Shown one piece after another: positions 1 through 64,000 of a stretch of DNA of 64,000 nt. The DNA is taken from NCBI RefSeq assembly GCF_000282495.1, contig NZ_AKJE01000076.1, forward strand, positions 1 through 64,000, in the 5' to 3' direction. The first letter of the stretch is position 1, and each line of letters begins with the position of its first letter. The notes beneath the pieces were generated by a model that worked only from the letters and a program-made list of their open reading frames with translations, ran no database searches and was not told where the DNA came from. Origin of the DNA: Pseudomonas sp. GM79 (lineage in GTDB: Bacteria; Pseudomonadota; Gammaproteobacteria; Pseudomonadales; Pseudomonadaceae). The translations under genes and the position numbers were made by a program.

Positions 1-288
1 CCCCGCCACGGCTACCGGCTCGTCCGGATGCACACTCAGGCCAGTACTGAATCGCTGCTCGAACAGGCCGGCCAGGCGCTGGGTGCTTTCACGCAAGGTG
101 CCGTGAAAGGTGCTCAACTGATCGGCAAGCAAGCGGGCCTCACTGGCCAGATGCTCTTCGCGGGTGGCGAGGTTCGCGGTGTCCAGCGAGCGCAGGGCGA
201 ACACGGTACTGCCGCTGATGACAATCGCCAGAATCACGGCAAGCGCAAGACCCAGCTGTGAGGCAATCCGAGCACGAGGTTGAGACAT
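1..288 (-). CDS. Methyl-accepting chemotaxis protein, N-terminal part (cut by window edge)
   Basis: Only the first 96 codons are in the window; the gene continues past position 1. The start is the ATG at 288, preceded by AGGAG at about 9 bases. The protein opens with a short basic segment and one hydrophobic helix (about residues 12-32, rich in L, A, V, I), then becomes a hydrophilic, helical extracytoplasmic region (TREEHLASEARLLADQLSTF). That is the usual front end of a chemoreceptor with a Cache-type periplasmic sensor, where the first transmembrane helix doubles as the membrane anchor. The HAMP and signalling domains would lie outside the window, so a sensor kinase or diguanylate cyclase with the same front end cannot be excluded. 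Confidence 0.6.
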   Translation of the reverse strand, partial: MSQPRARIASQLGLALAVILAIVISGSTVFALRSLDTANLATREEHLASEARLLADQLSTFHGTLRESTQRLAGLFEQRFSTGLSVHPDEPVAVAG

Positions 289-473
289 GACAGCTCCTGA
301 CCCAGTGGCCGGATCATTCTGATCCATCGCACACTCGGCAAAATTTCTGATTGTGGGGAAAACACGGAACCTGCACCAAGGTCCCATCAGCAGATTTTCG
401 GCGGCAACACTGAATACTTGAGTAATTAACGGGGATATGGCTCAAGGCCGCCATTTGCGGCGGCTCTATCGAT

Positions 474-1394
474 TCAGCCCAGACGTTCGACATCCGGTAA
501 TTCCATGGCCCGGACCTCGCCTTGCAGGAAATCGCTGAGGCGACGCAAACGTTCGCCGCCGGGGCGGGTTTTCGGCCAGACCAGGTAATAATTCTCACCA
601 CTGGCGACGGCCGTCGGCCACGGCAGACTCAGACGTCCCTGTGCGACATCCTCCGCCACCATCAGCAAATCGCCCATGGACACGCCGTAACCTCGGGCGG
701 CGGCAATCATGCCCAACTCCAGCGTGTCGAACACCTGCCCACCCTTGAGCGAGACTTGATCGGTCAGCCCCATGCGCTCCAGCCAGTTGCGCCAGTCACG
801 GCGGTCCGGCGTCGGGTGCAGCAGTTCGGTACTGGCCAGGCGCGCAACGTCCCATGGTTGATCCTTCAGAAGATTCGGCGCGCCCACCGGAATCAGCTCT
901 TCGGGGAACAGGAAAGTCGCCTCCCAGTCCGGTGGAAAATGCCCGTTGCTGAGGATGACGGCGCAGTCGAAGGGCTCATGGTTGAAGTCCACCGTATCGA
1001 TATCCATCCAGGCGCTGGTCAGTTGCACTTCGTTGCCCGGGCGCAAGTGTCGAAAACGGCTGAGCCGCGCCAACAGCCAGCGCATGGTCAGGGTCGATGG
1101 GGCTTTCATGCGCAGAATGTCGTCCTCGGCACGCAAGGTATTGCAGGCCCGCTCGAGGGCGGTGAAGCCTTCACGTATGCCGGGCAGGATCAGCCGCGCC
1201 GATTCGGTCAGTTGCAGGTTGCGCCCACTGCGATGAAACAGCCGACAGGCAAAATGCTCTTCGAGCGTGCGAATGTGCCGACTGACCGCACTTTGCGTGA
1301 TCGACAGTTCTTCGGCCGCGCGGGTAAACGAGCTATGCCGCGCCGCCGCTTCGAATGCTCGAAGGGCATACAAGGGAGGAAGACGACGAGACAT
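474..1394 (-). CDS. LysR-family transcriptional regulator (GcvA-like)
   Basis: A 306-residue LysR-type regulator. The N-terminal winged helix-turn-helix is clear (LRAFEAAARHSSFTRAAEEL, then ITQSAVSRHIRTLE, about residues 10-50), followed by a substrate-binding domain of normal length. The order of motifs resembles the GcvA/AmpR branch. The open frame extends far upstream, but the ATG at 1394 is preferred: it has TAGGAG at good spacing and begins at the conserved SRRLPPLYALRAFE stretch. It is divergent from the MATE exporter that starts at 1543, with about 150 bp between them. This arrangement commonly means the regulator controls the exporter; that link is inference, and the ligand is unknown. 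Confidence 0.85.
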   Translation of the reverse strand: MSRRLPPLYALRAFEAAARHSSFTRAAEELSITQSAVSRHIRTLEEHFACRLFHRSGRNLQLTESARLILPGIREGFTALERACNTLRAEDDILRMKAPSTLTMRWLLARLSRFRHLRPGNEVQLTSAWMDIDTVDFNHEPFDCAVILSNGHFPPDWEATFLFPEELIPVGAPNLLKDQPWDVARLASTELLHPTPDRRDWRNWLERMGLTDQVSLKGGQVFDTLELGMIAAARGYGVSMGDLLMVAEDVAQGRLSLPWPTAVASGENYYLVWPKTRPGGERLRRLSDFLQGEVRAMELPDVERLG

Positions 1395-1542
1395 CAGGAA
1401 AGCTCCTATAGCGCGATTGCACCAACTTATCAGAAACTCCCCAGCATGAGTTTTAATCATGCCACCCATCCTTTTTATCCCTTTGTGCAAACCCCGCAGA
1501 GCGCCGAGAATCGACGCTTCCTGTTCTCTCTGACAATCGAGC

Positions 1543-2949
1543 GTGATGACCATGCAGCATCCAGCGCGTAGTGAACTCTGGGCCATCCTGCGGCTGGCGG
1601 GGCCGTTGATTGCCTCGCAGTTGGCGCACATGTTGATGGTCCTCACCGACACGTTGATGATGGCGCGCCTGAGCCCCGAAGCACTGGCCGGCGGAGGCCT
1701 GGGCGCGGCGACGTATTCGTTCGTGTCGATCTTCTGCATCGGTGTGATCGCGGCGGTCGGCACCCTGGTGGCGATTCGTCAGGGCGCGGGCGACATCATC
1801 GGCGCGGCGCGGCTGACCCAGGCCGGGTTGTGGCTGGCCTGGTTGATGGCGCTGGTGGCGGGTTTGCTGCTGTGGAACCTCAAACCGGTGTTGCTGCTGT
1901 TCGGCCAGACTGAAACCAACGTCCAGGCTGCCGGCCAGTTTCTGTTGATCCTGCCGTTCGCCCTGCCTGGCTACCTGAGCTTCATGGCGCTGCGTGGTTT
2001 CACCAGCGCCATCGGCCGGGCGACACCGGTGATGGTCATCAGCCTCGCCGGCACCGTGGCCAACTTCCTGCTCAACTATGCGTTGATCACCGGCATGTTC
2101 GGCCTGCCGAAAATGGGCCTGGTGGGCATCGGCCTGGTCACGGCGATCGTTGCCAACCTCATGGCACTGGCGCTCGCGCTGCACATTCGTCGGCATCCGG
2201 CCTACGACGCGTATCCATTGCGCCAGGGTCTGTCGCGGCCCAACCGTCAGTACTTAAAGGAACTGTGGCGCCTGGGCCTGCCGATTGGCGGCACCTATGC
2301 GGTGGAAGTCGGTCTATTCGCCTTCGCCGCGCTGTGCATGGGCACCATGGGCAGTACGCAACTGGCGGCGCACCAGATCGCCCTGCAAATCGTTTCGGTG
2401 GCGTTCATGATTCCGGCGGGGCTTTCCTACGCGATCACCATGCGCATCGGCCAGCATTACGGTGCCGGGCAATTGCTTGATGCGCGGCAGGCCGGACGGG
2501 TCGGGATCGCCTTTGGTGCGGCGGCAATGCTCGGTTTTGCGATGGTCTTCTGGCTGCTGCCGCATCAATTGATCGGCTTGTTCCTGGACCACAACGACCC
2601 GGCGTTCCGCGAAGTCATCAACCTGGCCGTGAGCCTGTTGGCGGTGGCGGCATGGTTCGAGCTGTTTGACGGCACACAAACCATCGCCATGGGCTGCATC
2701 CGCGGGCTCAAGGATGCCAAGACCACGTTCCTGGTGGGTTTGGGGTGCTATTGGCTGATTGGCGCACCGGCCGCCTGGTGGATGGCCTTCCATTTGAATT
2801 GGGGGCCAACGGGGGTCTGGTGGGGTCTGGCGCTGGGGCTGGCGTGTGCGGCGGTGAGCCTGACGCTAGCGTTTGAGTGGAAGATGAAGCGGATGATTCG
2901 GCGGGAGCCGTCGTCAGGGGCGAGTTTCCAAATCGCCCAGCCAGATTGA
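1543..2949 (+). CDS. MATE-family multidrug efflux transporter (NorM-like)
   Basis: An inner-membrane protein of about 468 residues with roughly twelve hydrophobic segments in two similar halves, as expected of MATE cation/drug antiporters. The opening (ELWAILRLAGPLIASQLAHM) and the segment MMARLSPEALAGGGLG match the NorM-type first helices, including the conserved proline and the small residues of helices 1 and 2. The first possible start is GTG 1543, with in-frame ATGs at 1546 and 1552; the choice changes only three residues. It is divergent from the LysR gene. The substrate cannot be told from sequence; fluoroquinolones, dyes and cationic drugs are typical for the family. Confidence 0.88.
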   Translation: MMTMQHPARSELWAILRLAGPLIASQLAHMLMVLTDTLMMARLSPEALAGGGLGAATYSFVSIFCIGVIAAVGTLVAIRQGAGDIIGAARLTQAGLWLAWLMALVAGLLLWNLKPVLLLFGQTETNVQAAGQFLLILPFALPGYLSFMALRGFTSAIGRATPVMVISLAGTVANFLLNYALITGMFGLPKMGLVGIGLVTAIVANLMALALALHIRRHPAYDAYPLRQGLSRPNRQYLKELWRLGLPIGGTYAVEVGLFAFAALCMGTMGSTQLAAHQIALQIVSVAFMIPAGLSYAITMRIGQHYGAGQLLDARQAGRVGIAFGAAAMLGFAMVFWLLPHQLIGLFLDHNDPAFREVINLAVSLLAVAAWFELFDGTQTIAMGCIRGLKDAKTTFLVGLGCYWLIGAPAAWWMAFHLNWGPTGVWWGLALGLACAAVSLTLAFEWKMKRMIRREPSSGASFQIAQPD

Positions 2950-2956
2950 GATCCCC

Positions 2957-3046
2957 TGTGGGAGCGGGCTTGCTTGCGAAGGCGGTGTGTCAGTCGACAT
3001 CTACGTTTACTGATACACCGCTTTCGCGAGCAAGCCCGCTCCCACA
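2957..3046. repeat. REP inverted pair (GTGGGAGCGGGCTTGC family)
   Basis: Two oppositely oriented REP copies. The left arm begins TGTGGGAGCGGGCTTGC and the right arm ends GCAAGCCCGCTCCCACA. An inner palindrome (GCGGTGTGTCAG against CTGATACACCGC) pairs as well, so the whole unit can fold into one long hairpin. It sits between the convergent MATE and GGDEF-EAL genes and may act as a terminator or mRNA stabiliser. Confidence 0.9.
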
Positions 3047-3057
3047 TTTGTCCGTGT

Positions 3058-4731
3058 TTAAACCACGACTTCCAGTGCGGGCTGCTGACTGCTGCCGAAC
3101 GTCAGGTACTCAACCAGTTCCGCCAACGGCAATGGCTTGCTGATCAGATACCCCTGCACCTGATCGCAACCAAAGCCGCGCAACAAATCCAGTTGTTCCG
3201 GCGTTTCCACGCCTTCGGCGACCACTTCAAGGTTGAGGTTGTGCGCCAGGTTGATCATCGCGTGGACCAGTTTGCGATTCTCTTCCCGCTCTTCCATGCC
3301 ACCGACAAAGCTCTTGTCGACCTTCAACAACGCAATCGGCAGGCTGTTGAGGTGCACGAACGAAGAGAACCCGGTGCCGAAATCGTCCAGCGAGAAGCGC
3401 ACGCCCAAACGCCCGAGGGCGTCCATGGTCTGCTTGACCAGATCGCTGCGACGCATCACCGCGGTTTCGGTCAGTTCGAATTCCAGCCATTGCGCCTCGA
3501 CGCCTCGCTCGGCAATCAGCCGGCTCAGGGTCGTCAGCAATTGGCTGTCCTGAAACTGCCGGAACGACAGGTTGATCGCCATGTGCAGCGCTGGCAGACC
3601 TCGTTCGCGCAACGCCTGCATGTCCCGCAAGGCCCGGGAAATCACCCAGTAACCCAGCGGCACGATCAAGCCGCTTTGCTCGGCCAGCGGCACGAATTCG
3701 CTGGGGGGCAGCAAGCCGCGTTCGCCATGACGCCAGCGAACCAACGCTTCGAGGCCGACGATCTGACCGTCCTCAAGGTTCAGGCGTGGCTGGTAATGCA
3801 GCTCCAGCTCATCGCGGCGCAAGGCCCGGCGCAGCTCGCTTTCGAGGTCGGCGATGCTGCGGGCATTGCGATTGATCCGTTCGTTGAAGATGTGAAAGGT
3901 GCAGCCCTGAGTGCTCTTGGCCTGTTGCATGGCAATGTGCGCGTGCCACATCAACGGGTCGGCACCGGCCTGCGCTCGTGCGTGAGCGATGCCGAGGCTG
4001 GAACCGATCAACAGGCTTTCGCCGTCGATCCAATAGGGTTCGGACAGCGCTTCGGTAATGCGTTCGGCCATCCATTCGGCGCGCTGAGGGGCGCGGCGGG
4101 TGTCGATCAGCAGGGCAAATTCATCGCTACCCAGCCGCGCCAGTTGATCGCTGGCCTCCAGTTGGCTTTTCAGCCGCGAGACCACTTGCAGGATCAGCCG
4201 ATCGCCAGCCTGATGGCCGAGCGCGTCGTTGGCGTGTCGAAAGTTGTCGAGATCGAGGTGACCGAGGGCCAGGCCTCGACCTTCGTTGTCGGCCAGGCGC
4301 GCCGCCAGCAAGGTCTGGAAACCCTGACGGTTGGCGATACCGGTCAACGGATCCTGCTCGGCCAGGCGCTGCAACGTGTTTTCCAGCACGCCGCGTTCAC
4401 GCACGTGGCGCAGGCAACGGCGCAACATGCCGGGATCCAGCAGATTGCGCACCAGCCAGTCGCTCACACCGTCGGGCGGCGCCAGCGGCTCGTGTTCGAG
4501 CAGCAACACCGTCGGCAGGTTGCAACGGCCGGGTGCCGGCTGCAGAGCAGGAATCGTCAACAACACCGCGCTGCGGTTGTCATCGAACAGGTTGCTGACC
4601 GACTCCCAGCTCGGCGCGCTGAGCAGCACAGCCGAACTCCCCATCGGAGCCAGACACTCGCGCAACAACGCTGCCCACGCTGGCTCTTCGGCCAGTAACA
4701 GCAAACGCAAGGGTTCGACAGGCGTAGACAA
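3058..4731 (-). CDS. GGDEF-EAL cyclic-di-GMP protein with receiver-like N-terminus
   Basis: A protein of about 557 residues in three parts. The first ~110 residues look like a degenerate response-regulator fold (RLLLLAEEPAWAALLRECLA) without an obvious phosphoacceptor Asp. A GGDEF domain follows, with DPLTGIANR and the active-site motif changed to GSDEF. The C-terminal EAL domain keeps EALVRWRH, the DDFGTGFSS loop and KVDKSFV, so phosphodiesterase activity is plausible. The GGDEF half may be a weak cyclase or a regulatory domain. The start is taken as TTG 4731 because AGGAG lies five bases upstream; a longer frame from TTG 4752 has no such site. The 3' end converges on the MATE gene across a REP pair. 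Confidence 0.85.
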   Translation of the reverse strand: MSTPVEPLRLLLLAEEPAWAALLRECLAPMGSSAVLLSAPSWESVSNLFDDNRSAVLLTIPALQPAPGRCNLPTVLLLEHEPLAPPDGVSDWLVRNLLDPGMLRRCLRHVRERGVLENTLQRLAEQDPLTGIANRQGFQTLLAARLADNEGRGLALGHLDLDNFRHANDALGHQAGDRLILQVVSRLKSQLEASDQLARLGSDEFALLIDTRRAPQRAEWMAERITEALSEPYWIDGESLLIGSSLGIAHARAQAGADPLMWHAHIAMQQAKSTQGCTFHIFNERINRNARSIADLESELRRALRRDELELHYQPRLNLEDGQIVGLEALVRWRHGERGLLPPSEFVPLAEQSGLIVPLGYWVISRALRDMQALRERGLPALHMAINLSFRQFQDSQLLTTLSRLIAERGVEAQWLEFELTETAVMRRSDLVKQTMDALGRLGVRFSLDDFGTGFSSFVHLNSLPIALLKVDKSFVGGMEEREENRKLVHAMINLAHNLNLEVVAEGVETPEQLDLLRGFGCDQVQGYLISKPLPLAELVEYLTFGSSQQPALEVVV

Positions 4732-4823
4732 GCTAGCTCCTAGACTCTGCAAAGATGTAGGCGGCGGGCATTATGCCGCGCGGGTAACCAATGACCAAAT
4801 GACATCGGTTATCAAACACGGCT

Positions 4824-4855
4824 TTTGCGTCTTGAATACGAACATTAGACGCAAA
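4824..4855. promoter_or_regulatory. Inverted repeat in the rep / GGDEF-EAL intergenic region
   Basis: In the 262-bp gap between the divergent GGDEF-EAL gene and rep, TTTGCGTC (4824-4831) and GACGCAAA (4848-4855) form a perfect 8-bp inverted repeat separated by 16 bases. The spacing would suit an operator for a dimeric regulator, or a long-loop hairpin. Nothing else in the gap is recognisable. Confidence 0.35.
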
Positions 4856-4993
4856 TTCACTACGCATCCTGCGTGAAAGTATCAAAACCGGCAAATAGAG
4901 ATCGCGTGTTACGTCACAAGTCGGAGAGAGCAGCACAATTCGCTGAGCCTGTTAAAATGCCGGCCCATTTCGCTAATGACTCCCTGATTTCGT

Positions 4994-7003
4994 ATGTCCC
5001 GACTCAATCCCCGGCAGCAAGAAGCCGTGAGCTACGTCGGCGGCCCTCTTTTGGTGCTCGCCGGTGCAGGCTCCGGCAAGACCAGCGTGATCACCCGCAA
5101 AATTGCGCATCTGATCCAGAGTTGCGGCATCCGCGCCCAGTACATTGTCGCCATGACCTTTACCAACAAGGCCGCGCGGGAGATGAAGGAACGGGTCGGC
5201 ACCCTGCTCAAGGGCGGCGAAGGCCGCGGTCTGACGGTCTGCACCTTCCATAACCTGGGCCTGAACATCATCCGCAAGGAACACGTGCGGCTGGGCTATA
5301 AGCCGGGTTTCTCGATCTTCGACGAGACCGATGTCAAAGCCCTGATGACCGACATCATGCAGAAGGAATACTCGGGCGACGACGGCGTCGACGAGATCAA
5401 GAACATGATCGGCTCGTGGAAAAACGACCTGATCCTGCCGCCCGAAGCCCTGGAAAACGCGCGCAATCCCAAGGAACAGACCGCCGCCATCGTCTACACC
5501 CACTACCAGCGCACGCTCAAGGCGTTCAACGCGGTGGACTTCGACGACCTGATCCTGCTGCCGGTAAAACTGTTCCAGGAACACGACGACATCCTGGAAA
5601 AATGGCAGAACAAGGTTCGCTACCTGCTGGTGGACGAATACCAGGACACCAACGCCAGCCAGTATTTGCTGGTGAAACTGCTGATCGGCAAGCGTAACCA
5701 ATTCACCGTTGTGGGCGATGACGACCAGTCGATCTACGCCTGGCGCGGCGCCCGGCCGGAAAACCTGATGCTGCTCAAGGATGATTACCCATCCCTGAAA
5801 GTGGTGATGCTCGAGCAGAATTACCGCTCCACCAGCCGCATCCTGCGTTGCGCCAACGTGCTGATCTCGAACAATCCGCACGAGTTCGAAAAACAGCTGT
5901 GGAGTGAGATGGGCCACGGCGACGAAATCCGCGTGATCCGCTGCCGTAACGAAGACGCCGAAGCCGAGCGCGTGGCCGTGGAACTGCTGACCCTGCACCT
6001 GCGCACGGATCGGCCATATAGTGATTTTGCGATCCTGTATCGCGGTAACTACCAGGCCAAGCTGATCGAGCTGAAGCTGCAGCACCACCAGATTCCTTAT
6101 CGCCTGTCTGGCGGCAACAGCTTTTTCGGACGTCAGGAAGTGAAAGACCTGATGGCCTACTTCCGCCTGATCGTGAACCCGGACGATGACAACGCCTTCC
6201 TGCGGGTGATCAACGTCCCACGCCGGGAGATCGGTTCGACCACGCTGGAGAAGCTGGGCAACTACGCCACCGAGCGAAAAATCTCGATGTACGCTGCCAC
6301 CGACGAAATCGGTTTGGGCGAGCATCTGGACACGCGTTTCACCGATCGCCTGTCACGCTTCAAGCGTTTCATGGACAAGGTCCGCGAACAGTGCGCCGGC
6401 GAAGACCCGATCTCGGCCCTGCGCAGCATGGTCATGGACATCGACTACGAGAACTGGCTGCGCACCAACAGCTCCAGCGACAAGGCCGCCGATTACCGCA
6501 TGGGTAACGTCTGGTTCCTGATCGAGGCGCTGAAGAACACCCTGGAGAAAGACGAAGAAGGCGAGATGACCGTCGAAGACGCCATCGGCAAACTCGTTCT
6601 GCGCGACATGCTGGAACGTCAGCAGGAAGAGGAAGACGGCGCCGAAGGCGTACAGATGATGACCTTGCACGCCTCCAAGGGTCTGGAATTTCCCTACGTG
6701 TTCATCATGGGCATGGAAGAGGAAATTCTCCCGCACCGCTCCAGCATCGAAGCCGACACCATCGAAGAGGAGCGTCGCCTGGCCTACGTCGGGATTACCC
6801 GAGCGCGTCAGACGTTGGCGTTCACCTTCGCCGCCAAGCGTAAGCAATACGGCGAGATCATCGACTGCGCGCCCAGCCGCTTCCTCGATGAACTGCCGCC
6901 GGACGACCTGGCCTGGGAAGGCAATGACGACACTCCCGTTGAAGTCAAAGCCGTCCGCGGTAACACCGCATTGGCGGATATACGCGCGATGTTAAAGCGC
7001 TAG
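4994..7003 (+). CDS. rep: ATP-dependent DNA helicase Rep
   Basis: A 669-residue superfamily 1A helicase, the normal Rep length. Motif I/Walker A is AGAGSGKT (about residues 22-29), followed by FTNKAAREMKERV (Ia), DEYQDTN (II, Walker B), GDDDQSIYAWRGA (III), EQNYRS (IV), TLHASKGLEF (V) and RRLAYVGITRA (VI). Rep is a 3'-5' helicase that unwinds DNA ahead of replication forks and helps them pass bound proteins. The start MSRLNPRQQEAV is the conserved one. The next gene, xpt, begins 69 bases downstream on the same strand, as in other Pseudomonas. Confidence 0.97.
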   Translation: MSRLNPRQQEAVSYVGGPLLVLAGAGSGKTSVITRKIAHLIQSCGIRAQYIVAMTFTNKAAREMKERVGTLLKGGEGRGLTVCTFHNLGLNIIRKEHVRLGYKPGFSIFDETDVKALMTDIMQKEYSGDDGVDEIKNMIGSWKNDLILPPEALENARNPKEQTAAIVYTHYQRTLKAFNAVDFDDLILLPVKLFQEHDDILEKWQNKVRYLLVDEYQDTNASQYLLVKLLIGKRNQFTVVGDDDQSIYAWRGARPENLMLLKDDYPSLKVVMLEQNYRSTSRILRCANVLISNNPHEFEKQLWSEMGHGDEIRVIRCRNEDAEAERVAVELLTLHLRTDRPYSDFAILYRGNYQAKLIELKLQHHQIPYRLSGGNSFFGRQEVKDLMAYFRLIVNPDDDNAFLRVINVPRREIGSTTLEKLGNYATERKISMYAATDEIGLGEHLDTRFTDRLSRFKRFMDKVREQCAGEDPISALRSMVMDIDYENWLRTNSSSDKAADYRMGNVWFLIEALKNTLEKDEEGEMTVEDAIGKLVLRDMLERQQEEEDGAEGVQMMTLHASKGLEFPYVFIMGMEEEILPHRSSIEADTIEEERRLAYVGITRARQTLAFTFAAKRKQYGEIIDCAPSRFLDELPPDDLAWEGNDDTPVEVKAVRGNTALADIRAMLKR

Positions 7004-7645
<642 letters not shown>

Positions 7646-7666
7646 GCCGCCACACCGCAAAACCAA

Positions 7667-7756
7667 TGTGGGAGCGGGCTTGCTCGCGAAAGCGGTGTGT
7701 CAGTCGACATCAACTTTGACTGACACACCGCTTTCGCGAGCAAGCCCGCTCCCACA
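7667..7756. repeat. REP inverted pair (GTGGGAGCGGGCTTGC family)
   Basis: Left arm TGTGGGAGCGGGCTTGC with CTCGCGAAAGCGGTGTGTCAG, right arm the near-perfect reverse complement. It occupies the gap between the convergent xpt and CoA-transferase genes and is nearly identical to the copy at 2957-3046. Confidence 0.92.
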
Positions 7757-7774
7757 TTTGGTCTCCGCTGGCCG

Positions 7775-9697
7775 TTACAAAGCGGTGGCTTTGAGGCCGG
7801 TCAGCAATAACCGCTGAAACAAATCCTCCTTCAGCCCTTCCGGTTTCGTCAGCTGCATCCTTTCCAGATGCACCGCAAATTCCGAAGCCGCTGGCGCATC
7901 CAGCGCAGCCTTGCCCAGCTCCAGAATCTCCGTGAGCTTGAACTTGCTCTTCAACCAGTTCAGCGCCCGCAATAAGTCCCGCTCCTCAGCGGTGAAATCG
8001 CAGCCCAGCGGATACTCCGGAAACAGATTCGAATGCCGCACCTGAATGGCCTGCAAACGCTGTGGGCTGTTGTCGGCAAAACGCGGATCGAGGCGGAAAT
8101 GCTTCGGCAATTTGCCAACGTTCTGCGCCTGCTCGATCAGCCCCGGCTGGAAGCGTGAGTCGCTGATGTTGAGCAACGCCTCGATCACCGCCGCATCGGT
8201 CTTGCCCCGCAAATCGGCGATGCCGTATTCGGTGACGACGATGTCCCGCAGGTGTCGTGGAATCGTGCAGTGGCCGTATTCCCAGACGATATTCGAACTG
8301 ACTTCACCGCCCGACTCGCGCCAACTGCGCAGCAGCAGGATCGAACGCGCGCCTTGCAGCGCATGGCCCTGGGCGACGAAGTTGTATTGCCCACCGACAC
8401 CGCTCAGCACCCGCCCGTCTTCAAGTTGATCGGCCACGCCGGCGCCGAGCAAGGTCATGGTGAAGACGGTGTTGATGAAGCGCGCATCGAGACGCTGCAA
8501 GCGTTTGAGCTCTTCCTGACCGTAGAGCTCGTTGATGTAGCTGATGCGGGTCATGTTGAATTCGAGCCGCTTACTCTGCGGCAACTCGCGCAAGCGCTCA
8601 TAGAAACTGCGCGGCCCGAGGAAAAACCCGCCGTGCACCGAGATGCCGTCAGTCTGCGCGGCCTCGTCCAGCGTGCCGGCATTCGCTTGCTGCTGGGTTG
8701 GCACATCCGGGTAGACCTTGCGCCGCACGATCCCGGCGTCTGCTAATACCAGCAAGCCGTTGACGAACATTTCGCTGCAACCGTAAAGGCCCTTGGCGAA
8801 AGGTTCGATACCTCCTTCACGCTCAATCAACTGCGCCCACTGGCTGAGATTCAAATCCCCTAGTAACGCCTTGTAACCGTCGCTGTCAGCCTGCCGCGCC
8901 AGCAACGCTGCCGTCAGGGCATCGCCCATGGAACCGATGCCGATTTGCAAGGTGCCGCCGTCGCGCACCAGCGTGCTGGCGTGCAGCCCGATGAAATAAT
9001 CCTGGAAACCCACCGGCATATTCGGCGTGGAAAACAGCGTGGTGTTGTCTTTCGCGTCGATCAGCAGGTCGAAGGTGTCGATGCCGATTTCCGCATCGCC
9101 GGGCATGTATGGCAAATCATTGTGCACCTGGCCCACCATCAGGATCGTCTCCCCCGCTGCCCGACGCTTGGCGATCATCGGAAACAAGTCGAGGGTGATA
9201 TCCGGGTTGCAGCTCAGGCTCAGGCGATCGGGATGCTCGCTGTGGCTGGCGACCAATTGCGCCACCAGGTTCAAGCCAGCGGCATTGATGTCCCGGGCCG
9301 CGTGGCTGTAATTGCTGCTGACGTAATCCTGCTGGGCCGGTGCGCTGTTAAGCAGGCTGCCTGGCTGCAGGAAGAATTGATGGACGTGAATGTTGGCCGG
9401 CAGGCTGTCGCGATGCAGGTCGGCGAGGAAATCCAGCTCCGGGTAATCGCCAAACACCCGCTCGATGAAGGGCTCGAGGAAGCGCTTTTGCAAGCCATCG
9501 CCCAATGGCGGGCGTCCGAGGCACAGGGCGGTGTAAATCGTCAGTTGCCGCTCGGGCAGTTGCACGATCCGTTGATACAGCGCGTTGACGAAGTGATTGG
9601 GCTTGCCCAGCCCAAGCGGCAATCCCATGTGGATATGCGCCGGCAACCGCGCCAGAACGTCATCGACCGCCTGCTCGATAGAACACAACTGCACCAT
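7775..9697 (-). CDS. Acetyl-CoA hydrolase/transferase family protein, long form
   Basis: A protein of 640 residues, longer than the usual ~500-residue family I CoA transferases. The C-terminal acetyl-CoA hydrolase/transferase domain is clear: GVGGQYNFVAQGHALQGARS, then the signature VVTEYGIADLRGK. The last ~100 residues form an extension (FPEYPLGCDFTAEERDLLRA) not seen in the short acetate or succinyl CoA transferases. The start ATG 9697 is preceded by GGGAGG. The likely reaction is moving CoA between acyl groups or cleaving acyl-CoA; the substrate is unknown. It is transcribed alone, with a REP pair downstream. Confidence 0.8.
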   Translation of the reverse strand: MVQLCSIEQAVDDVLARLPAHIHMGLPLGLGKPNHFVNALYQRIVQLPERQLTIYTALCLGRPPLGDGLQKRFLEPFIERVFGDYPELDFLADLHRDSLPANIHVHQFFLQPGSLLNSAPAQQDYVSSNYSHAARDINAAGLNLVAQLVASHSEHPDRLSLSCNPDITLDLFPMIAKRRAAGETILMVGQVHNDLPYMPGDAEIGIDTFDLLIDAKDNTTLFSTPNMPVGFQDYFIGLHASTLVRDGGTLQIGIGSMGDALTAALLARQADSDGYKALLGDLNLSQWAQLIEREGGIEPFAKGLYGCSEMFVNGLLVLADAGIVRRKVYPDVPTQQQANAGTLDEAAQTDGISVHGGFFLGPRSFYERLRELPQSKRLEFNMTRISYINELYGQEELKRLQRLDARFINTVFTMTLLGAGVADQLEDGRVLSGVGGQYNFVAQGHALQGARSILLLRSWRESGGEVSSNIVWEYGHCTIPRHLRDIVVTEYGIADLRGKTDAAVIEALLNISDSRFQPGLIEQAQNVGKLPKHFRLDPRFADNSPQRLQAIQVRHSNLFPEYPLGCDFTAEERDLLRALNWLKSKFKLTEILELGKAALDAPAASEFAVHLERMQLTKPEGLKEDLFQRLLLTGLKATAL

Positions 9698-9791
9698 CTG
9701 ATCCTCCCGCCCGTTCCATGAATTGGGGTTGGACCGAGCTTGCCGGGTCTTTGCTGCAAAGCATAGTCTCAGGGGTAAATCACATGCACAA

Positions 9792-9815
9792 AAAAGCCGC
9801 TCGTAAGCGGCTTTT
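9792..9815 (-). terminator. Rho-independent terminator of cycB
   Basis: Perfect 10-bp stem AAAAGCCGCT / AGCGGCTTTT with the four-base loop CGTA. It lies about 16 bases beyond the cycB stop codon, and read on the minus strand the stem ends in a T run. The A/T-symmetric stem could also act in the other direction. Confidence 0.85.
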
Positions 9816-9831
9816 CGCTGAAAATGAAGGC

Positions 9832-10257
9832 TTATTTCAGGCCAGACATCTTCTGGATGGCGCCCTTGAGATCGCCATCAGAGCAATCGGCGCAAGTGCC
9901 TTTTGGTGGCATCGCATTGATGCCGGAGATTGCTTTCGCCAGCAAGCCGTCGAGGCCGCCTTCTTTCTTGGCGCGCTCGCCCCAGGCGGCGGCATCGCCG
10001 ATTTTCGGCGCGCCCAACAGGCCGGTGCCGTGGCATGCGTTGCAATGTTTTGCAATCACTGAGTCAGGGGTCTTGGCATCACCACCACCCGCAGAAGCAG
10101 CGACTTCCATCCCCTTGCACTCTTTGCCCTGCACACAAACCTGGCCAACGGGTTCAAGACGTTTAGCAATATCGTCGTTGGTCGCAGCTTGTGCGCTGAC
10201 TGCCCAAAGGGCCAATACGGTTGCTGGTGCGGCCAGCATTTTCATAATTAGGTTCAC
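9832..10257 (-). CDS. cycB: Cytochrome c5 (soluble monohaem c-type cytochrome)
   Basis: A precursor of about 141 residues with a signal peptide (MLAAPATVLALWAVSAQA, cleaved near residue 24), exported to the periplasm. The haem-binding motif is CNACH; the axial methionine is in MPPKGTC, and the extra cysteine pair near the C-terminus (CADC) is the hallmark of the c5 subclass. The start is likely GTG 10257, with an AGGG seven bases upstream; ATGs four and six codons later are alternatives. It carries electrons between membrane complexes and terminal oxidases or reductases. It is a single gene with its own terminator. Confidence 0.9.
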   Translation of the reverse strand: MNLIMKMLAAPATVLALWAVSAQAATNDDIAKRLEPVGQVCVQGKECKGMEVAASAGGGDAKTPDSVIAKHCNACHGTGLLGAPKIGDAAAWGERAKKEGGLDGLLAKAISGINAMPPKGTCADCSDGDLKGAIQKMSGLK

Positions 10258-10427
10258 GCGTACACCCTCAATGGTGGCTAGTCACGCCCACGGCCACGGT
10301 TCGCAGGCGGGCGCAAGTATAGCGGTAAGCCCGTCACACTGAAACAACCCCAAAGTCGAAGGGGTCTTATCGTGAGAAGGAAATACAGCAGGGGCGTCTG
10401 CGCAAACCGGGCAGGACGCCTCTTCTC

Positions 10428-10976
10428 TTAGAAATTCGCTGGAGTGGCTGCGCTGATTAGTCGCGCCGGAGCATCGAACGGATTACGGAAACGGTGTGGC
10501 TTGGTACTTTCAAAGTAGTAGCTGTCGCCGGCTTCGAGCACAAATGTTTCGAGTCCGACCACCAGTTCCAGCCGACCTTCCACCAGAATTCCAGTCTCCT
10601 CGCCCTCATGGGTGAGCATCTCCTCACCGGTGTCGGCGCCTGGCGGGTAGATTTCATTGAGGAACGCGATAGCCCGGCTCGGATGAGCCCGGCCGACCAG
10701 TTTCATGGTCACTGCACCATCGGAAATATCGATCAGCTCGTGGGCTTTGTAAACGATCTGAGTCGGTATTTCCTGCAGGATTTCTTCGGAAAAGAACTCG
10801 ACCATGGACATGGGAATCCCGCCCAGAACCTTCCTCAGCGAACTGATCGAAGGACTGACGCTGTTCTTCTCGATCATCGAAATGGTGCTGTTGGTAACAC
10901 CCGCGCGTTTGGCGAGCTCACGCTGGGAAAGACCTTTGAGCTTACGGATCGATTGCAGTCGTTCACCGACGTCCAA
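10428..10976 (-). CDS. pauR: XRE-cupin transcriptional regulator, PauR-like
   Basis: A 182-residue regulator. An N-terminal helix-turn-helix of XRE type (LSQRELAKRAG, TNSTISMIEKN; about residues 18-45) is followed by a C-terminal cupin barrel (EETGILVEGRLELVVG, then GDSYYFESTKPHRFRN). This is the PuuR/PauR architecture, in which polyamines release repression of gamma-glutamyl-polyamine catabolic genes. Its position between cycB and dadX matches my recollection of PA5301 (PauR) in P. aeruginosa, and candidate target genes (oxidase at 15217, aldehyde dehydrogenase at 26352) are nearby. The regulator name rests on this synteny; the fold is certain. Confidence 0.78.
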   Translation of the reverse strand: MDVGERLQSIRKLKGLSQRELAKRAGVTNSTISMIEKNSVSPSISSLRKVLGGIPMSMVEFFSEEILQEIPTQIVYKAHELIDISDGAVTMKLVGRAHPSRAIAFLNEIYPPGADTGEEMLTHEGEETGILVEGRLELVVGLETFVLEAGDSYYFESTKPHRFRNPFDAPARLISAATPANF

Positions 10977-11105
10977 TGCTGGAGCCTCCAGGGGTTCAGG
11001 TTTGCAGGAATATTGAGCGTTATCATGGCGACAGCGTTCAGTATTTACAACACTTGGGCCTGAATCCTGTTTGGCGAAGCGACTTTCGGTCGGGAACGTT
11101 TTTCG

Positions 11106-12179
11106 TCAGGCCCCGGAATAGAGCAGCGGCACTCGACGCAGGTTGCAGAAGATCTGGTAAGGAATCGTGCCCGCGGCCGTCGCAACGTCACTGGCGAGGA
11201 TGTTTTTGCCCCACAACTCGACGGTCGAACCGAGGCCGGCTTGCGGCACGTCGGTCAGGTCGATGCAGAGCATGTCCATCGACACGCGGCCAATCAACTG
11301 GCTGCGCTGCCCGGCGACCATCACGGGCGTACCGGTCGGAGCCTGACGTGGATAGCCGTCGGCATAACCCATCGCCACCACGCCCACGCGCATCGGCTTG
11401 GGTGTGATGAATTTCGCGCCGTAACCAATCGGTTCGCCGGCCGGCAGTTCACGCACGCAAATCACTTTCGATTCCAGGGTCATCACCGGTTGCAGGCGGG
11501 ACGCCACGGCATTGGCCTCTTCGAAAGGCGTTGCGCCGTAGAGCATGATGCCCGGGCGCACCCAATCGCTCGGAATCTGCGGCCAACCGAGCACCGCCGG
11601 CGAATTACGCAGGCTGATTTCAGCTGACAACCCCTGACGCGCCGCCTCGAACACCGCGACCTGCTCGGCGCTGGTCTGGCAATGCAGCTCATCGGCGCGA
11701 GCAAAGTGACTCATCAGCACGATCTTCGCCACTTTGCCGCTGGCCAGCAGCCGTTGATAGGCCGCCTGGTAATCCGCCGGGTGCAGGCCAACCCGATGCA
11801 TGCCGGAGTCGAGCTTGAGCCAGACTGTGATCGGTTTGCTCAGCGCGGCTTTTTCGATGGCTTCGAGCTGCCACAACGAATGCACCACGCACCAGAAGTC
11901 ATGCTCGACGATCAGCGACAGTTCATCGGCTTCGAAAAAACCTTCCAGCAACAACACCGGCGCACGAATGCCGGCGGCGCGCAGCTCCAACGCTTCTTCG
12001 ATGCAGGCCACGGCAAACCCGTCCGCCTCGGCTTCCAGCGCCTGGGCGCAGCGTACCGCGCCATGGCCGTAGGCATCGGCCTTGATCACCGCGAGAGCCT
12101 TGGCCCCGGTCACTTCGCGGGCGAGCTGGTAGTTGTGGCGCAGGGCTTGAAGGTCGATCAGGGCACGGGCTGGACGCAT
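11106..12179 (-). CDS. dadX: Catabolic alanine racemase
   Basis: A 357-residue fold-type III PLP enzyme. The PLP lysine is in [11 protein letters not shown] (about residues 30-40), and the second catalytic tyrosine is expected in GYGAKF. RVSMDM and GYADGY also match the family. It interconverts L- and D-alanine so that DadA can oxidise the D-isomer. It is third in the order dadA, ridA-like gene, dadX on the minus strand; a terminator-like hairpin in the gap before it (12205-12231) may limit read-through. The biosynthetic racemase Alr would be elsewhere; context favours DadX here. Confidence 0.93.
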
Positions 12180-12204
12180 GGCGGCAGACTTCTAGTCGGT
12201 CATT

Positions 12205-12231
12205 AAAAAAAACCGGCGCTGGCTGACAGCG
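12205..12231 (-). terminator. Terminator-like hairpin between ridA-like gene and dadX
   Basis: On the minus strand a CGCTG-TCAGC-CAGCG hairpin is followed, after CCGG, by eight T residues, just upstream of the dadX start. It may terminate or attenuate the dadA-ridA transcript before dadX. Confidence 0.55.
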
Positions 12232-12275
12232 TGAACCGCCAACAGCACCGGGAGAGGGATCTTTCTGGCTGAGCG

Positions 12276-12629
12276 TTATGGCAGCGCGGCAACAACCGAC
12301 AGCTCGACCAGGATTTGCGGTTCACACAACTTCGATTCAACGGTAGCTCGGGCCGGTGCAACGCCTTTTGGCAGCCACTGGTCCCACACCGAATTCATGC
12401 CTGCGAAGTGCGCATCGATGTCTTTCAGGTAAATCGTCACCGACAGCAGGCGGTTCTTGTCGGTCCCGGCCAGATCCAGCAAGCGCTCGATATTGGCGAG
12501 GGTTTCACGGGTCTGCTGTTCAATCCCGGCGCTCATGTCATCGCCGACCTGCCCTGCCAGATACACGGTACTGTTGTGGACAACGATCTGGCTCATGCGC
12601 TCATTGGTGAGCTGGCGCTGGATTGACAT
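12276..12629 (-). CDS. RidA-family (YjgF/YER057c/UK114) protein of the dad cluster
   Basis: A 117-residue protein that matches RidA in length and in its motifs ([39 protein letters not shown]). RidA proteins hydrolyse reactive enamines and imines released by PLP and flavin enzymes; here the obvious source is imino acids from D-alanine oxidation by DadA. The start is ATG 12629, with AAGGAG upstream, rather than the further ATG at 12659. It overlaps the 3' end of dadA by 29 bases, so the two are probably translationally coupled. A second, more canonical RidA lies at 43675. Confidence 0.88.
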
Positions 12630-13905
12630 GTTTTGCGGACTCCTTGAGTTTGTTGCCATAACGGGAAATATCGAGGCCTTCGGCGCTGATCTGCGGCGTT
12701 CTCTTCGCCATCAGGTCAGCCAGCAAACGACCGGAACCACAGGCCATGGTCCAGCCGAGCGTGCCGTGGCCCGTATTCAGAAACAGGTTTTTGAACGGTG
12801 TGGCACCGACAATCGGGGTGCCGTCCGGAGTGGTCGGACGCAGGCCGGTCCAGAAACTCGCCTGGGCCAGATCGCCGCCCTGAGGATAAAGGTCGTTGAC
12901 GATCATCTCCAGGGTTTCGCGCCGACGCGGGTTCAACGACAGGTCAAAACCGGCGATTTCCGCCATGCCGCCGACACGGATGCGATTGTCGAAACGGGTG
13001 ATCGCGACCTTATAGGTCTCGTCGAGAATGGTCGACGTCGGGGCCATCGCCGGGTTGATGATCGGCACGGTCAGCGAGTAACCCTTGAGTGGATACACCG
13101 GCGCCCGGATGCCCAACGGCTTGAGCAATTGCGGCGAGTAGCTGCCGAGAGCGAGCACGTAGCGGTCGGCGGTTTCCAGCTTGCCGTCGATCCACACGCC
13201 GTTGATGCGATCACCGGCGAAGTCGAGGCGCTGGATGTCCTGGCCGAAACGGAATTCCACACCCAGTTTCGTGGCCATTTCAGCCAGGCGGGTGGTGAAG
13301 ATCTGGCAGTCGCCGGTCTGGTCGTTCGGCAGGCGCAAGGCACCAGCGAGGATGTCGGTGACACTGGCCAAGGCCGGTTCGACCCGGGCAATGCCGGCAC
13401 GGTCGAGCAGTTCGAACGGCACGCCGGACTCTTTCAGCACGGCGATGTCTTTGGCGGCGCCATCGAGCTGTGCCTGGGTGCGGAACAGTTGGGTAGTGCC
13501 GAGGCTGCGGCCTTCGTAGGCAATGCCGGTTTCGGCGCGCAATTCGTCGAGGCAGTCGCGGCTGTACTCGGACAGGCGCACCATGCGCTCTTTGTTCACC
13601 GCGTAACGGCTGGCGGTGCAGTTGCGCAGCATCTGCGCCATCCACAGGTATTGGTCGATGTCGGCGGTGGCCTTGATCGCCAATGGCGCGTGACGCTGCA
13701 ACAACCACTTGATGGCTTTGAGCGGTACGCCCGGCGCGGCCCACGGCGAGGCATAACCCGGCGAAACCTGCCCGGCGTTGGCGAAACTGGTTTCCATGGC
13801 CGCCGCTGGCTGACGGTCAACCACCGTCACCTCAAAGCCGGCCCGTGCCAGATAATAGGCACTGGCGGTACCGATGACGCCGCTACCCAAGACCAGAACG
13901 CGCAT
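12601..13905 (-). CDS. dadA: D-amino acid dehydrogenase small subunit
   Basis: A 434-residue membrane-associated flavoprotein that oxidises D-alanine (and other D-amino acids) to pyruvate and ammonia, passing electrons to the respiratory chain. The FAD dinucleotide fold starts right at the N-terminus ([20 protein letters not shown]), with the second glycine-rich motif [14 protein letters not shown] near the C-terminus. The start is taken as ATG 13905, the family's conserved start; ATGs at 13911 and 13920 would add two or five residues. It is first in the cluster and divergent from lrp, which probably regulates it. Confidence 0.95.
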
Positions 13906-14061
13906 TTTCATATCCCTCATCGCGGCTTACCGCTGACGTTTATTGTGCAGACCGAAGATGTGGGCAGTTTAAAAAAGATTAGCCAGTGCTTTTCACTATA
14001 TAAGTGCCTATATTTGGCGACAATTCTCGGCAAAAACCCTTTTCACGGAGGCGCATCCCCT
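13906..14061. promoter_or_regulatory. Divergent dadA-lrp control region
   Basis: A 156-bp AT-rich region between two divergent genes. The central part (about 13970-14040) holds A and T tracts and the sequence CACTATATAAGTGCC, which contains an imperfect palindrome (CACT-ATAT-AAGTG). Lrp-family regulators typically bind degenerate AT-rich sites in front of their target and own genes, so this is the likely site of control. No exact operator is claimed. Confidence 0.45.
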
Positions 14062-14550
14062 ATGCGGACCAACACTCAGACCAAACGTGAGCTGGACAAG
14101 ATCGACCGCAACATCCTGCGGATCCTGCAAGCGGACGGGCGCATTTCCTTTACCGAACTCGGGGAAAAGGTCGGCCTCTCCACCACGCCCTGCACCGAAC
14201 GGGTACGGCGACTGGAGCGCGAAGGGATCATCATGGGCTACAACGCTCGCCTGAATCCGCAGCACCTCAAGGGTAGCTTGCTGGTGTTCGTCGAGATCAG
14301 CCTCGACTACAAATCCGGCGATACTTTCGAAGAGTTCCGACGCGCGGTACTGAAACTGCCCCACGTACTGGAATGCCATTTGGTGTCAGGGGATTTCGAT
14401 TATCTGGTGAAAGCACGGATTTCCGAGATGGCCTCGTACCGCAAACTGCTGGGCGACATCTTGCTCAAGTTGCCGCATGTGCGCGAATCCAAGAGTTATA
14501 TCGTGATGGAAGAAGTGAAAGAGAGCTTGAACCTGCCGATTCCGGATTGA
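14062..14550 (+). CDS. lrp: Leucine-responsive regulatory protein (Lrp/AsnC family)
   Basis: A 162-residue Lrp. The N-terminal helix-turn-helix reads RNILRILQADGRISF then TTPCTERVRRLEREG (about residues 14-50), followed by a RAM ligand domain (LVFVEISLDYKSGD, ECHLVSGDFDYLVK). GGAGG lies ten bases before the ATG at 14062; the open frame extends much further upstream but through dadA antisense and is not real. Divergent placement from dadA matches the known activation of dadAX by L-alanine-responsive Lrp (DadR) in pseudomonads. Confidence 0.95.
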   Translation: MRTNTQTKRELDKIDRNILRILQADGRISFTELGEKVGLSTTPCTERVRRLEREGIIMGYNARLNPQHLKGSLLVFVEISLDYKSGDTFEEFRRAVLKLPHVLECHLVSGDFDYLVKARISEMASYRKLLGDILLKLPHVRESKSYIVMEEVKESLNLPIPD

Positions 14551-14586
14551 GAGGTTGTCTCAGGGGAATGGGTGTCTGGGCGGGCG

Positions 14587-14682
14587 CTTTCGCGAGCAAG
14601 CCCGCTCCCACATTAGATCTTCATTGGGCACAGATTTGTATACGGCAGGGATAAAATGTGGGAGCGGGCTTGCTCGCGAAGG
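14587..14682. repeat. REP inverted pair (GTGGGAGCGGGCTTGC family)
   Basis: Here the arms are in the opposite arrangement: CTTTCGCGAGCAAGCCCGCTC first, then GTGGGAGCGGGCTTGCTCGCG, separated by about 44 bases. It lies between the convergent lrp and YkgJ-family genes. Confidence 0.9.
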
Positions 14683-14715
14683 CCGCGGCTCGGTCTACCT
14701 GAAGCTTCGCAACAA

Positions 14716-15069
14716 CTAAACCAAAACCTGCCGCGTCGAAGCCATATATTCATGAATCTGCTTCTCGACCCGCGGATGGATCAGCTCCACCGGTCGCCGC
14801 CCGTTGGGGCATGGCAATGTCTTGGTGGTGCCGAACAGCCGACAGATCAGCGGTCGTTCGTCATACACCGTGCAGCCATTGGGGCCCAGATGGACACAAT
14901 TGAGTTCATCCATCGCCGCATCCTGCTCGGCCCGGGTCTTGCGCGGCAGGCGGGACATTTCTTCGGGCGAGGTGGTCACCGGCCCACAGCAGTCATGGCA
15001 GCCGGGCACGCACTCGAAAGAGGGAATCTGCTGGCGCAGCGTGCGAATCTTCTGACTGTTGCAACTCAT
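14716..15069 (-). CDS. YkgJ-family cysteine-cluster protein
   Basis: A small protein of about 117 residues with the CxxxC-type cluster typical of the family: CVPGCHDCCGPV near the N-terminus, then CVHLGPNGCTVYDERPLICRLFG. These conserved cysteines probably bind a metal or an iron-sulfur cluster; no biochemical role is established for the family. The ATG at 15069 starts at MSCNSQ; an upstream TTG at 15084 would add five residues, and neither has a good ribosome site. It may be a single-gene unit facing away from the oxidoreductase at 15217. Confidence 0.8.
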   Translation of the reverse strand: MSCNSQKIRTLRQQIPSFECVPGCHDCCGPVTTSPEEMSRLPRKTRAEQDAAMDELNCVHLGPNGCTVYDERPLICRLFGTTKTLPCPNGRRPVELIHPRVEKQIHEYMASTRQVLV

Positions 15070-15216
15070 CGAAGCGGTGACCAAATGTGGAATAGACCGG
15101 GATTCTGACGCAAAAGCCCCTATCCAGACAGCGCCAACCGACCGGTGTTGCCCGTGCCCGAAGCGGCGGCTTATGCTCCGTCAACTTTTTCAAACACACG
15201 CATCAGGATGACGGAT

Positions 15217-16530
15217 ATGAACGTCCCCGTTCAGCAACCTGCCCCGAGCCATCAACACGCGGCCTCTTATTACGCCGCCAGCAGCCTGCCGCAGCCCGAT
15301 TTGCCGGTGCTCACAGGAGAGCTGGTTGCGGACGTGTGCGTGGTGGGCGGCGGGTTCTCCGGGCTGAACACCGCGCTCGAACTGGCCGAACGCGGCTTCA
15401 GCGTGGTGCTGCTGGAAGCACACAAGATCGGTTGGGGCGCCAGCGGACGCAATGGCGGGCAATTGATTCGCGGCGTCGGCCATGGCCTCGATCAATTCGC
15501 CAACGTGATCGGTGCAGACGGTGTGCGTCAGATGAAATTGATGGGCCTGGAAGCGGTGGAAATCGTCCGACAGCGGATTGAGCGTTTTCAGATCCCTTGC
15601 GACCTGACCTGGGGCTACTGCGACCTCGCCAACAAGGCTCAAGACCTGGAAGGCTTCGCCGAAGACGCCATCGAGCTGCACAGCCTCGGTTATCGTTACG
15701 AAACCCGTCTGCTGCAAGCCCACGAAATGCACAGCGTGGTGGGTTCCGATCGCTACGTCGGCGGTTTGATCGACATGGGCTCCGGGCATCTGCACCCACT
15801 GAACCTGGCACTGGGCGAAGCGGCCGCCGCCCGACAATTGGGCGTGAAGCTGTTCGAACAATCGGCAGTGACCCGCATCGATTACGGCCCCGAGGTCAAA
15901 GTCCACACCGCCCAGGGCACGGTTCGCGCGAAGACGCTGGTGCTGGGTTGCAACGCCTACCTCAACGATCTCAATCCGCAACTCGGCGGCAAGGTGCTGC
16001 CCGCCGGCAGTTACATCATCGCCACCGAACCCTTGAGTGAAGAACAGGCTCACGCCTTGTTACCGCAAAACATGGCGGTCTGCGATCAACGGGTGGCGCT
16101 GGATTACTACCGACTCTCGGCCGACCGACGATTGCTGTTCGGCGGTGCCTGCCATTATTCAGGGCGCGACCCGAAAGACATCGCCGCGTACATGCGACCG
16201 AAGATGCTGGCGGTGTTCCCGCAACTGGCCGGGGTGAAAATCGACTATCAATGGGGCGGGATGATTGGCATCGGCGCCAATCGCCTGCCGCAGATCGGTC
16301 GGCTCAAGGAGCAGCCGAATGTGTATTACGCCCAGGCCTATTCCGGTCATGGGGTGAACGCCACGCATCTGGCGGGCAAGTTGTTGGCTGAGGCCATCAG
16401 CGGCCAGCAGAGCGGAGGTTTCGACCTGTTTGCCAAGGTGCCGCATATCACCTTCCCGGGTGGCAAGCATTTGCGTTCGCCGTTGTTGGCGCTGGGGATG
16501 TTGTGGCATCGGTTCAAAGAATTGGTCTGA
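15217..16530 (+). CDS. FAD-dependent oxidoreductase, gamma-glutamylputrescine oxidase type (PuuB/PauB)
   Basis: About 437 residues in the DAO/glycine-oxidase superfamily. The FAD-binding motif is VCVVGGGFSGLNTALELAERG (about residues 41-61 of the protein), followed by the GASGRNGGQ signature of PuuB/PauB-like oxidases. AGGATGACGG sits at good distance from the ATG at 15217; an ATG at 15208 is less well placed. In P. aeruginosa the equivalent gene (PA5309, pauB4 as I recall it) oxidises gamma-glutamyl-polyamines made by PauA ligases. A PauR-like regulator (10428) and a PauC-type dehydrogenase (26352) nearby support a polyamine role. Confidence 0.85.
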   Translation: MNVPVQQPAPSHQHAASYYAASSLPQPDLPVLTGELVADVCVVGGGFSGLNTALELAERGFSVVLLEAHKIGWGASGRNGGQLIRGVGHGLDQFANVIGADGVRQMKLMGLEAVEIVRQRIERFQIPCDLTWGYCDLANKAQDLEGFAEDAIELHSLGYRYETRLLQAHEMHSVVGSDRYVGGLIDMGSGHLHPLNLALGEAAAARQLGVKLFEQSAVTRIDYGPEVKVHTAQGTVRAKTLVLGCNAYLNDLNPQLGGKVLPAGSYIIATEPLSEEQAHALLPQNMAVCDQRVALDYYRLSADRRLLFGGACHYSGRDPKDIAAYMRPKMLAVFPQLAGVKIDYQWGGMIGIGANRLPQIGRLKEQPNVYYAQAYSGHGVNATHLAGKLLAEAISGQQSGGFDLFAKVPHITFPGGKHLRSPLLALGMLWHRFKELV

Positions 16531-16555
16531 AAGATTTTCGGCGTCTGTGTCGACG

Positions 16556-16650
16556 CCTTCGCGAGCAAGCCCGCTCCCACATTTAATCGTTGTCGAACAC
16601 AAAATCTGCGTTCGTTGACGATCAAATGTGGGAGCGGGCTTGCTCGCGAA
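16556..16650. repeat. REP inverted pair (GTGGGAGCGGGCTTGC family)
   Basis: CTTCGCGAGCAAGCCCGCTC and its reverse complement, separated by about 45 bases, between the convergent oxidoreductase and DUF1127 genes. Confidence 0.9.
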
Positions 16651-16674
16651 TAGATTTAAAGAACACCGCAAAAC

Positions 16675-16920
16675 TCAGATCCGCCAGAACGGCTTAAGCC
16701 CCTCCTCCCGCGCCTGCTCCCGACTCAATCCGACATCCCTGAGCTGTTCCGGCGTCAACTCCAGCAACACCTTGCGCGTGTGCAGACGATGCCAGAACAG
16801 ACCCCAGCGACCCAGGCCGGACGGTGCGTTGCGCATGACCGCCTCGCGTGCACCGTTCTTTTGCCCTGCCGCCAGTTCCTGACTGTGTAACGTCAGCCGC
16901 ACATCGCTCAAGCCGTTCAT
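16675..16920 (-). CDS. DUF1127-domain small protein
   Basis: An 81-residue basic protein. The C-terminal ~45 residues (WHRLHTRKVLLELTPEQLRD, VGLSREQAREEG, KPFW) are the DUF1127 motif. Short DUF1127 proteins are RNA-binding and linked to phosphate, carbon or stress regulation in alpha-proteobacteria; in Pseudomonas the role is mostly unknown. The ATG has AGGAG upstream. It is divergent from the MocR-type regulator at 17100, an association that I believe is conserved in pseudomonads and suggests that the regulator controls it. Confidence 0.85.
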   Translation of the reverse strand: MNGLSDVRLTLHSQELAAGQKNGAREAVMRNAPSGLGRWGLFWHRLHTRKVLLELTPEQLRDVGLSREQAREEGLKPFWRI

Positions 16921-16981
16921 TTTCGTCGCTCCTGTTTACTTGGGTAGCCAGAGCTTTCATGATGCGCGGACGGCGAAAAGC

Positions 16982-17064
16982 ATTACAGATTCAACAAGGA
17001 TGTATTAACTCCATACAGATTTTCCGTTTCAGCCTCTGAATCACATATTTTCGCCCCATCTGTA
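16982..17064. promoter_or_regulatory. Possible MocR operator half-sites
   Basis: The 179-bp gap between the DUF1127 and MocR genes has ATTACAGAT (16982-16990), ATACAGAT (17013-17020) and the inverted ATCTGTA (17058-17064). MocR-type regulators bind pairs of short direct or inverted repeats in divergent promoter regions, so these are candidate half-sites. This rests on repetition and position only. Confidence 0.4.
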
Positions 17065-17099
17065 CTGGTCAACCGAATCACCCATACCGAGACTGCGCC

Positions 17100-18518
17100 A
17101 TGACCCTTTACGTCAACCTCGCCGAGCTGCTCGGCACGCGTATCGAACAGGGCTTCTATCGCCCCGGCGACCGGTTGCCCTCAGTGCGGGCATTGAGTGT
17201 CGAACACGGGGTCAGCCTGAGCACGGTGCAGCAGGCCTATCGAGTGCTGGAAGACGTTGGCCTGGCGATGCCCAAACCCAAGTCCGGCTACTTCGTGCCC
17301 GTAAGTCGCGAACTGCCGGAGCTGCCAGTGGTTGGCCGGCCGGCCCAGCGACCGGTGGATATTTCGCAGTGGGACCAGGTGCTGGAACTGATCCGCGCCG
17401 TACCGCGCAAGGACGTCGTGCAACTGGGTCGCGGCATGCCGGACATCACCACGCCGACCATGAAACCGCTGCTGCGCAGCCTGGCGCGAATCAGCCGTCG
17501 GCAGGACATGCCCGGTCTGTATTACGACAACATCTATGGCACCCTTGAATTGCGCGAGCAGATCGCTCGCCTGATGCTCGATTCCGGCTGCCAGTTGAGC
17601 GCCAACGATCTGGTGATCACTACCGGTTGCCACGAAGCACTGTCCACCAGCATCCGCGCCATCTGCGAGCCGGGAGACATCGTCGCCGTGGATTCGCCGA
17701 GCTTTCACGGCGCCATGCAGACGCTCAAAGGCCTGGGCATGAAAGCCCTGGAAATCCCCACCGATCCGCTCACCGGCATTAGCCTCGAAGCTTTGGAACT
17801 GGCATTGGAGCAATGGCCGATCAAGGCCATACAGTTGACTCCCAACTGCAACAACCCGCTTGGCTACATCATGCCGGAGGCGCGCAAACGTGCGTTGTTG
17901 ACGCTCGCACAGCGTTTCGACGTGGCGATTATCGAGGACGATGTGTATGGCGAACTGGCCTACACCTACCCTCGCCCACGCACGATCAAATCCTTCGACG
18001 AAGACGGCCGCGTCCTGCTCTGCAGTTCTTTTTCCAAGACCCTGGCACCAGGCCTGCGCATTGGTTGGGTCGCACCGGGCCGTTATCTGGAACGGGTGCT
18101 GCACATGAAGTACATCAGCACGGGCTCTACCGCGCCGCAACCGCAGATTGCGATTGCCGAATTCCTCAAGGCCGGGCACTTCGAACCACATTTGCGGCGG
18201 ATGCGCACGCAATACCAGCGCAATCGCGACGCGATGATCGACTGGGTGACCCGCTATTTCCCCGCCGGTACCCGGGCCAGCCGTCCGCAAGGCAGCTTCA
18301 TGCTGTGGGTCGAACTGCCGGAGGGCTTCGATACCCTGAAACTCAATCGGGCGCTGCATGATCAAGGCGTACAGATTGCTGTCGGCAGTATCTTTTCCGC
18401 CTCGGGCAAATACCGCAATTGCCTGCGAATGAACTACGCGGCCAAAACAACCCCGCAGATCGAAGAAGCAGTGCGCAAGGTCGGTGCGACAGCTATCAAA
18501 TTGCTGGCTGAGGGCTGA
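17100..18518 (+). CDS. MocR/GntR-family regulator with aminotransferase-like domain
   Basis: A 472-residue protein with two parts. An N-terminal GntR winged helix (GFYRPGDRLPSVRALSVEHG, VSLSTVQQAYRVLEDVGL; about residues 18-62) is followed by a fold-type I PLP aminotransferase-like domain. The PLP lysine is in SSFSKTLAPGLRIGW, and TPNCNNPLGYIMP is the conserved NP-containing loop. MocR proteins use PLP, or a PLP adduct, as an effector rather than for catalysis. The divergent DUF1127 gene is the likely target. GTG/ATG alternatives are not needed: ATG 17100 begins at MTLYVNLAELLG. Confidence 0.9.
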   Translation: MTLYVNLAELLGTRIEQGFYRPGDRLPSVRALSVEHGVSLSTVQQAYRVLEDVGLAMPKPKSGYFVPVSRELPELPVVGRPAQRPVDISQWDQVLELIRAVPRKDVVQLGRGMPDITTPTMKPLLRSLARISRRQDMPGLYYDNIYGTLELREQIARLMLDSGCQLSANDLVITTGCHEALSTSIRAICEPGDIVAVDSPSFHGAMQTLKGLGMKALEIPTDPLTGISLEALELALEQWPIKAIQLTPNCNNPLGYIMPEARKRALLTLAQRFDVAIIEDDVYGELAYTYPRPRTIKSFDEDGRVLLCSSFSKTLAPGLRIGWVAPGRYLERVLHMKYISTGSTAPQPQIAIAEFLKAGHFEPHLRRMRTQYQRNRDAMIDWVTRYFPAGTRASRPQGSFMLWVELPEGFDTLKLNRALHDQGVQIAVGSIFSASGKYRNCLRMNYAAKTTPQIEEAVRKVGATAIKLLAEG

Positions 18519-18522
18519 ACGA

Positions 18523-19047
18523 TCAGTCCAGCTGAAATCGCCCCCATGCCTGGAACGGGGTTATGTCGCGAACGCGTGTCGCTTGTGGGGAGACGAGGGT
18601 TTCGATATCCAGTTCCAGGCGCCAATGCTGGCCAGCCAGAGGCTGACCGTCGAGCCTGGGTCGGATGCGATCGCCTGGCCGCAGCAGCGCTACGTTGTGC
18701 GCGCCATCGGATTCTCTTAACCAGTTGACTGCTTGGCCATCGAGTCGTGTAGCAACCAGACGCATCTGCATAAAGCCCGGCCCGAACCGATAGTGCTGCG
18801 CGTCGACAGCCGGCGCCTCGAACCGTAGCGTCATCGGTTGCGGCTCGCTGCATTGCACGTTCAGATATATCCGCCGAATGCCGAAACTCAGAGCCGACCC
18901 CGTATTCGACGCCTGCAAGCCATCACGGGTATGCGAACCATAATCCAGCACCATGGGATTGAGCTGCATCGTGCAGTCCGCCTGCGCATAACTCGGTAGC
19001 GCGACCGGCCACAATGCCAGCAACAAGAGCCTGACAAAATCTTTCAT
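18523..19047 (-). CDS. Chaperone-usher pilus subunit, probable tip or minor adhesin
   Basis: About 174 residues with a signal peptide (LLLLALWPVALPSYAQA) and then DCTMQLNPMVLDYG, a short beta-rich domain with two conserved cysteines (DCTM and VQCSE). This resembles the spore-coat-U/DUF1120-like subunits carried by archaic and gamma-type chaperone-usher clusters. The start is ATG 19047 with AGAGGA in front. It is the last gene of a four-gene minus-strand run (subunit, chaperone, usher, this gene), where the tip protein is usually encoded. I do not recognise a precise family. Confidence 0.65.
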   Translation of the reverse strand: MKDFVRLLLLALWPVALPSYAQADCTMQLNPMVLDYGSHTRDGLQASNTGSALSFGIRRIYLNVQCSEPQPMTLRFEAPAVDAQHYRFGPGFMQMRLVATRLDGQAVNWLRESDGAHNVALLRPGDRIRPRLDGQPLAGQHWRLELDIETLVSPQATRVRDITPFQAWGRFQLD

Positions 19048-19061
19048 GAACGTCCTCTGGA

Positions 19062-21503
19062 TCAACTATCACCCGCCCGACAGGTCACTTCGGCGGCCTG
19101 GTAAGGCGCGGTGGTTTCTGGGAGTTGGCGGGTGTCGAACTCAAGCAGGCAGCGACGATCGTCGGGCAACGTCAATTGCAGCCCAAGCCACTCGGGAGCA
19201 TCGGCGATGTACACCAGACCGGTCTCAACCACACTGGTCAGGTACACACCCTCGCTGTCGTACACCGCCCCTCCCTTGGGTACCCACTGCCCGGCCTCGG
19301 TTCGCACATGCAGCATCAGCCGGCGGGCGCTGCTCAGCTTAAAGTCGAGTCGAGGTACCGCGCCGCGTCCGGTTTCGATTTCCTGAAAACCATTGAGCAC
19401 TTCGACATTACGCGGCAGGCTGACGGTGTCTATTTCCAGACGACTGCTCTGGTACGCCGGCAGGCTGGCCGCTACCGCCCTGCCAGTGCCATCGGTCCAG
19501 ACCGGTCCCTGAGGCGTGCTGATTTTTATCCCGGCATCGGAGCCAATCTTCAGCAGACCAAAAGTATCGCGCAGTGCATAAGGTGATGGCGTGAGTCCAC
19601 TTTCGTGAACAGCCACACCGCCGCGCAACGCGAAATCATAGCTGCGGGTGCCGACACTGCTGTGCGAATAGCCGAGGTCGACACTGGTGTAACGAGGCAG
19701 CAGACTGATGCGCCCGTCGAGATTTGTCTGACCGGTATCGGCACGTTCGGCATTGATGCTGTAGCTCGATGTCTCGCTGACTTGTTCGTTGTAACGTGCG
19801 CCGGTGCGCATCCCCTGCTGGCGATCCTGACGACCGTATACCCTCAGACTACGGTTTCGCCCGAGGGGAAAGCCAAGGGTGGCGTAAACGCCGGTACCGC
19901 GATCATCGTCACCACTTTCGCGTTGCACATTCAGCGACAGGTTGGCAGCACCGAATTCCCGAGACCATGAAGCACTGATCCGCGATCGATCCGGGCTACC
20001 GGCCATGGCATAGCGGGTCATCGAACCACTGAACGCGCCCCAATGCCGATCTGAATAATTAACTGAAGCACCCCATTGACGTTCTGCCCGGCCATAAGGG
20101 TCATCGTTCAGAGATTCCGACCCGATGTCCGCCAAGGTTCGAAACCCGTTAGTGCGCTGAGCTGCGGTCAAGCTGGCGGACAAGCCGGGGCCCAACGAGG
20201 TGCTGAAAGTCGCCTGCAGGCTTTGGCCCTGCCCCGCTGACGCTGTACGCGAACTCAAATGCTGAATGCTCACCATCGAGTCGCGCGTCAAGGCTTGTTG
20301 CACTCCCCAGCCCAATGACTGATAGGCGCTGCTCCCCATCCAACCGGCGGTGAATAACGAGTCCGAGCCCCACTGCCAATCCTTGCTGGCGGCAAAAAAC
20401 GAGGGTGTCTCACGCTCGTCATGGGTGAACCGCCGCACCTGGCCCGCCGCGATGGCGAAGCCCGGTGGGGTCAACCCACTCAGCGGACGCACATTGGCTG
20501 CCGGCACCCGGAAGTGGCGCTGTTCGCCGCTTTCTTCGATGACTGTGACTTCAAGGTCCAGTTGAAGGCTGAGTACAGGTATATCGCGCAAGGTGAATGG
20601 CCCAGCGGGAACCAGGGTGGTGTAAATCACGACACCGCTTTGGCGCACTTCTATCCGTGACGGTGAGTAAGCTATCCCTTCGACCGCCGTTCCGACGCCG
20701 AGGCCTTCCTGACTGCGCAAGGCGAACGCTGTTTCCGGCAGGACCTGGATGCCGGTAAAGGGCTCACCGGCAAACAGCGACGAACGCATATTGAGCTGGC
20801 CAAGTTGTACATTGGCCTGATAACGCTCCCAGGTTCGCGATGCCTGGGTGTACAACGTTTCAAACCGCGCCACCCCCTCGAAGGCGGTGTAATTCTGGCG
20901 ACTGCGCACGACCCAGTCTCCGGCATTGAATCCCAGTTCCGTACCCAGGTTGCGATACTGCCTGGAGGCGTCCGCGCCTGAGCTGGAAACCACTAGCGCG
21001 TCATAGTTCAACACCCCCGCCACACCACCTGACGCCCAGTTTCGCTGTAGCCGAGGCTGCGCGAGCAACAGATCAGTGGGAACCAGAAGCGCCACTTGTT
21101 GCTGGCCTGGAGAGAGTCGCACTTGCGCAGCGGCTATCCCCTCGGTTGCCCGTAAACACGCTTTGTCGTCAGCACTGTCGGGCAAACCTGGCGGCGCAGC
21201 AATACCGGCATAATCGAGCAGGTTCGCATCAAGGCATAACTGGCCTTCGTCATCGAAGGTGGCCAACACCTGCCCGATGGGCGAGCCATTGACCTGCAAG
21301 AGGACTCGCGTACGGCCGGCCTGAAAACGGGGTAAATCGCGAAAATGCTCGGCGACTTTCGGGTCGATGCCCCGGGCCTCAAGCACCGCGCGATCGAATT
21401 CGATCGGCGTTTCGCCCCAGGCTTTTCCTGTCACATCAATCACCAGAACCAGACTGCCGACCCAGCAACGTGAGCCGCCATACCAAGGCTTGCGGCGACT
21501 CAT
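19062..21503 (-). CDS. Outer-membrane fimbrial usher
   Basis: An 813-residue usher. After a signal-like N-terminus comes the usher N-terminal domain (IEFDRAVLEARGIDPKVAEH), then a long stretch of alternating beta strands forming the barrel and plug (ADASRQYRNLGTELGFNAGD, TRYAMAGSPDRSRISASWSR), and a C-terminal domain ending in QLPETTAPYQAAEVTCRA. It would form the outer-membrane pore that assembles pilus subunits handed over by the chaperone. Its ATG overlaps the chaperone stop codon as TAATG, so translation is coupled. Confidence 0.93.
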   Translation of the reverse strand: MSRRKPWYGGSRCWVGSLVLVIDVTGKAWGETPIEFDRAVLEARGIDPKVAEHFRDLPRFQAGRTRVLLQVNGSPIGQVLATFDDEGQLCLDANLLDYAGIAAPPGLPDSADDKACLRATEGIAAAQVRLSPGQQQVALLVPTDLLLAQPRLQRNWASGGVAGVLNYDALVVSSSGADASRQYRNLGTELGFNAGDWVVRSRQNYTAFEGVARFETLYTQASRTWERYQANVQLGQLNMRSSLFAGEPFTGIQVLPETAFALRSQEGLGVGTAVEGIAYSPSRIEVRQSGVVIYTTLVPAGPFTLRDIPVLSLQLDLEVTVIEESGEQRHFRVPAANVRPLSGLTPPGFAIAAGQVRRFTHDERETPSFFAASKDWQWGSDSLFTAGWMGSSAYQSLGWGVQQALTRDSMVSIQHLSSRTASAGQGQSLQATFSTSLGPGLSASLTAAQRTNGFRTLADIGSESLNDDPYGRAERQWGASVNYSDRHWGAFSGSMTRYAMAGSPDRSRISASWSREFGAANLSLNVQRESGDDDRGTGVYATLGFPLGRNRSLRVYGRQDRQQGMRTGARYNEQVSETSSYSINAERADTGQTNLDGRISLLPRYTSVDLGYSHSSVGTRSYDFALRGGVAVHESGLTPSPYALRDTFGLLKIGSDAGIKISTPQGPVWTDGTGRAVAASLPAYQSSRLEIDTVSLPRNVEVLNGFQEIETGRGAVPRLDFKLSSARRLMLHVRTEAGQWVPKGGAVYDSEGVYLTSVVETGLVYIADAPEWLGLQLTLPDDRRCLLEFDTRQLPETTAPYQAAEVTCRAGDS

Positions 21504-22207
21504 TATCGGCTGCTCAACGGCGCATCATGGCTGTCGACGGCGAATCCATAAGTAGTCGCGGGAAAAATCCGCACATGAGTGCCCAACGTCGACACGGCGG
21601 TGAGCGTCAGTACTTCGCCGGGCAGAATGTAGGTGCGCCCGAGATCGAGCATCGCGCCACTGGGGATCAAGCTCACCGATTTGGCGAGCCGCACTACATA
21701 GGGGCCGGGATTGCTCACTTGCACCCGGTCGCCAACAACGCTCCAGAGCAGATGTTTCCAGGGCGCGCGGTCCACTGCCAAGTTGGCCGGGCGCAGGATC
21801 ACCGGAATGTTCTGCCGCACGCCCAGGCTGAGCCGGGCACCGTCGGCGCCTTGACGAGGCTTTATTCCCTCGAACACCACCCGTTTCAGGCGTTCGGTTT
21901 CCAGAGGTTTAGTGCTGCGCAAGATGAACCTGACCTGCTGGCTCTGCCCCGGCTCAACCCGGGCCACGGGTGGAGTCAGCAGCAACAGCGGCTCGTCATC
22001 CTCTGCGATGTGTTCGATCGTGCTGTGGAGCAATGCCGGTTGTTCGTCGGAGTTTTTGACATTGAGGGTCGCTTCGCCCAATGCCTCATCGACTATTACG
22101 ACAGGGGTTTGCGGCACCATGCCAGCCGCCATCGCCAGCGCACTGAAAAATGACAGGCACAGGGCCGCAATGGCACCGAGCGCCTGCAAAGATTTAGGGG
22201 GACACAT
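21503..22207 (-). CDS. Periplasmic fimbrial chaperone
   Basis: About 234 residues with a signal peptide (LGAIAALCLSFFSALAMAAG) and the PapD-like immunoglobulin-fold signature: TPVVIVDEALGEATLNVKN at the front, then PPVARVEPGQSQQVRFIL with the conserved basic residue, and LSLGVRQNIPVILRP. It holds unfolded subunits by donor-strand complementation and delivers them to the usher. The start is ATG 22207, with CTGGAG upstream; a longer frame lacks support. It lies between the DUF1120 subunit and the usher in one operon. Confidence 0.92.
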   Translation of the reverse strand: MCPPKSLQALGAIAALCLSFFSALAMAAGMVPQTPVVIVDEALGEATLNVKNSDEQPALLHSTIEHIAEDDEPLLLLTPPVARVEPGQSQQVRFILRSTKPLETERLKRVVFEGIKPRQGADGARLSLGVRQNIPVILRPANLAVDRAPWKHLLWSVVGDRVQVSNPGPYVVRLAKSVSLIPSGAMLDLGRTYILPGEVLTLTAVSTLGTHVRIFPATTYGFAVDSHDAPLSSR

Positions 22208-22323
22208 GAAGTTCTCCAGAGGGCATCGACCAGCACGGCGAACGCAATGCCTGTCGATGCCCGATAACACGCCAGGAAACGGCCAATAGCGGTATGACCG
22301 TCAGCCCGTTATGCAGCGTCGGC

Positions 22324-22974
22324 TCAGAGGTAGAACACGTCGAACGTCACCGAACCGTCGAGGGGAAACTCGTCGGTGGTCGCGGGCAGTTCGGAGGTCG
22401 GGCGAATAGCCGCAGCCACTTTCATCGGAAAGACATGCAGACGCGCGGCGGCCGGGCCGGCTGCTGCACCAGGCCCCCAGGAATACGAAACCGGGGCGTT
22501 GGACATCAGGCCGCTGACCGGAACTCGCCATACCGGATTGGCCGGAGAGCGCACCAGGAAAGTCTGCGGGTTGCCATCGGTCAGGGGCTGGCCGGTCAGT
22601 AGGCCGAAACCGCCGATGCCGACGCCATTCGTGCTGCCGAGGCCATAGTAAAGTTGATCACCGGAGCGGCCATTGAACGTGAGGCCCGGCACTTTGGTAC
22701 CGCCCCGATTGTCCGTGACTGCAATCTCCACCGCAGCGGGTGCGTCGCATGCGATCTTCAACGTGATGTCTCGCGGCGGGAGATCGTTTTGTGTTGTCGC
22801 GCTCAACGTCGAGGAAAAGATCCGCCCCAGATCGACGTTACTGCCACCGGCGAAAGCAGGAATGCAGGAAGTCGGAATGACCGTACCGCTGATATTCAGG
22901 TCGACACTTGCCGCTTGAACGGTTAATGGAGCGATGGCTGCTGTTAAAGCGGCCATCAAAACAAGCTTCTTCAT
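22324..22974 (-). CDS. DUF1120-domain fimbrial subunit
   Basis: A 216-residue exported protein, with signal peptide LVLMAALTAAIAPLTVQA. The mature part shows DUF1120 features: SGTVIPTSCIPAFAGGSNVDLGRIF, LPPRDITLKIACDAPAAVEI, TDNRGG and GSTNGVGIGGFG. DUF1120 proteins (as in E. coli YhcF) sit in chaperone-usher clusters as pilin-like subunits. ATG 22974 is preferred over GTG 22980 because AGGT precedes it. It is the first gene of the cluster, so probably the main subunit. About 115 bases separate it from the chaperone. Confidence 0.82.
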   Translation of the reverse strand: MKKLVLMAALTAAIAPLTVQAASVDLNISGTVIPTSCIPAFAGGSNVDLGRIFSSTLSATTQNDLPPRDITLKIACDAPAAVEIAVTDNRGGTKVPGLTFNGRSGDQLYYGLGSTNGVGIGGFGLLTGQPLTDGNPQTFLVRSPANPVWRVPVSGLMSNAPVSYSWGPGAAAGPAAARLHVFPMKVAAAIRPTSELPATTDEFPLDGSVTFDVFYL

Positions 22975-23253
22975 AAACACTTACCTGTGAATGGATGAAA
23001 GTACCAACGCGTCGAATGCAGCGGGAAATCAGGCTTTCTTCCGACACGTCGAATACCCGGCGATCATTCCGTTTCTTGTAGGTTTTTTATGTAGGGGAAG
23101 TCGCCATATCAATTGGGCATCGGCGGCAGAACCTGTGGCTCTTTTCGTTTCTCACCGTCGGATCCGATCAATCACAGTCATGCCACCCTTCAAACGTGTG
23201 CGATCCCAATGCCGTGCCATACTTCCGTTGACCCCGACGCGAGAAATCCTGCC

Positions 23254-24837
23254 TTGATACTCATTCCGGTCCGGCCCTTCGCTTTGTTGCTCGCCTTGTT
23301 GCTCGGCAGTTGCACCAGCCTTGATGTCGTCCGCGAACCGAGTCAGGCCCTACCGGCGGCGAACTCGGCGTTCGGGCGGTCGATCCAGGCACAGGCTGCC
23401 CCCCATGAGGGCCAATCGGGTTTTCGCTTGCTCTCCGATAGCGCCGAGGCCTTCACCGCCCGCGCCGAGCTGATTCGCAACGCCCAAAGCAGCCTCGATC
23501 TGCAGTACTACATCGTCCATGACGGCATCAGCACACGAATACTGGTGAGCGAGCTGCTCAAGGCCGCCGACCGCGGCGTGCGGGTGCGGATTCTGCTCGA
23601 CGACACCACCAGCGATGGCCTGGACCGGATCATCGCGACCCTCGCCGCCCATCCGAAGATTCAGATCCGCGTATTCAACCCGCTGCACCTGGGCCGCAGC
23701 ACCGTCGTTACGCGAACGATGGGTCGGTTCTTCAACCTGTCGCAGCAACACCGGCGCATGCACAACAAACTGTGGGTGGCGGACAACAGCGCGGCTATCG
23801 TTGGCGGGCGTAACTTGGGGGACGAGTATTTCGATGCCGAGCCCAACCTGAATTTCACCGACATCGACATGCTCAGTGTCGGCCCGGTTGCAGAGCAGTT
23901 GGGACACAGCTTCGACCAGTACTGGAACAGCGCCCTGAGCAAGCCGATCGAGCAGTTTCTCTCGACCAAGCCGACAGCCAGGGATCTGAGAAACACCCGG
24001 ACCCGACTGGACGAATCCCTGGAGGAAACGCGCAAACAGAACCACGCGCTTTATCAGCAGTTAATGGCCTACACCACTCACCCGCGCCTGGATGTCTGGC
24101 GCCGGGAGCTGATCTGGGCCTGGAACCAGGCATTGTGGGACGCACCGAGCAAGGTGCTGTCCGACGGCGAACCTGACCCCCATTTGCTGCTGACCACCCA
24201 GTTGGCGCCCGAGCTCAATGGGGTCAGCAAAGAGCTGATCATGGTCTCGGCCTACCTCGTACCCGGCCAACCGGGGCTGGTTTACCTGACCGGTCGCGCC
24301 GATGCCGGCGTATCGATCAGTGTGCTGACCAACTCACTGGAAGCCACCGACGTACCGGCCACGCACGGTGGTTACGCGCCTTATCGCAAAGCCTTGCTGG
24401 AGCATGGGGTGCAGCTGTTCGAGTTACGCCGTCAGCCCGACGACAATGGAGACAACGGCGGTAGCGGATCGAACCTGTTTCACGGCGGCCGCAGCTCCTA
24501 CCGTAGTTCTGACTCCAGCCTGCACAGCAAGGCGATGATTTTCGACCAACAGAAAGCCTTCATCGGCTCGTTCAATTTCGACCCGCGCTCGGTACTGTGG
24601 AACACCGAAGTCGGGGTACTGGTGGACAACCCGCAGCTCGCCGGACTAGTGCGTGAACTGGCACTGGCGGGTATGGCGCCTGCCCTGAGCTATCAGGCCC
24701 GGCTGGAAAAGGGTCAAATCGTCTGGGTCACCGAAGATGACGGCAAGCCGCACACATTGACCAAAGAACCGGGGGGTTGGTGGCGGCGTTTCAATTCATG
24801 GCTCAGCAGCATGGTCGGCCTGGAGCGGATGCTGTAG
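23254..24837 (+). CDS. Phospholipase D-family lipoprotein (cardiolipin synthase-like)
   Basis: About 527 residues with a hydrophobic leader (LIPVRPFALLLALLLGSC) ending in a lipobox, so probably a membrane-anchored lipoprotein. Both HKD motifs of the PLD superfamily are intact: HNKLWVAD followed by GGRNLGDEYFD, and HSKAMIFD followed by GSFNFDPRS. These proteins transfer phosphatidyl groups or cleave phosphodiester bonds; the YmdC/ClsC-type cardiolipin synthases are one close match in shape. The start is uncertain: TTG 23254 gives a clean lipoprotein leader, while ATG 23209 adds fifteen residues without a ribosome site. Confidence 0.83.
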   Translation: MILIPVRPFALLLALLLGSCTSLDVVREPSQALPAANSAFGRSIQAQAAPHEGQSGFRLLSDSAEAFTARAELIRNAQSSLDLQYYIVHDGISTRILVSELLKAADRGVRVRILLDDTTSDGLDRIIATLAAHPKIQIRVFNPLHLGRSTVVTRTMGRFFNLSQQHRRMHNKLWVADNSAAIVGGRNLGDEYFDAEPNLNFTDIDMLSVGPVAEQLGHSFDQYWNSALSKPIEQFLSTKPTARDLRNTRTRLDESLEETRKQNHALYQQLMAYTTHPRLDVWRRELIWAWNQALWDAPSKVLSDGEPDPHLLLTTQLAPELNGVSKELIMVSAYLVPGQPGLVYLTGRADAGVSISVLTNSLEATDVPATHGGYAPYRKALLEHGVQLFELRRQPDDNGDNGGSGSNLFHGGRSSYRSSDSSLHSKAMIFDQQKAFIGSFNFDPRSVLWNTEVGVLVDNPQLAGLVRELALAGMAPALSYQARLEKGQIVWVTEDDGKPHTLTKEPGGWWRRFNSWLSSMVGLERML

Positions 24838-24857
24838 TCAGAAGGCTGGTGATGAAT

Positions 24858-25010
24858 TGTGGCGAGGGAGCTTGCTCCCGTTCGGCTGCGCAGCAGTCGC
24901 AAATCGGCATCCGTGTTCTATCTGAATAAGCGGTGGGCATGATTCAGGGCCGCTGCGCGACCCGACGGGAGCAAGCTCCCTCGCCACAGGCAAGCCCCCT
25001 CGCCACAGGG
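24858..25010. repeat. Inverted repeat, GTGGCGAGGGAGCTTGCTCCC family
   Basis: TGTGGCGAGGGAGCTTGCTCCCG begins at 24858 and its reverse complement ends near 24989; a further partial arm (CAAGCCCCCTCGCCACAG) ends near 25010. This is a second REP family of the fluorescens group, distinct in sequence from the GTGGGAGCGGGCTTGC copies. It lies between the convergent PLD and MFS genes. Confidence 0.88.
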
Positions 25011-25021
25011 TTGTGCAGCGC

Positions 25022-26167
25022 TCAGGCTGGTTCGGCAGCCACACCAAACGCCCCTTGCCGCGACACCAGAATCACCAACCCCAACGCGCCCGCCGCCATT
25101 AGCAATGGCAAGGCATGCCCGCTGATCCACTGGCTCCCGGCACCGGCCGCCAAGGGCCCGATCAGGCAACCAATTCCCCATAACTGTGCGATATGGGCAT
25201 TGGCGCGCACCAAGGCATCGTCGCGATAGCGCTCGCCAATCAAGATCAGCGACAAGGTGAACAAACCGCCGGCACTGGCACCAAACAATACCCACAACGG
25301 CCAGATCACTAACGTGTCGATCAGCAACGGAATCGCCAGGCTCGACAGCAACAAGAGCATCGCACAGCCGGTGAACAACGTACGCCGTGACAAGCGATCG
25401 GCCAGCGCGCCAATCGGCAACTGCAGCAAGGCATCACCCACCACCACGGTACTGACCATCGCCAAGGCGATTTCCGTGGTGAAGCCCTGGCGCAGGCAAT
25501 AGACCGGCAGCAAGGTCAGGATCATCGCTTCGAACGCCGCGAACAGCGACACCGCCCAGGCAATCGCCGGCAAGCCGCGGCAAAAGGTCAACAAGTCACC
25601 GAGGGTTACGCTGCAAGCTTCGCTGGTGGGTGCGCCGCTGCGGCCCAACAGCAGGAACGGTGACGTCATCAGCAAACCGACACCAACCCAGAAACCATAA
25701 TCGTGCTCGGTGCCCAACGCACCCAACAATAACGGCCCGGCCAGCTGACTCAACGCGTAACTGCTGCCGTACAGCGCCACCAGTCGACCGCGCCATTGCT
25801 CGACCACCAGTTGATTGATCCAGCTTTCACCGAGGATAAAGACGAGGGTCAGGATCACCCCGATCATCAACCGCAACACCAACCAGACCGGATAGCTCGG
25901 CCACACTGCCAATAACCCGATGGACACCGCCCCGGCCCACAGGCACAGGCGCATCAGATTGGCCGTGCCAAGACGGGCCGCGAGGTGGCTGGAGACTTTC
26001 GCCCCCAGCAGTACGCCAATGGCCGGCATCGCCGCCATCACGCCGATCGCGAACGAGCCGTAACCCCAGCCTTCCAGGCGCAGCGATACCAACGGCATGC
26101 TGACACCCAGGGCCAGGCCGACACTCAAGACAGACGCCAAAACGGCGAAATACGTCGCCCAACGCAT
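25022..26167 (-). CDS. MFS transporter
   Basis: A 381-residue inner-membrane protein with about twelve hydrophobic segments. The loop between helices 2 and 3 reads GAKVSSHLAARLGTANLMR, the usual MFS basic loop position, and the central loop separates two six-helix halves. The shape fits the YcaD/YfcJ-like MFS group of sugar or drug exporters, but the substrate cannot be predicted. ATG 26167, with AGGAG eight bases before it, is preferred to a more distal start. A REP pair lies on its 5' side. Confidence 0.85.
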   Translation of the reverse strand: MRWATYFAVLASVLSVGLALGVSMPLVSLRLEGWGYGSFAIGVMAAMPAIGVLLGAKVSSHLAARLGTANLMRLCLWAGAVSIGLLAVWPSYPVWLVLRLMIGVILTLVFILGESWINQLVVEQWRGRLVALYGSSYALSQLAGPLLLGALGTEHDYGFWVGVGLLMTSPFLLLGRSGAPTSEACSVTLGDLLTFCRGLPAIAWAVSLFAAFEAMILTLLPVYCLRQGFTTEIALAMVSTVVVGDALLQLPIGALADRLSRRTLFTGCAMLLLLSSLAIPLLIDTLVIWPLWVLFGASAGGLFTLSLILIGERYRDDALVRANAHIAQLWGIGCLIGPLAAGAGSQWISGHALPLLMAAGALGLVILVSRQGAFGVAAEPA

Positions 26168-26209
26168 GTTCCACACTCCTGTGGATATTTTATGTACAGC
26201 ACAAAACAC

Positions 26210-26300
26210 TGTGGGAGCAGGCTTGTTCGCGAAGAGGCCATCACATCCAACATTGATGTTGGCTGTTACACCGCCTTCGCGAGCAAGCCCGCTCCCACAG
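26210..26300. repeat. REP inverted pair (GTGGGAGCGGGCTTGC family)
   Basis: Left arm TGTGGGAGCAGGCTTGTTCGCG (slightly diverged), right arm CGCGAGCAAGCCCGCTCCCACA. It lies between the MFS gene and the aldehyde dehydrogenase, which run in the same direction. Confidence 0.9.
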
Positions 26301-26351
26301 AGGATCTGTGTCGTTCAGGAGCCCGATTTACATTCGGGCTCCTTTACTGAC

Positions 26352-27845
26352 TTACAACTTGATCCAGGTCGCCTTCAGCTCGGTGTACTTGTCGAACGCG
26401 TGCAGCGACTTGTCGCGACCGTTGCCGGACTGCTTGAAGCCACCGAACGGCGCGGTCATGTCGCCGCCGTCGTACTGATTGACCCACACGCTACCGGCAC
26501 GCAAAGCCTTGGCGGTCAGGTGAGCCTTGGAGATGTCGGCGGTCCAGACTGCAGCGGCCAGACCGTAAGGCGTGTCGTTGGCGATCTGGATGGCTTCTTC
26601 AGCGCTGTCGAAGGTGATGACCGACAACACCGGACCAAAGATTTCTTCCTGAGCAATTTTCATCGCGTTACTCACGCCATCGAAAATCGTCGGCTCAACG
26701 TAAGTGCCACCGGTTTCCTGAAGAATGCGCTTGCCGCCCACCACCAGTTTGGCGCCATCGGTGCGACCGGACTCGATGTAGGACAGCACAGTGTTCATCT
26801 GCTGGGTGTCCACCAGCGCACCGACATTGGTGGCCGGGTCCAGCGGGTTGCCCGGCTTCCAGGTTTTCAGGGCCTCGATCACCAGCGGCAGGAATTTGTC
26901 CTTGATCGAACGCTCGACCAGCAGGCGCGAACCGGCGGTGCAGACTTCGCCCTGGTTGAAGGCGATGGCACCGGCAGCGGCTTCAGCGGCGGCTTGCAGG
27001 TCCGGCGCATCGGCGAACACGATGTTCGGGCTCTTGCCGCCAGCTTCCAGCCAGACGCGCTTCATGTTCGATTCGCCGGAGTAGATCAGCAGTTGCTTGG
27101 CGATCTTGGTCGAACCGGTGAACACCAGGGTGTCGACGTCGTTGTGCAGGGCCAGGGCCTTGCCGACGGTATGACCGTAGCCCGGCAGCACGTTCAGCAC
27201 ACCTTTCGGAATACCGGCTTCAACCGCCAGCGCCGCAATGCGGATCGCTGTCAGCGGCGATTTTTCGGAAGGCTTGAGGATCACCGAGTTACCGGTGGAC
27301 AGCGCCGGGCCGAGCTTCCAGCAGGCCATCATCAACGGGAAGTTCCACGGCACGATTGCGCCGACCACGCCGACCGGCTCGCGAGTCACCAGACCCAGCT
27401 GATCGTGCGGGGTGGCAGCGACTTCGTCGTAGATCTTGTCGATGGCTTCACCGCTCCAGCTCAGGGCTTGCGCCGCGCCGGGAACGTCGATGTACAGGGA
27501 ATCGCTGATTGGCTTGCCCATGTCCAGGGTTTCGAGCAGGGCCAGCTCTTCGGCGTGCTGTTTGAGCAGGCCGGCAAAACGAATCATGGTGGCTTTGCGT
27601 TTGGTCGGCGCCAGGCGCGACCAGGCGCCGGAATTGAAAGTCGCGCGGGCGTTGTCCACGGCACGCTGGGCGTCAGCGGCGTCACAGCTGGCAATCTTGC
27701 CCAGCAGACGGCCATCGACCGGGCTGATGCACTCGAAGGTCTCGCCGGAGACGGCATCGGTGTATTCGCCATTGATGTAGGCGCGGCCTTCGATCTTCAG
27801 ATCGCGAGCCCGCTGTTCCCAGTCGGCACGAGTCAGGGTGGTCAT
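26352..27845 (-). CDS. pauC: Aldehyde dehydrogenase, gamma-glutamyl-aminobutyraldehyde type (PauC/KauB)
   Basis: A 497-residue NAD(P)-dependent aldehyde dehydrogenase. The motif VGAIVPWNFPLMMACWKLGP, the catalytic glutamate in VWLEAGGKSPN and the cysteine nucleophile in FNQGEVCTAGSRLLV are all intact, and PFGGFKQSGNGRDKS closes the protein. Its length and sequence style match PuuC/PauC/KauB enzymes, which oxidise gamma-glutamyl-aminobutyraldehyde and 4-guanidinobutyraldehyde in polyamine and arginine catabolism. It is divergent from the cupin gene at 28073. In P. aeruginosa I recall this enzyme (PA5312) only a few genes from PauB4; here the two are about 10 kb apart. Confidence 0.88.
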   Translation of the reverse strand: MTTLTRADWEQRARDLKIEGRAYINGEYTDAVSGETFECISPVDGRLLGKIASCDAADAQRAVDNARATFNSGAWSRLAPTKRKATMIRFAGLLKQHAEELALLETLDMGKPISDSLYIDVPGAAQALSWSGEAIDKIYDEVAATPHDQLGLVTREPVGVVGAIVPWNFPLMMACWKLGPALSTGNSVILKPSEKSPLTAIRIAALAVEAGIPKGVLNVLPGYGHTVGKALALHNDVDTLVFTGSTKIAKQLLIYSGESNMKRVWLEAGGKSPNIVFADAPDLQAAAEAAAGAIAFNQGEVCTAGSRLLVERSIKDKFLPLVIEALKTWKPGNPLDPATNVGALVDTQQMNTVLSYIESGRTDGAKLVVGGKRILQETGGTYVEPTIFDGVSNAMKIAQEEIFGPVLSVITFDSAEEAIQIANDTPYGLAAAVWTADISKAHLTAKALRAGSVWVNQYDGGDMTAPFGGFKQSGNGRDKSLHAFDKYTELKATWIKL

Positions 27846-28072
27846 TCGAGTGTCCTCCTCTTATTGAATACGAGTGCCCCGCGTTCTATGCGGGCGCTGT
27901 CAGGAATTCTGCCCGGCCAGCCTGCTTTTCGGCTCAAGGCAACCATTACCCTAAACCAGCGGCCGGTGAAGTTTCAATATATTTGACACAAGGCTGGCAA
28001 ACGGCCTTGCGATGTTCATTTTAATAAACATAGACTTTCAATTTTCCAGCGCAATCACGGGGGAATACCAGC

Positions 28073-28435
28073 ATGAGCATTCAGGATATCGTCGATTTCA
28101 GCCAGGCCAACACCCAGCCCGATCGTTATCGGCCCGACCCTGCAAAAGTCCTCAAGGGCGACCCCGAGCAAGCGGTGTACAACCATTACAACAGCCCGTG
28201 CGGCCAGATGAGTGCAGGTGTTTGGGAAGGCGAAGTCGGCCAGTGGCGAGTGAACTACACCGAACACGAATACTGCGAAATCCTTCAGGGGGTTTCAGTG
28301 CTGCGCGACGACGATGGCAATGCCAAGACCTTGCGTGTAGGTGATCGCTTCGTGATCCCGGCGGGCTTTCGTGGGACTTGGGAAGTGCTGGAGCCTTGCC
28401 GCAAGATCTATGTGGTGTTTGAACAGAAGGCTTGA
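28073..28435 (+). CDS. Cupin-domain protein (EutQ-like cupin_3)
   Basis: A 120-residue single-domain cupin. The first motif is around WRVNYTEHEYCEILQG and the second is GDRFVIPAGFRGTWEVLEP, where the tryptophan and proline mark the cupin_3/DUF861 subclass that lacks the full metal triad. Such proteins are often found beside amino-acid and polyamine catabolic genes, and this one is divergent from pauC with 227 bp between them. Its reaction is unknown. A REP pair follows. Confidence 0.8.
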   Translation: MSIQDIVDFSQANTQPDRYRPDPAKVLKGDPEQAVYNHYNSPCGQMSAGVWEGEVGQWRVNYTEHEYCEILQGVSVLRDDDGNAKTLRVGDRFVIPAGFRGTWEVLEPCRKIYVVFEQKA

Positions 28436-28451
28436 GGAGTTGTGCTGCCCC

Positions 28452-28543
28452 GGCCGCCCCCTTCGCGAGCAAGCCCGCTCCCACATTTGATCTGCGTCGT
28501 TCACAAATCCAATGTGGGAGCGGGCTTGCTCGCGAAGGGGCCG
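28452..28543. repeat. REP inverted pair (GTGGGAGCGGGCTTGC family)
   Basis: Arms CCTTCGCGAGCAAGCCCGCTC and GTGGGAGCGGGCTTGCTCGCG, with the flanking GGCCGCCCC and GGGGCCGG also complementary, between the cupin gene and rpmG terminator. Confidence 0.9.
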
Positions 28544-28572
28544 GTCCAGGCAATACAAAATAGACAGGCACA

Positions 28573-28606
28573 AAAAAGGCCCGTATCTCGCGATACGGGC
28601 CTTTTT
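28573..28606 (-). terminator. Rho-independent terminator of rpmB-rpmG
   Basis: A 10-bp GC-rich stem GGCCCGTATC / GATACGGGCC with loop TCGC, flanked by AAAAA and TTTTT, 19 bases beyond the rpmG stop codon. Confidence 0.92.
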
Positions 28607-28625
28607 CGTAAGAGGGAAAAATCAA

Positions 28626-28781
28626 TTACTTGATTTTGCCTTCTTTGTAGATCACGTGCTTACGAACAACCGGATCAAATTTCTTGATCTCGATTTTGTC
28701 CGGAGTAGTGCGCTTGTTCTTGTCGGTAGTGTAGAAGTGACCAGTACCGGCGCTCGAAATCAAACGAATCAATTCACGCAT
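28626..28781 (-). CDS. rpmG: 50S ribosomal protein L33
   Basis: A 51-residue ribosomal protein ([19 protein letters not shown], then [20 protein letters not shown]). It is the cysteine-free, zinc-independent form of L33. It follows rpmB on the same strand, 11 bases downstream, as the second gene of the conserved rpmBG operon, and ends at a strong terminator. Confidence 0.97.
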
Positions 28782-28792
28782 GATTAGCTCCC

Positions 28793-29026
28793 TTAGATCT
28801 TGCCGGCTTTGCGGATTTCGGCCAGCACGACAGTGATGCCACGCTTGTCGATGATACGCATGCCTTTGGCAGATACGCGCAGACGCACGAAACGTTTCTC
28901 TTCTTCAACCCAGAAGCGGTGATGCTGCAGGTTCGGCAGGAAACGACGACGGGTTTTGTTGTTTGCGTGGGAAATGTTATTCCCAGTCACCGGACCCTTA
29001 CCGGTAACTTGACATACTCTCGACAT
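28793..29026 (-). CDS. rpmB: 50S ribosomal protein L28
   Basis: A 77-residue ribosomal protein starting [18 protein letters not shown] with the conserved [15 protein letters not shown] motif. It is the first gene of rpmBG. A good sigma70-type promoter lies about 150 bases upstream (29175-29203), leaving a long leader with a hairpin (29052-29070). Confidence 0.97.
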
Positions 29027-29051
29027 GCCTCAGCCCTCTAAAACCACATGC

Positions 29052-29070
29052 CCAACCCGGCATGGGTTGG
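29052..29070 (-). promoter_or_regulatory. Hairpin in the rpmBG leader
   Basis: CCAACCC (29052-29058), loop GGCAT, GGGTTGG (29064-29070): a perfect 7-bp stem about 26 bases before the rpmB start codon. It could be a translational control element; no known ribosomal-protein leader was recognised. The rest of the gap up to 29470 holds the promoter and a second weak inverted repeat (29362-29384) but no gene. Confidence 0.4.
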
Positions 29071-29174
29071 CCGCTTAATCTCTCAGTCATTTGGCGCCAG
29101 GCGCCGCGTTTCTTTAGAGGTCTTACCGGCTACACCTACAGTGAAGGAACCGGGCCCCTAGAAAAGAGCGCTGC

Positions 29175-29203
29175 TTTATACCAGAAAGACTGGAGAGCAA
29201 CAA
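29175..29203 (-). promoter_or_regulatory. Sigma70-type promoter for rpmB-rpmG
   Basis: On the minus strand TTGTTG (-35) and TATAAA (-10) are separated by exactly 17 bases, pointing to rpmB. The expected transcript has a leader of about 140 bases. This is a close match to the sigma70 consensus, as expected for a ribosomal protein operon. Confidence 0.7.
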
Positions 29204-29470
29204 CATTCCGTGTGCGCGGACTTAATAAATTCCCCATTTTTCGGCCACCGGGCGCCTTGGATAAAGGCTGTCGCCGATTAAGACCGCTCGTCGCAGAGAA
29301 TCGGCCAACCGATCGATTCCGGGTTTTCCTCGGTCCGCATCACCGAAACAAGCGCACATAGTCCCCTTAAAATGAAAAAGGGGATAGTCATTTGCAAAAG
29401 AGCCCACTAGGGTAAGACTTTTCCAGACTGCACTTGCAGATGGGCCTTCGATCTGTAAAGGAATCCGACC

Positions 29471-31060
29471 ATGCGCCTCGCTGCCCTACCGCTGCTGCTC
29501 GCCCCGCTTCTACTGAGCCCACAGGCTATGGCCGCCGCCCTGAGCGTCTGCACTGAAGCCAGCCCGGAGGGGTTCGATGTAGTGCAATACAACTCGCTGA
29601 CCACCACCAACGCCTCGGCCGATGTGCTGATGGACCGCCTCGTGGACTTCGACACGGCCAGCGGCAAAGTGGTCGCCAGCCTGGCGGAAAGCTGGGAAGT
29701 CACGCCCGATGGCCTGACCTACGTCTTCAAATTGCACCCGCAGGTGAAATTTCATCGCACCGAATACTTCAGCCCGACGCGTGACCTGACCGCTGAAGAC
29801 GTGAAGTTCAGCTTCGACCGCATGCTCGACCCGGCGAACCCGTGGCACAAAGTCGCCCAAAGCGGTTTCCCGCACGCCCAGTCGATGCAGTTACCCGCGC
29901 TGATCAAGAAGATCGACGCATTGGACCCGCTTACCATCCGCTTCACCCTCGACCACCCGGACTCGACTTTCCTGCCCACCCTGAGCATGGGTTTCGCCTC
30001 GATCTATTCGGCCGAATACGCCGACCAACTCATGAAGGCCAGCACTCCGGAAAAGCTCAACAGCCAGCCGATCGGCAGCGGCCCGTTCATCTTCACACGT
30101 TTCCAGAAAGACGCCTCGATTCGCTACAAAGCCAACCCGGATTACTTTCGTGGCAAGCCGTCGGTGGACCCGCTGATCTTTGCCATCACCCCGGATGCCA
30201 ACGTGCGCTTGCAGAAATTGCGCCGCAACGAGTGCCAGATCGCCCTGTCACCCAAACCTCTGGACGTACGGGCCGCGCTGAAAGAACCAACCCTGAAAGT
30301 CGAAAAGACTGACGCCTTCATGACCGCATTCGTCGGCATCAACAGCCAGCATCCGCCGCTGGATAAACCTGAAGTGCGCCAGGCGATCAATCTCGCCTTC
30401 GACAAGGCCAACTATGTCAAAGCCGTGTTCGAAGACACCGCCGAACCCGCCAACGGCCCATATCCGCCCAACACCTGGAGCTACGCCAAAGGCTTGCCGG
30501 GCTACTCGCATGACGTCGAAAAGGCCCGTGCGCTGATGGCCAAGGCCGGGCTCAAGAATGGTTTCCAGACCACCATCTGGACCCGCCCTTCCGGCAGCCT
30601 GCTGAACCCCAATCCGAGCCTCGGGGCGCAATTGCTACAGTCCGATCTGGCGGAAATCGGCATCCAGGCCGAGATTCGAGTGATCGAATGGGGCGAACTG
30701 ATTCGCCGCGCCAAGGCCGGCGAGCACGATCTACTGTTCATGGGCTGGGCTGGCGACAACGGCGACCCGGATAACTTCCTCACGCCGCAGTTTTCCTGCG
30801 CGGGGGTCAAATCCGGCACCAACTTCGCCCGCTACTGCAACCAGGACCTGGACAAGCTGATCAGCGCCGGCAAGACCACCGGCGAGCAAGGTGTGCGCAC
30901 CAAGCTTTACGAACAGGCCCAGGCGCTGATCCAGCAACAGGCGTTGTGGCTGCCACTGGTGCACCCGACGGCCTTCGCGCTGACACGTAAGGATGTGCAG
31001 GGCTATCAGGTCAGTCCGTTTGGCCGGCAGGACTACTCAAAAATCAGCTTCAAGCCATAA
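29471..31060 (+). CDS. Peptide ABC transporter substrate-binding protein (DppA/SapA-like)
   Basis: A 529-residue periplasmic solute-binding protein of family 5. The signal peptide is LAALPLLLAPLLLSPQAMA, and the mature part opens ALSVCTEASPEGFD. FDPAYTG-like family landmarks appear as TPDGLTYVFKLHPQVKFH and ADVKFSF (here AEDVKFSFDRMLDP). Cysteines in LSVCTEAS and PQFSCAGV may form the disulfides known in DppA. No permease or ATPase gene adjoins, so it must share a transport system encoded elsewhere. In P. aeruginosa the equivalent position holds an orphan DppA-like protein (PA5317). Confidence 0.88.
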   Translation: MRLAALPLLLAPLLLSPQAMAAALSVCTEASPEGFDVVQYNSLTTTNASADVLMDRLVDFDTASGKVVASLAESWEVTPDGLTYVFKLHPQVKFHRTEYFSPTRDLTAEDVKFSFDRMLDPANPWHKVAQSGFPHAQSMQLPALIKKIDALDPLTIRFTLDHPDSTFLPTLSMGFASIYSAEYADQLMKASTPEKLNSQPIGSGPFIFTRFQKDASIRYKANPDYFRGKPSVDPLIFAITPDANVRLQKLRRNECQIALSPKPLDVRAALKEPTLKVEKTDAFMTAFVGINSQHPPLDKPEVRQAINLAFDKANYVKAVFEDTAEPANGPYPPNTWSYAKGLPGYSHDVEKARALMAKAGLKNGFQTTIWTRPSGSLLNPNPSLGAQLLQSDLAEIGIQAEIRVIEWGELIRRAKAGEHDLLFMGWAGDNGDPDNFLTPQFSCAGVKSGTNFARYCNQDLDKLISAGKTTGEQGVRTKLYEQAQALIQQQALWLPLVHPTAFALTRKDVQGYQVSPFGRQDYSKISFKP

Positions 31061-31130
31061 GCTACAAGCGGCAAGCTCAAGCATTCCGCGCACTCGCTCC
31101 AGCTTGCCGCTTGAAACTTGAAGCTTGCCG
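31061..31130. repeat. AAGCTTGCCGCTTG-type repeat cluster
   Basis: Short arms AAGCTACAAGCGGCAAGCT, AGCTTGCCGCTTGAAACTT and AAGCTTGCCGCT lie within 70 bases between the convergent peptide-binding protein and radC genes. They can pair with each other to form a terminator-like fold. This is another small palindromic family seen in fluorescens-group genomes. Confidence 0.7.
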
Positions 31131-31139
31131 CTGCCTCCC

Positions 31140-31814
31140 TCACATCCACCCGTACTCGGCCATGGACAGCGGATCGCCGTCACCGACGATGAAATGATCG
31201 AGTACCCGCACATCGATCAGGTCCAGCGCCTCTTGCAGACGCTTGGTCAGCATTCGGTCTGCCTGACTGGGGTCGGAGTTACCCGACGGATGGTTGTGGC
31301 ACAGGATCAGCGCTGCGGCGTTATGGGCCAGAGCGCGCTTGACCACCTGCCGTGGATAGACGCTGGTGTTGTCGATGGAGCCGCGAAACAGCGCTTCGAA
31401 CGCCAATACCCGGTGCTTGGAATCCAGAAACAGGCAGCCAAACACCTCGTGGGGCTCATGGCGGAGCATCGACTTCAGATAATCACGCACAGCCTGCGGA
31501 TTTTCCAACGCCGACTTATAGCGCGAGCGTTCAGCCAAATGCCGTCTGCCCATTTCCTGAACTGCCTGCAACTGAGCGAATTTCGCAGGGCCGAGCCCTA
31601 ATTGTTTGCTGAATGTTTTTTGATCAGCCTCCAGTAGCGAACGCAGGCCGCCAAACTGAGTCAACAAATGTCGCGCCAGATCTACCGCACTTTTGCCGGA
31701 TACGCCGGTACGCAAAAAAATCGCCAGCAGTTCGGCGTCCGAAAGACTCCCCGAGCCTAACTCCAGTAACCTCTCCCGCGGCCGCTCGGCCGCCGGCCAA
31801 TCGCGAATGCTCAT
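31140..31814 (-). CDS. radC: RadC-family JAB1/MPN-domain protein
   Basis: A 224-residue protein. The N-terminal helix-hairpin-helix region ([20 protein letters not shown]) and the JAMM zinc-metalloprotease-like motif [14 protein letters not shown] (about residues 173-186) are intact. Despite the name, a direct role in DNA repair is doubtful; the fold suggests a metal-dependent hydrolase acting in recombination or competence. It is divergent from coaBC, with 135 bp between them. Confidence 0.93.
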
Positions 31815-31949
31815 AACACCTCCATGTCTGTGGGCGCCGCTGTTCCGTAGCGGTCGCTGTGATATCGTAGCCCATCTTTTTTGCGGGCGATTTCACTCCT
31901 GGGGAGGGGGTATCGCCATGCAGTCATCAACGAAATGAAAGGCAGACCT

Positions 31950-33158
31950 ATGCAGCGGCTGTATCGGAAACGCATCGTTCTGGGCGTCGGCGGCGGTATT
32001 GCTGCCTACAAGAGCGCCGAGCTGGTTCGCCGCCTGATCGACCAGGGCGCCGAAGTGCGCGTGGTCATGACCCGCGGCGGCAGCGAATTCATTACCCCGC
32101 TGACCATGCAGGCCTTGTCCGGGCATCCGGTCCATCTCGATTTGCTAGACCCTGCGGCCGAAGCCGCGATGGGCCACATCGAGCTGGCCAAATGGGCCGA
32201 CCTGGTGCTGATCGCCCCCGCCACCGCGGACCTGATCGCCCGCCTGGCCCAAGGCATCGCCGACGACCTGCTGACCACGCTGGTGCTGGCCACCGACGCG
32301 GTGGTCGCGGTGGCGCCAGCGATGAACCAGGCCATGTGGCGCGACCCGGCGACCCAGGCCAACATGCACACCCTCGAAAGCCGTGACCTCAAGGTCTTCG
32401 GCCCGGCCTCCGGCAGCCAGGCCTGCGGCGACGTCGGCATGGGCCGCATGCTCGAAGCCACCGACCTCGCCCAGTGCGCGGCAGACTGCTTCCAGCGCCA
32501 GGCGCTGACCGGTAAACATGTGCTTATCACCGCCGGCCCGACCCAGGAAAACATCGACCCGGTGCGCTACATCACCAACCACAGCTCCGGGAAAATGGGC
32601 TTCGCCCTGGCCGAAGCCGCGGTAGAAGCCGGCGCCCGCGTAACCCTGATCACAGGTCCCGTGCACCTGCCGACCCCGGATCGCGTCACGCGTATCGACG
32701 TGGTCAGTGCCCGCGACATGCTCGCCGCCTGCGAAGCGGCGATCCCTTGCGACCTGTTCATCGCCTCTGCTGCGGTCGCGGACTACCGTCCGGAAGTCGT
32801 CGCCCCACAGAAACTCAAGAAAGACCCTACGAACGGCGACGGCTTGTTGCTACAGATGGTGCGCAACCCAGACATCCTGGCCACCATCGCCACCCGTCCC
32901 GACCGTCCGTTCAGTGTCGGTTTCGCCGCCGAAACCGAACACTTGCTCGATTACGCTGCACGCAAGTTGAAAGACAAGAACCTCGATCTGATCGTCGCCA
33001 ATGACGTCGCGAACCCGAGTATTGGCTTCAACAGCGAAGAAAACGCCTGCAGCGTGATCGACCGTGAGCTGCACGCCACACTCTTCGCCCAGACCAGCAA
33101 GAGCAAAATTGCTCGCCAGCTGATCACTTTTATCGCCGAACGTCTGAACCAGGTTTAA
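31950..33158 (+). CDS. coaBC: Bifunctional phosphopantothenoylcysteine decarboxylase / phosphopantothenate-cysteine ligase
   Basis: A 402-residue fusion enzyme that makes 4'-phosphopantetheine for CoA. The N-terminal flavin-dependent CoaC half shows [20 protein letters not shown], the active-site histidine region and PAMNQAMW; the C-terminal CoaB half has [20 protein letters not shown] and the KLKK motif. The start is ATG 31950 ([12 protein letters not shown]), 23 codons inside the longest frame. dut follows six bases after its stop codon, so the two are probably one transcript. Confidence 0.96.
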
Positions 33159-33163
33159 TTTAC

Positions 33164-33619
33164 ATGCACGCTTTGCAAGCCAAGATCCTCGACCCCCGCA
33201 TCGGTACCGAATTTCCGCTGCCGCAGTACGCCACGCCAGGCTCCGCCGGCCTCGACCTGCGCGCCATGCTGGAAAAAGACACCGTCATCAAGCCGGGTGA
33301 AACCCTGCTGATCCCTACCGGCCTGTCGGTGTACATCGGCGATCCGGGCCTGGCGGCGTTGATTCTGCCGCGCTCGGGCCTGGGCCATAAGCACGGCATC
33401 GTGCTGGGCAATCTGGTCGGCCTGATCGACTCCGATTACCAGGGCCCGCTGATGGTGTCGTGCTGGAACCGTGGCCAGACCGATTTCAACATGGTGGTAG
33501 GCGAACGCCTGGCCCAATTGGTGCTGGTGCCGGTAGTCCAGGCGCATTTTGAAATGGTCGAAGAGTTCGTCGAAACCCAGCGCGGCACCGGCGGGTTTGG
33601 CCACTCGGGCAGCCACTGA
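33164..33619 (+). CDS. dut: dUTP diphosphatase
   Basis: A 151-residue homotrimeric dUTPase that hydrolyses dUTP to dUMP. The five motifs are present: [10 protein letters not shown] (1), [12 protein letters not shown] (2), [11 protein letters not shown] (3), RLAQLVLVP (4) and the C-terminal [10 protein letters not shown] (5), which closes over the active site. It follows coaBC at six bases. Confidence 0.97.
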
Positions 33620-33637
33620 TCCGATAGATGCCCTCCC

Positions 33638-33730
33638 TGTAGGAGCTGCCGAAGGCTGCGATCTTTTGATTTTGCTTTTTAAGATCAAGATCAAGATCAA
33701 AAGATCGCAGCCTTCGGCAGCTCCTACAGG
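33638..33730. repeat. Inverted repeat, TGTAGGAGCTGCCGAAGGCTGCGATC family
   Basis: TGTAGGAGCTGCCGAAGGCTG at the left and CAGCCTTCGGCAGCTCCTACA at the right form a near-perfect stem around an A/T-rich centre with several AAGATC units. It is a third palindromic family, placed just after dut. Confidence 0.92.
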
Positions 33731-33790
33731 GGAGGCAGGAGCAAGCTCTCTCACCACAAATTGCACAGTCGTCATCTGGAAGGTTTACCA

Positions 33791-33961
33791 CTGAAAATCA
33801 AGGCATTGAACGGCCAATTGCTCGCCGATGCTGACGGCATGGCCTTTTCACACCACGAACTCTCAGTGGAAAACGCCGTCATACCCTTCAGTTTGAGCCT
33901 GCCAACGAGTTTTTCGCTGGCGGGTCCAGCCACTTTCGAGATGGAGCATTCCTACAGATGA
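33791..33961 (+). CDS. Possible small coupled open frame before algC
   Basis: A frame with no ATG at its front runs from about CTG 33791 (after GGAAGG) for 56 codons and stops at 33961, overlapping the algC ATG as ATGA. The peptide would read LKIKALNGQLLADADG, then SHHELSVENAVIPFSLSLP. Codon third positions are fairly GC-rich, as in real genes here. No family is recognised. It may be a translated leader coupled to algC, or just an open frame; low confidence. Confidence 0.3.
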   Translation: MKIKALNGQLLADADGMAFSHHELSVENAVIPFSLSLPTSFSLAGPATFEMEHSYR

Positions 33962-35355
33962 GCACCCCAGCCCAAGTCGCACCCAAGTTCCCCGACAGCA
34001 TCTTCCGCGCCTACGACATTCGTGGCACCGTCCCGGAATTCTTGAACGCTGAAACAGCTTATTGGCTTGGTCGCGCCATCGGCTCCCAGAGCCTGGCCCA
34101 GAACGAACCCAACGTATCCGTCGGCCGTGACGGTCGCCTGTCCGGTCCGGAACTGGTCGAACAACTGATCAAAGGTCTCGCCGACAGCGGTTGCCACGTC
34201 AGCGACGTCGGCCTGGTGCCAACGCCTGCGCTGTACTACGCCGCCAACGTACTGGCCGGCAAATCCGGCGTGATGCTCACCGGCAGCCACAACCCGTCGA
34301 ATTACAACGGCTTCAAGATCGTCATCGCTGGCGACACCTTGGCCAACGAACAGATCCAGGCCCTGCACGACCGCCTCAAGACCAACAACCTGAGCAGCGG
34401 CAAGGGCAGCATCACCCAGGTCGAGATCCTCGACCGCTACAACACCGAAATCGTCCAGGACATCAAACTGGCCCGCCGCCTGAAAGTGGTGGTCGATTGC
34501 GGCAACGGCGCGGCCGGCGTGATCGCCCCGCAGCTGATCGAAGCCCTGAACTGCGAAGTCATCCCGCTGTTCTGCGAAGTCGATGGCAACTTCCCGAACC
34601 ACCACCCGGACCCGGGCAAGCCTGAAAACCTCGTGGACCTGATTGCCAAGGTCAAGGAAACCAACGCTGACCTGGGCCTGGCTTTCGACGGCGACGGCGA
34701 CCGTGTGGGCGTTGTCACCAACACCGGCAGCATCGTCTTCCCTGATCGCCTGTTGATGCTGTTCGCCCGCGACGTCGTGGCGCGCAATCCGGACGCGGAA
34801 ATCATCTTCGACGTCAAATGCACCCGCCGCCTGATTCCGCTGATCAAGGAATACGGCGGTCGTCCGCTGATGTGGAAGACCGGTCACTCGTTGATCAAAA
34901 AGAAAATGAAACAATCCGGCGCCCTGTTGGCCGGCGAAATGAGCGGGCATATCTTTTTCAAGGAGCGCTGGTTCGGTTTCGACGATGGCATTTACGCCGC
35001 CGCACGGCTGCTGGAGATCCTCAGCAAGGAAAAATCCACCGCGGAAGAGTTGTTCGCGACCTTCCCGAACGATATTTCTACGCCAGAGATCAATATCCAT
35101 GTGACCGAAGAGAGCAAATTCAGCATCATTGATGCACTGCACGATGCGCAATGGGGCGAAGGCGCCGACCTGACCACCATTGACGGCGTGCGAGTCGACT
35201 ATGCCAAAGGCTGGGGCCTGGTTCGCGCCTCCAACACCACACCGGTGCTGGTGCTGCGCTTCGAGGCCGATGACGAGGCTGAATTGCAGCGCATCAAGGA
35301 TGTGTTCCACGTCCAGCTGAAACGCGTTGCACCTGATCTCCAATTACCGTTTTGA
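33958..35355 (+). CDS. algC: Phosphomannomutase/phosphoglucomutase
   Basis: A 465-residue alpha-D-phosphohexomutase. The phosphoserine loop is TGSHNPSNYNGFK (about residues 107-119), the metal loop is DGDGDR, the sugar loop GEMSGH and the phosphate-binding site RASNTTPVL. It interconverts mannose-6-P and mannose-1-P, and glucose-6-P and glucose-1-P, feeding alginate, lipopolysaccharide and rhamnolipid synthesis. The start MSTPAQVAPKFPDSIFRAYDIRG is conserved. Gene order dut-algC-argB is typical of Pseudomonas. Confidence 0.97.
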   Translation: MSTPAQVAPKFPDSIFRAYDIRGTVPEFLNAETAYWLGRAIGSQSLAQNEPNVSVGRDGRLSGPELVEQLIKGLADSGCHVSDVGLVPTPALYYAANVLAGKSGVMLTGSHNPSNYNGFKIVIAGDTLANEQIQALHDRLKTNNLSSGKGSITQVEILDRYNTEIVQDIKLARRLKVVVDCGNGAAGVIAPQLIEALNCEVIPLFCEVDGNFPNHHPDPGKPENLVDLIAKVKETNADLGLAFDGDGDRVGVVTNTGSIVFPDRLLMLFARDVVARNPDAEIIFDVKCTRRLIPLIKEYGGRPLMWKTGHSLIKKKMKQSGALLAGEMSGHIFFKERWFGFDDGIYAAARLLEILSKEKSTAEELFATFPNDISTPEINIHVTEESKFSIIDALHDAQWGEGADLTTIDGVRVDYAKGWGLVRASNTTPVLVLRFEADDEAELQRIKDVFHVQLKRVAPDLQLPF

Positions 35356-35380
35356 TTTAACGAAGCACCCGGAGCCCTGA

Positions 35381-36286
<906 letters not shown>

Positions 36287-36298
36287 GCCACACAAACC

Positions 36299-36338
36299 AA
36301 AAGACCCCGCTCAGCCTGGCTGAGCGGGGTCTTTTTTT
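36299..36338 (+). terminator. Rho-independent terminator after argB
   Basis: A 12-bp stem GACCCCGCTCAG / CTGAGCGGGGTC with a five-base loop CCTGG, followed by seven T residues (36332-36338), 16 bases past the argB stop codon. Confidence 0.93.
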
Positions 36339-36368
36339 GCCTGCAATCCCTGTGACAATCCACCTTTT

Positions 36369-36463
36369 GTGGCGAGGGAGCTTGCTCCCGCTTGAGTGCG
36401 CAGCACTCACAAAATCCTTGGGTCTGCTACGCAGCCCAGCGGGAGCAAGCTCCCTCGCCACAC
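36369..36463. repeat. Inverted repeat, GTGGCGAGGGAGCTTGCTCCC family
   Basis: TGTGGCGAGGGAGCTTGCTCCCG and its reverse complement GGGAGCAAGCTCCCTCGCCACA, separated by about 40 bases, between the argB terminator and pyrE, which converge. Confidence 0.9.
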
Positions 36464-36488
36464 AAGCCCGCGCCCACAGGGGATGCGG

Positions 36489-37133
36489 TTAGACGCCGAA
36501 TTGTGCGCGGTAGGCTTCAACCGCCGGCAGGTGTTGCTTGAGCTGCGGGTCATCCGCCAGGAACTCGAGCACCTGATTCAGCGAAACAATGCTGATCACC
36601 GGGATGCCGAAGTCACGCTCCACTTCCTGGATGGCCGACAATTCGCCGTTGCCACGCTCCTGACGGTTCAGGGCGATCAACACGCCCGCGGCTTTGGCGC
36701 CGTCCTGGGAAGCGATGATCTGCATCACTTCACGGATGGCGGTGCCTGCGGTGATCACGTCGTCGATGATCAGCACGTCGCCGGTCAATGGCGCGCCGAC
36801 CAGGCTGCCGCCTTCGCCGTGGGCCTTGGCTTCCTTGCGGTTGAAGCACCATGGCAGATCACGCCCATGATGTTCCGCCAGCGCCACGGCAGTAGTCGCC
36901 GCCAACGGGATGCCTTTGTAGGCCGGGCCAAACAGCACGTCGAACGAAATACCGCTCTCGGCGATGGCTGCCGCATAGAAACGACCCAGCTGCGCCAGGG
37001 CAGAACCCGAGTTGAACAGGCCGGCATTGAAGAAGTAAGGACTGGTGCGCCCAGACTTCAGGGTGAACTCACCGAAGCGCAAAACGCCACGATCAATGGC
37101 AAAACGAATGAAGTCGCGCTGATACGCTTGCAT
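36489..37133 (-). CDS. pyrE: Orotate phosphoribosyltransferase
   Basis: A 214-residue enzyme that joins orotate to PRPP to give OMP in pyrimidine synthesis. The PRPP loop is [13 protein letters not shown] (about residues 118-130), and [11 protein letters not shown]-type orotate contacts appear as [12 protein letters not shown]. The start is ATG 37133 ([13 protein letters not shown]), seven codons inside the longer frame, which lacks a ribosome site. It is divergent from crc with about 80 bp between starts. Confidence 0.96.
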
Positions 37134-37215
37134 GAAAAAAACCCCAAATACCACGGATTTAGCTAATTAGGTAGACGCCGTGTATCATACCCGCACGCGA
37201 TTTTTGGGGCCACTT

Positions 37216-37995
37216 ATGCGGATCATCAGTGTGAACGTCAATGGGATTCAGGCTGCAGTCGAGCGTGGTTTGCTCAGTTGGCTGCAAGCACAGAATGCCG
37301 ACGTCATCTGCCTGCAGGACACCCGCGCCTCCGCCTTTGAACTGGACGATCCAGCCTTCCAACTGGATGGCTACTTCCTTTATGCCTGCGAAGCTGAAGT
37401 TCCCGCCCAAGGTGGCGTGGCTTTGTACTCGCGGTTGCAACCGAAGGCAGTCATCAGCGGTCTCGGCTTCGAGACAGCCGACCGCTACGGGCGTTACCTG
37501 CAAGCCGATTTCGACAAGGTCAGCATCGCGACCTTGCTGCTCCCTTCGGGGCAGAACGGCGATGAAGATTTGAACCAGAAGTTCAAGCTAATGGACGACT
37601 TCGCCCGTTATCTGGATAAACAGCGGCGCAAACGTCGCGAGTACATTTATTGTGGCTCGCTGTACGTGGCGCAACAGAAGCTGGATATCAAGAACTGGCG
37701 CGACAGCCAGCAATCCCCGGGCTTCCTGGCACCTGAGCGCGCCTGGATGGACGAGATTGTCGGCAACATGGGTTATGTCGATGCCCTGCGCGAAGTCAGC
37801 CGTGAAGGCGACCAGTACAGCTGGTGGCCGGACAACGAACAGGCCGAGATGCTCAACCTGGGCTGGCGTTTCGATTACCAGTTGCTGACCCCTGGCCTGC
37901 GCCGCTTCGTACGCAGCGCACGCCTGCCACGTCAGCCACGGTTCTCTCAGCACGCACCGCTGATCGTGGACTACGACTGGACGCTGACAATCTAA
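37216..37995 (+). CDS. crc: Catabolite repression control protein Crc
   Basis: A 259-residue protein of the exonuclease III / endonuclease-phosphatase fold (MRIISVNVNGIQAAVERGLLSW, VICLQDTRA). As known for Pseudomonas Crc, it lacks nuclease function and acts with Hfq to block translation of catabolic mRNAs with A-rich motifs, released by CrcZ-type RNAs. The start at ATG 37216 gives exactly the family length. It is divergent from pyrE and ends at a strong terminator. Confidence 0.96.
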   Translation: MRIISVNVNGIQAAVERGLLSWLQAQNADVICLQDTRASAFELDDPAFQLDGYFLYACEAEVPAQGGVALYSRLQPKAVISGLGFETADRYGRYLQADFDKVSIATLLLPSGQNGDEDLNQKFKLMDDFARYLDKQRRKRREYIYCGSLYVAQQKLDIKNWRDSQQSPGFLAPERAWMDEIVGNMGYVDALREVSREGDQYSWWPDNEQAEMLNLGWRFDYQLLTPGLRRFVRSARLPRQPRFSQHAPLIVDYDWTLTI

Positions 37996-38013
37996 GCGTC
38001 TTATCGCAGATGC

Positions 38014-38043
38014 AAAAAAGCCGACATCGCTGTCGGCTTTTTT
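38014..38043 (+). terminator. Rho-independent terminator of crc
   Basis: A symmetric stem AAAAAAGCCGACA / TGTCGGCTTTTTT with loop TCGC, about 20 bases past the crc stop codon. Confidence 0.93.
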
Positions 38044-38062
38044 GTGGGCAATGATTACTCAA

Positions 38063-38153
38063 CGTGGGAGCGGGCTTGCTCGCGAAAGCGGTCTGACAGT
38101 CAACGATGATGTTGAATGTTATGGCCTCTTCGCGAGCAAGCCCGTTCCCACAG
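38063..38153. repeat. REP inverted pair (GTGGGAGCGGGCTTGC family)
   Basis: GTGGGAGCGGGCTTGCTCGCG and CGCGAGCAAGCCCGTTCCCAC, with about 46 bases between, between the convergent crc and DUF4870 genes. Confidence 0.9.
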
Positions 38154-38169
38154 GGGACCGCGTCTCGGC

Positions 38170-38538
38170 CTATTTGATCAGGCGCCAGGTGAACGGATAC
38201 CGGTAAGGGAACCCTTCATTGGCCTTCACGCCAGCAATGATCGTCAGCACCAGCGCACCAATCGCGACCAGACCAAACAGAAAGAACCCGACGATCACCA
38301 CCATCAGCAGGAAGCAGATGGCCGAAGCAATGGCGACGGTGATCTGAAAGTTCAGCGCCTCCTTGCCTTGCGCGTCGATGAACGGGTCTGACTCGCGTTT
38401 CATCTGCCAGAGAATCAGCGGCCCGATCAGCGTACCGAACGGCAGCCAGATCCCCAGCAAGGCGGACAGGTGACAAAACATCGCCCACTGACGAACCTCT
38501 CGGCTCGGTGTGGGTAGCGGCAGTTGCTCGTCACTCAT
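38170..38538 (-). CDS. DUF4870-domain small membrane protein
   Basis: A 122-residue inner-membrane protein with about three hydrophobic helices (AMFCHLSALLGIWLPFGTLI, VAIASAICFLLMVVIV, VAIGALVLTIIAGV). The loop LIGPLILWQMKRESDPFID and the C-terminal end match the DUF4870 family (Tic20-like). No function is known. The ATG has AAGGAGG upstream. It precedes no other gene closely; rph, on the same strand, ends 30 bases upstream of its start. Confidence 0.82.
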   Translation of the reverse strand: MSDEQLPLPTPSREVRQWAMFCHLSALLGIWLPFGTLIGPLILWQMKRESDPFIDAQGKEALNFQITVAIASAICFLLMVVIVGFFLFGLVAIGALVLTIIAGVKANEGFPYRYPFTWRLIK

Positions 38539-38567
38539 GGCGTCCTCCTTGCGTGGAGCAGGTCCGA

Positions 38568-39290
38568 TCAGTCGGCCAGTGCAGCCTTCTGCAGTTCGAA
38601 AATCTCGATCATGCCTTTCTTCGCCAGCGCCAGCATCGCGTTCAACTCTTCCGGCTGGAACGGCGCGCCTTCGGCAGTGCCCTGCACTTCGATGAAGCCG
38701 CCAGTGCTGGTCATCACCACGTTGAGGTCAGTCTCGGCAGCCGAATCTTCCAGGTAGTCGAGGTCAAGCACAGGCTCGCCCTGGTACATGCCCACCGAAA
38801 CGGCAGCGATCATTTGCTTGAGCGGGTCGCCACCTTTGAGGCCGCCACGCTTCTTGATCACTTTCAAGGCGTCGATCAATGCAACCATCGCACCGGTAAT
38901 GGACGCGGTGCGGGTGCCACCGTCAGCCTGGATCACGTCGCAGTCGACGTACAGGGTGACGTCGCCCAGCTTGGTCATGTCCAGCGCAGCGCGCAGGGAA
39001 CGGCCGATCAAACGCTGGATTTCCAGAGTACGACCGCCTTGCTTGCCGCGGCTCGCTTCACGCTGGTTACGCTCGCCGGTGGCGCGGGGCAACATGCCGT
39101 ATTCGGCGGTCAACCAACCCTGGCCCTGACCTTTGAGGAAACGCGGCACGCCATTCTCGACACTGACGGTGCAGATGACTTTGGTATCACCGAACTCGAC
39201 CAGTACAGATCCCTCGGCGTGTTTGGTGTAGTTGCGGGTAATGCGGATCGAGCGGAGCTGATCGGCAGCGCGACCACTTGGACGTTTCAT
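38568..39290 (-). CDS. rph: Ribonuclease PH
   Basis: A 240-residue phosphorolytic 3'-5' exoribonuclease that trims tRNA 3' ends. [20 protein letters not shown] begins the conserved protein; the tRNA-processing core [20 protein letters not shown] and the catalytic [17 protein letters not shown] stretch are intact. The start is ATG 39290; 13 further codons upstream are not conserved. It is divergent from the YicC gene at 39560. Confidence 0.96.
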
Positions 39291-39559
39291 AGGGATTACC
39301 TGTACGGAGGACGGAAAACTGCCGAGCATTATAGAGCCGTGGGCCGCGAGTGGGCACTTCTAAAAAAATCGCCCGACGATTGAAGCCTCTGAATAGAGCT
39401 TAGCCGACGGCGTGCAGCTCTTTGTCACAGCGTGTGTTTGGGCGCATCCGCCCCACTGCGCTACAATCCTGCGCCTTTGCTGCCTGTCGGCTTTAATTCA
39501 CAGATAGCGGGTCCGCCAAACCATGGGTTACGCGCCGACCTGCATTGCGAGGTACCTCC

Positions 39560-40423
39560 ATGGTGCACAGCATGACCGCCTTCGCCCGCGTCGAGAAAGC
39601 CGGTGTCCAGGGCACCCTGAGCTGGGAATTGCGCTCGGTCAACAGCCGCTACCTGGAACCCCACCTGCGTTTGCCGGAGTCTTTCCGCGACCTCGAAGGC
39701 GCGGTCCGCGAAGCCCTGCGCCAGGGACTGTCCCGGGGCAAGCTCGAATGCACCCTGCGCTTTACCGAAGAAAGCACCGGCAAACCGCTGCAAGTGGACC
39801 GTGAGCGCGCTGCTCAACTGGTCGCTGCCGCCGAAACAGTCGCCAGCCTGATCAAGAACCCGGCCGCACTGAACCCGCTGGAAGTCCTGGCCTGGCCCGG
39901 CGTACTGGTGGCTGATGCCGCCGACCCGCAAGCGCTGAATGCCGAAGCCCTGGCGCTGTTCCATCAGGGCCTGAAAGAACTCAAGGCCGGTCGCGAGCGC
40001 GAAGGCACTGAGCTCGCGCGATTGATCGACGAGCGCCTGACCTCAATTGAAGGGGATGTGGTGATCCTGCGTGAGCTGGTCCCGCAGATGCTGGCCACCC
40101 AACGCCAGAAAGTTCTCGACCGCTTCACCGACATGAAGGCCGACCTCGACCCGCAGCGACTGGAACAGGAAATGGTCATGCTCGCGCAAAAGAGCGACGT
40201 CGCCGAAGAACTGGATCGCCTGAGCACTCACATCATCGAAGTTCGCCGGGTGCTCAAGTCCGGCGGCGCTGCCGGTCGGCGCCTGGACTTCCTGATGCAG
40301 GAACTCAACCGCGAAGCCAACACACTGGGCTCCAAAGCCTTCGACCCGCGCAGCACCCAAGCGGCGGTCAACCTCAAAGTGTTGATCGAGCAGATGCGCG
40401 AACAAGTGCAGAATATTGAGTAA
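39560..40423 (+). CDS. yicC: YicC-family endoribonuclease
   Basis: A 287-residue protein. The opening MVHSMTAFARVEKAG and the C-terminal DUF1732 part (TDMKADLDPQRLEQEMVMLA, KSDVAEELDRL, KSGGAAGRRLDFLMQELNRE) are both diagnostic. YicC proteins have recently been described as endoribonucleases that affect small-RNA turnover; older annotations call them unknown. The start ATG 39560 follows GAGGTA. It is 12 bases from gmk on the same strand, so likely cotranscribed. Confidence 0.93.
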   Translation: MVHSMTAFARVEKAGVQGTLSWELRSVNSRYLEPHLRLPESFRDLEGAVREALRQGLSRGKLECTLRFTEESTGKPLQVDRERAAQLVAAAETVASLIKNPAALNPLEVLAWPGVLVADAADPQALNAEALALFHQGLKELKAGREREGTELARLIDERLTSIEGDVVILRELVPQMLATQRQKVLDRFTDMKADLDPQRLEQEMVMLAQKSDVAEELDRLSTHIIEVRRVLKSGGAAGRRLDFLMQELNREANTLGSKAFDPRSTQAAVNLKVLIEQMREQVQNIE

Positions 40424-41056
<633 letters not shown>

Positions 41057-41123
41057 ACAGCCCTTTCCAAAAGCGCTGCAAGGGCTTTACATTGGCACTT
41101 ATAGCGCATTGAAGGGCTTGATC

Positions 41124-41160
41124 AAAAAATCAGCGCTTCCCTAATCGCTGGTGATTTTTT
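41124..41160 (+). terminator. Probable terminator between gmk and rpoZ
   Basis: AAAAAATCA (41124-41132) pairs with TGATTTTTT (41152-41160), with an inner GCG/CGC pair, about 70 bases after gmk. The U run is within the stem end. rpoZ would then need its own promoter. Confidence 0.6.
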
Positions 41161-41223
41161 AAACTGTTGAGTCCGCTCGCCCAACCGGGCAGCGCGCATA
41201 TTGCATTCGCTCCGAGGAATACC

Positions 41224-41487
41224 ATGGCCCGCGTAACCGTTGAAGACTGCCTAGAACACGTGGAAAACCGCTTTGAGCTGGTCATGCTCTCTACCAAGCG
41301 TGCCCGTCAACTGGCCACCGGCGGCAAAGAGCCCCTGGTTCAGTGGGAAAACGACAAGCCTACTGTTGTAGCGCTGCGTGAAATCGCTGAAGGCCTGATG
41401 AGCTACGAGTTCATCGCCAACGCTGAAATCGTCGAAGACGAACCGCTGTTCGCAGCGTTCGAGGACGAGTCCAACGAGGCAGTATAA
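41224..41487 (+). CDS. rpoZ: RNA polymerase omega subunit
   Basis: An 87-residue protein ([20 protein letters not shown], then [12 protein letters not shown]) that folds around the beta-prime C-terminus and forms part of one ppGpp-binding site. The start at ATG 41224 is preceded by GAGGAA. spoT follows 57 bases later on the same strand, the usual rpoZ-spoT pair. Confidence 0.97.
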
Positions 41488-41544
41488 GGCCATGCCTGGT
41501 CGACGTAGCACGGCGCGGGGTCACAACGAACGGCAGGAATTATC

Positions 41545-43650
41545 ATGCCGAGCATAGACGCCCTCGCCGATCGCTTATCGACCTACCTCGGCAAGGACCA
41601 GGTCAACCTGGTCCGCCGAGCGTACTTCTACGCCGAACAAGCCCACGACGGTCAACGCCGCCGCAGCGGTGAGGCGTACGTCACGCATCCTCTTGCAGTG
41701 GCGAATATTCTTGCCGACATGCATATGGACCATCAAAGCCTGATGGCGGCCATGCTGCATGACGTGATCGAAGACACCGGTATTGCCAAGGAAGCGCTGC
41801 AAGCGCAGTTCGGCGAAACCGTGGCCGAACTGGTCGACGGGGTCAGCAAACTGACCCAGATGAACTTCGAGACCAAAGCCGAAGCCCAGGCCGAAAACTT
41901 CCAGAAAATGGCCATGGCCATGGCGCGCGATATTCGCGTGATCCTGGTCAAGCTGGCCGACCGCCTGCACAACATGCGCACCCTGGAAGTATTGTCCGGC
42001 GAAAAGCGCCGGCGGATCGCCAAGGAAACCCTGGAAATCTATGCGCCCATCGCCAACCGGCTGGGCATGCACGCCATTCGCATAGAGTTCGAAGACCTCG
42101 GCTTCAAGGCCATGCACCCGATGCGCTCCGCGCGGATCAACCAGGCGGTCAAACGCGCCCGGGGCAACCGCAAGGAAATCGTCAACAAGATCGAAGAGTC
42201 CCTCAGCCACTGCCTGGCCATCGATGGCATCCAGGGCGAGGTCAGCGGTCGACAGAAACACCTCTACGGCATCTACAAGAAAATGCGCGGCAAGCGTCGG
42301 GCCTTCAACGAGATCATGGACGTCTACGCGTTCCGGATCATCGTCGACAAGGTCGATACCTGCTACCGCGTGCTAGGCGCTGTACATAATTTGTACAAAC
42401 CGTTGCCGGGGCGCTTCAAGGATTACATCGCGATCCCCAAGGCCAACGGCTACCAGTCGCTGCACACCACGCTGTTCGGCATGCACGGTGTACCGATCGA
42501 AATCCAGATCCGCACCCGTGAAATGGAAGAGATGGCCAACAATGGCATTGCCGCCCATTGGCTGTACAAATCCAGCGGCGACGAGCAGCCCAAAGGCACT
42601 CACGCCCGCGCCCGTCAGTGGGTCAAAGGCGTGCTGGAAATGCAGCAACGGGCCGGCAACTCGCTGGAATTCATCGAGAGCGTGAAGATCGACCTGTTCC
42701 CGGACGAGGTCTACGTGTTCACGCCCAAAGGCCGGATCATGGAGCTACCCAAAGGCTCCACGGCGGTCGACTTCGCTTACGCGGTGCACACCGACGTGGG
42801 CAACAGCTGCATTGCCTGTCGGATCAATCGTCGTCTCGCACCGCTGTCCGAACCGCTGCAAAGCGGCTCCACGGTCGAGATCGTCAGCGCCCCCGGCGCG
42901 CGGCCGAACCCGGCCTGGCTCAACTTCGTGGTCACCGGCAAGGCGCGGACGCACATCCGCCATGCGCTGAAACTTCAGCGCCGTTCCGAGTCCATCAGCC
43001 TCGGCGAACGCCTGCTGAACAAGGTGCTCAACGGTTTCGACAGCTCCCTGGAAAAAGTCCCGGCCGAGCGCGTGCAGTTGATGCTCCACGAATACCGCCT
43101 CGAACTGATCGAAGACCTGCTCGAGGACATCGGCCTGGGCAATCGCATGGCTTACGTGGTCGCCCGCCGCCTGCTCGGCGAAGGCGAGCAATTGCCGAGC
43201 CCGGAAGGCCCGCTGGCGATTCGTGGCACCGAAGGCCTGGTACTCAGTTACGCCAAGTGCTGCACGCCGATCCCGGGAGACCCGATTGTCGGCCATCTGT
43301 CCGCGGGCAAAGGCATGGTGGTGCACCTGGACAACTGCCGCAACATCAGCGAAATCCGTCACAACCCGGAAAAATGCATCCAGCTCTCGTGGGCCAAGGA
43401 TGTCACCGGCGAATTCAATGTCGAGCTGCGCGTCGAACTGGAACACCAGCGCGGCCTGATCGCCCTGCTGGCCAGCAGCGTCAACGCGGCCGACGGCAAT
43501 ATCGAAAAAATCAGCATGGACGAACGCGACGGTCGTATCAGCGTGGTCCAACTGGTGGTCAGTGTGCACGACCGCGTACACCTGGCCCGCGTGATCAAGA
43601 AACTGCGCGCCCTGACCGGGGTCATCCGCATCACCCGCATGCGCGCGTAG
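41545..43650 (+). CDS. spoT: Bifunctional (p)ppGpp synthetase/hydrolase
   Basis: A 701-residue RelA/SpoT protein. The HD hydrolase domain is intact (YVTHPLAVANILADMHMDHQ, then MLHDVIEDT; residues about 45-75), followed by the synthetase domain (RGKRRAFNEIMDVYAFRII, KDYIAIPKANGYQSLHT), a TGS domain (VFTPKGRIMELPKGSTAVDF) and a C-terminal zinc-finger/ACT region (YAKCCTPIPGD). It sets ppGpp levels during starvation and stress. Confidence 0.97.
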   Translation: MPSIDALADRLSTYLGKDQVNLVRRAYFYAEQAHDGQRRRSGEAYVTHPLAVANILADMHMDHQSLMAAMLHDVIEDTGIAKEALQAQFGETVAELVDGVSKLTQMNFETKAEAQAENFQKMAMAMARDIRVILVKLADRLHNMRTLEVLSGEKRRRIAKETLEIYAPIANRLGMHAIRIEFEDLGFKAMHPMRSARINQAVKRARGNRKEIVNKIEESLSHCLAIDGIQGEVSGRQKHLYGIYKKMRGKRRAFNEIMDVYAFRIIVDKVDTCYRVLGAVHNLYKPLPGRFKDYIAIPKANGYQSLHTTLFGMHGVPIEIQIRTREMEEMANNGIAAHWLYKSSGDEQPKGTHARARQWVKGVLEMQQRAGNSLEFIESVKIDLFPDEVYVFTPKGRIMELPKGSTAVDFAYAVHTDVGNSCIACRINRRLAPLSEPLQSGSTVEIVSAPGARPNPAWLNFVVTGKARTHIRHALKLQRRSESISLGERLLNKVLNGFDSSLEKVPAERVQLMLHEYRLELIEDLLEDIGLGNRMAYVVARRLLGEGEQLPSPEGPLAIRGTEGLVLSYAKCCTPIPGDPIVGHLSAGKGMVVHLDNCRNISEIRHNPEKCIQLSWAKDVTGEFNVELRVELEHQRGLIALLASSVNAADGNIEKISMDERDGRISVVQLVVSVHDRVHLARVIKKLRALTGVIRITRMRA

Positions 43651-43674
43651 CCCACCCTTCACAAGGAGTCATAC

Positions 43675-44055
43675 ATGACCAAGACCGTTATCAACAGCGA
43701 CAAGGCCCCGGCCGCCATCGGTACTTATTCCCAGGCGATCAAGGCTGGCAACACCGTTTACATGTCGGGCCAGATTCCTCTGGACCCAAAAACCATGGAA
43801 CTGGTTGAAGGCTTCGAAGCCCAGACCGTCCAGGTGTTCGAGAACCTCAAAGCCGTGGCTGAAGCCGCTGGCGGTTCGTTCAAGGACATCGTCAAACTGA
43901 ACATCTTCCTCACCGACCTGAGCCATTTCGCCAAGGTCAACGAGATCATGGGCAAGTACTTTGACCAGCCTTACCCTGCCCGCGCCGCCATCGGCGTAGC
44001 AGCCCTGCCGAAGGGTTCGCAGGTTGAGATGGATGCCATTCTGGTCATCGAGTAA
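43675..44055 (+). CDS. ridA: 2-iminobutanoate/2-iminopropanoate deaminase RidA
   Basis: A 126-residue canonical Rid[29 protein letters not shown] and [20 protein letters not shown] with the active-site arginine. It hydrolyses reactive imines made by PLP enzymes such as threonine dehydratase. GGAGTCA lies before the ATG. It is 24 bases after spoT, so may share its transcript. A paralogue lies in the dad cluster at 12276. Confidence 0.96.
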
Positions 44056-44061
44056 TGTGTC

Positions 44062-44088
44062 CGGCGCAGCCCTCTAAAGGCTGCGCCG
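44062..44088 (+). terminator. Strong hairpin after ridA
   Basis: A perfect 10-bp stem CGGCGCAGCC / GGCTGCGCCG with loop CTCTAAA, six bases after the ridA stop codon. There is no clear T run, so termination is only probable. Confidence 0.6.
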
Positions 44089-44112
44089 ATCTTGCTTTGA
44101 AAGGATTCCACC

Positions 44113-44853
44113 ATGCGCCAAGCGCTAGCTCTCTCGCTGGTCGCCCTACTCTTGGGCGGTTGTGCCAGCAACCCTGCCGACCGTGACATCAGCGGCACCT
44201 GGATCAACCAAGTGGCGATCGATGCGGCAGCCAAAGGCGGCCCCCTGCGCGAAGCGCTCCAGGCCTATGGCCCGAACCTGGAATGGGACGTCAACACCAA
44301 GGCCGGTCAGGCCCGCTACACCAACGGTTTTGAAAATGTCGACGGCAAGCTGCTGGGCGAAGAGTCCGGCGCCTGGAAAGTCGACTTTTATGGCAGCTCG
44401 GGTAGTGAGCTGAAGCGTGACGGCAAGCAACTGAGCCAGGTCGCCAGCGACAATGAGCCGGAGCAAGTATTCGACCGTGCGCAGGTTACGGTGCCGGACG
44501 GCGCACCGATGGGTGCCAGTTTCGAACGCGCACTGTATTCAGCCTACATGGGCGGCAGCTGGAAAATCGTCAGCGGCCCCGGTGAAGGCAATACCGTGCA
44601 ATTCCAGGCTGACGGCCAGGTTGCCGGCCTGCCGGGGGCGGATCGCTATGCCCTGTGCCTGGCCGGTGATTGCGCGTCGATGAGCGGCGGCAATGACAAC
44701 ATGTGGCTACAGGTGAATGGTCAGGGCAACACCTGGATTTTTGCGCGCAAGGGCAAGGAACTGGAAATCCTCCAGGCAGTGAACACCGCACAGGCGGATG
44801 AAATGCCGCAGTTCACCCCGGGTGATCGCAAGTGGTTGCTGGAAAAACAGTGA
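44113..44853 (+). CDS. Uncharacterised lipoprotein, tandem copy 1
   Basis: A 246-residue protein with a lipoprotein signal (LALSLVALLLGGC, lipobox LGGC at about residue 16). The mature part has SGTWINQVAIDAAAKGG, LQAYGPNLEWDVN and a C-terminal half with WKIVSGPGEGN, PGADRYALCLAGDCA and RKGKELEILQAVNTAQADEM. It is a clear paralogue of the next gene; the two share the order of motifs and most tryptophans and cysteines (CLAGDCA/CLDGDCA). The family is not one I can name. It ends at its own terminator. Confidence 0.75.
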   Translation: MRQALALSLVALLLGGCASNPADRDISGTWINQVAIDAAAKGGPLREALQAYGPNLEWDVNTKAGQARYTNGFENVDGKLLGEESGAWKVDFYGSSGSELKRDGKQLSQVASDNEPEQVFDRAQVTVPDGAPMGASFERALYSAYMGGSWKIVSGPGEGNTVQFQADGQVAGLPGADRYALCLAGDCASMSGGNDNMWLQVNGQGNTWIFARKGKELEILQAVNTAQADEMPQFTPGDRKWLLEKQ

Positions 44854-44863
44854 TACAGAATAC

Positions 44864-44889
44864 AGGAGCCTACGGGCTCCTTTTTCTTT
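44864..44889 (+). terminator. Terminator between tandem lipoprotein genes
   Basis: Stem AGGAGCC / GGCTCCT with the stable loop TACG (a UNCG-type tetraloop in RNA is UACG), followed by TTTTCTTT, 11 bases after copy 1. Confidence 0.88.
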
Positions 44890-44933
44890 AGCCTGCACTG
44901 TCGAATTCTTTGCCTCCCGCTCAAGGATTGATC

Positions 44934-45668
44934 ATGCGCCAATTGCTTATCCTAAGCCTGTTGCTGCTGGGCGGCTGCGCCTCTATGCCCGCAGAAACAG
45001 ATATCAGCGGTATCTGGATCAATCAGGCGGCCATCGATGCAGCGGCCCAAGGCCAGTCTTTACGTGAATCCTTAAACACTCATGGCCGGAATCTGGAATG
45101 GGACATCAACACCCACACTGGCAAGGCGCAAGTGAGCAGCGGCTTTGAGAGGGGTGAAGGCCAACTGCTGCAAAAGTCACCCAATGCCTGGACCGTCGAC
45201 TACAACGGCTACGGCACTGACGAGCTGCGCCTGGATGGCAAGCGACTGACTCAACTGGCCAAGGAGTACGTCCCCCAGCAGGTGTTCAGTCGCCCCGGCA
45301 AGACCTCCAAAACGAAAACAGGGCGGGTTGATACCTTCCGGAGCGCCTTGAACGCTGCCTATATGGGCGGGCAGTGGAAAATCATCGACAGTCACGGAGC
45401 AGGCCAGCGGGTCGAGTTTACGGAAGATGGCCATGTTTCAGGGTTACCGGGAACCGATCGATACGAGTTATGCCTGGACGGTGATTGCGCCAGCCAAGGC
45501 GCAGGCAATGACACCTTGTATCTGGGCACGGACGACCTGAGTGACACATGGATTTTCGTTCGCAAAGGCAAGCGACTGGAGATTTTCCAGGCAATCAATC
45601 AATCCCGGCCAGACGAAATCCCCCACTTCACCCCCGGCCCACGCCAGTGGCTGCTGGTAAAACAATGA
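44934..45668 (+). CDS. Uncharacterised lipoprotein, tandem copy 2
   Basis: A 244-residue paralogue of the preceding gene, with signal LLILSLLLLGGC. Matching blocks are SGIWINQAAIDAAAQGQ, LREAL-type LRESLNTHGRNLEWDIN, YMGGQWKII, PGTDRYELCLDGDCA and RKGKRLEIFQAINQSRPDE. The ATG at 44934 has AAGGA upstream. The copies look diverged to roughly half identity, so the duplication is not recent. It converges with the SDR-like gene across a shared hairpin. Confidence 0.75.
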   Translation: MRQLLILSLLLLGGCASMPAETDISGIWINQAAIDAAAQGQSLRESLNTHGRNLEWDINTHTGKAQVSSGFERGEGQLLQKSPNAWTVDYNGYGTDELRLDGKRLTQLAKEYVPQQVFSRPGKTSKTKTGRVDTFRSALNAAYMGGQWKIIDSHGAGQRVEFTEDGHVSGLPGTDRYELCLDGDCASQGAGNDTLYLGTDDLSDTWIFVRKGKRLEIFQAINQSRPDEIPHFTPGPRQWLLVKQ

Positions 45669-45679
45669 CCCAAAAACAA

Positions 45680-45704
45680 AGGCGCCCGCAGGCGCCTGTT
45701 GTTT
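45680..45704. terminator. Bidirectional terminator between lipoprotein copy 2 and SDR gene
   Basis: AGGCGCC / GGCGCCT with loop CGCA, flanked by AAAAACAA and TTGTTT, between two convergent genes. Confidence 0.75.
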
Positions 45705-45714
45705 AGAGGCTCGC

Positions 45715-46578
45715 TCAGTTCAACTCCCCCTGAGCAAGTATCGCGGCATAACCTTCGCGGTAACTTGGGTACTTCGGCGTCCAGCCCAAGGCTTTGGCCC
45801 GCGCATTGCTGCAGCGCTTGCTGCCAGTGCGCCGCACGCTCGCGTCGTCATCCCATTCGGTCACGCCTAAATACTCTCGTAGCCAGCCCACCACTTCTGC
45901 CAATGGTGCTGGCGCATCGTCGACGCCGATATAGCAATCATCCAGCGCCACCCCGCGTCGATCCGCCTCAAGCAGAAACGCCAGCAACCCCGCCGCATCG
46001 TCGACGTGAATGCGGTTGGCGTACAACGGTGGATCGATCGCCACGCGATAGCCGCGGCGGACTTGGGTCAGCAGCCTCTCTCGACCCGGACCATAAATAC
46101 CGGTCAGGCGCACGAGACTGGCCGGGATGCCGCTATCGAGCGCCACCTGCTCGGCTTCGAGCATCAAACGACCCGAATAACCGCCCGCCACCGTCGGCGA
46201 TGTTTCATCGACCCACTCGCCATCCTGCTGGCCGTAAACGCTGCTGCTGGAAACGAACAGCAGTCGATTGGGTACTTGCCCATAGTCGTTCAGCCATTCC
46301 AGCACGTGCTGCAAACCCTGCACATAAGCGGCGCGGTAACCCGCCTCATCGTGATCGGTAGCCGCCGCGCAATACACCAGGTAATCCACCGCACCGATTG
46401 GCCAGGTCGCCGGGCAGTCTTTATTGAACAAGTCGCCGGCAACGCCGATCACGCCCTGTGGCAGGCGTGAGACATCACGTCGCAAGCCATGAACCTCCCA
46501 CCCACAAGCCAGCAATTGCGTGGCCAGACGACTGCCGACATCACCGCAACCGGCGATCAAAACAGAAGGCGCGGACAT
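45715..46578 (-). CDS. NAD(P)-dependent SDR/epimerase-like protein
   Basis: A 287-residue protein with an N-terminal Rossmann motif VLIAGCGDVGSRLATQLLA (about residues 6-24). SSSSVYGQQDGEWVDE carries the YxxxK-region equivalent, though the lysine position is not clean, so catalysis is uncertain. The family is the extended SDR group (YeeZ/YbjS-like) often annotated as NAD-dependent epimerase. The ATG 46578 lies on the far side of the exbB control region. Confidence 0.8.
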   Translation of the reverse strand: MSAPSVLIAGCGDVGSRLATQLLACGWEVHGLRRDVSRLPQGVIGVAGDLFNKDCPATWPIGAVDYLVYCAAATDHDEAGYRAAYVQGLQHVLEWLNDYGQVPNRLLFVSSSSVYGQQDGEWVDETSPTVAGGYSGRLMLEAEQVALDSGIPASLVRLTGIYGPGRERLLTQVRRGYRVAIDPPLYANRIHVDDAAGLLAFLLEADRRGVALDDCYIGVDDAPAPLAEVVGWLREYLGVTEWDDDASVRRTGSKRCSNARAKALGWTPKYPSYREGYAAILAQGELN

Positions 46579-46670
46579 CAGATAACTCCTATCGGAAAGC
46601 TACAGACTAGCGTCGGCAAAGGACACGCGGCTAGCAATGAAGGAAAAAAAGATACTCTATTACTTTTGTT

Positions 46671-46693
46671 AACAAGAATTACTTGCAATAATG
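46671..46693. promoter_or_regulatory. Possible iron-regulated promoter region of exbB
   Basis: An AT-rich stretch with the short palindrome CAAG-AATTA-CTTG (46673-46685) followed by CAATAATG. Fur control of exbBD-tonB is common and this area is the natural place for it, but the match to a full Fur box is weak. Confidence 0.3.
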
Positions 46694-46767
46694 CCTGCCA
46701 CTTTTGTTCTCGGCCTCACGAGGCCTGGAAGAACATTTACCGTTTTTTCCTTTCAGGTCCGGCCAGC

Positions 46768-47724
46768 ATGACACCCAATCAATTCCCCGCTTCGCCAACC
46801 AAACGACCTCGCGCCTGGAGCGCGGTGGCCGCCCTGCTGCTCAGCCTGATGCTGGCGCCGACCGCCGCCTTCGCCGATGCACAAGCGCCGGCCACCCAGC
46901 CTGCCGCCGCTCAAACACCCGCCGCGCCTGCCGTGACACCTGCCGCGACCGATCCGGTCCAGGCCATAGACGCCGCTGACGTGCCGGAAGTCCTCGAAGC
47001 CGACAACACGTTGGGCATGGCCCATGACTTGTCGCCGTGGGGCATGTACCAGAACGCCGACATCATCGTGAAGATCGTGATGATCGGCCTGGCCATCGCC
47101 TCAATCATCACCTGGACCATCTGGATCGCCAAGGGCTTCGAGCTGATGGGCGCCAAGCGTCGTCTGCGCACTGAAATCGTCCACCTGAAGAAAGCCGCCA
47201 CCCTTAAAGAAGCCAGCGCAACGGCAGCCAAGGAAGGCACCCTCGCCAACCTGCTGGTCCACGACGCGCTGGAAGAAATGCGCCTGTCGGCCAACAGCCG
47301 CGAGAAAGAAGGCATCAAGGAGCGCGTGAGCTTCCGCCTGGAGCGCCTCGTCGCTGCGTGCGGTCGCAACATGAGCAGCGGCACCGGCGTACTCGCCACC
47401 ATCGGTTCCACAGCGCCGTTCGTCGGCCTGTTCGGTACCGTGTGGGGCATCATGAACAGCTTCATCGGCATCGCCAAAACCCAGACCACCAACCTCGCTG
47501 TCGTAGCTCCCGGCATCGCCGAAGCTCTGCTGGCAACCGCGCTGGGCCTGGTTGCAGCGATTCCTGCGGTGGTCATCTACAACGTCTTCGCCCGCTCCAT
47601 CGCCGGTTACAAGGCACAAGTGTCCGACGCCTCGGCAGAAGTCCTGCTGCTGGTCAGCCGTGATCTCGACCACCTGCCGACCGAGCAGCGCAGCTCGCAA
47701 CCGCACATGGTGAAAGTGGGGTAA
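46768..47724 (+). CDS. exbB: TonB-system proton channel subunit ExbB
   Basis: A 318-residue inner-membrane protein. The N-terminus has a signal-like segment (WSAVAALLLSLMLAPTAAFA) and an Ala/Pro/Thr-rich periplasmic stretch before the ExbB core, a form seen in Pseudomonas. The core has three transmembrane helices (VKIVMIGLAIASIITWTIWI, GVLATIGSTAPFVGLFGTVW, LVAAIPAVVIYNVFA) and the conserved GTVWGIM loop. With ExbD it turns proton flow into force on TonB. The start is ATG 46768. Confidence 0.95.
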   Translation: MTPNQFPASPTKRPRAWSAVAALLLSLMLAPTAAFADAQAPATQPAAAQTPAAPAVTPAATDPVQAIDAADVPEVLEADNTLGMAHDLSPWGMYQNADIIVKIVMIGLAIASIITWTIWIAKGFELMGAKRRLRTEIVHLKKAATLKEASATAAKEGTLANLLVHDALEEMRLSANSREKEGIKERVSFRLERLVAACGRNMSSGTGVLATIGSTAPFVGLFGTVWGIMNSFIGIAKTQTTNLAVVAPGIAEALLATALGLVAAIPAVVIYNVFARSIAGYKAQVSDASAEVLLLVSRDLDHLPTEQRSSQPHMVKVG

Positions 47725-47730
47725 TCGGCC

Positions 47731-48159
47731 ATGGGCCTGCATTTGAAAGAAGGCGCAGACGACGATCTGGCCGAGAACCACGAAATCAACGTCACGCCGT
47801 TCATCGACGTGATGCTGGTGCTGTTGATCATCTTCATGGTGGCGGCGCCGCTGGCCACCGTGGACATCAAGGTCGACCTGCCCGCCTCCACCGCCAAACC
47901 GGCGCCGCGACCAGAGAAACCGGTGTTTCTCAGCGTGAAGGCTGACCAGCGCCTGTTCCTCGGCGAAGACGAAGTGAAGACCGAAGCCCTCGGTGCCACG
48001 CTCGACGCCAAGACCCAGGGCAAGAAAGACACGACGATCTTCTTCCAGGCCGATAAAGGCGTGGACTACGGCGACCTGATGAGCGTGATGGACGCCCTGC
48101 GCGCCGCCGGCTACCTGAAGGTCGGCCTGGTCGGACTCGAGACGGCAGCCAAGAAATGA
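47731..48159 (+). CDS. exbD: TonB-system subunit ExbD
   Basis: A 142-residue protein with one transmembrane helix near the N-terminus (INVTPFIDVMLVLLIIFMVA), carrying the essential Asp (FIDVM) of the proton path, and a periplasmic domain. It lies six bases after exbB and overlaps tonB by four bases (ATGA). Confidence 0.96.
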   Translation: MGLHLKEGADDDLAENHEINVTPFIDVMLVLLIIFMVAAPLATVDIKVDLPASTAKPAPRPEKPVFLSVKADQRLFLGEDEVKTEALGATLDAKTQGKKDTTIFFQADKGVDYGDLMSVMDALRAAGYLKVGLVGLETAAKK

Positions 48160-48902
48160 TCAACACGCGCCAAAAGCTGACGCGTTACAGCGGGAGCCTG
48201 GCCGTGGTGCTGGGCGTTCATGCGCTGGCCATTGCGCTGGCGCTGAACTGGACGTCGCGCCCGCCGATCGAGCTGCCGCCGCAAGCGATGATGGTCGAGC
48301 TGGCGCCGGTTCCGGCCCCGCCACCGCCCGCACCGCCAAAGGTGATCACGCCGCCACAGCCACCGGCCCCGGTGGAAGAACTGCCGCTGCCCAAACTTGC
48401 TGAAGCGCCGAAGGCCGAGATCGCCGTACCGAAACCGGTCAAACCCAAGCCCAAGCCTCAACCGCCCAAGCCTGTGGAGAAAAAGCCGGAGCCGCCGAAG
48501 GAGAAACCCTCCGAGGAAAAACCGAGCGACGCGCAACCGACCCAGGCACCGACGGAGAAATCCGCTCAGCCGGCACCCGGCCCATCGCCGGCGCAGCAAG
48601 CGGCCAAGGCCAGTTGGCAAGGCACCCTGCTCGCGCACTTGGCCAAGTACAAAAAGTACCCGGCCAGTGCACAGCAGCGGGGCAAGGAAGGCTTGAACCG
48701 TCTGCGCTTCGTGGTGGATGCCGAAGGGAACGTGTTGTCGTTCGAACTGGTGGGTCGCTCCGGCAACGCCGATCTGGACCGGGCCACCCTGGAAATGATC
48801 CGCCGCGCCCAACCGCTGCCCAAGCCACCGGCCGATATGCTGAACAACGGCTCCATCGAAATCGTTGCGCCGTTCGTTTACTCGCTGGAACGCCGCCGCT
48901 AA
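48156..48902 (+). CDS. tonB: Energy transducer TonB
   Basis: A 248-residue protein: one N-terminal helix (SLAVVLGVHALAIALAL), a long Pro/Lys/Glu-rich spacer that spans the periplasm (about residues 45-140), and a C-terminal TonB domain (LLAHLAKYKKYPASAQQRGK, GLNRLRFVVDAEGNV, AQPLPKPP) that grips the TonB box of outer-membrane receptors. It completes the exbB-exbD-tonB operon for siderophore and other uptake. Confidence 0.96.
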   Translation: MINTRQKLTRYSGSLAVVLGVHALAIALALNWTSRPPIELPPQAMMVELAPVPAPPPPAPPKVITPPQPPAPVEELPLPKLAEAPKAEIAVPKPVKPKPKPQPPKPVEKKPEPPKEKPSEEKPSDAQPTQAPTEKSAQPAPGPSPAQQAAKASWQGTLLAHLAKYKKYPASAQQRGKEGLNRLRFVVDAEGNVLSFELVGRSGNADLDRATLEMIRRAQPLPKPPADMLNNGSIEIVAPFVYSLERRR

Positions 48903-48919
48903 AAGCACCACAGATCCAA

Positions 48920-49010
48920 TGTGGGAGCGGGCTTGCTCGCGAAGAGGCCATCACATTCAACATCTGAGTTGACTGTCACACCGCTTTCGCGAGCAAGCCC
49001 GCTCCCACAG
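48920..49010. repeat. REP inverted pair (GTGGGAGCGGGCTTGC family)
   Basis: TGTGGGAGCGGGCTTGCTCGCG and CGCGAGCAAGCCCGCTCCCACA, about 47 bases apart, just after tonB. Confidence 0.92.
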
Positions 49011-49035
49011 GTTCTTCGGCGGCTACAAAACCTGT

Positions 49036-49059
49036 GAAAGGCACCGAAAGGTGCCTTTT
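49036..49059 (+). terminator. Hairpin terminator after tonB
   Basis: Stem AAAGGCACC / GGTGCCTTT with the stable loop GAAA, followed by a short T-rich run, about 135 bases past tonB. Confidence 0.75.
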
Positions 49060-49177
49060 GCATATCTGGCAACGGCAAACCTGCATTGCCCAGTGTCACT
49101 CAACACACTCAGTCTGATAACGTGCGTCTATCGATTGCAGCCGGTATGCTTGGCCCGCAACTTCATGGACGCTTGCT

Positions 49178-50107
49178 ATGACTCTGACAGAATTACGCTA
49201 CATCGTTACCCTCGCCCAAGAGCAGCACTTCGGCCACGCCGCCGAGCGTTGCCACGTCAGCCAGCCGACCCTGTCGGTGGGCGTGAAAAAGCTTGAAGAC
49301 GAACTCGGTGTGCTGATTTTCGAGCGCAGCAAGAGCGCCGTGCGCCTGACTCCGGTCGGCGAAGGCATTGTCGCCCAGGCACAGAAAGTCCTGGAACAGG
49401 CCCAAGGCATCCGCGAACTGGCCCAGGCCGGCAAGAACCAGCTGACCGCGCCGCTGAAAGTCGGCGCGATCTACACCGTCGGCCCGTACCTGTTTCCGCA
49501 CCTGATTCCACAACTGCACCGGGTCGCCCCGCAGATGCCGTTGTACATCGAAGAAAACTTCACCCACGTGCTGCGCGACAAACTGCGCAACGGCGAGCTC
49601 GACGCGATCATCATCGCCCTGCCGTTCAACGAAGCCGACGTGCTGACCTTGCAGCTCTACGACGAGCCGTTCTACGTGCTGATGCCGGCCCAGCATGCGT
49701 GGACGCAAAAAGAATCCATCGACGCCGCCCTGCTCAACGACAAGAGCCTGCTGCTGCTCGGCGAAGGCCACTGCTTCCGCGATCAAGTACTGGAAGCCTG
49801 CCCGACCCTGACCAAAGGCAACGACGGCGCCAAGCACACCACGGTGGAATCCAGCTCGCTGGAAACCATCCGCCACATGGTCGCATCGGGCCTGGGCATT
49901 TCGATCCTGCCGCTATCGGCGGTGGACAGCCACCACTACGCCCCAGGCGTGATCGAAGTGCGCCCACTGAGCGCGCCCGTGCCGTTTCGCACCGTGGCCA
50001 TCGCCTGGCGCGCGAGCTTTCCGCGGCCGAAGGCGATTGAAATCCTCGCCGACTCCATTCGCCTGTGCTCGGTGGCCAAGCCGCCAGCGCCGGTGGTGGC
50101 CGGTTAA
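49178..50107 (+). CDS. oxyR: Hydrogen-peroxide-sensing regulator OxyR
   Basis: A 309-residue LysR regulator. The winged helix is FGHAAERCHVSQPTLSVGVK (about residues 18-37). The redox pair lies in GEGHCFRDQVLEACP (about residues 194-208), where the two cysteines correspond to E. coli C199 and C208. Peroxide oxidises them to a disulfide and activates catalase, Ahp and thioredoxin genes. recG begins ten bases after the stop codon, as in other Pseudomonas. Confidence 0.97.
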   Translation: MTLTELRYIVTLAQEQHFGHAAERCHVSQPTLSVGVKKLEDELGVLIFERSKSAVRLTPVGEGIVAQAQKVLEQAQGIRELAQAGKNQLTAPLKVGAIYTVGPYLFPHLIPQLHRVAPQMPLYIEENFTHVLRDKLRNGELDAIIIALPFNEADVLTLQLYDEPFYVLMPAQHAWTQKESIDAALLNDKSLLLLGEGHCFRDQVLEACPTLTKGNDGAKHTTVESSSLETIRHMVASGLGISILPLSAVDSHHYAPGVIEVRPLSAPVPFRTVAIAWRASFPRPKAIEILADSIRLCSVAKPPAPVVAG

Positions 50108-50116
50108 GTCGCTGCC

Positions 50117-52192
50117 ATGACCGAGTTGTCGCACGTGTCGGTGACGGCACTCAAGGGTGTCGGCGAAGCCATGGCCGAGAAACTGGCCAAGGTCGGCCTG
50201 GAGAACCTCCAGGACGTGCTGTTCCACCTGCCGCTGCGTTATCAGGACCGCACCCGTGTGGTCCCGATCGGCCATTTGCGACCTGGGCAAGACGCCGTGA
50301 TCGAAGGCACCGTCAGCGGTGCCGACGTGGTCATGGGCCGGCGCCGCAGCCTTGTGGTGCGTCTGCAGGACGGCACCGGCGGGCTCAGCTTGCGCTTCTA
50401 CCATTTCAGCAACGCCCAGAAAGAAGGTCTCAAACGCGGCACGCGCATTCGCTGCTACGGCGAAGCGCGGCCCGGTGCCTCGGGACTGGAGATCTACCAC
50501 CCGGAATACCGCGCCATCACCGGCGACGAGCCGCCGCCGGTGGATGAAACCCTGACCCCGGTCTACCCGCTCACCGAAGGCCTGACCCAACAGCGTTTGC
50601 GCCAGTTGTGCATGCAAACCCTGACCCTGCTCGGCCCCAGCAGCCTGCCCGACTGGCTGCCGACCGAACTGGCCCGGGACTATCAACTGGCGCCGTTGGC
50701 CGATGCGATCCGTTACCTGCATCACCCGCCCGCCGATGCCGATGTCGACGAACTCGCCCTCGGTCATCACTGGGCGCAACACCGTTTGGCCTTCGAAGAG
50801 CTGTTGACCCATCAACTGTCCCAGCAGCGCCTGCGCGAGAGCATGCGTGCCCTGCGCGCGCCGTCGATGCCAAAAGCCACCAAGCTGCCACAACAGTATT
50901 TGGCCAACCTCGGCTTCACCCCAACGGGCGCCCAACAACGGGTCGGCAACGAAATCGCTTACGACCTCAGTCAGCACGAGCCGATGTTGCGGCTGATTCA
51001 GGGCGACGTCGGCGCCGGCAAAACCGTGGTCGCTGCCCTCGCCGCACTGCAAGCGCTGGAGGCCGGGTATCAAGTCGCATTAATGGCGCCCACAGAAATT
51101 CTCGCTGAGCAGCATTTCATCACCTTCAAGCGCTGGCTCGAACCGCTGGGCATCGAAGTCGCGTGGCTGGCCGGCAAGCTCAAGGGCAAAAACCGCGTGG
51201 CCGCGCTGGAGCAAATCGCCAACGGCACGCCAATGGTGGTCGGCACCCACGCGTTGTTTCAGGAAGAGGTGCAGTTCAAGAACCTGGCACTGGCGATCAT
51301 CGACGAACAACATCGCTTCGGCGTGCAGCAGCGCCTGGCATTGCGACAGAAAGGCGTCGGCGGGCGGATGTGTCCGCACCAGTTGATCATGACCGCCACG
51401 CCGATCCCCCGGACGCTGGCCATGAGCGCCTACGCCGACCTCGACACCTCGATCCTCGACGAACTGCCGCCCGGCCGTACCCCGGTGAACACCGTGCTGG
51501 TCACCGACACCCGTCGCGTCGAAGTGATCGAGCGCGTGCGCGGCGCTTGTGCCGAAGGGCGTCAGGCTTATTGGGTATGCACGCTGATCGAAGAGTCGGA
51601 AGAGCTGACCTGCCAGGCCGCCGAAACCACTTATGAAGACCTCACCGCCGCCCTCGGCGAGTTGAAAGTCGGCTTGATCCACGGTCGCATGAAGCCCGCC
51701 GAGAAAGCTGCGGTGATGGCCGAGTTCAAGGCCGGCAACCTGCAACTGCTGGTCGCCACTACCGTGATCGAAGTCGGCGTGGACGTGCCCAACGCCAGCC
51801 TGATGATCATCGAAAACCCCGAACGCCTCGGCCTCGCGCAGCTGCACCAACTGCGTGGCCGTGTCGGTCGGGGCAGCGCCGTCAGCCATTGCGTGCTGCT
51901 TTACCATCCGCCGCTGTCGCAGATCGGCCGTCAGCGCCTGGGCATCATGCGCGAAACCAACGACGGTTTCGTCATCGCCGAAAAAGACCTCGAACTGCGC
52001 GGCCCCGGCGAAATGCTCGGCACACGGCAGACCGGTCTGCTGCAATTCAAGGTCGCCGACCTGATGCGCGACGCCGACTTACTGCCCGCCGTACGCGACG
52101 CCGCTCAGGCTTTGCTCGAGCGCTGGCCGGATCACGTCAGCCCGCTGCTCGACCGCTGGCTACGCCATGGGCAGCAATACGGCCAAGTGTGA
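50117..52192 (+). CDS. recG: ATP-dependent DNA helicase RecG
   Basis: A 691-residue branch-migrating helicase acting on stalled forks and Holliday junctions. The N-terminal wedge/OB domain is followed by Walker A GDVGAGKTVVA (about residues 296-306), DEQHRFG (DExH box), TATPIPRTLAM and the C-terminal TRG-motif region (LHQLRGRVGRG). It follows oxyR closely. Confidence 0.97.
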   Translation: MTELSHVSVTALKGVGEAMAEKLAKVGLENLQDVLFHLPLRYQDRTRVVPIGHLRPGQDAVIEGTVSGADVVMGRRRSLVVRLQDGTGGLSLRFYHFSNAQKEGLKRGTRIRCYGEARPGASGLEIYHPEYRAITGDEPPPVDETLTPVYPLTEGLTQQRLRQLCMQTLTLLGPSSLPDWLPTELARDYQLAPLADAIRYLHHPPADADVDELALGHHWAQHRLAFEELLTHQLSQQRLRESMRALRAPSMPKATKLPQQYLANLGFTPTGAQQRVGNEIAYDLSQHEPMLRLIQGDVGAGKTVVAALAALQALEAGYQVALMAPTEILAEQHFITFKRWLEPLGIEVAWLAGKLKGKNRVAALEQIANGTPMVVGTHALFQEEVQFKNLALAIIDEQHRFGVQQRLALRQKGVGGRMCPHQLIMTATPIPRTLAMSAYADLDTSILDELPPGRTPVNTVLVTDTRRVEVIERVRGACAEGRQAYWVCTLIEESEELTCQAAETTYEDLTAALGELKVGLIHGRMKPAEKAAVMAEFKAGNLQLLVATTVIEVGVDVPNASLMIIENPERLGLAQLHQLRGRVGRGSAVSHCVLLYHPPLSQIGRQRLGIMRETNDGFVIAEKDLELRGPGEMLGTRQTGLLQFKVADLMRDADLLPAVRDAAQALLERWPDHVSPLLDRWLRHGQQYGQV

Positions 52193-52270
52193 GCACTGTC
52201 GCAGTTTCTGGACCCTGGCGTTAATCAAGCTGGTTATACTCCTGCAATTGTTTGCAAACGGATACAGACC

Positions 52271-53671
52271 ATGACAGAAGCTGCCCTCGCCCCCGAAACC
52301 CCGCACGCTCCGTCTGTTATTCGGCTGCTGCTCGGCAAGCTGGGCATCGCCTACGAAGAAGTCCTCGACCATCACGGCCTGAACGCCGCGCGTAAAGTGC
52401 AGGCGGTTCTGCTGGACGATGCCGTCGGCGCGCTCATGGTGCTTTTTCCCCAGAGCCAATTGCTGGACCTCAACCGCCTCGCCGAACTCACCGGTCGCCG
52501 GTTGACCGCTGTATCCACCGAACGCCTGGTAAAAATGCTCGGCAAACACAGCCTGAGCCTGCTGCCCGGCCTGCCGGCGCTCACCAGTTCGCCGTGCCTG
52601 TATGAAGAAAGCCTGCTGCGCGAACCGACGTTGCTGATCAACTCGGGCGAGCCGGGCGTGCTGCTGGAAATCTCCAGCGACGATTTCAAAACCATGCTGA
52701 CCAAGGCCAGCGCCGGCAATTTCGGCGAAGCCGTGAACCGCATCCGCCCGAACCTCGACCGCCCTGATGATGACCGCGAGGAAATCACCCAGGCCGTGCA
52801 AGCGTTCACCGCGCGACGCATCCAGCAGCGTCTGGAAGAGACCATCGAGATTCCGCCGCTGGCCGAAACCGCGCAGAAAATCATCAAACTGCGCGTCGAC
52901 CCCAACGCCACCATCGACGACATCACCGGCGTAGTGGAAACAGACCCGGCCCTGGCTGCACAAGTCGTCAGCTGGGCTGCGTCACCGTACTACGCCTCGC
53001 CGGGCAAGATTCGTTCAGTAGAAGACGCCATCGTCCGAGTGCTGGGTTTCGACCTGGTGATCAACCTGGCGCTGGGCCTGGCCCTGGGCAAAACCCTGAG
53101 CCTGCCCAAAGACCATCCGCAACACACCACGCCGTACTGGCAGCAATCGATCTACACCGCCGCCGTCATCGAAGGCCTGACCCGCGCCATGCCCCGCGCC
53201 CAGCGCCCGGAAGCCGGCCTGACCTACCTCGCCGGCCTGCTGCACAACTTCGGTTACTTGCTGCTGGCCCACGTATTCCCGCCGCACTTCTCGCTGATCT
53301 GCCGCCACCTGGAAGTCAACCCGCACCTGTGCCACAGCTACGTGGAACAACACCTGCTGGGCATCAGCCGCGAACAGATCGGCTCATGGCTGATGCGCTT
53401 CTGGGACATGCCCGACGAACTGGCCACCGCCCTGCGCTTCCAGCACGACCCAAGCTACGACGGCGACTACGCCGAATACCCGAACCTCGTCTGCCTGGCC
53501 GTACGTTTGCTGCGCAGCCGCGGCATCGGCTCCGGCCCGGATGAAGACATTCCCGACGCATTGCTGGAACGCGTCGGCCTGACCCGCGACAAAGCCAACG
53601 ACGTGGTCAGCAAAGTGCTTGAGGCTGAAGTGCTGCTGCGCGAACTGGCTTCGCAATTCAGCCAGGCCTGA
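52271..53671 (+). CDS. YbaK/HDOD two-domain signalling protein
   Basis: A 466-residue protein. The first ~150 residues resemble YbaK/ProX aminoacyl-tRNA editing domains (IRLLLGKLGIAYEEVLDHHG, ARKVQAVLLDD); the second part is an HDOD domain (IEIPPLAETAQKIIKLRVDP, VETDPALAAQVVSWAASPYY, YLAGLLHNFGYLLLAHVFPP). HDOD proteins are linked to signalling and c-di-GMP or stress control, but catalytic residues are usually missing. This fusion is widespread in Pseudomonas; its function is unknown. Confidence 0.85.
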   Translation: MTEAALAPETPHAPSVIRLLLGKLGIAYEEVLDHHGLNAARKVQAVLLDDAVGALMVLFPQSQLLDLNRLAELTGRRLTAVSTERLVKMLGKHSLSLLPGLPALTSSPCLYEESLLREPTLLINSGEPGVLLEISSDDFKTMLTKASAGNFGEAVNRIRPNLDRPDDDREEITQAVQAFTARRIQQRLEETIEIPPLAETAQKIIKLRVDPNATIDDITGVVETDPALAAQVVSWAASPYYASPGKIRSVEDAIVRVLGFDLVINLALGLALGKTLSLPKDHPQHTTPYWQQSIYTAAVIEGLTRAMPRAQRPEAGLTYLAGLLHNFGYLLLAHVFPPHFSLICRHLEVNPHLCHSYVEQHLLGISREQIGSWLMRFWDMPDELATALRFQHDPSYDGDYAEYPNLVCLAVRLLRSRGIGSGPDEDIPDALLERVGLTRDKANDVVSKVLEAEVLLRELASQFSQA

Positions 53672-53674
53672 AAG

Positions 53675-53740
53675 CATCGCGGGCAAGCCCACTCCCACAG
53701 GATTTACGCGATCCCTGTGGGAGCGGGCTTGCCCGCGATG
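53675..53740. repeat. Short REP inverted pair, CGCGGGCAAGCCC variant
   Basis: CATCGCGGGCAAGCCCACTCC and its reverse complement with GTGGGAGCGGGCTTGCCCGCG, only 14 bases apart. The GCCCGCGATG end marks a variant subfamily of REP. Confidence 0.9.
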
Positions 53741-53775
53741 AATCCCCCGCCGATCTACCTGAATCACCACAACCC

Positions 53776-53907
53776 TGTGGCGAGGGAGCTTGCTCCCGCT
53801 CGACTGCGCAGCCGTCGCAAACCAGCCAACTCGGTATACCTGATAAAACCCAGTCTCAGATCTCAGGGCCGCTTCGCAGCCCAGCGGGAGCAAGCTCCCT
53901 CGCCACA
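53776..53907. repeat. Inverted repeat, GTGGCGAGGGAGCTTGCTCCC family
   Basis: TGTGGCGAGGGAGCTTGCTCCCG and its reverse complement, about 85 bases apart, next to another REP pair, between the convergent HDOD and SCP2-like genes. Confidence 0.9.
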
Positions 53908-53932
53908 AAAGCCCTTTGACCAAAGACCTGCG

Positions 53933-54316
53933 TCAGGCCTTAGCCTTAGCCTTCCTAGGCTTCAAATACTTGGTCAACCCCTGAAACCAGATCACCAACG
54001 CCGGATTCCCCTTGATCTGAATCGACTTGTCCTGAATCCCGGTCATAAACGCCAACTGCTTGTTCTTCGCCTGCATCGTGGCAAAGCCATACGCCGCGTC
54101 TTTAAAGGCAATCGCAAACGCAGGCTCGGCATACACGCCGGACTTGCTGGTAATGCGCTGATCCTTCACAAAGAAATGCCGCGCTACCTTCCCGTCCAGG
54201 GTCTGTAGCTGGAACACCAATGCCTTGTCACCCAACTGCTGCTGAAACGCAGGATTAGTCCGACTGGCCTTACCCATCAACAAACCCAGCATCCACAGAA
54301 GAAAACGAAATTTCAT
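53933..54316 (-). CDS. Small SCP2-like sterol-carrier-fold protein
   Basis: A 127-residue protein with a hydrophobic N-terminus (FRFLLWMLGLLMGKA), then a small alpha/beta domain (KALVFQLQTLDGKVARHFFV, PAFAIAFKDAAYGFATM, GNPALVIWFQGL) resembling the SCP2 sterol-binding fold. The C-terminus is very basic (KYLKPRKAKAKA). The start is ATG 54316, with GAGG upstream. A lipid- or acyl-binding role is a guess. Confidence 0.6.
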   Translation of the reverse strand: MKFRFLLWMLGLLMGKASRTNPAFQQQLGDKALVFQLQTLDGKVARHFFVKDQRITSKSGVYAEPAFAIAFKDAAYGFATMQAKNKQLAFMTGIQDKSIQIKGNPALVIWFQGLTKYLKPRKAKAKA

Positions 54317-54460
54317 GCGCACAGCCTCAAAGAAGAAATGAACGGCTGGCGCAGTGTAGCGGCTTCAAGCCAGAACGCCACCGTCGGGTTGCGTTAGAAG
54401 AAGATGAACCGCTTTTCCCGCATGATGACCGCCAAGTCACGCTTTCCCCGCCTCCACCTT

Positions 54461-54511
54461 GATCGTTCCCATGCTCCCGCGTGGGAATGCATCCGTGACG
54501 CTCCGCGTCAC
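54461..54511. repeat. Palindromic repeat GATCGTTCCC...GTGGGAATGC...GTGACGCT
   Basis: Two small adjacent palindromes: GTTCCCATGCTCCCGCGTGGGAA and GTGACGCTCCGCGTCAC. They make up a known intergenic element style of the fluorescens group. It sits in the 587-bp non-coding gap 54317-54903, which also holds a single TGTAGGAGCTGCCGAAAGCTG arm (54548-54588). Confidence 0.75.
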
Positions 54512-54547
54512 ACCCAACACCCGCCCTACACCTGAAGAAACACATTC

Positions 54548-54588
54548 CTGTAGGAGCTGCCGAAAGCTGCGATCTTTTGATCTTGATG
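54548..54588. repeat. Single arm of the TGTAGGAGCTGCCGAAGGCTG family
   Basis: One unpaired copy of the element whose full inverted pair is at 33638-33730, with a single base change (AAAGCTG for AAGGCTG). Confidence 0.75.
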
Positions 54589-54673
54589 CCCTCAAACTTC
54601 TCGGACATTTCCTTCAAAACGCCGGGCTGTCCATGAACTAGGCAGCTTGGCCCCTCATCGATAACCTCTGTTC

Positions 54674-54847
54674 GTCACCGCAAAATCGGTGACTCGGACG
54701 TGCAAGTCCAGAATCGGCACACAATCGGTTATGGCTATTCATCGAGCGTTTTCTTATGCTCGCGAATCGTTATGGCGGCTGTGTATGGGAGACCTTCGGG
54801 TTTGCCGGTTTGCCGATTCCGGTCTTGCACACCTATACACAGCTGCC
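54674..54847 (+). promoter_or_regulatory. Highly structured leader upstream of the DUF6124 gene
   Basis: Three consecutive hairpins can be drawn: GTCACCG/CGGTGAC (54674-54693), CGAGC/GCTCG (54743-54762), and a long 13-bp stem GGCGGCTGTGTAT / ATACACAGCTGCC (54774-54847, one G-U pair) enclosing GACC/GGTC and CCGG/CCGG. The region ends 56 bases before the ATG at 54904. It contains an open frame in the coding direction, but the palindromic design argues for RNA function. It may be a regulatory leader or a separate small RNA. Confidence 0.5.
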
Positions 54848-54903
54848 ACCTCATTCGAAGCGCAAGCGAAACGGTGTTAGCTCCTAATATCGGTACTACT
54901 CAA

Positions 54904-55284
54904 ATGATCAAGCCAACACCGAATCCCCCAGAAAACCCAGCTACATCCCCTTACGAATCCTTCGATTCCAGAAAACTCCACGAAGCTGCCGAACGCGCCC
55001 TTGACCACCATTTCGCCCCGCCACCCAACGAAAAACCCAAGCGCAAAGGCAAACTCTTCACCGTCTCCCCCGACATCGACACCGAAGCCCTCCTGGCCAA
55101 CGCCTCAGAAGACCTGCTGTCCATCAGCGCCATCGCCGCCAACCTGGCCGACGACGTGGACGGTACACGGCGCTCCTTAGCCTTGGCGCTCAGCAGATTG
55201 GCGGATGGGGTCCGGTTATTGGTGGAGCGAGCGCTGGATCATATTGATTCGCCGAATCCGGCGGAGTATCGGGCGAAGGGGTAG
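54904..55284 (+). CDS. DUF6124-family protein
   Basis: A 126-residue hydrophilic protein starting MIKPTPNPPENPATSPYESF, with DSRKLHEAAERALDHHF and the middle segment FTVSPDIDTEALLANASEDL. This pattern (ERALDHY/H then VAPDxDTETLLA) is the signature of a Pseudomonas-restricted family, now DUF6124 (earlier grouped with DUF3077). The function is unknown, and several paralogues per genome are normal. The open frame continues upstream to 54700 across the structured leader; ATG 54904 is the family start. A terminator follows. Confidence 0.85.
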   Translation: MIKPTPNPPENPATSPYESFDSRKLHEAAERALDHHFAPPPNEKPKRKGKLFTVSPDIDTEALLANASEDLLSISAIAANLADDVDGTRRSLALALSRLADGVRLLVERALDHIDSPNPAEYRAKG

Positions 55285-55294
55285 CAAAAAATAC

Positions 55295-55321
55295 GAAGGG
55301 GACTTAACGTCCCCTTCTTTC
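55295..55321 (+). terminator. Terminator of the DUF6124 gene
   Basis: GAAGGGGAC / GTCCCCTTC with loop TTAAC and a short TTTC run, 11 bases past the stop codon. It also faces the 3' end of the convergent gene at 55358. Confidence 0.85.
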
Positions 55322-55357
55322 ATTCAAAATGCATTGGTCACGTCTGCGCTCGGAGCT

Positions 55358-56734
55358 TTAAATACAGTGACTTGCCTTGATCGATTCTGTGCCTTGTGAT
55401 TCCAAGCGCTTCACGTTGTTGATACCCGCCTGGTCACCTTTGCCGGCAGACAATTGATAACAGGCCAACGCTCGAGACATATCTTTGGTTCCTAGGTCGC
55501 CACTCTCAAAAGAGGAAGCCAGAGAGTTGAGCGCATTCGTAGAACCCATGGAAACCGCGCGAATAAGCTCCTTTTCTGCCTGTTCGGGGTGCTGGCAAGG
55601 GCCGTCATAATCGGTGGAATTACCAGTACAGTAAAACATGGAAAGACTCAGCGCCCCGTCCGGCAGCGTCGTTGCTGCGGCCTTAAACAATGCCTCAAGC
55701 TTGCTGGTTTCCAATTGAGGTGCCATCTGCGAAAGACTCAAACTTGCAGCCGACAGACTCGCCCGTGGATCGCCCGACTCTGCAGCACATACGTAATTTT
55801 CCAAGGATGCTTCATACAGCTCCTTAGTCAACCGGTATTGTTCAAGTGCCCCTAAACCACCCAAACCCTCTGCGCGTTGATAACAGAAGTTCTCGGCGCG
55901 GCTCATTCCGGGTCTACCGGGTGCGACAAGCTCCTTCTCACTGATCGACCAATCCTCAATCCCCACCAGCGACCAGCACGACTTTTTAGCAAAGTTAAAA
56001 ATCTTGATGTTGCTGTTACCGGCTCGTTTATCCACAACGTTCATGTGAGTGTCGTCGACCGTTTCGATCTCAACCCCTTCAGTCTTGCCCTCCATCGCGG
56101 CCATCAACGGAAACGCCAAACTGGAGCCAGTCTCCGCAGTAATTTGCGGTTCAAATCGACCTGGATCCGAGGTCCGCTTCAACACCAATATTTTCACCGC
56201 CAGTGCGGTTAGGCGCTTCTGGGACTCCGCATTGGCGGAAAACGCTGGCAGAAACTGCGCGAAGTCTGAGGATGGACATGATCCACGCCCAATCACTGAG
56301 CCACTCCCATTGTCGGACGCAATGTTGTCCAGGAAGGCAGAGCGATCGCGACTCATACTCGCAACGCAATTGTTCACGGCTGTCACATACGCAGACGAGC
56401 CAGGCTCTGCTTCAAACGCATCGAGTAGGCAGTCTGTATCACGCAATTTGATCCAGGCCCGTTGAGACTCTTTAACCTTCGCCATATAGCCAGCAGCGAC
56501 AACGGGATCAGTCCGGTTGCCGCCCTCAAGCCGCACCATGAGTTGCTGATAGCTGATATTTAACTGCAAATCAGCAGCTGACTTCGAACTTACGGAGCAT
56601 CTCTCACCCTGAGAACTCGTAGTTATTTTGTCACAAGCGTCCTGCGCAAATACAACTTGTGCCAGCGAAGAAAAAATAACAACTAGCGTACAAAACGCGA
56701 TCATAGAAAAGCGATCAGTCATTGAACATGTCAT
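55358..56734 (-). CDS. Exported LprI-like/Sel1-like fusion protein of the VgrG cluster
   Basis: A 458-residue exported protein (signal IAFCTLVVIFSSLAQVVFAQ). The first part (about residues 30-150) is LprI/DUF1311-like with its cysteine pattern (CSVSSKSAADLQLNISYQQL, RAWIKLRDTDCLL). The second part is a close match to the Sel1-like protein at 62485, from SSDFAQFLPAFSANAESQ to IKASHC. LprI proteins are lysozyme inhibitors, so the gene plausibly protects the producer's own wall. The start is ATG 56734 after GGGAGG; ATG 56761 is a longer option. It is the last gene of the minus-strand cluster. Confidence 0.65.
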   Translation of the reverse strand: MTCSMTDRFSMIAFCTLVVIFSSLAQVVFAQDACDKITTSSQGERCSVSSKSAADLQLNISYQQLMVRLEGGNRTDPVVAAGYMAKVKESQRAWIKLRDTDCLLDAFEAEPGSSAYVTAVNNCVASMSRDRSAFLDNIASDNGSGSVIGRGSCPSSDFAQFLPAFSANAESQKRLTALAVKILVLKRTSDPGRFEPQITAETGSSLAFPLMAAMEGKTEGVEIETVDDTHMNVVDKRAGNSNIKIFNFAKKSCWSLVGIEDWSISEKELVAPGRPGMSRAENFCYQRAEGLGGLGALEQYRLTKELYEASLENYVCAAESGDPRASLSAASLSLSQMAPQLETSKLEALFKAAATTLPDGALSLSMFYCTGNSTDYDGPCQHPEQAEKELIRAVSMGSTNALNSLASSFESGDLGTKDMSRALACYQLSAGKGDQAGINNVKRLESQGTESIKASHCI

Positions 56735-56797
56735 ATAAGCCATAACCTCCCATAGAAACATCTACATCCCACTTCATCGCCGATGAAAAATTCACAC

Positions 56798-57934
56798 TCA
56801 TTCATCTGGCGCGATAGCGATCTTCAGAAGACAACCATGAAGATACACGACAGCTTCGCGACCGTTAATTTCTACTGGCGTGGGATTCTGAATTAAATCC
56901 TCATCGGCTCCACTGACTATCTTGGTGAGTGTCTTATCTAGGATATTGGCACGCCAGATTGTTCTGCTGCCATTCTTAAAATAAAAAACTGGACGCGACT
57001 TACTCCAAATCGGGGTGTAAATATACCAGTCATTTCCCGGTGTATCGACAGGTGCAATAGTTTCCTCTCCAGAGGAGTGCGAATAATACGCCTTTATAGG
57101 TCCAAACATTTCAACGGTACCGAATAGTAACCCGCCTATGGCGTGATCAGTGCTATTTGACCACTGCTGAATCAGCAAGCTAGTCTCCTTAGGTTGTGCA
57201 TTCGACCCCAGCTTGTAAACCATACCTTTCTGCTGCTTTCTAGTTATCTGTTCCCGATAGTAAAATGCCCCATCTAAAATCCCGGCGAACCTTTTGCCTT
57301 CGTCATTTCCGCCTAAACTTAGCGCGCCATCAAATCCGATATCTTTAGCAATGGTGTGGATAATGGGTTGTGCTATTGGATTTCTATCCACATATTCATA
57401 CAGATTCCCCCTATAAACAGACAACTGGGTATCGTAGTGCCCTTCGAAAATGATGACATGTAGCATCCCTGCCAACATTTCTGCGGAAAGGAGATAACGC
57501 TCAGTAACGCCCTTCTCGTTCGGAAGTCCCGCTAGCTCCACAGTTCTCCACGAGCGAAAACTTTGCGTATATATTTTGTCCGCCGGCAGAAGCTTGATAT
57601 CTTTTTCAGTAACAGGAGCGTTTTCCGGCAACGGTGTTAGAAAACGAATTTGTTGATCGTAAGCGTCTACCAAACACTCAGTTGATTCGCAGGTGTTGCG
57701 CTGCGTCTCAAGCCATTCACTTTCAATAATCTGGAACGTATGTAGATTTTTTAATAGTTTGAAAGCTGCGCTCAACTGTTCATCCAGAGTAGATAAATAC
57801 GGAGTTCCGCAGATTTTCCTCTCTACTTCTGTTGAGGCTTTGTGGCAGTCAAAGCTTGCCGAATACGTATAAGAGCTGAGCAGCAGTAGTGAAACAAGCG
57901 ACACTCCTGCAGAAAGGAATTTTAATTTTTTCAT
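56798..57934 (-). CDS. Exported protein with N-terminal LprI-like domain
   Basis: A 378-residue protein with a signal (FLSAGVSLVSLLLLSSYTYS). Directly after cleavage comes SFDCHKASTEVERKICGTPY and LSTLDEQLSAAFKLLKN, the LprI-type lysozyme-inhibitor motif, then CESTECLVDAYDQQIRFL. The remaining ~270 residues (VELAGLPNEKGVTERYLLSA and onward) have no recognised family. The start at ATG 57934 is a choice: no good ribosome site is visible, and an upstream start at 57991 is possible. The gene is AT-rich compared with the core genome, as are its neighbours. Confidence 0.6.
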   Translation of the reverse strand: MKKLKFLSAGVSLVSLLLLSSYTYSASFDCHKASTEVERKICGTPYLSTLDEQLSAAFKLLKNLHTFQIIESEWLETQRNTCESTECLVDAYDQQIRFLTPLPENAPVTEKDIKLLPADKIYTQSFRSWRTVELAGLPNEKGVTERYLLSAEMLAGMLHVIIFEGHYDTQLSVYRGNLYEYVDRNPIAQPIIHTIAKDIGFDGALSLGGNDEGKRFAGILDGAFYYREQITRKQQKGMVYKLGSNAQPKETSLLIQQWSNSTDHAIGGLLFGTVEMFGPIKAYYSHSSGEETIAPVDTPGNDWYIYTPIWSKSRPVFYFKNGSRTIWRANILDKTLTKIVSGADEDLIQNPTPVEINGREAVVYLHGCLLKIAIAPDE

Positions 57935-58029
57935 TAAACAACCATAAAACTTAAGGAAAACAACTAAGCCTCGTCTATTTATTAAAAACATAGAATTGGA
58001 CCGACGAGATTCTTACTTTTATTTTTCAT

Positions 58030-58776
58030 TTATTTTGATGGCGGAGCAACTGCGATTTGCCTGGCACGATCAAGGGTCAGACGAATCAAGCAACTAGCAG
58101 ATTGCTCACCATATATAGACTTTACGCACTCGAGATCCCGAAGTTTTATCCAAGCTCGTTGAACCTCACGAAACGCGGTTCTTTTTTCGTCATTTAAACG
58201 ATTTGCCTTATCATGGTAAGCCGAATTAAGCAGCGCATCCGCATCCGCCAAAACCAACTGATAAATATCGCTCTCTTGCACTATTTTTACTTGAGGCAAA
58301 CTCTGAGGTAGATCCGCATCCCAGTTATTCAATCCATTATTATCATCAACTCTTAGCTTGACCGTTTTATTATCAAACCACCCATATTGATTTTTTTCCT
58401 GCTCCGACTTGTAAAGCAACTCAATATAAATTGGGTCGCTTCCCCGTTGCGGATCATTTAGCAGAGTCTGCTTTAAAACACTGACATTTCCATTTCCCTC
58501 ATCCAGTTCGAAAGAAAAGCAAGGGGTTGGCCCAGGCTGAGCAGCTGACTTGCTAGCACGCATACAGTCCGCTCGAGTAGAGCCGCTCGGCTCATTACTT
58601 CCCGTTTCTACATCTTGAATTCTAATTAGTAGTCTCAAGTTAGGGGGCGCAGAATAGTCGGCTTGCAATATCTTCGCGGAATAGAACGGTTCTGCTTGAA
58701 CGGTAGCGACGCCAAATACAAAAAATGCTGAGCATGCCAAGAAAATTATATTTTTAACCACAGGACTTAATTCCAT
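58030..58776 (-). CDS. Exported protein with C-terminal LprI-like domain
   Basis: A 248-residue protein with a signal (NIIFLACSAFFVFGVATVQA). The C-terminal ~90 residues (ADALLNSAYHDKANRLNDEK, VQRAWIKLRDLECVKSIYGE, SCLIRLTLDRARQI) are LprI/DUF1311-like; the first part has no recognised family. Here the inhibitor-like domain is at the end, not the front. The direction and cluster position match its neighbours. Confidence 0.6.
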   Translation of the reverse strand: MELSPVVKNIIFLACSAFFVFGVATVQAEPFYSAKILQADYSAPPNLRLLIRIQDVETGSNEPSGSTRADCMRASKSAAQPGPTPCFSFELDEGNGNVSVLKQTLLNDPQRGSDPIYIELLYKSEQEKNQYGWFDNKTVKLRVDDNNGLNNWDADLPQSLPQVKIVQESDIYQLVLADADALLNSAYHDKANRLNDEKRTAFREVQRAWIKLRDLECVKSIYGEQSASCLIRLTLDRARQIAVAPPSK

Positions 58777-58834
58777 TTAATTCTAAATAATGGAGATAGT
58801 TTTATTTATCTAAAGCTAAACCTACTTTACAAAT

Positions 58835-58893
58835 AAATCCGTCCCCTTTTTGCTATTTTCCGAAGAAGTAAAAGATAGGAGGGGGACGGATTT
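58835..58893. repeat. Inverted repeat AAATCCGTCCCC / GGGGACGGATTT
   Basis: A perfect 12-bp inverted repeat (58835-58846 and 58882-58893) with 35 bases between, inside the VgrG cluster. The ends AAATAAATCCGTCCCC recall those flanking REP-associated transposase genes in Pseudomonas, so it could be a mobile-element remnant or simply a terminator-like hairpin. Confidence 0.5.
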
Positions 58894-58933
58894 AGCTAAA
58901 CCCATCTCCTTCTCCTCGGAGTGATAACCGGAG

Positions 58934-59443
58934 TCACTGATCGACAAGATCTATTAAATGGAGCGCCTTGCCATCGAACTCGTAGAAACGCTGTCTGTTA
59001 CCTTCTTCGAGGTCGTTACCATTTACATCTACCTCTGGGTCGGCTGCGACACCCATAATCACGAGCAATTTGCTGTTCGGTTTGTAGACGGCCGCATAGG
59101 GTGCTGTTCCGTCACTTCCAACTATGTAATAAGCATTAGGGAATGATGTAACAACCTCACCGGTTTTCACGTCAAGAACCTCCCCACATATCGCGCCGCC
59201 ACCACAGCCGTTTGCGTAAACCACGTAATGACCAGCAAAATTTACGGGGCGCTTAATGGCATTCTTTCGCCCCTCAGCCCAGCTTTTATTTTCATCACCC
59301 ACCACAACATCATGATGTTCGCCCTGAAATATTTCGTCGACTTTATAGTTTTCGAACCGCGGTGTGTCAGCCTTAGCGAAACACGAAAACAGAAAAAGTG
59401 CGCCCAACCAAAACAAACGAAACGCCAACAACTTACTTGCCAT
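58934..59443 (-). CDS. Small exported protein overlapping the effector gene; candidate immunity protein
   Basis: A 169-residue protein with a signal (LLAFRLFWLGALFLFSCFAKA) that sends it to the periplasm. The mature part includes RPVNFAGHYVVYANGCGGGAI, GEVLDVKTGEV and VGSDGTAPYAAVYKP; no named family is recognised. Its ATG at 59443 lies inside the last codons of the large effector gene (11-base overlap), the tightest coupling in the cluster. Overlap plus export is the usual mark of a cognate immunity gene for a periplasm-acting effector. Confidence 0.65.
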   Translation of the reverse strand: MASKLLAFRLFWLGALFLFSCFAKADTPRFENYKVDEIFQGEHHDVVVGDENKSWAEGRKNAIKRPVNFAGHYVVYANGCGGGAICGEVLDVKTGEVVTSFPNAYYIVGSDGTAPYAAVYKPNSKLLVIMGVAADPEVDVNGNDLEEGNRQRFYEFDGKALHLIDLVDQ

Positions 59444-62400
59444 TATTTTTTGACTCCTCCAGAACGCGAACCATATCAACTGGTAATATGTGAGCGGCAT
59501 TTAGACCATCGCCATCATAATACGACTGTCCTTCAAAGCTTGCGACCCTGGCTAACATCACCGTTTTTCCGTCTTTCATTTCGACGTTTCCGTCCTCATC
59601 TATCTTCGGCACGGAGCTTATAGTTTTACCTTTTCTCACACCTGCCGAGGCGAATTCTAAAGCCCAGGCGTAAGCAGCTTTTTCGATGTCGCCATCCCCT
59701 TCCAGATACTGGACGAACGCCTTGCGCTTAACTCTTATTAAGTATTCTTCGAAAATTTTGTCCTGCATCTCTTCATCAAACTTAAGACTGGTATCAAGCT
59801 CAAGCTTTTTCACAGCACCATTAATCGTATCAGGAATCATCTGATAGCGACCCGCCGCAAGAACATCACGATCCTTCTGCTTTTTCTGTAGTTCAGCGAT
59901 CGTCCACGTCGTCAAATCAGTTTTATAAAAGGATTGTCTTCCACCCTTCGTTTTATTGTAAGCAGTGTAATCGTTATTCGACTCTACACTTGCAAGCAAA
60001 TTAGCAAACGCACTGTGCGCCCAGCCTTTTCCAGGCACGGCAAACTTCATGAAATTATTTACGAAAGCTATCGGGTGAAAATGATAGACCTGCTTCGGCA
60101 GTGGTATTTGTAGAGCTCCCGCCAACTCGTCCCAAAAAACCAGCTTATCTATCCGCTCCTTTTCATGTTCCAATAATTTTGGAGACTCCGCGAGTAATTT
60201 ATCAAGACGACTCCACTTCGGCTCGGAAGATTTCGCCTGCCATTCGGTGGGATGATAAGCAATTAACTTTGTCCAGCCATCCAGAAACTCCACGTTTTTT
60301 AACGCTGAGTTCAAGTCCACTGAAGTAATTTCACCATCTTTGTCACCTAGCGCATCCAGTTTCGAATACAACTCCTTGAAAAAAGGCGGCATTGAGTCAG
60401 GATCGAGAAAACCGTCTGAATTTTCATCGCCCTCTTTGACAACCGTAAACCCTAACTTTGCCCAGTCATGTTGAGATATCAGCTGAGCACCCGATGACGT
60501 AAAGGTTACATCAGCCTTTTTAATCAAACCCGTCAGCTTTTTGTCCTTCTCTGTAACAGTCAGCTCATACCACTCAACCCCCGTTAAATCCTTGAATACA
60601 GATACCGATCCCATAGGGACTATATGTCTAGATCCAAGGGTCGAAGACTGGCCCGTAGGTGTCTTGCTGGTGAGTACCGTACCTGCTGGAAGAGTCATAT
60701 AACTCATTCCAATTTTCAGGGCTGCTTCATTTTGTAAGAATTTTTCGAGCCCCGTGTCACTGGTGAAAATCTCAATATGAGTGTGATATTTACTGGAGGT
60801 CGTACCCTCAACTTTCCCAAGATTTTCCTGCAAGCCTAAAAACCCTATTGGATGGCCCGCTTTGATAGCCGCCTGGCAAGCGATCACCTTATCGAATTCG
60901 ATAGGTGTGACCTCATCCCACGTGACCATTCGAGCTTTACCGATGTCCTCCACACATGCCCAAAAAGTTGACGGCACAGTTCCTGCGCCTCTCAAGCCAC
61001 CTGACAAACAGGTGCACTCAGCCATCCGAACAAGAGAACTTCCGACTTTCAGATTAAATACGTTAGTACCATCAAACTTAATTTCACTATTCAAACAAAG
61101 CGCCATTTCTCCAAGCGGCTCACCAGCACTTTCACCGTTAGCAATCACTTGGGGCGCTGAGAACAGCGGCAATCCGTTAGGAGCGCTGACACGAGCCTTT
61201 ACTAGCCCTTTCCAATAACCTGGCCGAGTTCGTTCCGGAGGCAATATTGCGGTCCAAATCGCGGTGTCTTTTTTATTCTTTAATGCTACACCGTCCTTTT
61301 TGTAAGCAAACCATGCTTCTTGTCCTAATTTCCTCTTGGAAACCTTTCCGCTCAATAACTTACCTCTGGCATAAGTGATATCGTTACTGGCAAGTTTTTC
61401 CTCTAAAACTTCAAAGACGGCGCCAACGGAAATCACCCCATACTTCTCGCACCCCGGCCCATCCTCCAGATCACTGCGGGCCATATAATCGCCCGCCGTG
61501 AATTTTATCTTTGGCTTCCCCAACTCTTCCTCAGTTGGCAAATACCCCCTGTAAGGTACGAGGTGCATATAGAGGCTAAAAAACACCAAGCTGTTTTGCT
61601 TTCCTTTGTTCGCACCCTCTTCGGAATTGACGGGCGATTTGTAGTCATGCCGAACCAAACAGAAGGAGTTGGAGTATTTTAGCTTGGCCGGCTTTTCTCC
61701 AGAGTATTCGGACTGTAAATAGTCTTCGTTAAGGCGATAGGCTACAACCACGCCATCCGCCATGCATCGAACAGGTTCATTTTTCACACAGTAAGATGCA
61801 CTTGCATCGCTGATATGAATGCCACCGTGCCAAAAATTATAGCTCCCCAATAAATATTGACCTGAGGTCTCATTTTCGATGGCGGTATAAAGTTCATTTG
61901 CACTATCGAATTGCTTTCCATCAGCTTTTCTTATGGGAAATTGAAAGCCTATAACAGGCTCAGAGCCCGCTGGAGAAGAAGCGGGCGCGGGCGCTGGTGC
62001 CGGCGATTCCGCCGCACCAGTTCTGTACTCTTCTTTAGCCCTGAGAAACTTTGTTGGAACAGGCCAGTAGAACGCCGGATCTTTGGTGCCAAAATAAGTA
62101 AACGACGGCCCTTTTCTTGTTTGCGCTCCAAAAAACTTCCCAGCCGTACCGGCCGGGTTAACTTGTACGACAATACCAGTATGGAATAACTTATCACCAC
62201 CGCCCAACGGATCCTCATTAATCCAAAGAGCAATGTCACCTTTCTTGACGTCTGGGGGCACGACGCTTGTGTAATAAGTGGAGTCCACCATCACCCGCGT
62301 ATCTTCATATGGAATTTTGTAGCCAGCACCCGTCAGCAACAAATTAACCATATGCGAACAATCGATTAATTTATTACCGGCAGCATTTGTTTTTATGCCA

Positions 62401-62468
62401 TCGCCACCCATCTTGTATACGTAGCCATGATTCTCGTAGTTACCCGTTAAATCTAATGGTTCTGTCAT
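59433..62468 (-). CDS. Multidomain peptidoglycan-hydrolase-like effector of the VgrG cluster
   Basis: A 1011-residue protein with no signal peptide. In order: an NlpC/P60-like module with likely catalytic Cys37 (IDCSHMV) and His96 (LFHTGIVV); an Ala/Pro linker (about 152-171); an M23-like module with HGGIHISD (214-221) and a later HTHIEIF; two EF-hand-like loops (DENSDGFLDPD, GDKDGEITS); and a C-terminal lysozyme/transglycosylase-like module with Glu829 (SVESNND) and AAGRYQMIPDT (871 onward). Export without a signal, next to vgrG, fits type VI delivery. ATG 62468 follows AGGA. Together the domains could cut peptide and glycan bonds of a rival's wall. Confidence 0.72.
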   Translation of the reverse strand: MTEPLDLTGNYENHGYVYKMGGDGIKTNAAGNKLIDCSHMVNLLLTGAGYKIPYEDTRVMVDSTYYTSVVPPDVKKGDIALWINEDPLGGGDKLFHTGIVVQVNPAGTAGKFFGAQTRKGPSFTYFGTKDPAFYWPVPTKFLRAKEEYRTGAAESPAPAPAPASSPAGSEPVIGFQFPIRKADGKQFDSANELYTAIENETSGQYLLGSYNFWHGGIHISDASASYCVKNEPVRCMADGVVVAYRLNEDYLQSEYSGEKPAKLKYSNSFCLVRHDYKSPVNSEEGANKGKQNSLVFFSLYMHLVPYRGYLPTEEELGKPKIKFTAGDYMARSDLEDGPGCEKYGVISVGAVFEVLEEKLASNDITYARGKLLSGKVSKRKLGQEAWFAYKKDGVALKNKKDTAIWTAILPPERTRPGYWKGLVKARVSAPNGLPLFSAPQVIANGESAGEPLGEMALCLNSEIKFDGTNVFNLKVGSSLVRMAECTCLSGGLRGAGTVPSTFWACVEDIGKARMVTWDEVTPIEFDKVIACQAAIKAGHPIGFLGLQENLGKVEGTTSSKYHTHIEIFTSDTGLEKFLQNEAALKIGMSYMTLPAGTVLTSKTPTGQSSTLGSRHIVPMGSVSVFKDLTGVEWYELTVTEKDKKLTGLIKKADVTFTSSGAQLISQHDWAKLGFTVVKEGDENSDGFLDPDSMPPFFKELYSKLDALGDKDGEITSVDLNSALKNVEFLDGWTKLIAYHPTEWQAKSSEPKWSRLDKLLAESPKLLEHEKERIDKLVFWDELAGALQIPLPKQVYHFHPIAFVNNFMKFAVPGKGWAHSAFANLLASVESNNDYTAYNKTKGGRQSFYKTDLTTWTIAELQKKQKDRDVLAAGRYQMIPDTINGAVKKLELDTSLKFDEEMQDKIFEEYLIRVKRKAFVQYLEGDGDIEKAAYAWALEFASAGVRKGKTISSVPKIDEDGNVEMKDGKTVMLARVASFEGQSYYDGDGLNAAHILPVDMVRVLEESKNNGK

Positions 62469-62484
62469 TTCTGCATCCTGCAAA

Positions 62485-63504
62485 TTAGTAGCAATGGCTG
62501 GCTTCAGTGACTTCAGCGGCTTGCGATTTTAATCTGGTTAAATTATTCAGGGCGATGGCATTTCCTTTACTGGCGGCCAAGCGATAGCAATACATGGCTC
62601 TGGACATATCCTTAGTTACCAATCTACCAGTCTCGAATGTATCGCCTAGTTTATTCATAGCGTCAGGTGAGCTCATTGATGCGGCGCGAATCAGCTCCCT
62701 TTCTGCCTCCTCAGGATGCTGACAAGGGCCGTCAGGGTCAGTGTCATTGCCATAACAATAGAATGTGGACAAAGCAGAAGCGCCGCTTGCGAGGGTAGTG
62801 GCTGCAACCTTGAATAGGGTCTCGACCTTATCTGTCTCCAGCTGCGATGCCATTCCGGAAAGACTCAAGCTGGCAGCATTGAGACTCGCCTGAGGATCAC
62901 CGGAAGCCGCTGCACACACGTAGTTTTCCAACGCGGCTTCAAAGAACTCTCCCGTCAGAGAGTATTTATCCAACCCACCAAGCCGCCCGTAGGTTCGCGC
63001 ACGTTGATAACAAAAATTCTCGGCGATACTCATGGTCGCAGTACTCGCTCCAACAAGGTCTTTCTCATTGATCGACCAATCCTCAACTCCCTCAAGCACC
63101 CAGCAAGTCTGCCGTGAAAAGTTGAAGATCTTGATGTAGCTATTACCCGCTCGCTTATCCACAACGTTGAAGTGACTGCCGTCAACGGCTTCGACTTCAA
63201 CACCTTCAGTCTTGTCTGGGGCTATGGGCGCCATAAGTGGAAACACCAAAGTGGAACTGTTAACTCTGGTCGTTTGTGGCTCAAAAGCCCCCTGCTCTCC
63301 TGCAGGTTTTAAAACCAGCGACTTCACCGTCATTGCGGTCAATCGCTCCTGGACTTCAGTATTTGCAGAGAACGCCGGAAGGAACTGAGCGAAATCCTGG
63401 GATGGGCACTCATCTGCAAAAACGCTGTCATGAAACAGGCTCAATAGCGACGCGATGAATACCGCTGCCGCGAATCCATTGCTCTCCTTAAAAATACGAT
63501 TCAT
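62485..63504 (-). CDS. Exported Sel1-like repeat protein between vgrG and the effector gene
   Basis: A 339-residue protein with a signal (AAAVFIASLLSLFHDSVFA). The C-terminal half contains Sel1-type units (ENYVCAAASGDPQASLNAAS, AERELIRAASMSSPDAMNKL, DMSRAMYCYRLAASKGNAIA). It aligns over its whole mature length with the second part of the fusion gene at 55358. The start ATG 63504 lies just after the vgrG stop codon; an overlapping GTG 63513 is possible. Sel1-like proteins serve as immunity partners in some type VI pairs, so this is a second immunity candidate. Confidence 0.65.
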   Translation of the reverse strand: MNRIFKESNGFAAAVFIASLLSLFHDSVFADECPSQDFAQFLPAFSANTEVQERLTAMTVKSLVLKPAGEQGAFEPQTTRVNSSTLVFPLMAPIAPDKTEGVEVEAVDGSHFNVVDKRAGNSYIKIFNFSRQTCWVLEGVEDWSINEKDLVGASTATMSIAENFCYQRARTYGRLGGLDKYSLTGEFFEAALENYVCAAASGDPQASLNAASLSLSGMASQLETDKVETLFKVAATTLASGASALSTFYCYGNDTDPDGPCQHPEEAERELIRAASMSSPDAMNKLGDTFETGRLVTKDMSRAMYCYRLAASKGNAIALNNLTRLKSQAAEVTEASHCY

Positions 63505-63509
63505 ATCAA

Positions 63510-64000
63510 TCACTCAGAAAACACAAAAAAAGCCTTCGGCTTAACCTTCTCAGGCACCGCATTCCCCAACGCCTGATCCATCAAACTCCCCGCCTTATCC
63601 TTATCCGCCGCCCCCGGCAGCACCGGCGGCTTAATCCCAATCCCAGTCCCACTCCCCGCCGAACCACCCGCATTAATCTTCACCACCGGCCCAACAACCG
63701 TCACACCACCGGCATCCAGCTTGATAAAACTCCCCCCGGCCTTAACCGTGAGCTCCATCCCAGCCTCGATAACAATCTTGTCCCCAGCCTTGAGGTGAAT
63801 CTCTTTCCCCGCACTGGTCAGCTGCGCAGTCCCCAACTTCACATGCTGGTTCTGCCCAACCGTCAGGTGATCATCCATCCGCACTTCACTCTTGCGATCC
63901 GCAATGGTGGTCCGATGTTCCTCAGCCTTCAGCTCGGTGTAGGTGTTCTTCACCACCGTGTCGTGGCGTTCATTCCCCACGCGAATCTTCTGGTCGTGTT
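63510..64000 (-). CDS. vgrG: Type VI secretion spike protein VgrG, C-terminal part (cut by window edge)
   Basis: The last ~163 codons of a gene that continues past the window. The segment HDQKIRVGNERHDTVVKNTY, the repeated T/K/N strand pattern (HVKLGTAQLTSAGKEIHLKA, DKIVIEAGMELTVKAGGSFI) and LDAGGVTVVGPVVKINAGG form the C-terminal beta-helix needle typical of VgrG (TssI). A Gly/Pro/Ala tail of about 45 residues follows with no extra catalytic domain. VgrG caps the Hcp tube and carries effectors; the genes downstream on the same strand are its likely cargo. Confidence 0.9.
   Translation of the reverse strand, partial: HDQKIRVGNERHDTVVKNTYTELKAEEHRTTIADRKSEVRMDDHLTVGQNQHVKLGTAQLTSAGKEIHLKAGDKIVIEAGMELTVKAGGSFIKLDAGGVTVVGPVVKINAGGSAGSGTGIGIKPPVLPGAADKDKAGSLMDQALGNAVPEKVKPKAFFVFSE

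Follow-up and report, generated by a model that had tools for sequence, protein, structure and literature searches.

The leader of a DUF6124 gene in Pseudomonas sp. GM79 is, judged by its sequence, a phage-type C4 antisense RNA. Leader and gene very probably form a self-silencing module of the C4 kind: the RNA would base-pair in the vicinity of the ribosome-binding site of its own transcript and hold translation down. In phages, C4 is a classic antisense RNA, described at single immunity loci. Here a known kind of RNA appears to be arranged in a new way, as an antisense system that is multicopy and copy-specific within one genus and placed mostly on small proteins of unassigned function. The locus lies in a contiguous stretch of 64,000 nucleotides, called the window. 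The assignment draws on family membership, structure, covariation, own-target matching and expansion in the genus.

Three hairpins in a row had been predicted directly before DUF6124, and they are present, all on the forward strand. Hairpin 1 (54674-54693, +) has a GTCACCG/CGGTGAC stem, a small hairpin (54696-54709, +) with a GGAC/GTCC stem carries the a1 target in its loop, and the large hairpin (54773-54848, +) represents the C4 fold. The last had been described as a 13-bp stem with inner pairing; the large stem and the inner pairing hold, while the closing stem (54773-54789/54832-54848) comprises 17 bp and encloses two inner hairpins. A spacer hairpin between a1b1 and C4 (54743-54762, +) is predicted by folding; by eye, sister copies often have a predicted hairpin of different sequence at this position. 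The leader (54660-54940) reaches a fold energy of -100.4 kcal/mol, far more stable than 200 dinucleotide-preserving shuffles (mean -75.0, sd 4.5; z -5.6), none of which was as stable as the real leader.

The C4 antisense RNA (RF01695) is matched at 54768-54853 (+) with 68.9 bits against a gathering cut-off of 45, an E value of 2.6e-11 over the 64-kb window and the full model length (1-87). It is the sole Rfam match at gathering thresholds in the whole window. Owing to this match and to the c4-a1b1-like region upstream, the RNA class is one already described, and the suggestion of an undescribed RNA gives way to Rfam C4 with its partner c4-a1b1 (RF03163), known from phages P1 and P7. Among the 36 C4 copies in the window's genome, standard pairs occupy 94.7% of the cells and 16 of 27 pairs have changes on both sides; either value was reached by 0 of 500 shuffles. 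Pairing falls to 31-41% when the partner is slid by 1-3 columns, and the GG at the stem start is invariant in the 36 copies. Covariation is thus present in the C4 structure, as it is at the target sites, and the original prediction of a structured riboregulator tied to the DUF6124 family agrees with the sequences.

Coding conservation was considered as the cause of the stems and rejected, as the leaders of orthologues differ by indels of lengths not divisible by three; the earlier view that the stems do not derive from coding sequence stands. A GTG-started frame (54700-55284) passes through C4. The b' loop, as parsed, varies from 8 to 12 nt in 41 orthologues and not in triplet steps, so a translated frame offers no explanation.

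The C4 of the window carries two antisense elements, the b' loop TTTGCCGATT (54809-54818, +) on the third C4 stem and, after the b' stem, the a' segment CTTGCAC (54824-54830, +). Upstream, a1 GTGCAAG (54700-54706, +) is complementary to a' (7-bp match, score 18) and b1 AATCGGCA (54712-54719, +) to b' (8-bp match, score 20). Both hairpins before C4, 54674-54693 and 54696-54709, belong to a target region at 54661-54714 (+). This region looks like c4-a1b1 by position and complementarity, yet by score it is not a member of RF03163 (cmscan 30.4 bits, below the gathering value of 46.7; E 1.7e-5 in a 1-kb search). Downstream, a' is matched by a2 GCAAG (54862-54866, +), a match of just 5 bp in this copy, and b' by b2 ATCGGTA (54889-54895, +; 7 bp, one G-U), located 9-15 nt before the DUF6124 start codon. 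A Shine-Dalgarno-like word was not found in the b2 region of the window copy, whose translation may therefore already be poor. Ranked among 36 regions, its own upstream region comes first for b', and the copy ranks 1/36 for summed upstream targets and overall; its own downstream target ranks 4/36.

A simple scan of the leader region matched no sigma-70 promoter. A possible -10 element of the leader promoter, TAACCT (54662-54667, +), was inferred by eye. Similarly, many of 33 copies show a TA-starting hexamer some 6 nt ahead of hairpin 1, in a view that leaves out loci L001, L005 and L064 and in which the window copy is misaligned. A further hairpin may enclose the start codon (54872-54878 with 54915-54921, by eye); its upstream half is not kept in the orthologue L128. 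Farther upstream, at about 54464-54590, lie two short palindromic stretches, which we take to resemble Pseudomonas extragenic repeats.

Throughout the genome, the a' and b' words read like keys that mostly fit their own targets. Matching was scored by setting a' and b' ungapped against the regions upstream and downstream of every C4 and taking the best complementarity, a measure distinct from affinity. Summed over the sites, the 36 copies average 72.7 on their own targets versus 52.1 (sd 6.1) on those of other copies; the own mean was reached by 0 of 10,000 permutations. Own targets come first in 31/36 C4s. In the other five the own targets rank second (L013, L027), third (L060), fifth (L061) and ninth (L064); parts of the targets are visibly gone in L060 and L064. 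Taken as single sites, the own a1 is first of 36 in 22 copies, b1 in 15, a2 in 11 and b2 in 21, and the own downstream sum ranks first in 25/36 copies. With reversed keys as a control, own targets score 53.2 and cross targets 50.1, 0 of 10,000 permutations are as high and 6/36 copies rank first, so that some of the signal, not most, reflects composition or hairpin symmetry instead of pairing. The limits of the loops differ between two parsers in 17/36 copies; the older limits underlie the 36-copy figures, the newer ones the two 30-copy sets and the orthologues.

Own targets are also first in 27 of the best-scoring 30 of 55 C4s from the related genome G049. With one C4 from each of 30 genomes, several of them sharing keys, they are first in 23/30 and among the top three in 30/30. 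All 36 combinations of a' and b' in the window's genome differ, with 24 distinct a' words and 36 distinct b' loops, and all combinations differ among the 30 C4s tested from G049. The proteins of L011 and L018 are 95% identical, their keys different. A foreign C4 equals or exceeds the own C4 on the downstream target in 58 of 1260 pairs, 45 of which fall on L060, L064, L027 and the window copy. Since each a'/b' word mostly fits its own targets best, the modules appear to be insulated from one another largely, not wholly.

Turnover of the keys can be followed at the window's own locus. Orthologues were defined as the 44 loci, from a set of 80, with the same upstream neighbour gene as the window; L207, L249 and L250 (no C4) and L210 (other a' word) were dropped, and the remaining 40 plus the window make 41. 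The a' word is identical in 41/41 orthologues, and the a1 word is constant as well in the orthologues of the 80-locus set, L210 excepted. The b' loops comprise 18 different ones. Matching was scored with one representative for each loop (n=18). Complementarity between b' and b1 is 16.9 for own and 12.5 for cross pairs (own first in 10/18), between b' and b2 18.4 and 11.9 (own first in 13/18), and each own score was reached by 0 of 20,000 permutations. Hence b1 and b2, as far as the sequences indicate, tend to change along with b' at the orthologous locus. An alignment of four orthologues has the b'/b2 words CCTGGA/TCCAGG in L127 and L128 and CCTGAA/TTCAGG in L129; L128 and L215 of the 80-locus set, which have the same b' core, are apparently one record. 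The matching is imperfect in L230, L212 and L215, where some sites pair only with a G-U.

The window's genome holds 36 C4 matches, all above the cut-off, and 29 DUF6124 matches. A DUF6124 gene follows on the same strand within less than 600 nt in 22/36 C4s, and a C4 lies upstream of 22/29 DUF6124 genes. Four further C4s (L002, L015, L026, L061) are followed by the contig end after an ORF start that is DUF6124-like by eye, and the C4 of L064 is a broken copy. The C4 of L003 precedes a DUF3077 protein, a domain that comes up in the open-access literature in a paper on furfural tolerance. In L001 (1645-2163), the top-scoring C4 of the genome stands before the gene of a Bro-N antirepressor-like protein (PF02498, E 6e-11; PHROGs anti-repressor Ant), the classical phage arrangement. 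Small proteins without a Pfam match lie 3' of the C4s of L005, L009, L020 and L062, and the proteins 3' of C4 in L030, L063 and L065 resemble that of L020. The four proteins of L020, L030, L063 and L065 are 85-94% identical in six pairs, and their keys are different; the L020 protein contains a run of repeated DVL units. The proteins of L008, L016 and L024 are 89-93% identical, their C4 scaffolds only 55-69%, a contrast that reshuffling or conversion of genes and leaders might have produced.

Four DUF6124 genes lacking a C4 match have a c4-a1b1 match directly upstream, with 30.3-48.5 bits: L031 (1273-1324, +), L032 (1283-1335, +), L041 (1285-1337, +) and L036 (1914-1967, -). These might be orphan targets for another C4 in trans, or C4 deletions. 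A PrrF sRNA (RF00444, 158 bits) is found at L047 (1279-1426, -; contig C66), beside or within a DUF6124 region lacking C4.

The DUF6124 protein of the window (54904-55284, +) has 126 aa and matches PF19619 with 86.2 bits (cut-off 27). AlphaFold2 predicts a two-helix hairpin (about residues 61-110) as the only confident part (mean pLDDT 76.7, pTM 0.47). A Foldseek search with the model against the PDB and viral models gave no match at E 0.001 or better, NCBIfam has no family for the four proteins scanned, and PHROGs gave a weak match to a family of unassigned function (E 0.016). A terminator-like hairpin follows the gene (55295-55317, +; scan). Three such sites occur in the 1.8-kb stretch versus 2.2 expected in shuffles, close enough to make this hairpin weak evidence of a terminator. 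On the reverse strand at 55358-58776, the 3' neighbour is an LprI-like protein (PF07007), and the next two ORFs (56798-57991 and 58030-58776) resemble it by eye. No prophage is apparent among the neighbouring genes inspected at the window locus.

Of 59 genomes of the genus Pseudomonas, 54 contain C4 and 47 contain DUF6124. The highest number in one genome is at least 54 matches for C4 and 43 for DUF6124. The two counts correlate (Spearman 0.88, 59 genomes); DUF6124 without C4 is found in 0/59 genomes, C4 without DUF6124 in 7/59. In a sample of 273 genomes of the class from other genera, C4 was found in 17, with at least 1-6 matches each, and DUF6124 in 0. The original prediction had called DUF6124 multicopy and specific to Pseudomonas, and both attributes are supported by these samples. 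A C4 lies upstream in 76 of the 80 Pseudomonas DUF6124 loci whose proteins are closest to that of the window; the other four are L207, L249, L250 and L193, the last with 150 nt of upstream sequence only. Downstream ORFs outside Pseudomonas were taken from 16 of the 17 C4 genomes (L175 was not counted). Three of eight scanned are phage regulators, namely AntA (L162), Rha (L165) and Bro-N (L174); the other five are small and have no Pfam match.

A tblastn search of phage and plasmid records gave no match to DUF6124. Five relatives occur on viral contigs, all no more than about 1.2 kb from the end of the contig, which suggests host flanks; C4 is present at four of the five and not in L270. The leader DNA matched four phage records, and C4 was found in both of the two inspected. 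Phage vB_Pae_U10, which encodes an integrase, an excisionase and a primase, has C4 (80.5 bits) and c4-a1b1 (56.0 bits) above the cut-offs. Phage phiAH14b has C4 with 89.0 bits and c4-a1b1 below the cut-off (28.8 bits), besides AlpA and Rha-like genes. The presence of C4 in these two phages supports a phage origin for the C4 RNA, not for DUF6124, as read from the sequences.

Transcription, processing, silencing and termination of the C4-DUF6124 modules, as self-repression after the start of transcription, we infer from phages P1 and P4. One promoter would give a single transcript with a1b1, the C4 RNA and the DUF6124 mRNA. C4 would be cut out of this transcript, presumably by RNase P as in phage P1, to an expected length of about 77 nt. 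Through its a' segment and b' loop it would bind a2/b2 immediately ahead of the DUF6124 start codon; in most sister copies the Shine-Dalgarno word is part of b2. This pairing would block translation and probably favour premature termination of transcription. The upstream a1b1 would serve as second target, either a decoy or an early-termination site like P4 seqA. The DUF6124 protein would be made only once the target mRNA outruns C4. The window module is one among roughly three dozen C4 units in the genome, which differ in their a'/b' words.

A P4-like control is possible, though doubtful: C4 would mainly pair with a1b1 in the nascent leader and cause early termination, downstream pairing being minor, especially in the window copy. 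The target-RNA-target layout corresponds to seqA-CI-seqC of phage P4, whose CI RNA pairs with one upstream and one downstream site and terminates transcription (excerpts of PMC4825925), and the window copy matches better upstream (7 and 8 bp) than downstream (5 and 7 bp). Over the 36 copies, on the other hand, b2 matching is at least as good as b1 matching (mean own scores 19.7 vs 17.3). Moreover, b2 overlaps a Shine-Dalgarno-like word in 22/34 copies (L060 and L064 left out), which fits a translation block.

It is unlikely that the window copy is a decaying remnant, in which the RNA folds and the translated gene is no longer controlled. Its a2/b2 sites are weak, the missing Shine-Dalgarno-like word points the same way, and the sister copies L060 and L064 are clearly broken. 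Against decay, dN/dS of DUF6124 is 0.10-0.38 versus 14 relatives, so the gene of the window lineage is by this measure under purifying selection, and L196, L245 and L256, which share the b' word of the window copy, keep the match to b1 and b2. An IsrK-like action, in which the leader RNA would open the mRNA in trans instead of closing it, as IsrK activates anrP in Salmonella (excerpts of PMC4825925), is highly improbable: several sister copies have isrK-like matches that overlap with a1b1 (L020 47.4 bits, L004 43.5; cut-off 50), but the window region has no isrK (RF01394) match up to E 5, and the covarying parts are C4 keys and targets, fitting occlusion of the start region.

With self-silencing as the preferred reading, a genome with 36 C4s (55 matches in a relative), most of them keyed to their own mRNA, would be a natural parallel set of antisense RNAs. 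Such a set could be used to measure how the specificities of RNAs drift apart and how small a change suffices to insulate paralogues. The C4 leader provides a handle on the regulation of DUF6124, and the findings suggest a search for matched targets next to the Acinetobacter C4-like RNAs. A more speculative and rather unlikely scenario would be that in Pseudomonas a phage immunity RNA has become a chromosomal repertoire of dozens of largely insulated locks. The turnover of b keys would then reflect selection for new specificities, as in heteroimmune phages; a resident C4 would silence any module that arrives with its key, newly keyed modules would be expressed on entry, and DUF6124 would recognise or respond to incoming DNA.

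In the passages of open-access main texts that were covered, nothing was found on a link between C4 and DUF6124 or on copy-specific keys, and no open-access paper on DUF6124 was found. The C4 class is listed in an excerpt of Weinberg et al. (2010; PMC2864571), and PMC5320573 cites that work for the presence of C4 in Pseudomonadales. In phage P1, C4 occludes the ribosome-binding site, a' determines specificity and RNase P yields the mature RNA, according to PMC5320573. C4, icd and ant of P1 are treated in a section of PMC8198154, the action of C4 on ant mRNA in one of PMC12197685.

The closest known system is C4 of P1/P7. The window C4 shares its RNA fold, above the curated cut-off, the complementarity of a'/b' to a and b sites, and the position in the leader of the presumed target mRNA, with a b site at the presumed ribosome-binding region (excerpt of PMC5320573). 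Unlike P1/P7 C4, it precedes DUF6124 and not icd/ant, and in contrast to immI no antirepressor operon lies behind it, the sister L001 being the copy that precedes a Bro-N antirepressor-like gene. Also, about three dozen genomic copies with different keys replace the one immunity locus. The CI RNA of P4 is similar in layout, which alone was compared, as a processed leader RNA pairing with one site on either side of itself (excerpt of PMC4825925); it differs in acting by transcription termination on replication genes. IsrK of Gifsy-1 (RF01394) is likewise a leader RNA, that of an antirepressor operon, and is followed by a processed RNA (same excerpt); it resembles the a1b1 regions of sister copies through the overlapping isrK-like matches; it differs as an activator, and the window copy shows no match to it. 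C4 and isrK occur in one transcription unit in Burkholderia (excerpt of PMC4603805). Acinetobacter baumannii has 21 C4-like RNAs in one genome, with open targets (excerpt of PMC5320573). Its Group 1 resembles the Pseudomonas set in the number of copies and in the varying a' loop. These RNAs are described there as sRNAs, whereas each C4 of the window's genome lies before a gene, in most cases with matching sites on either side of the RNA.
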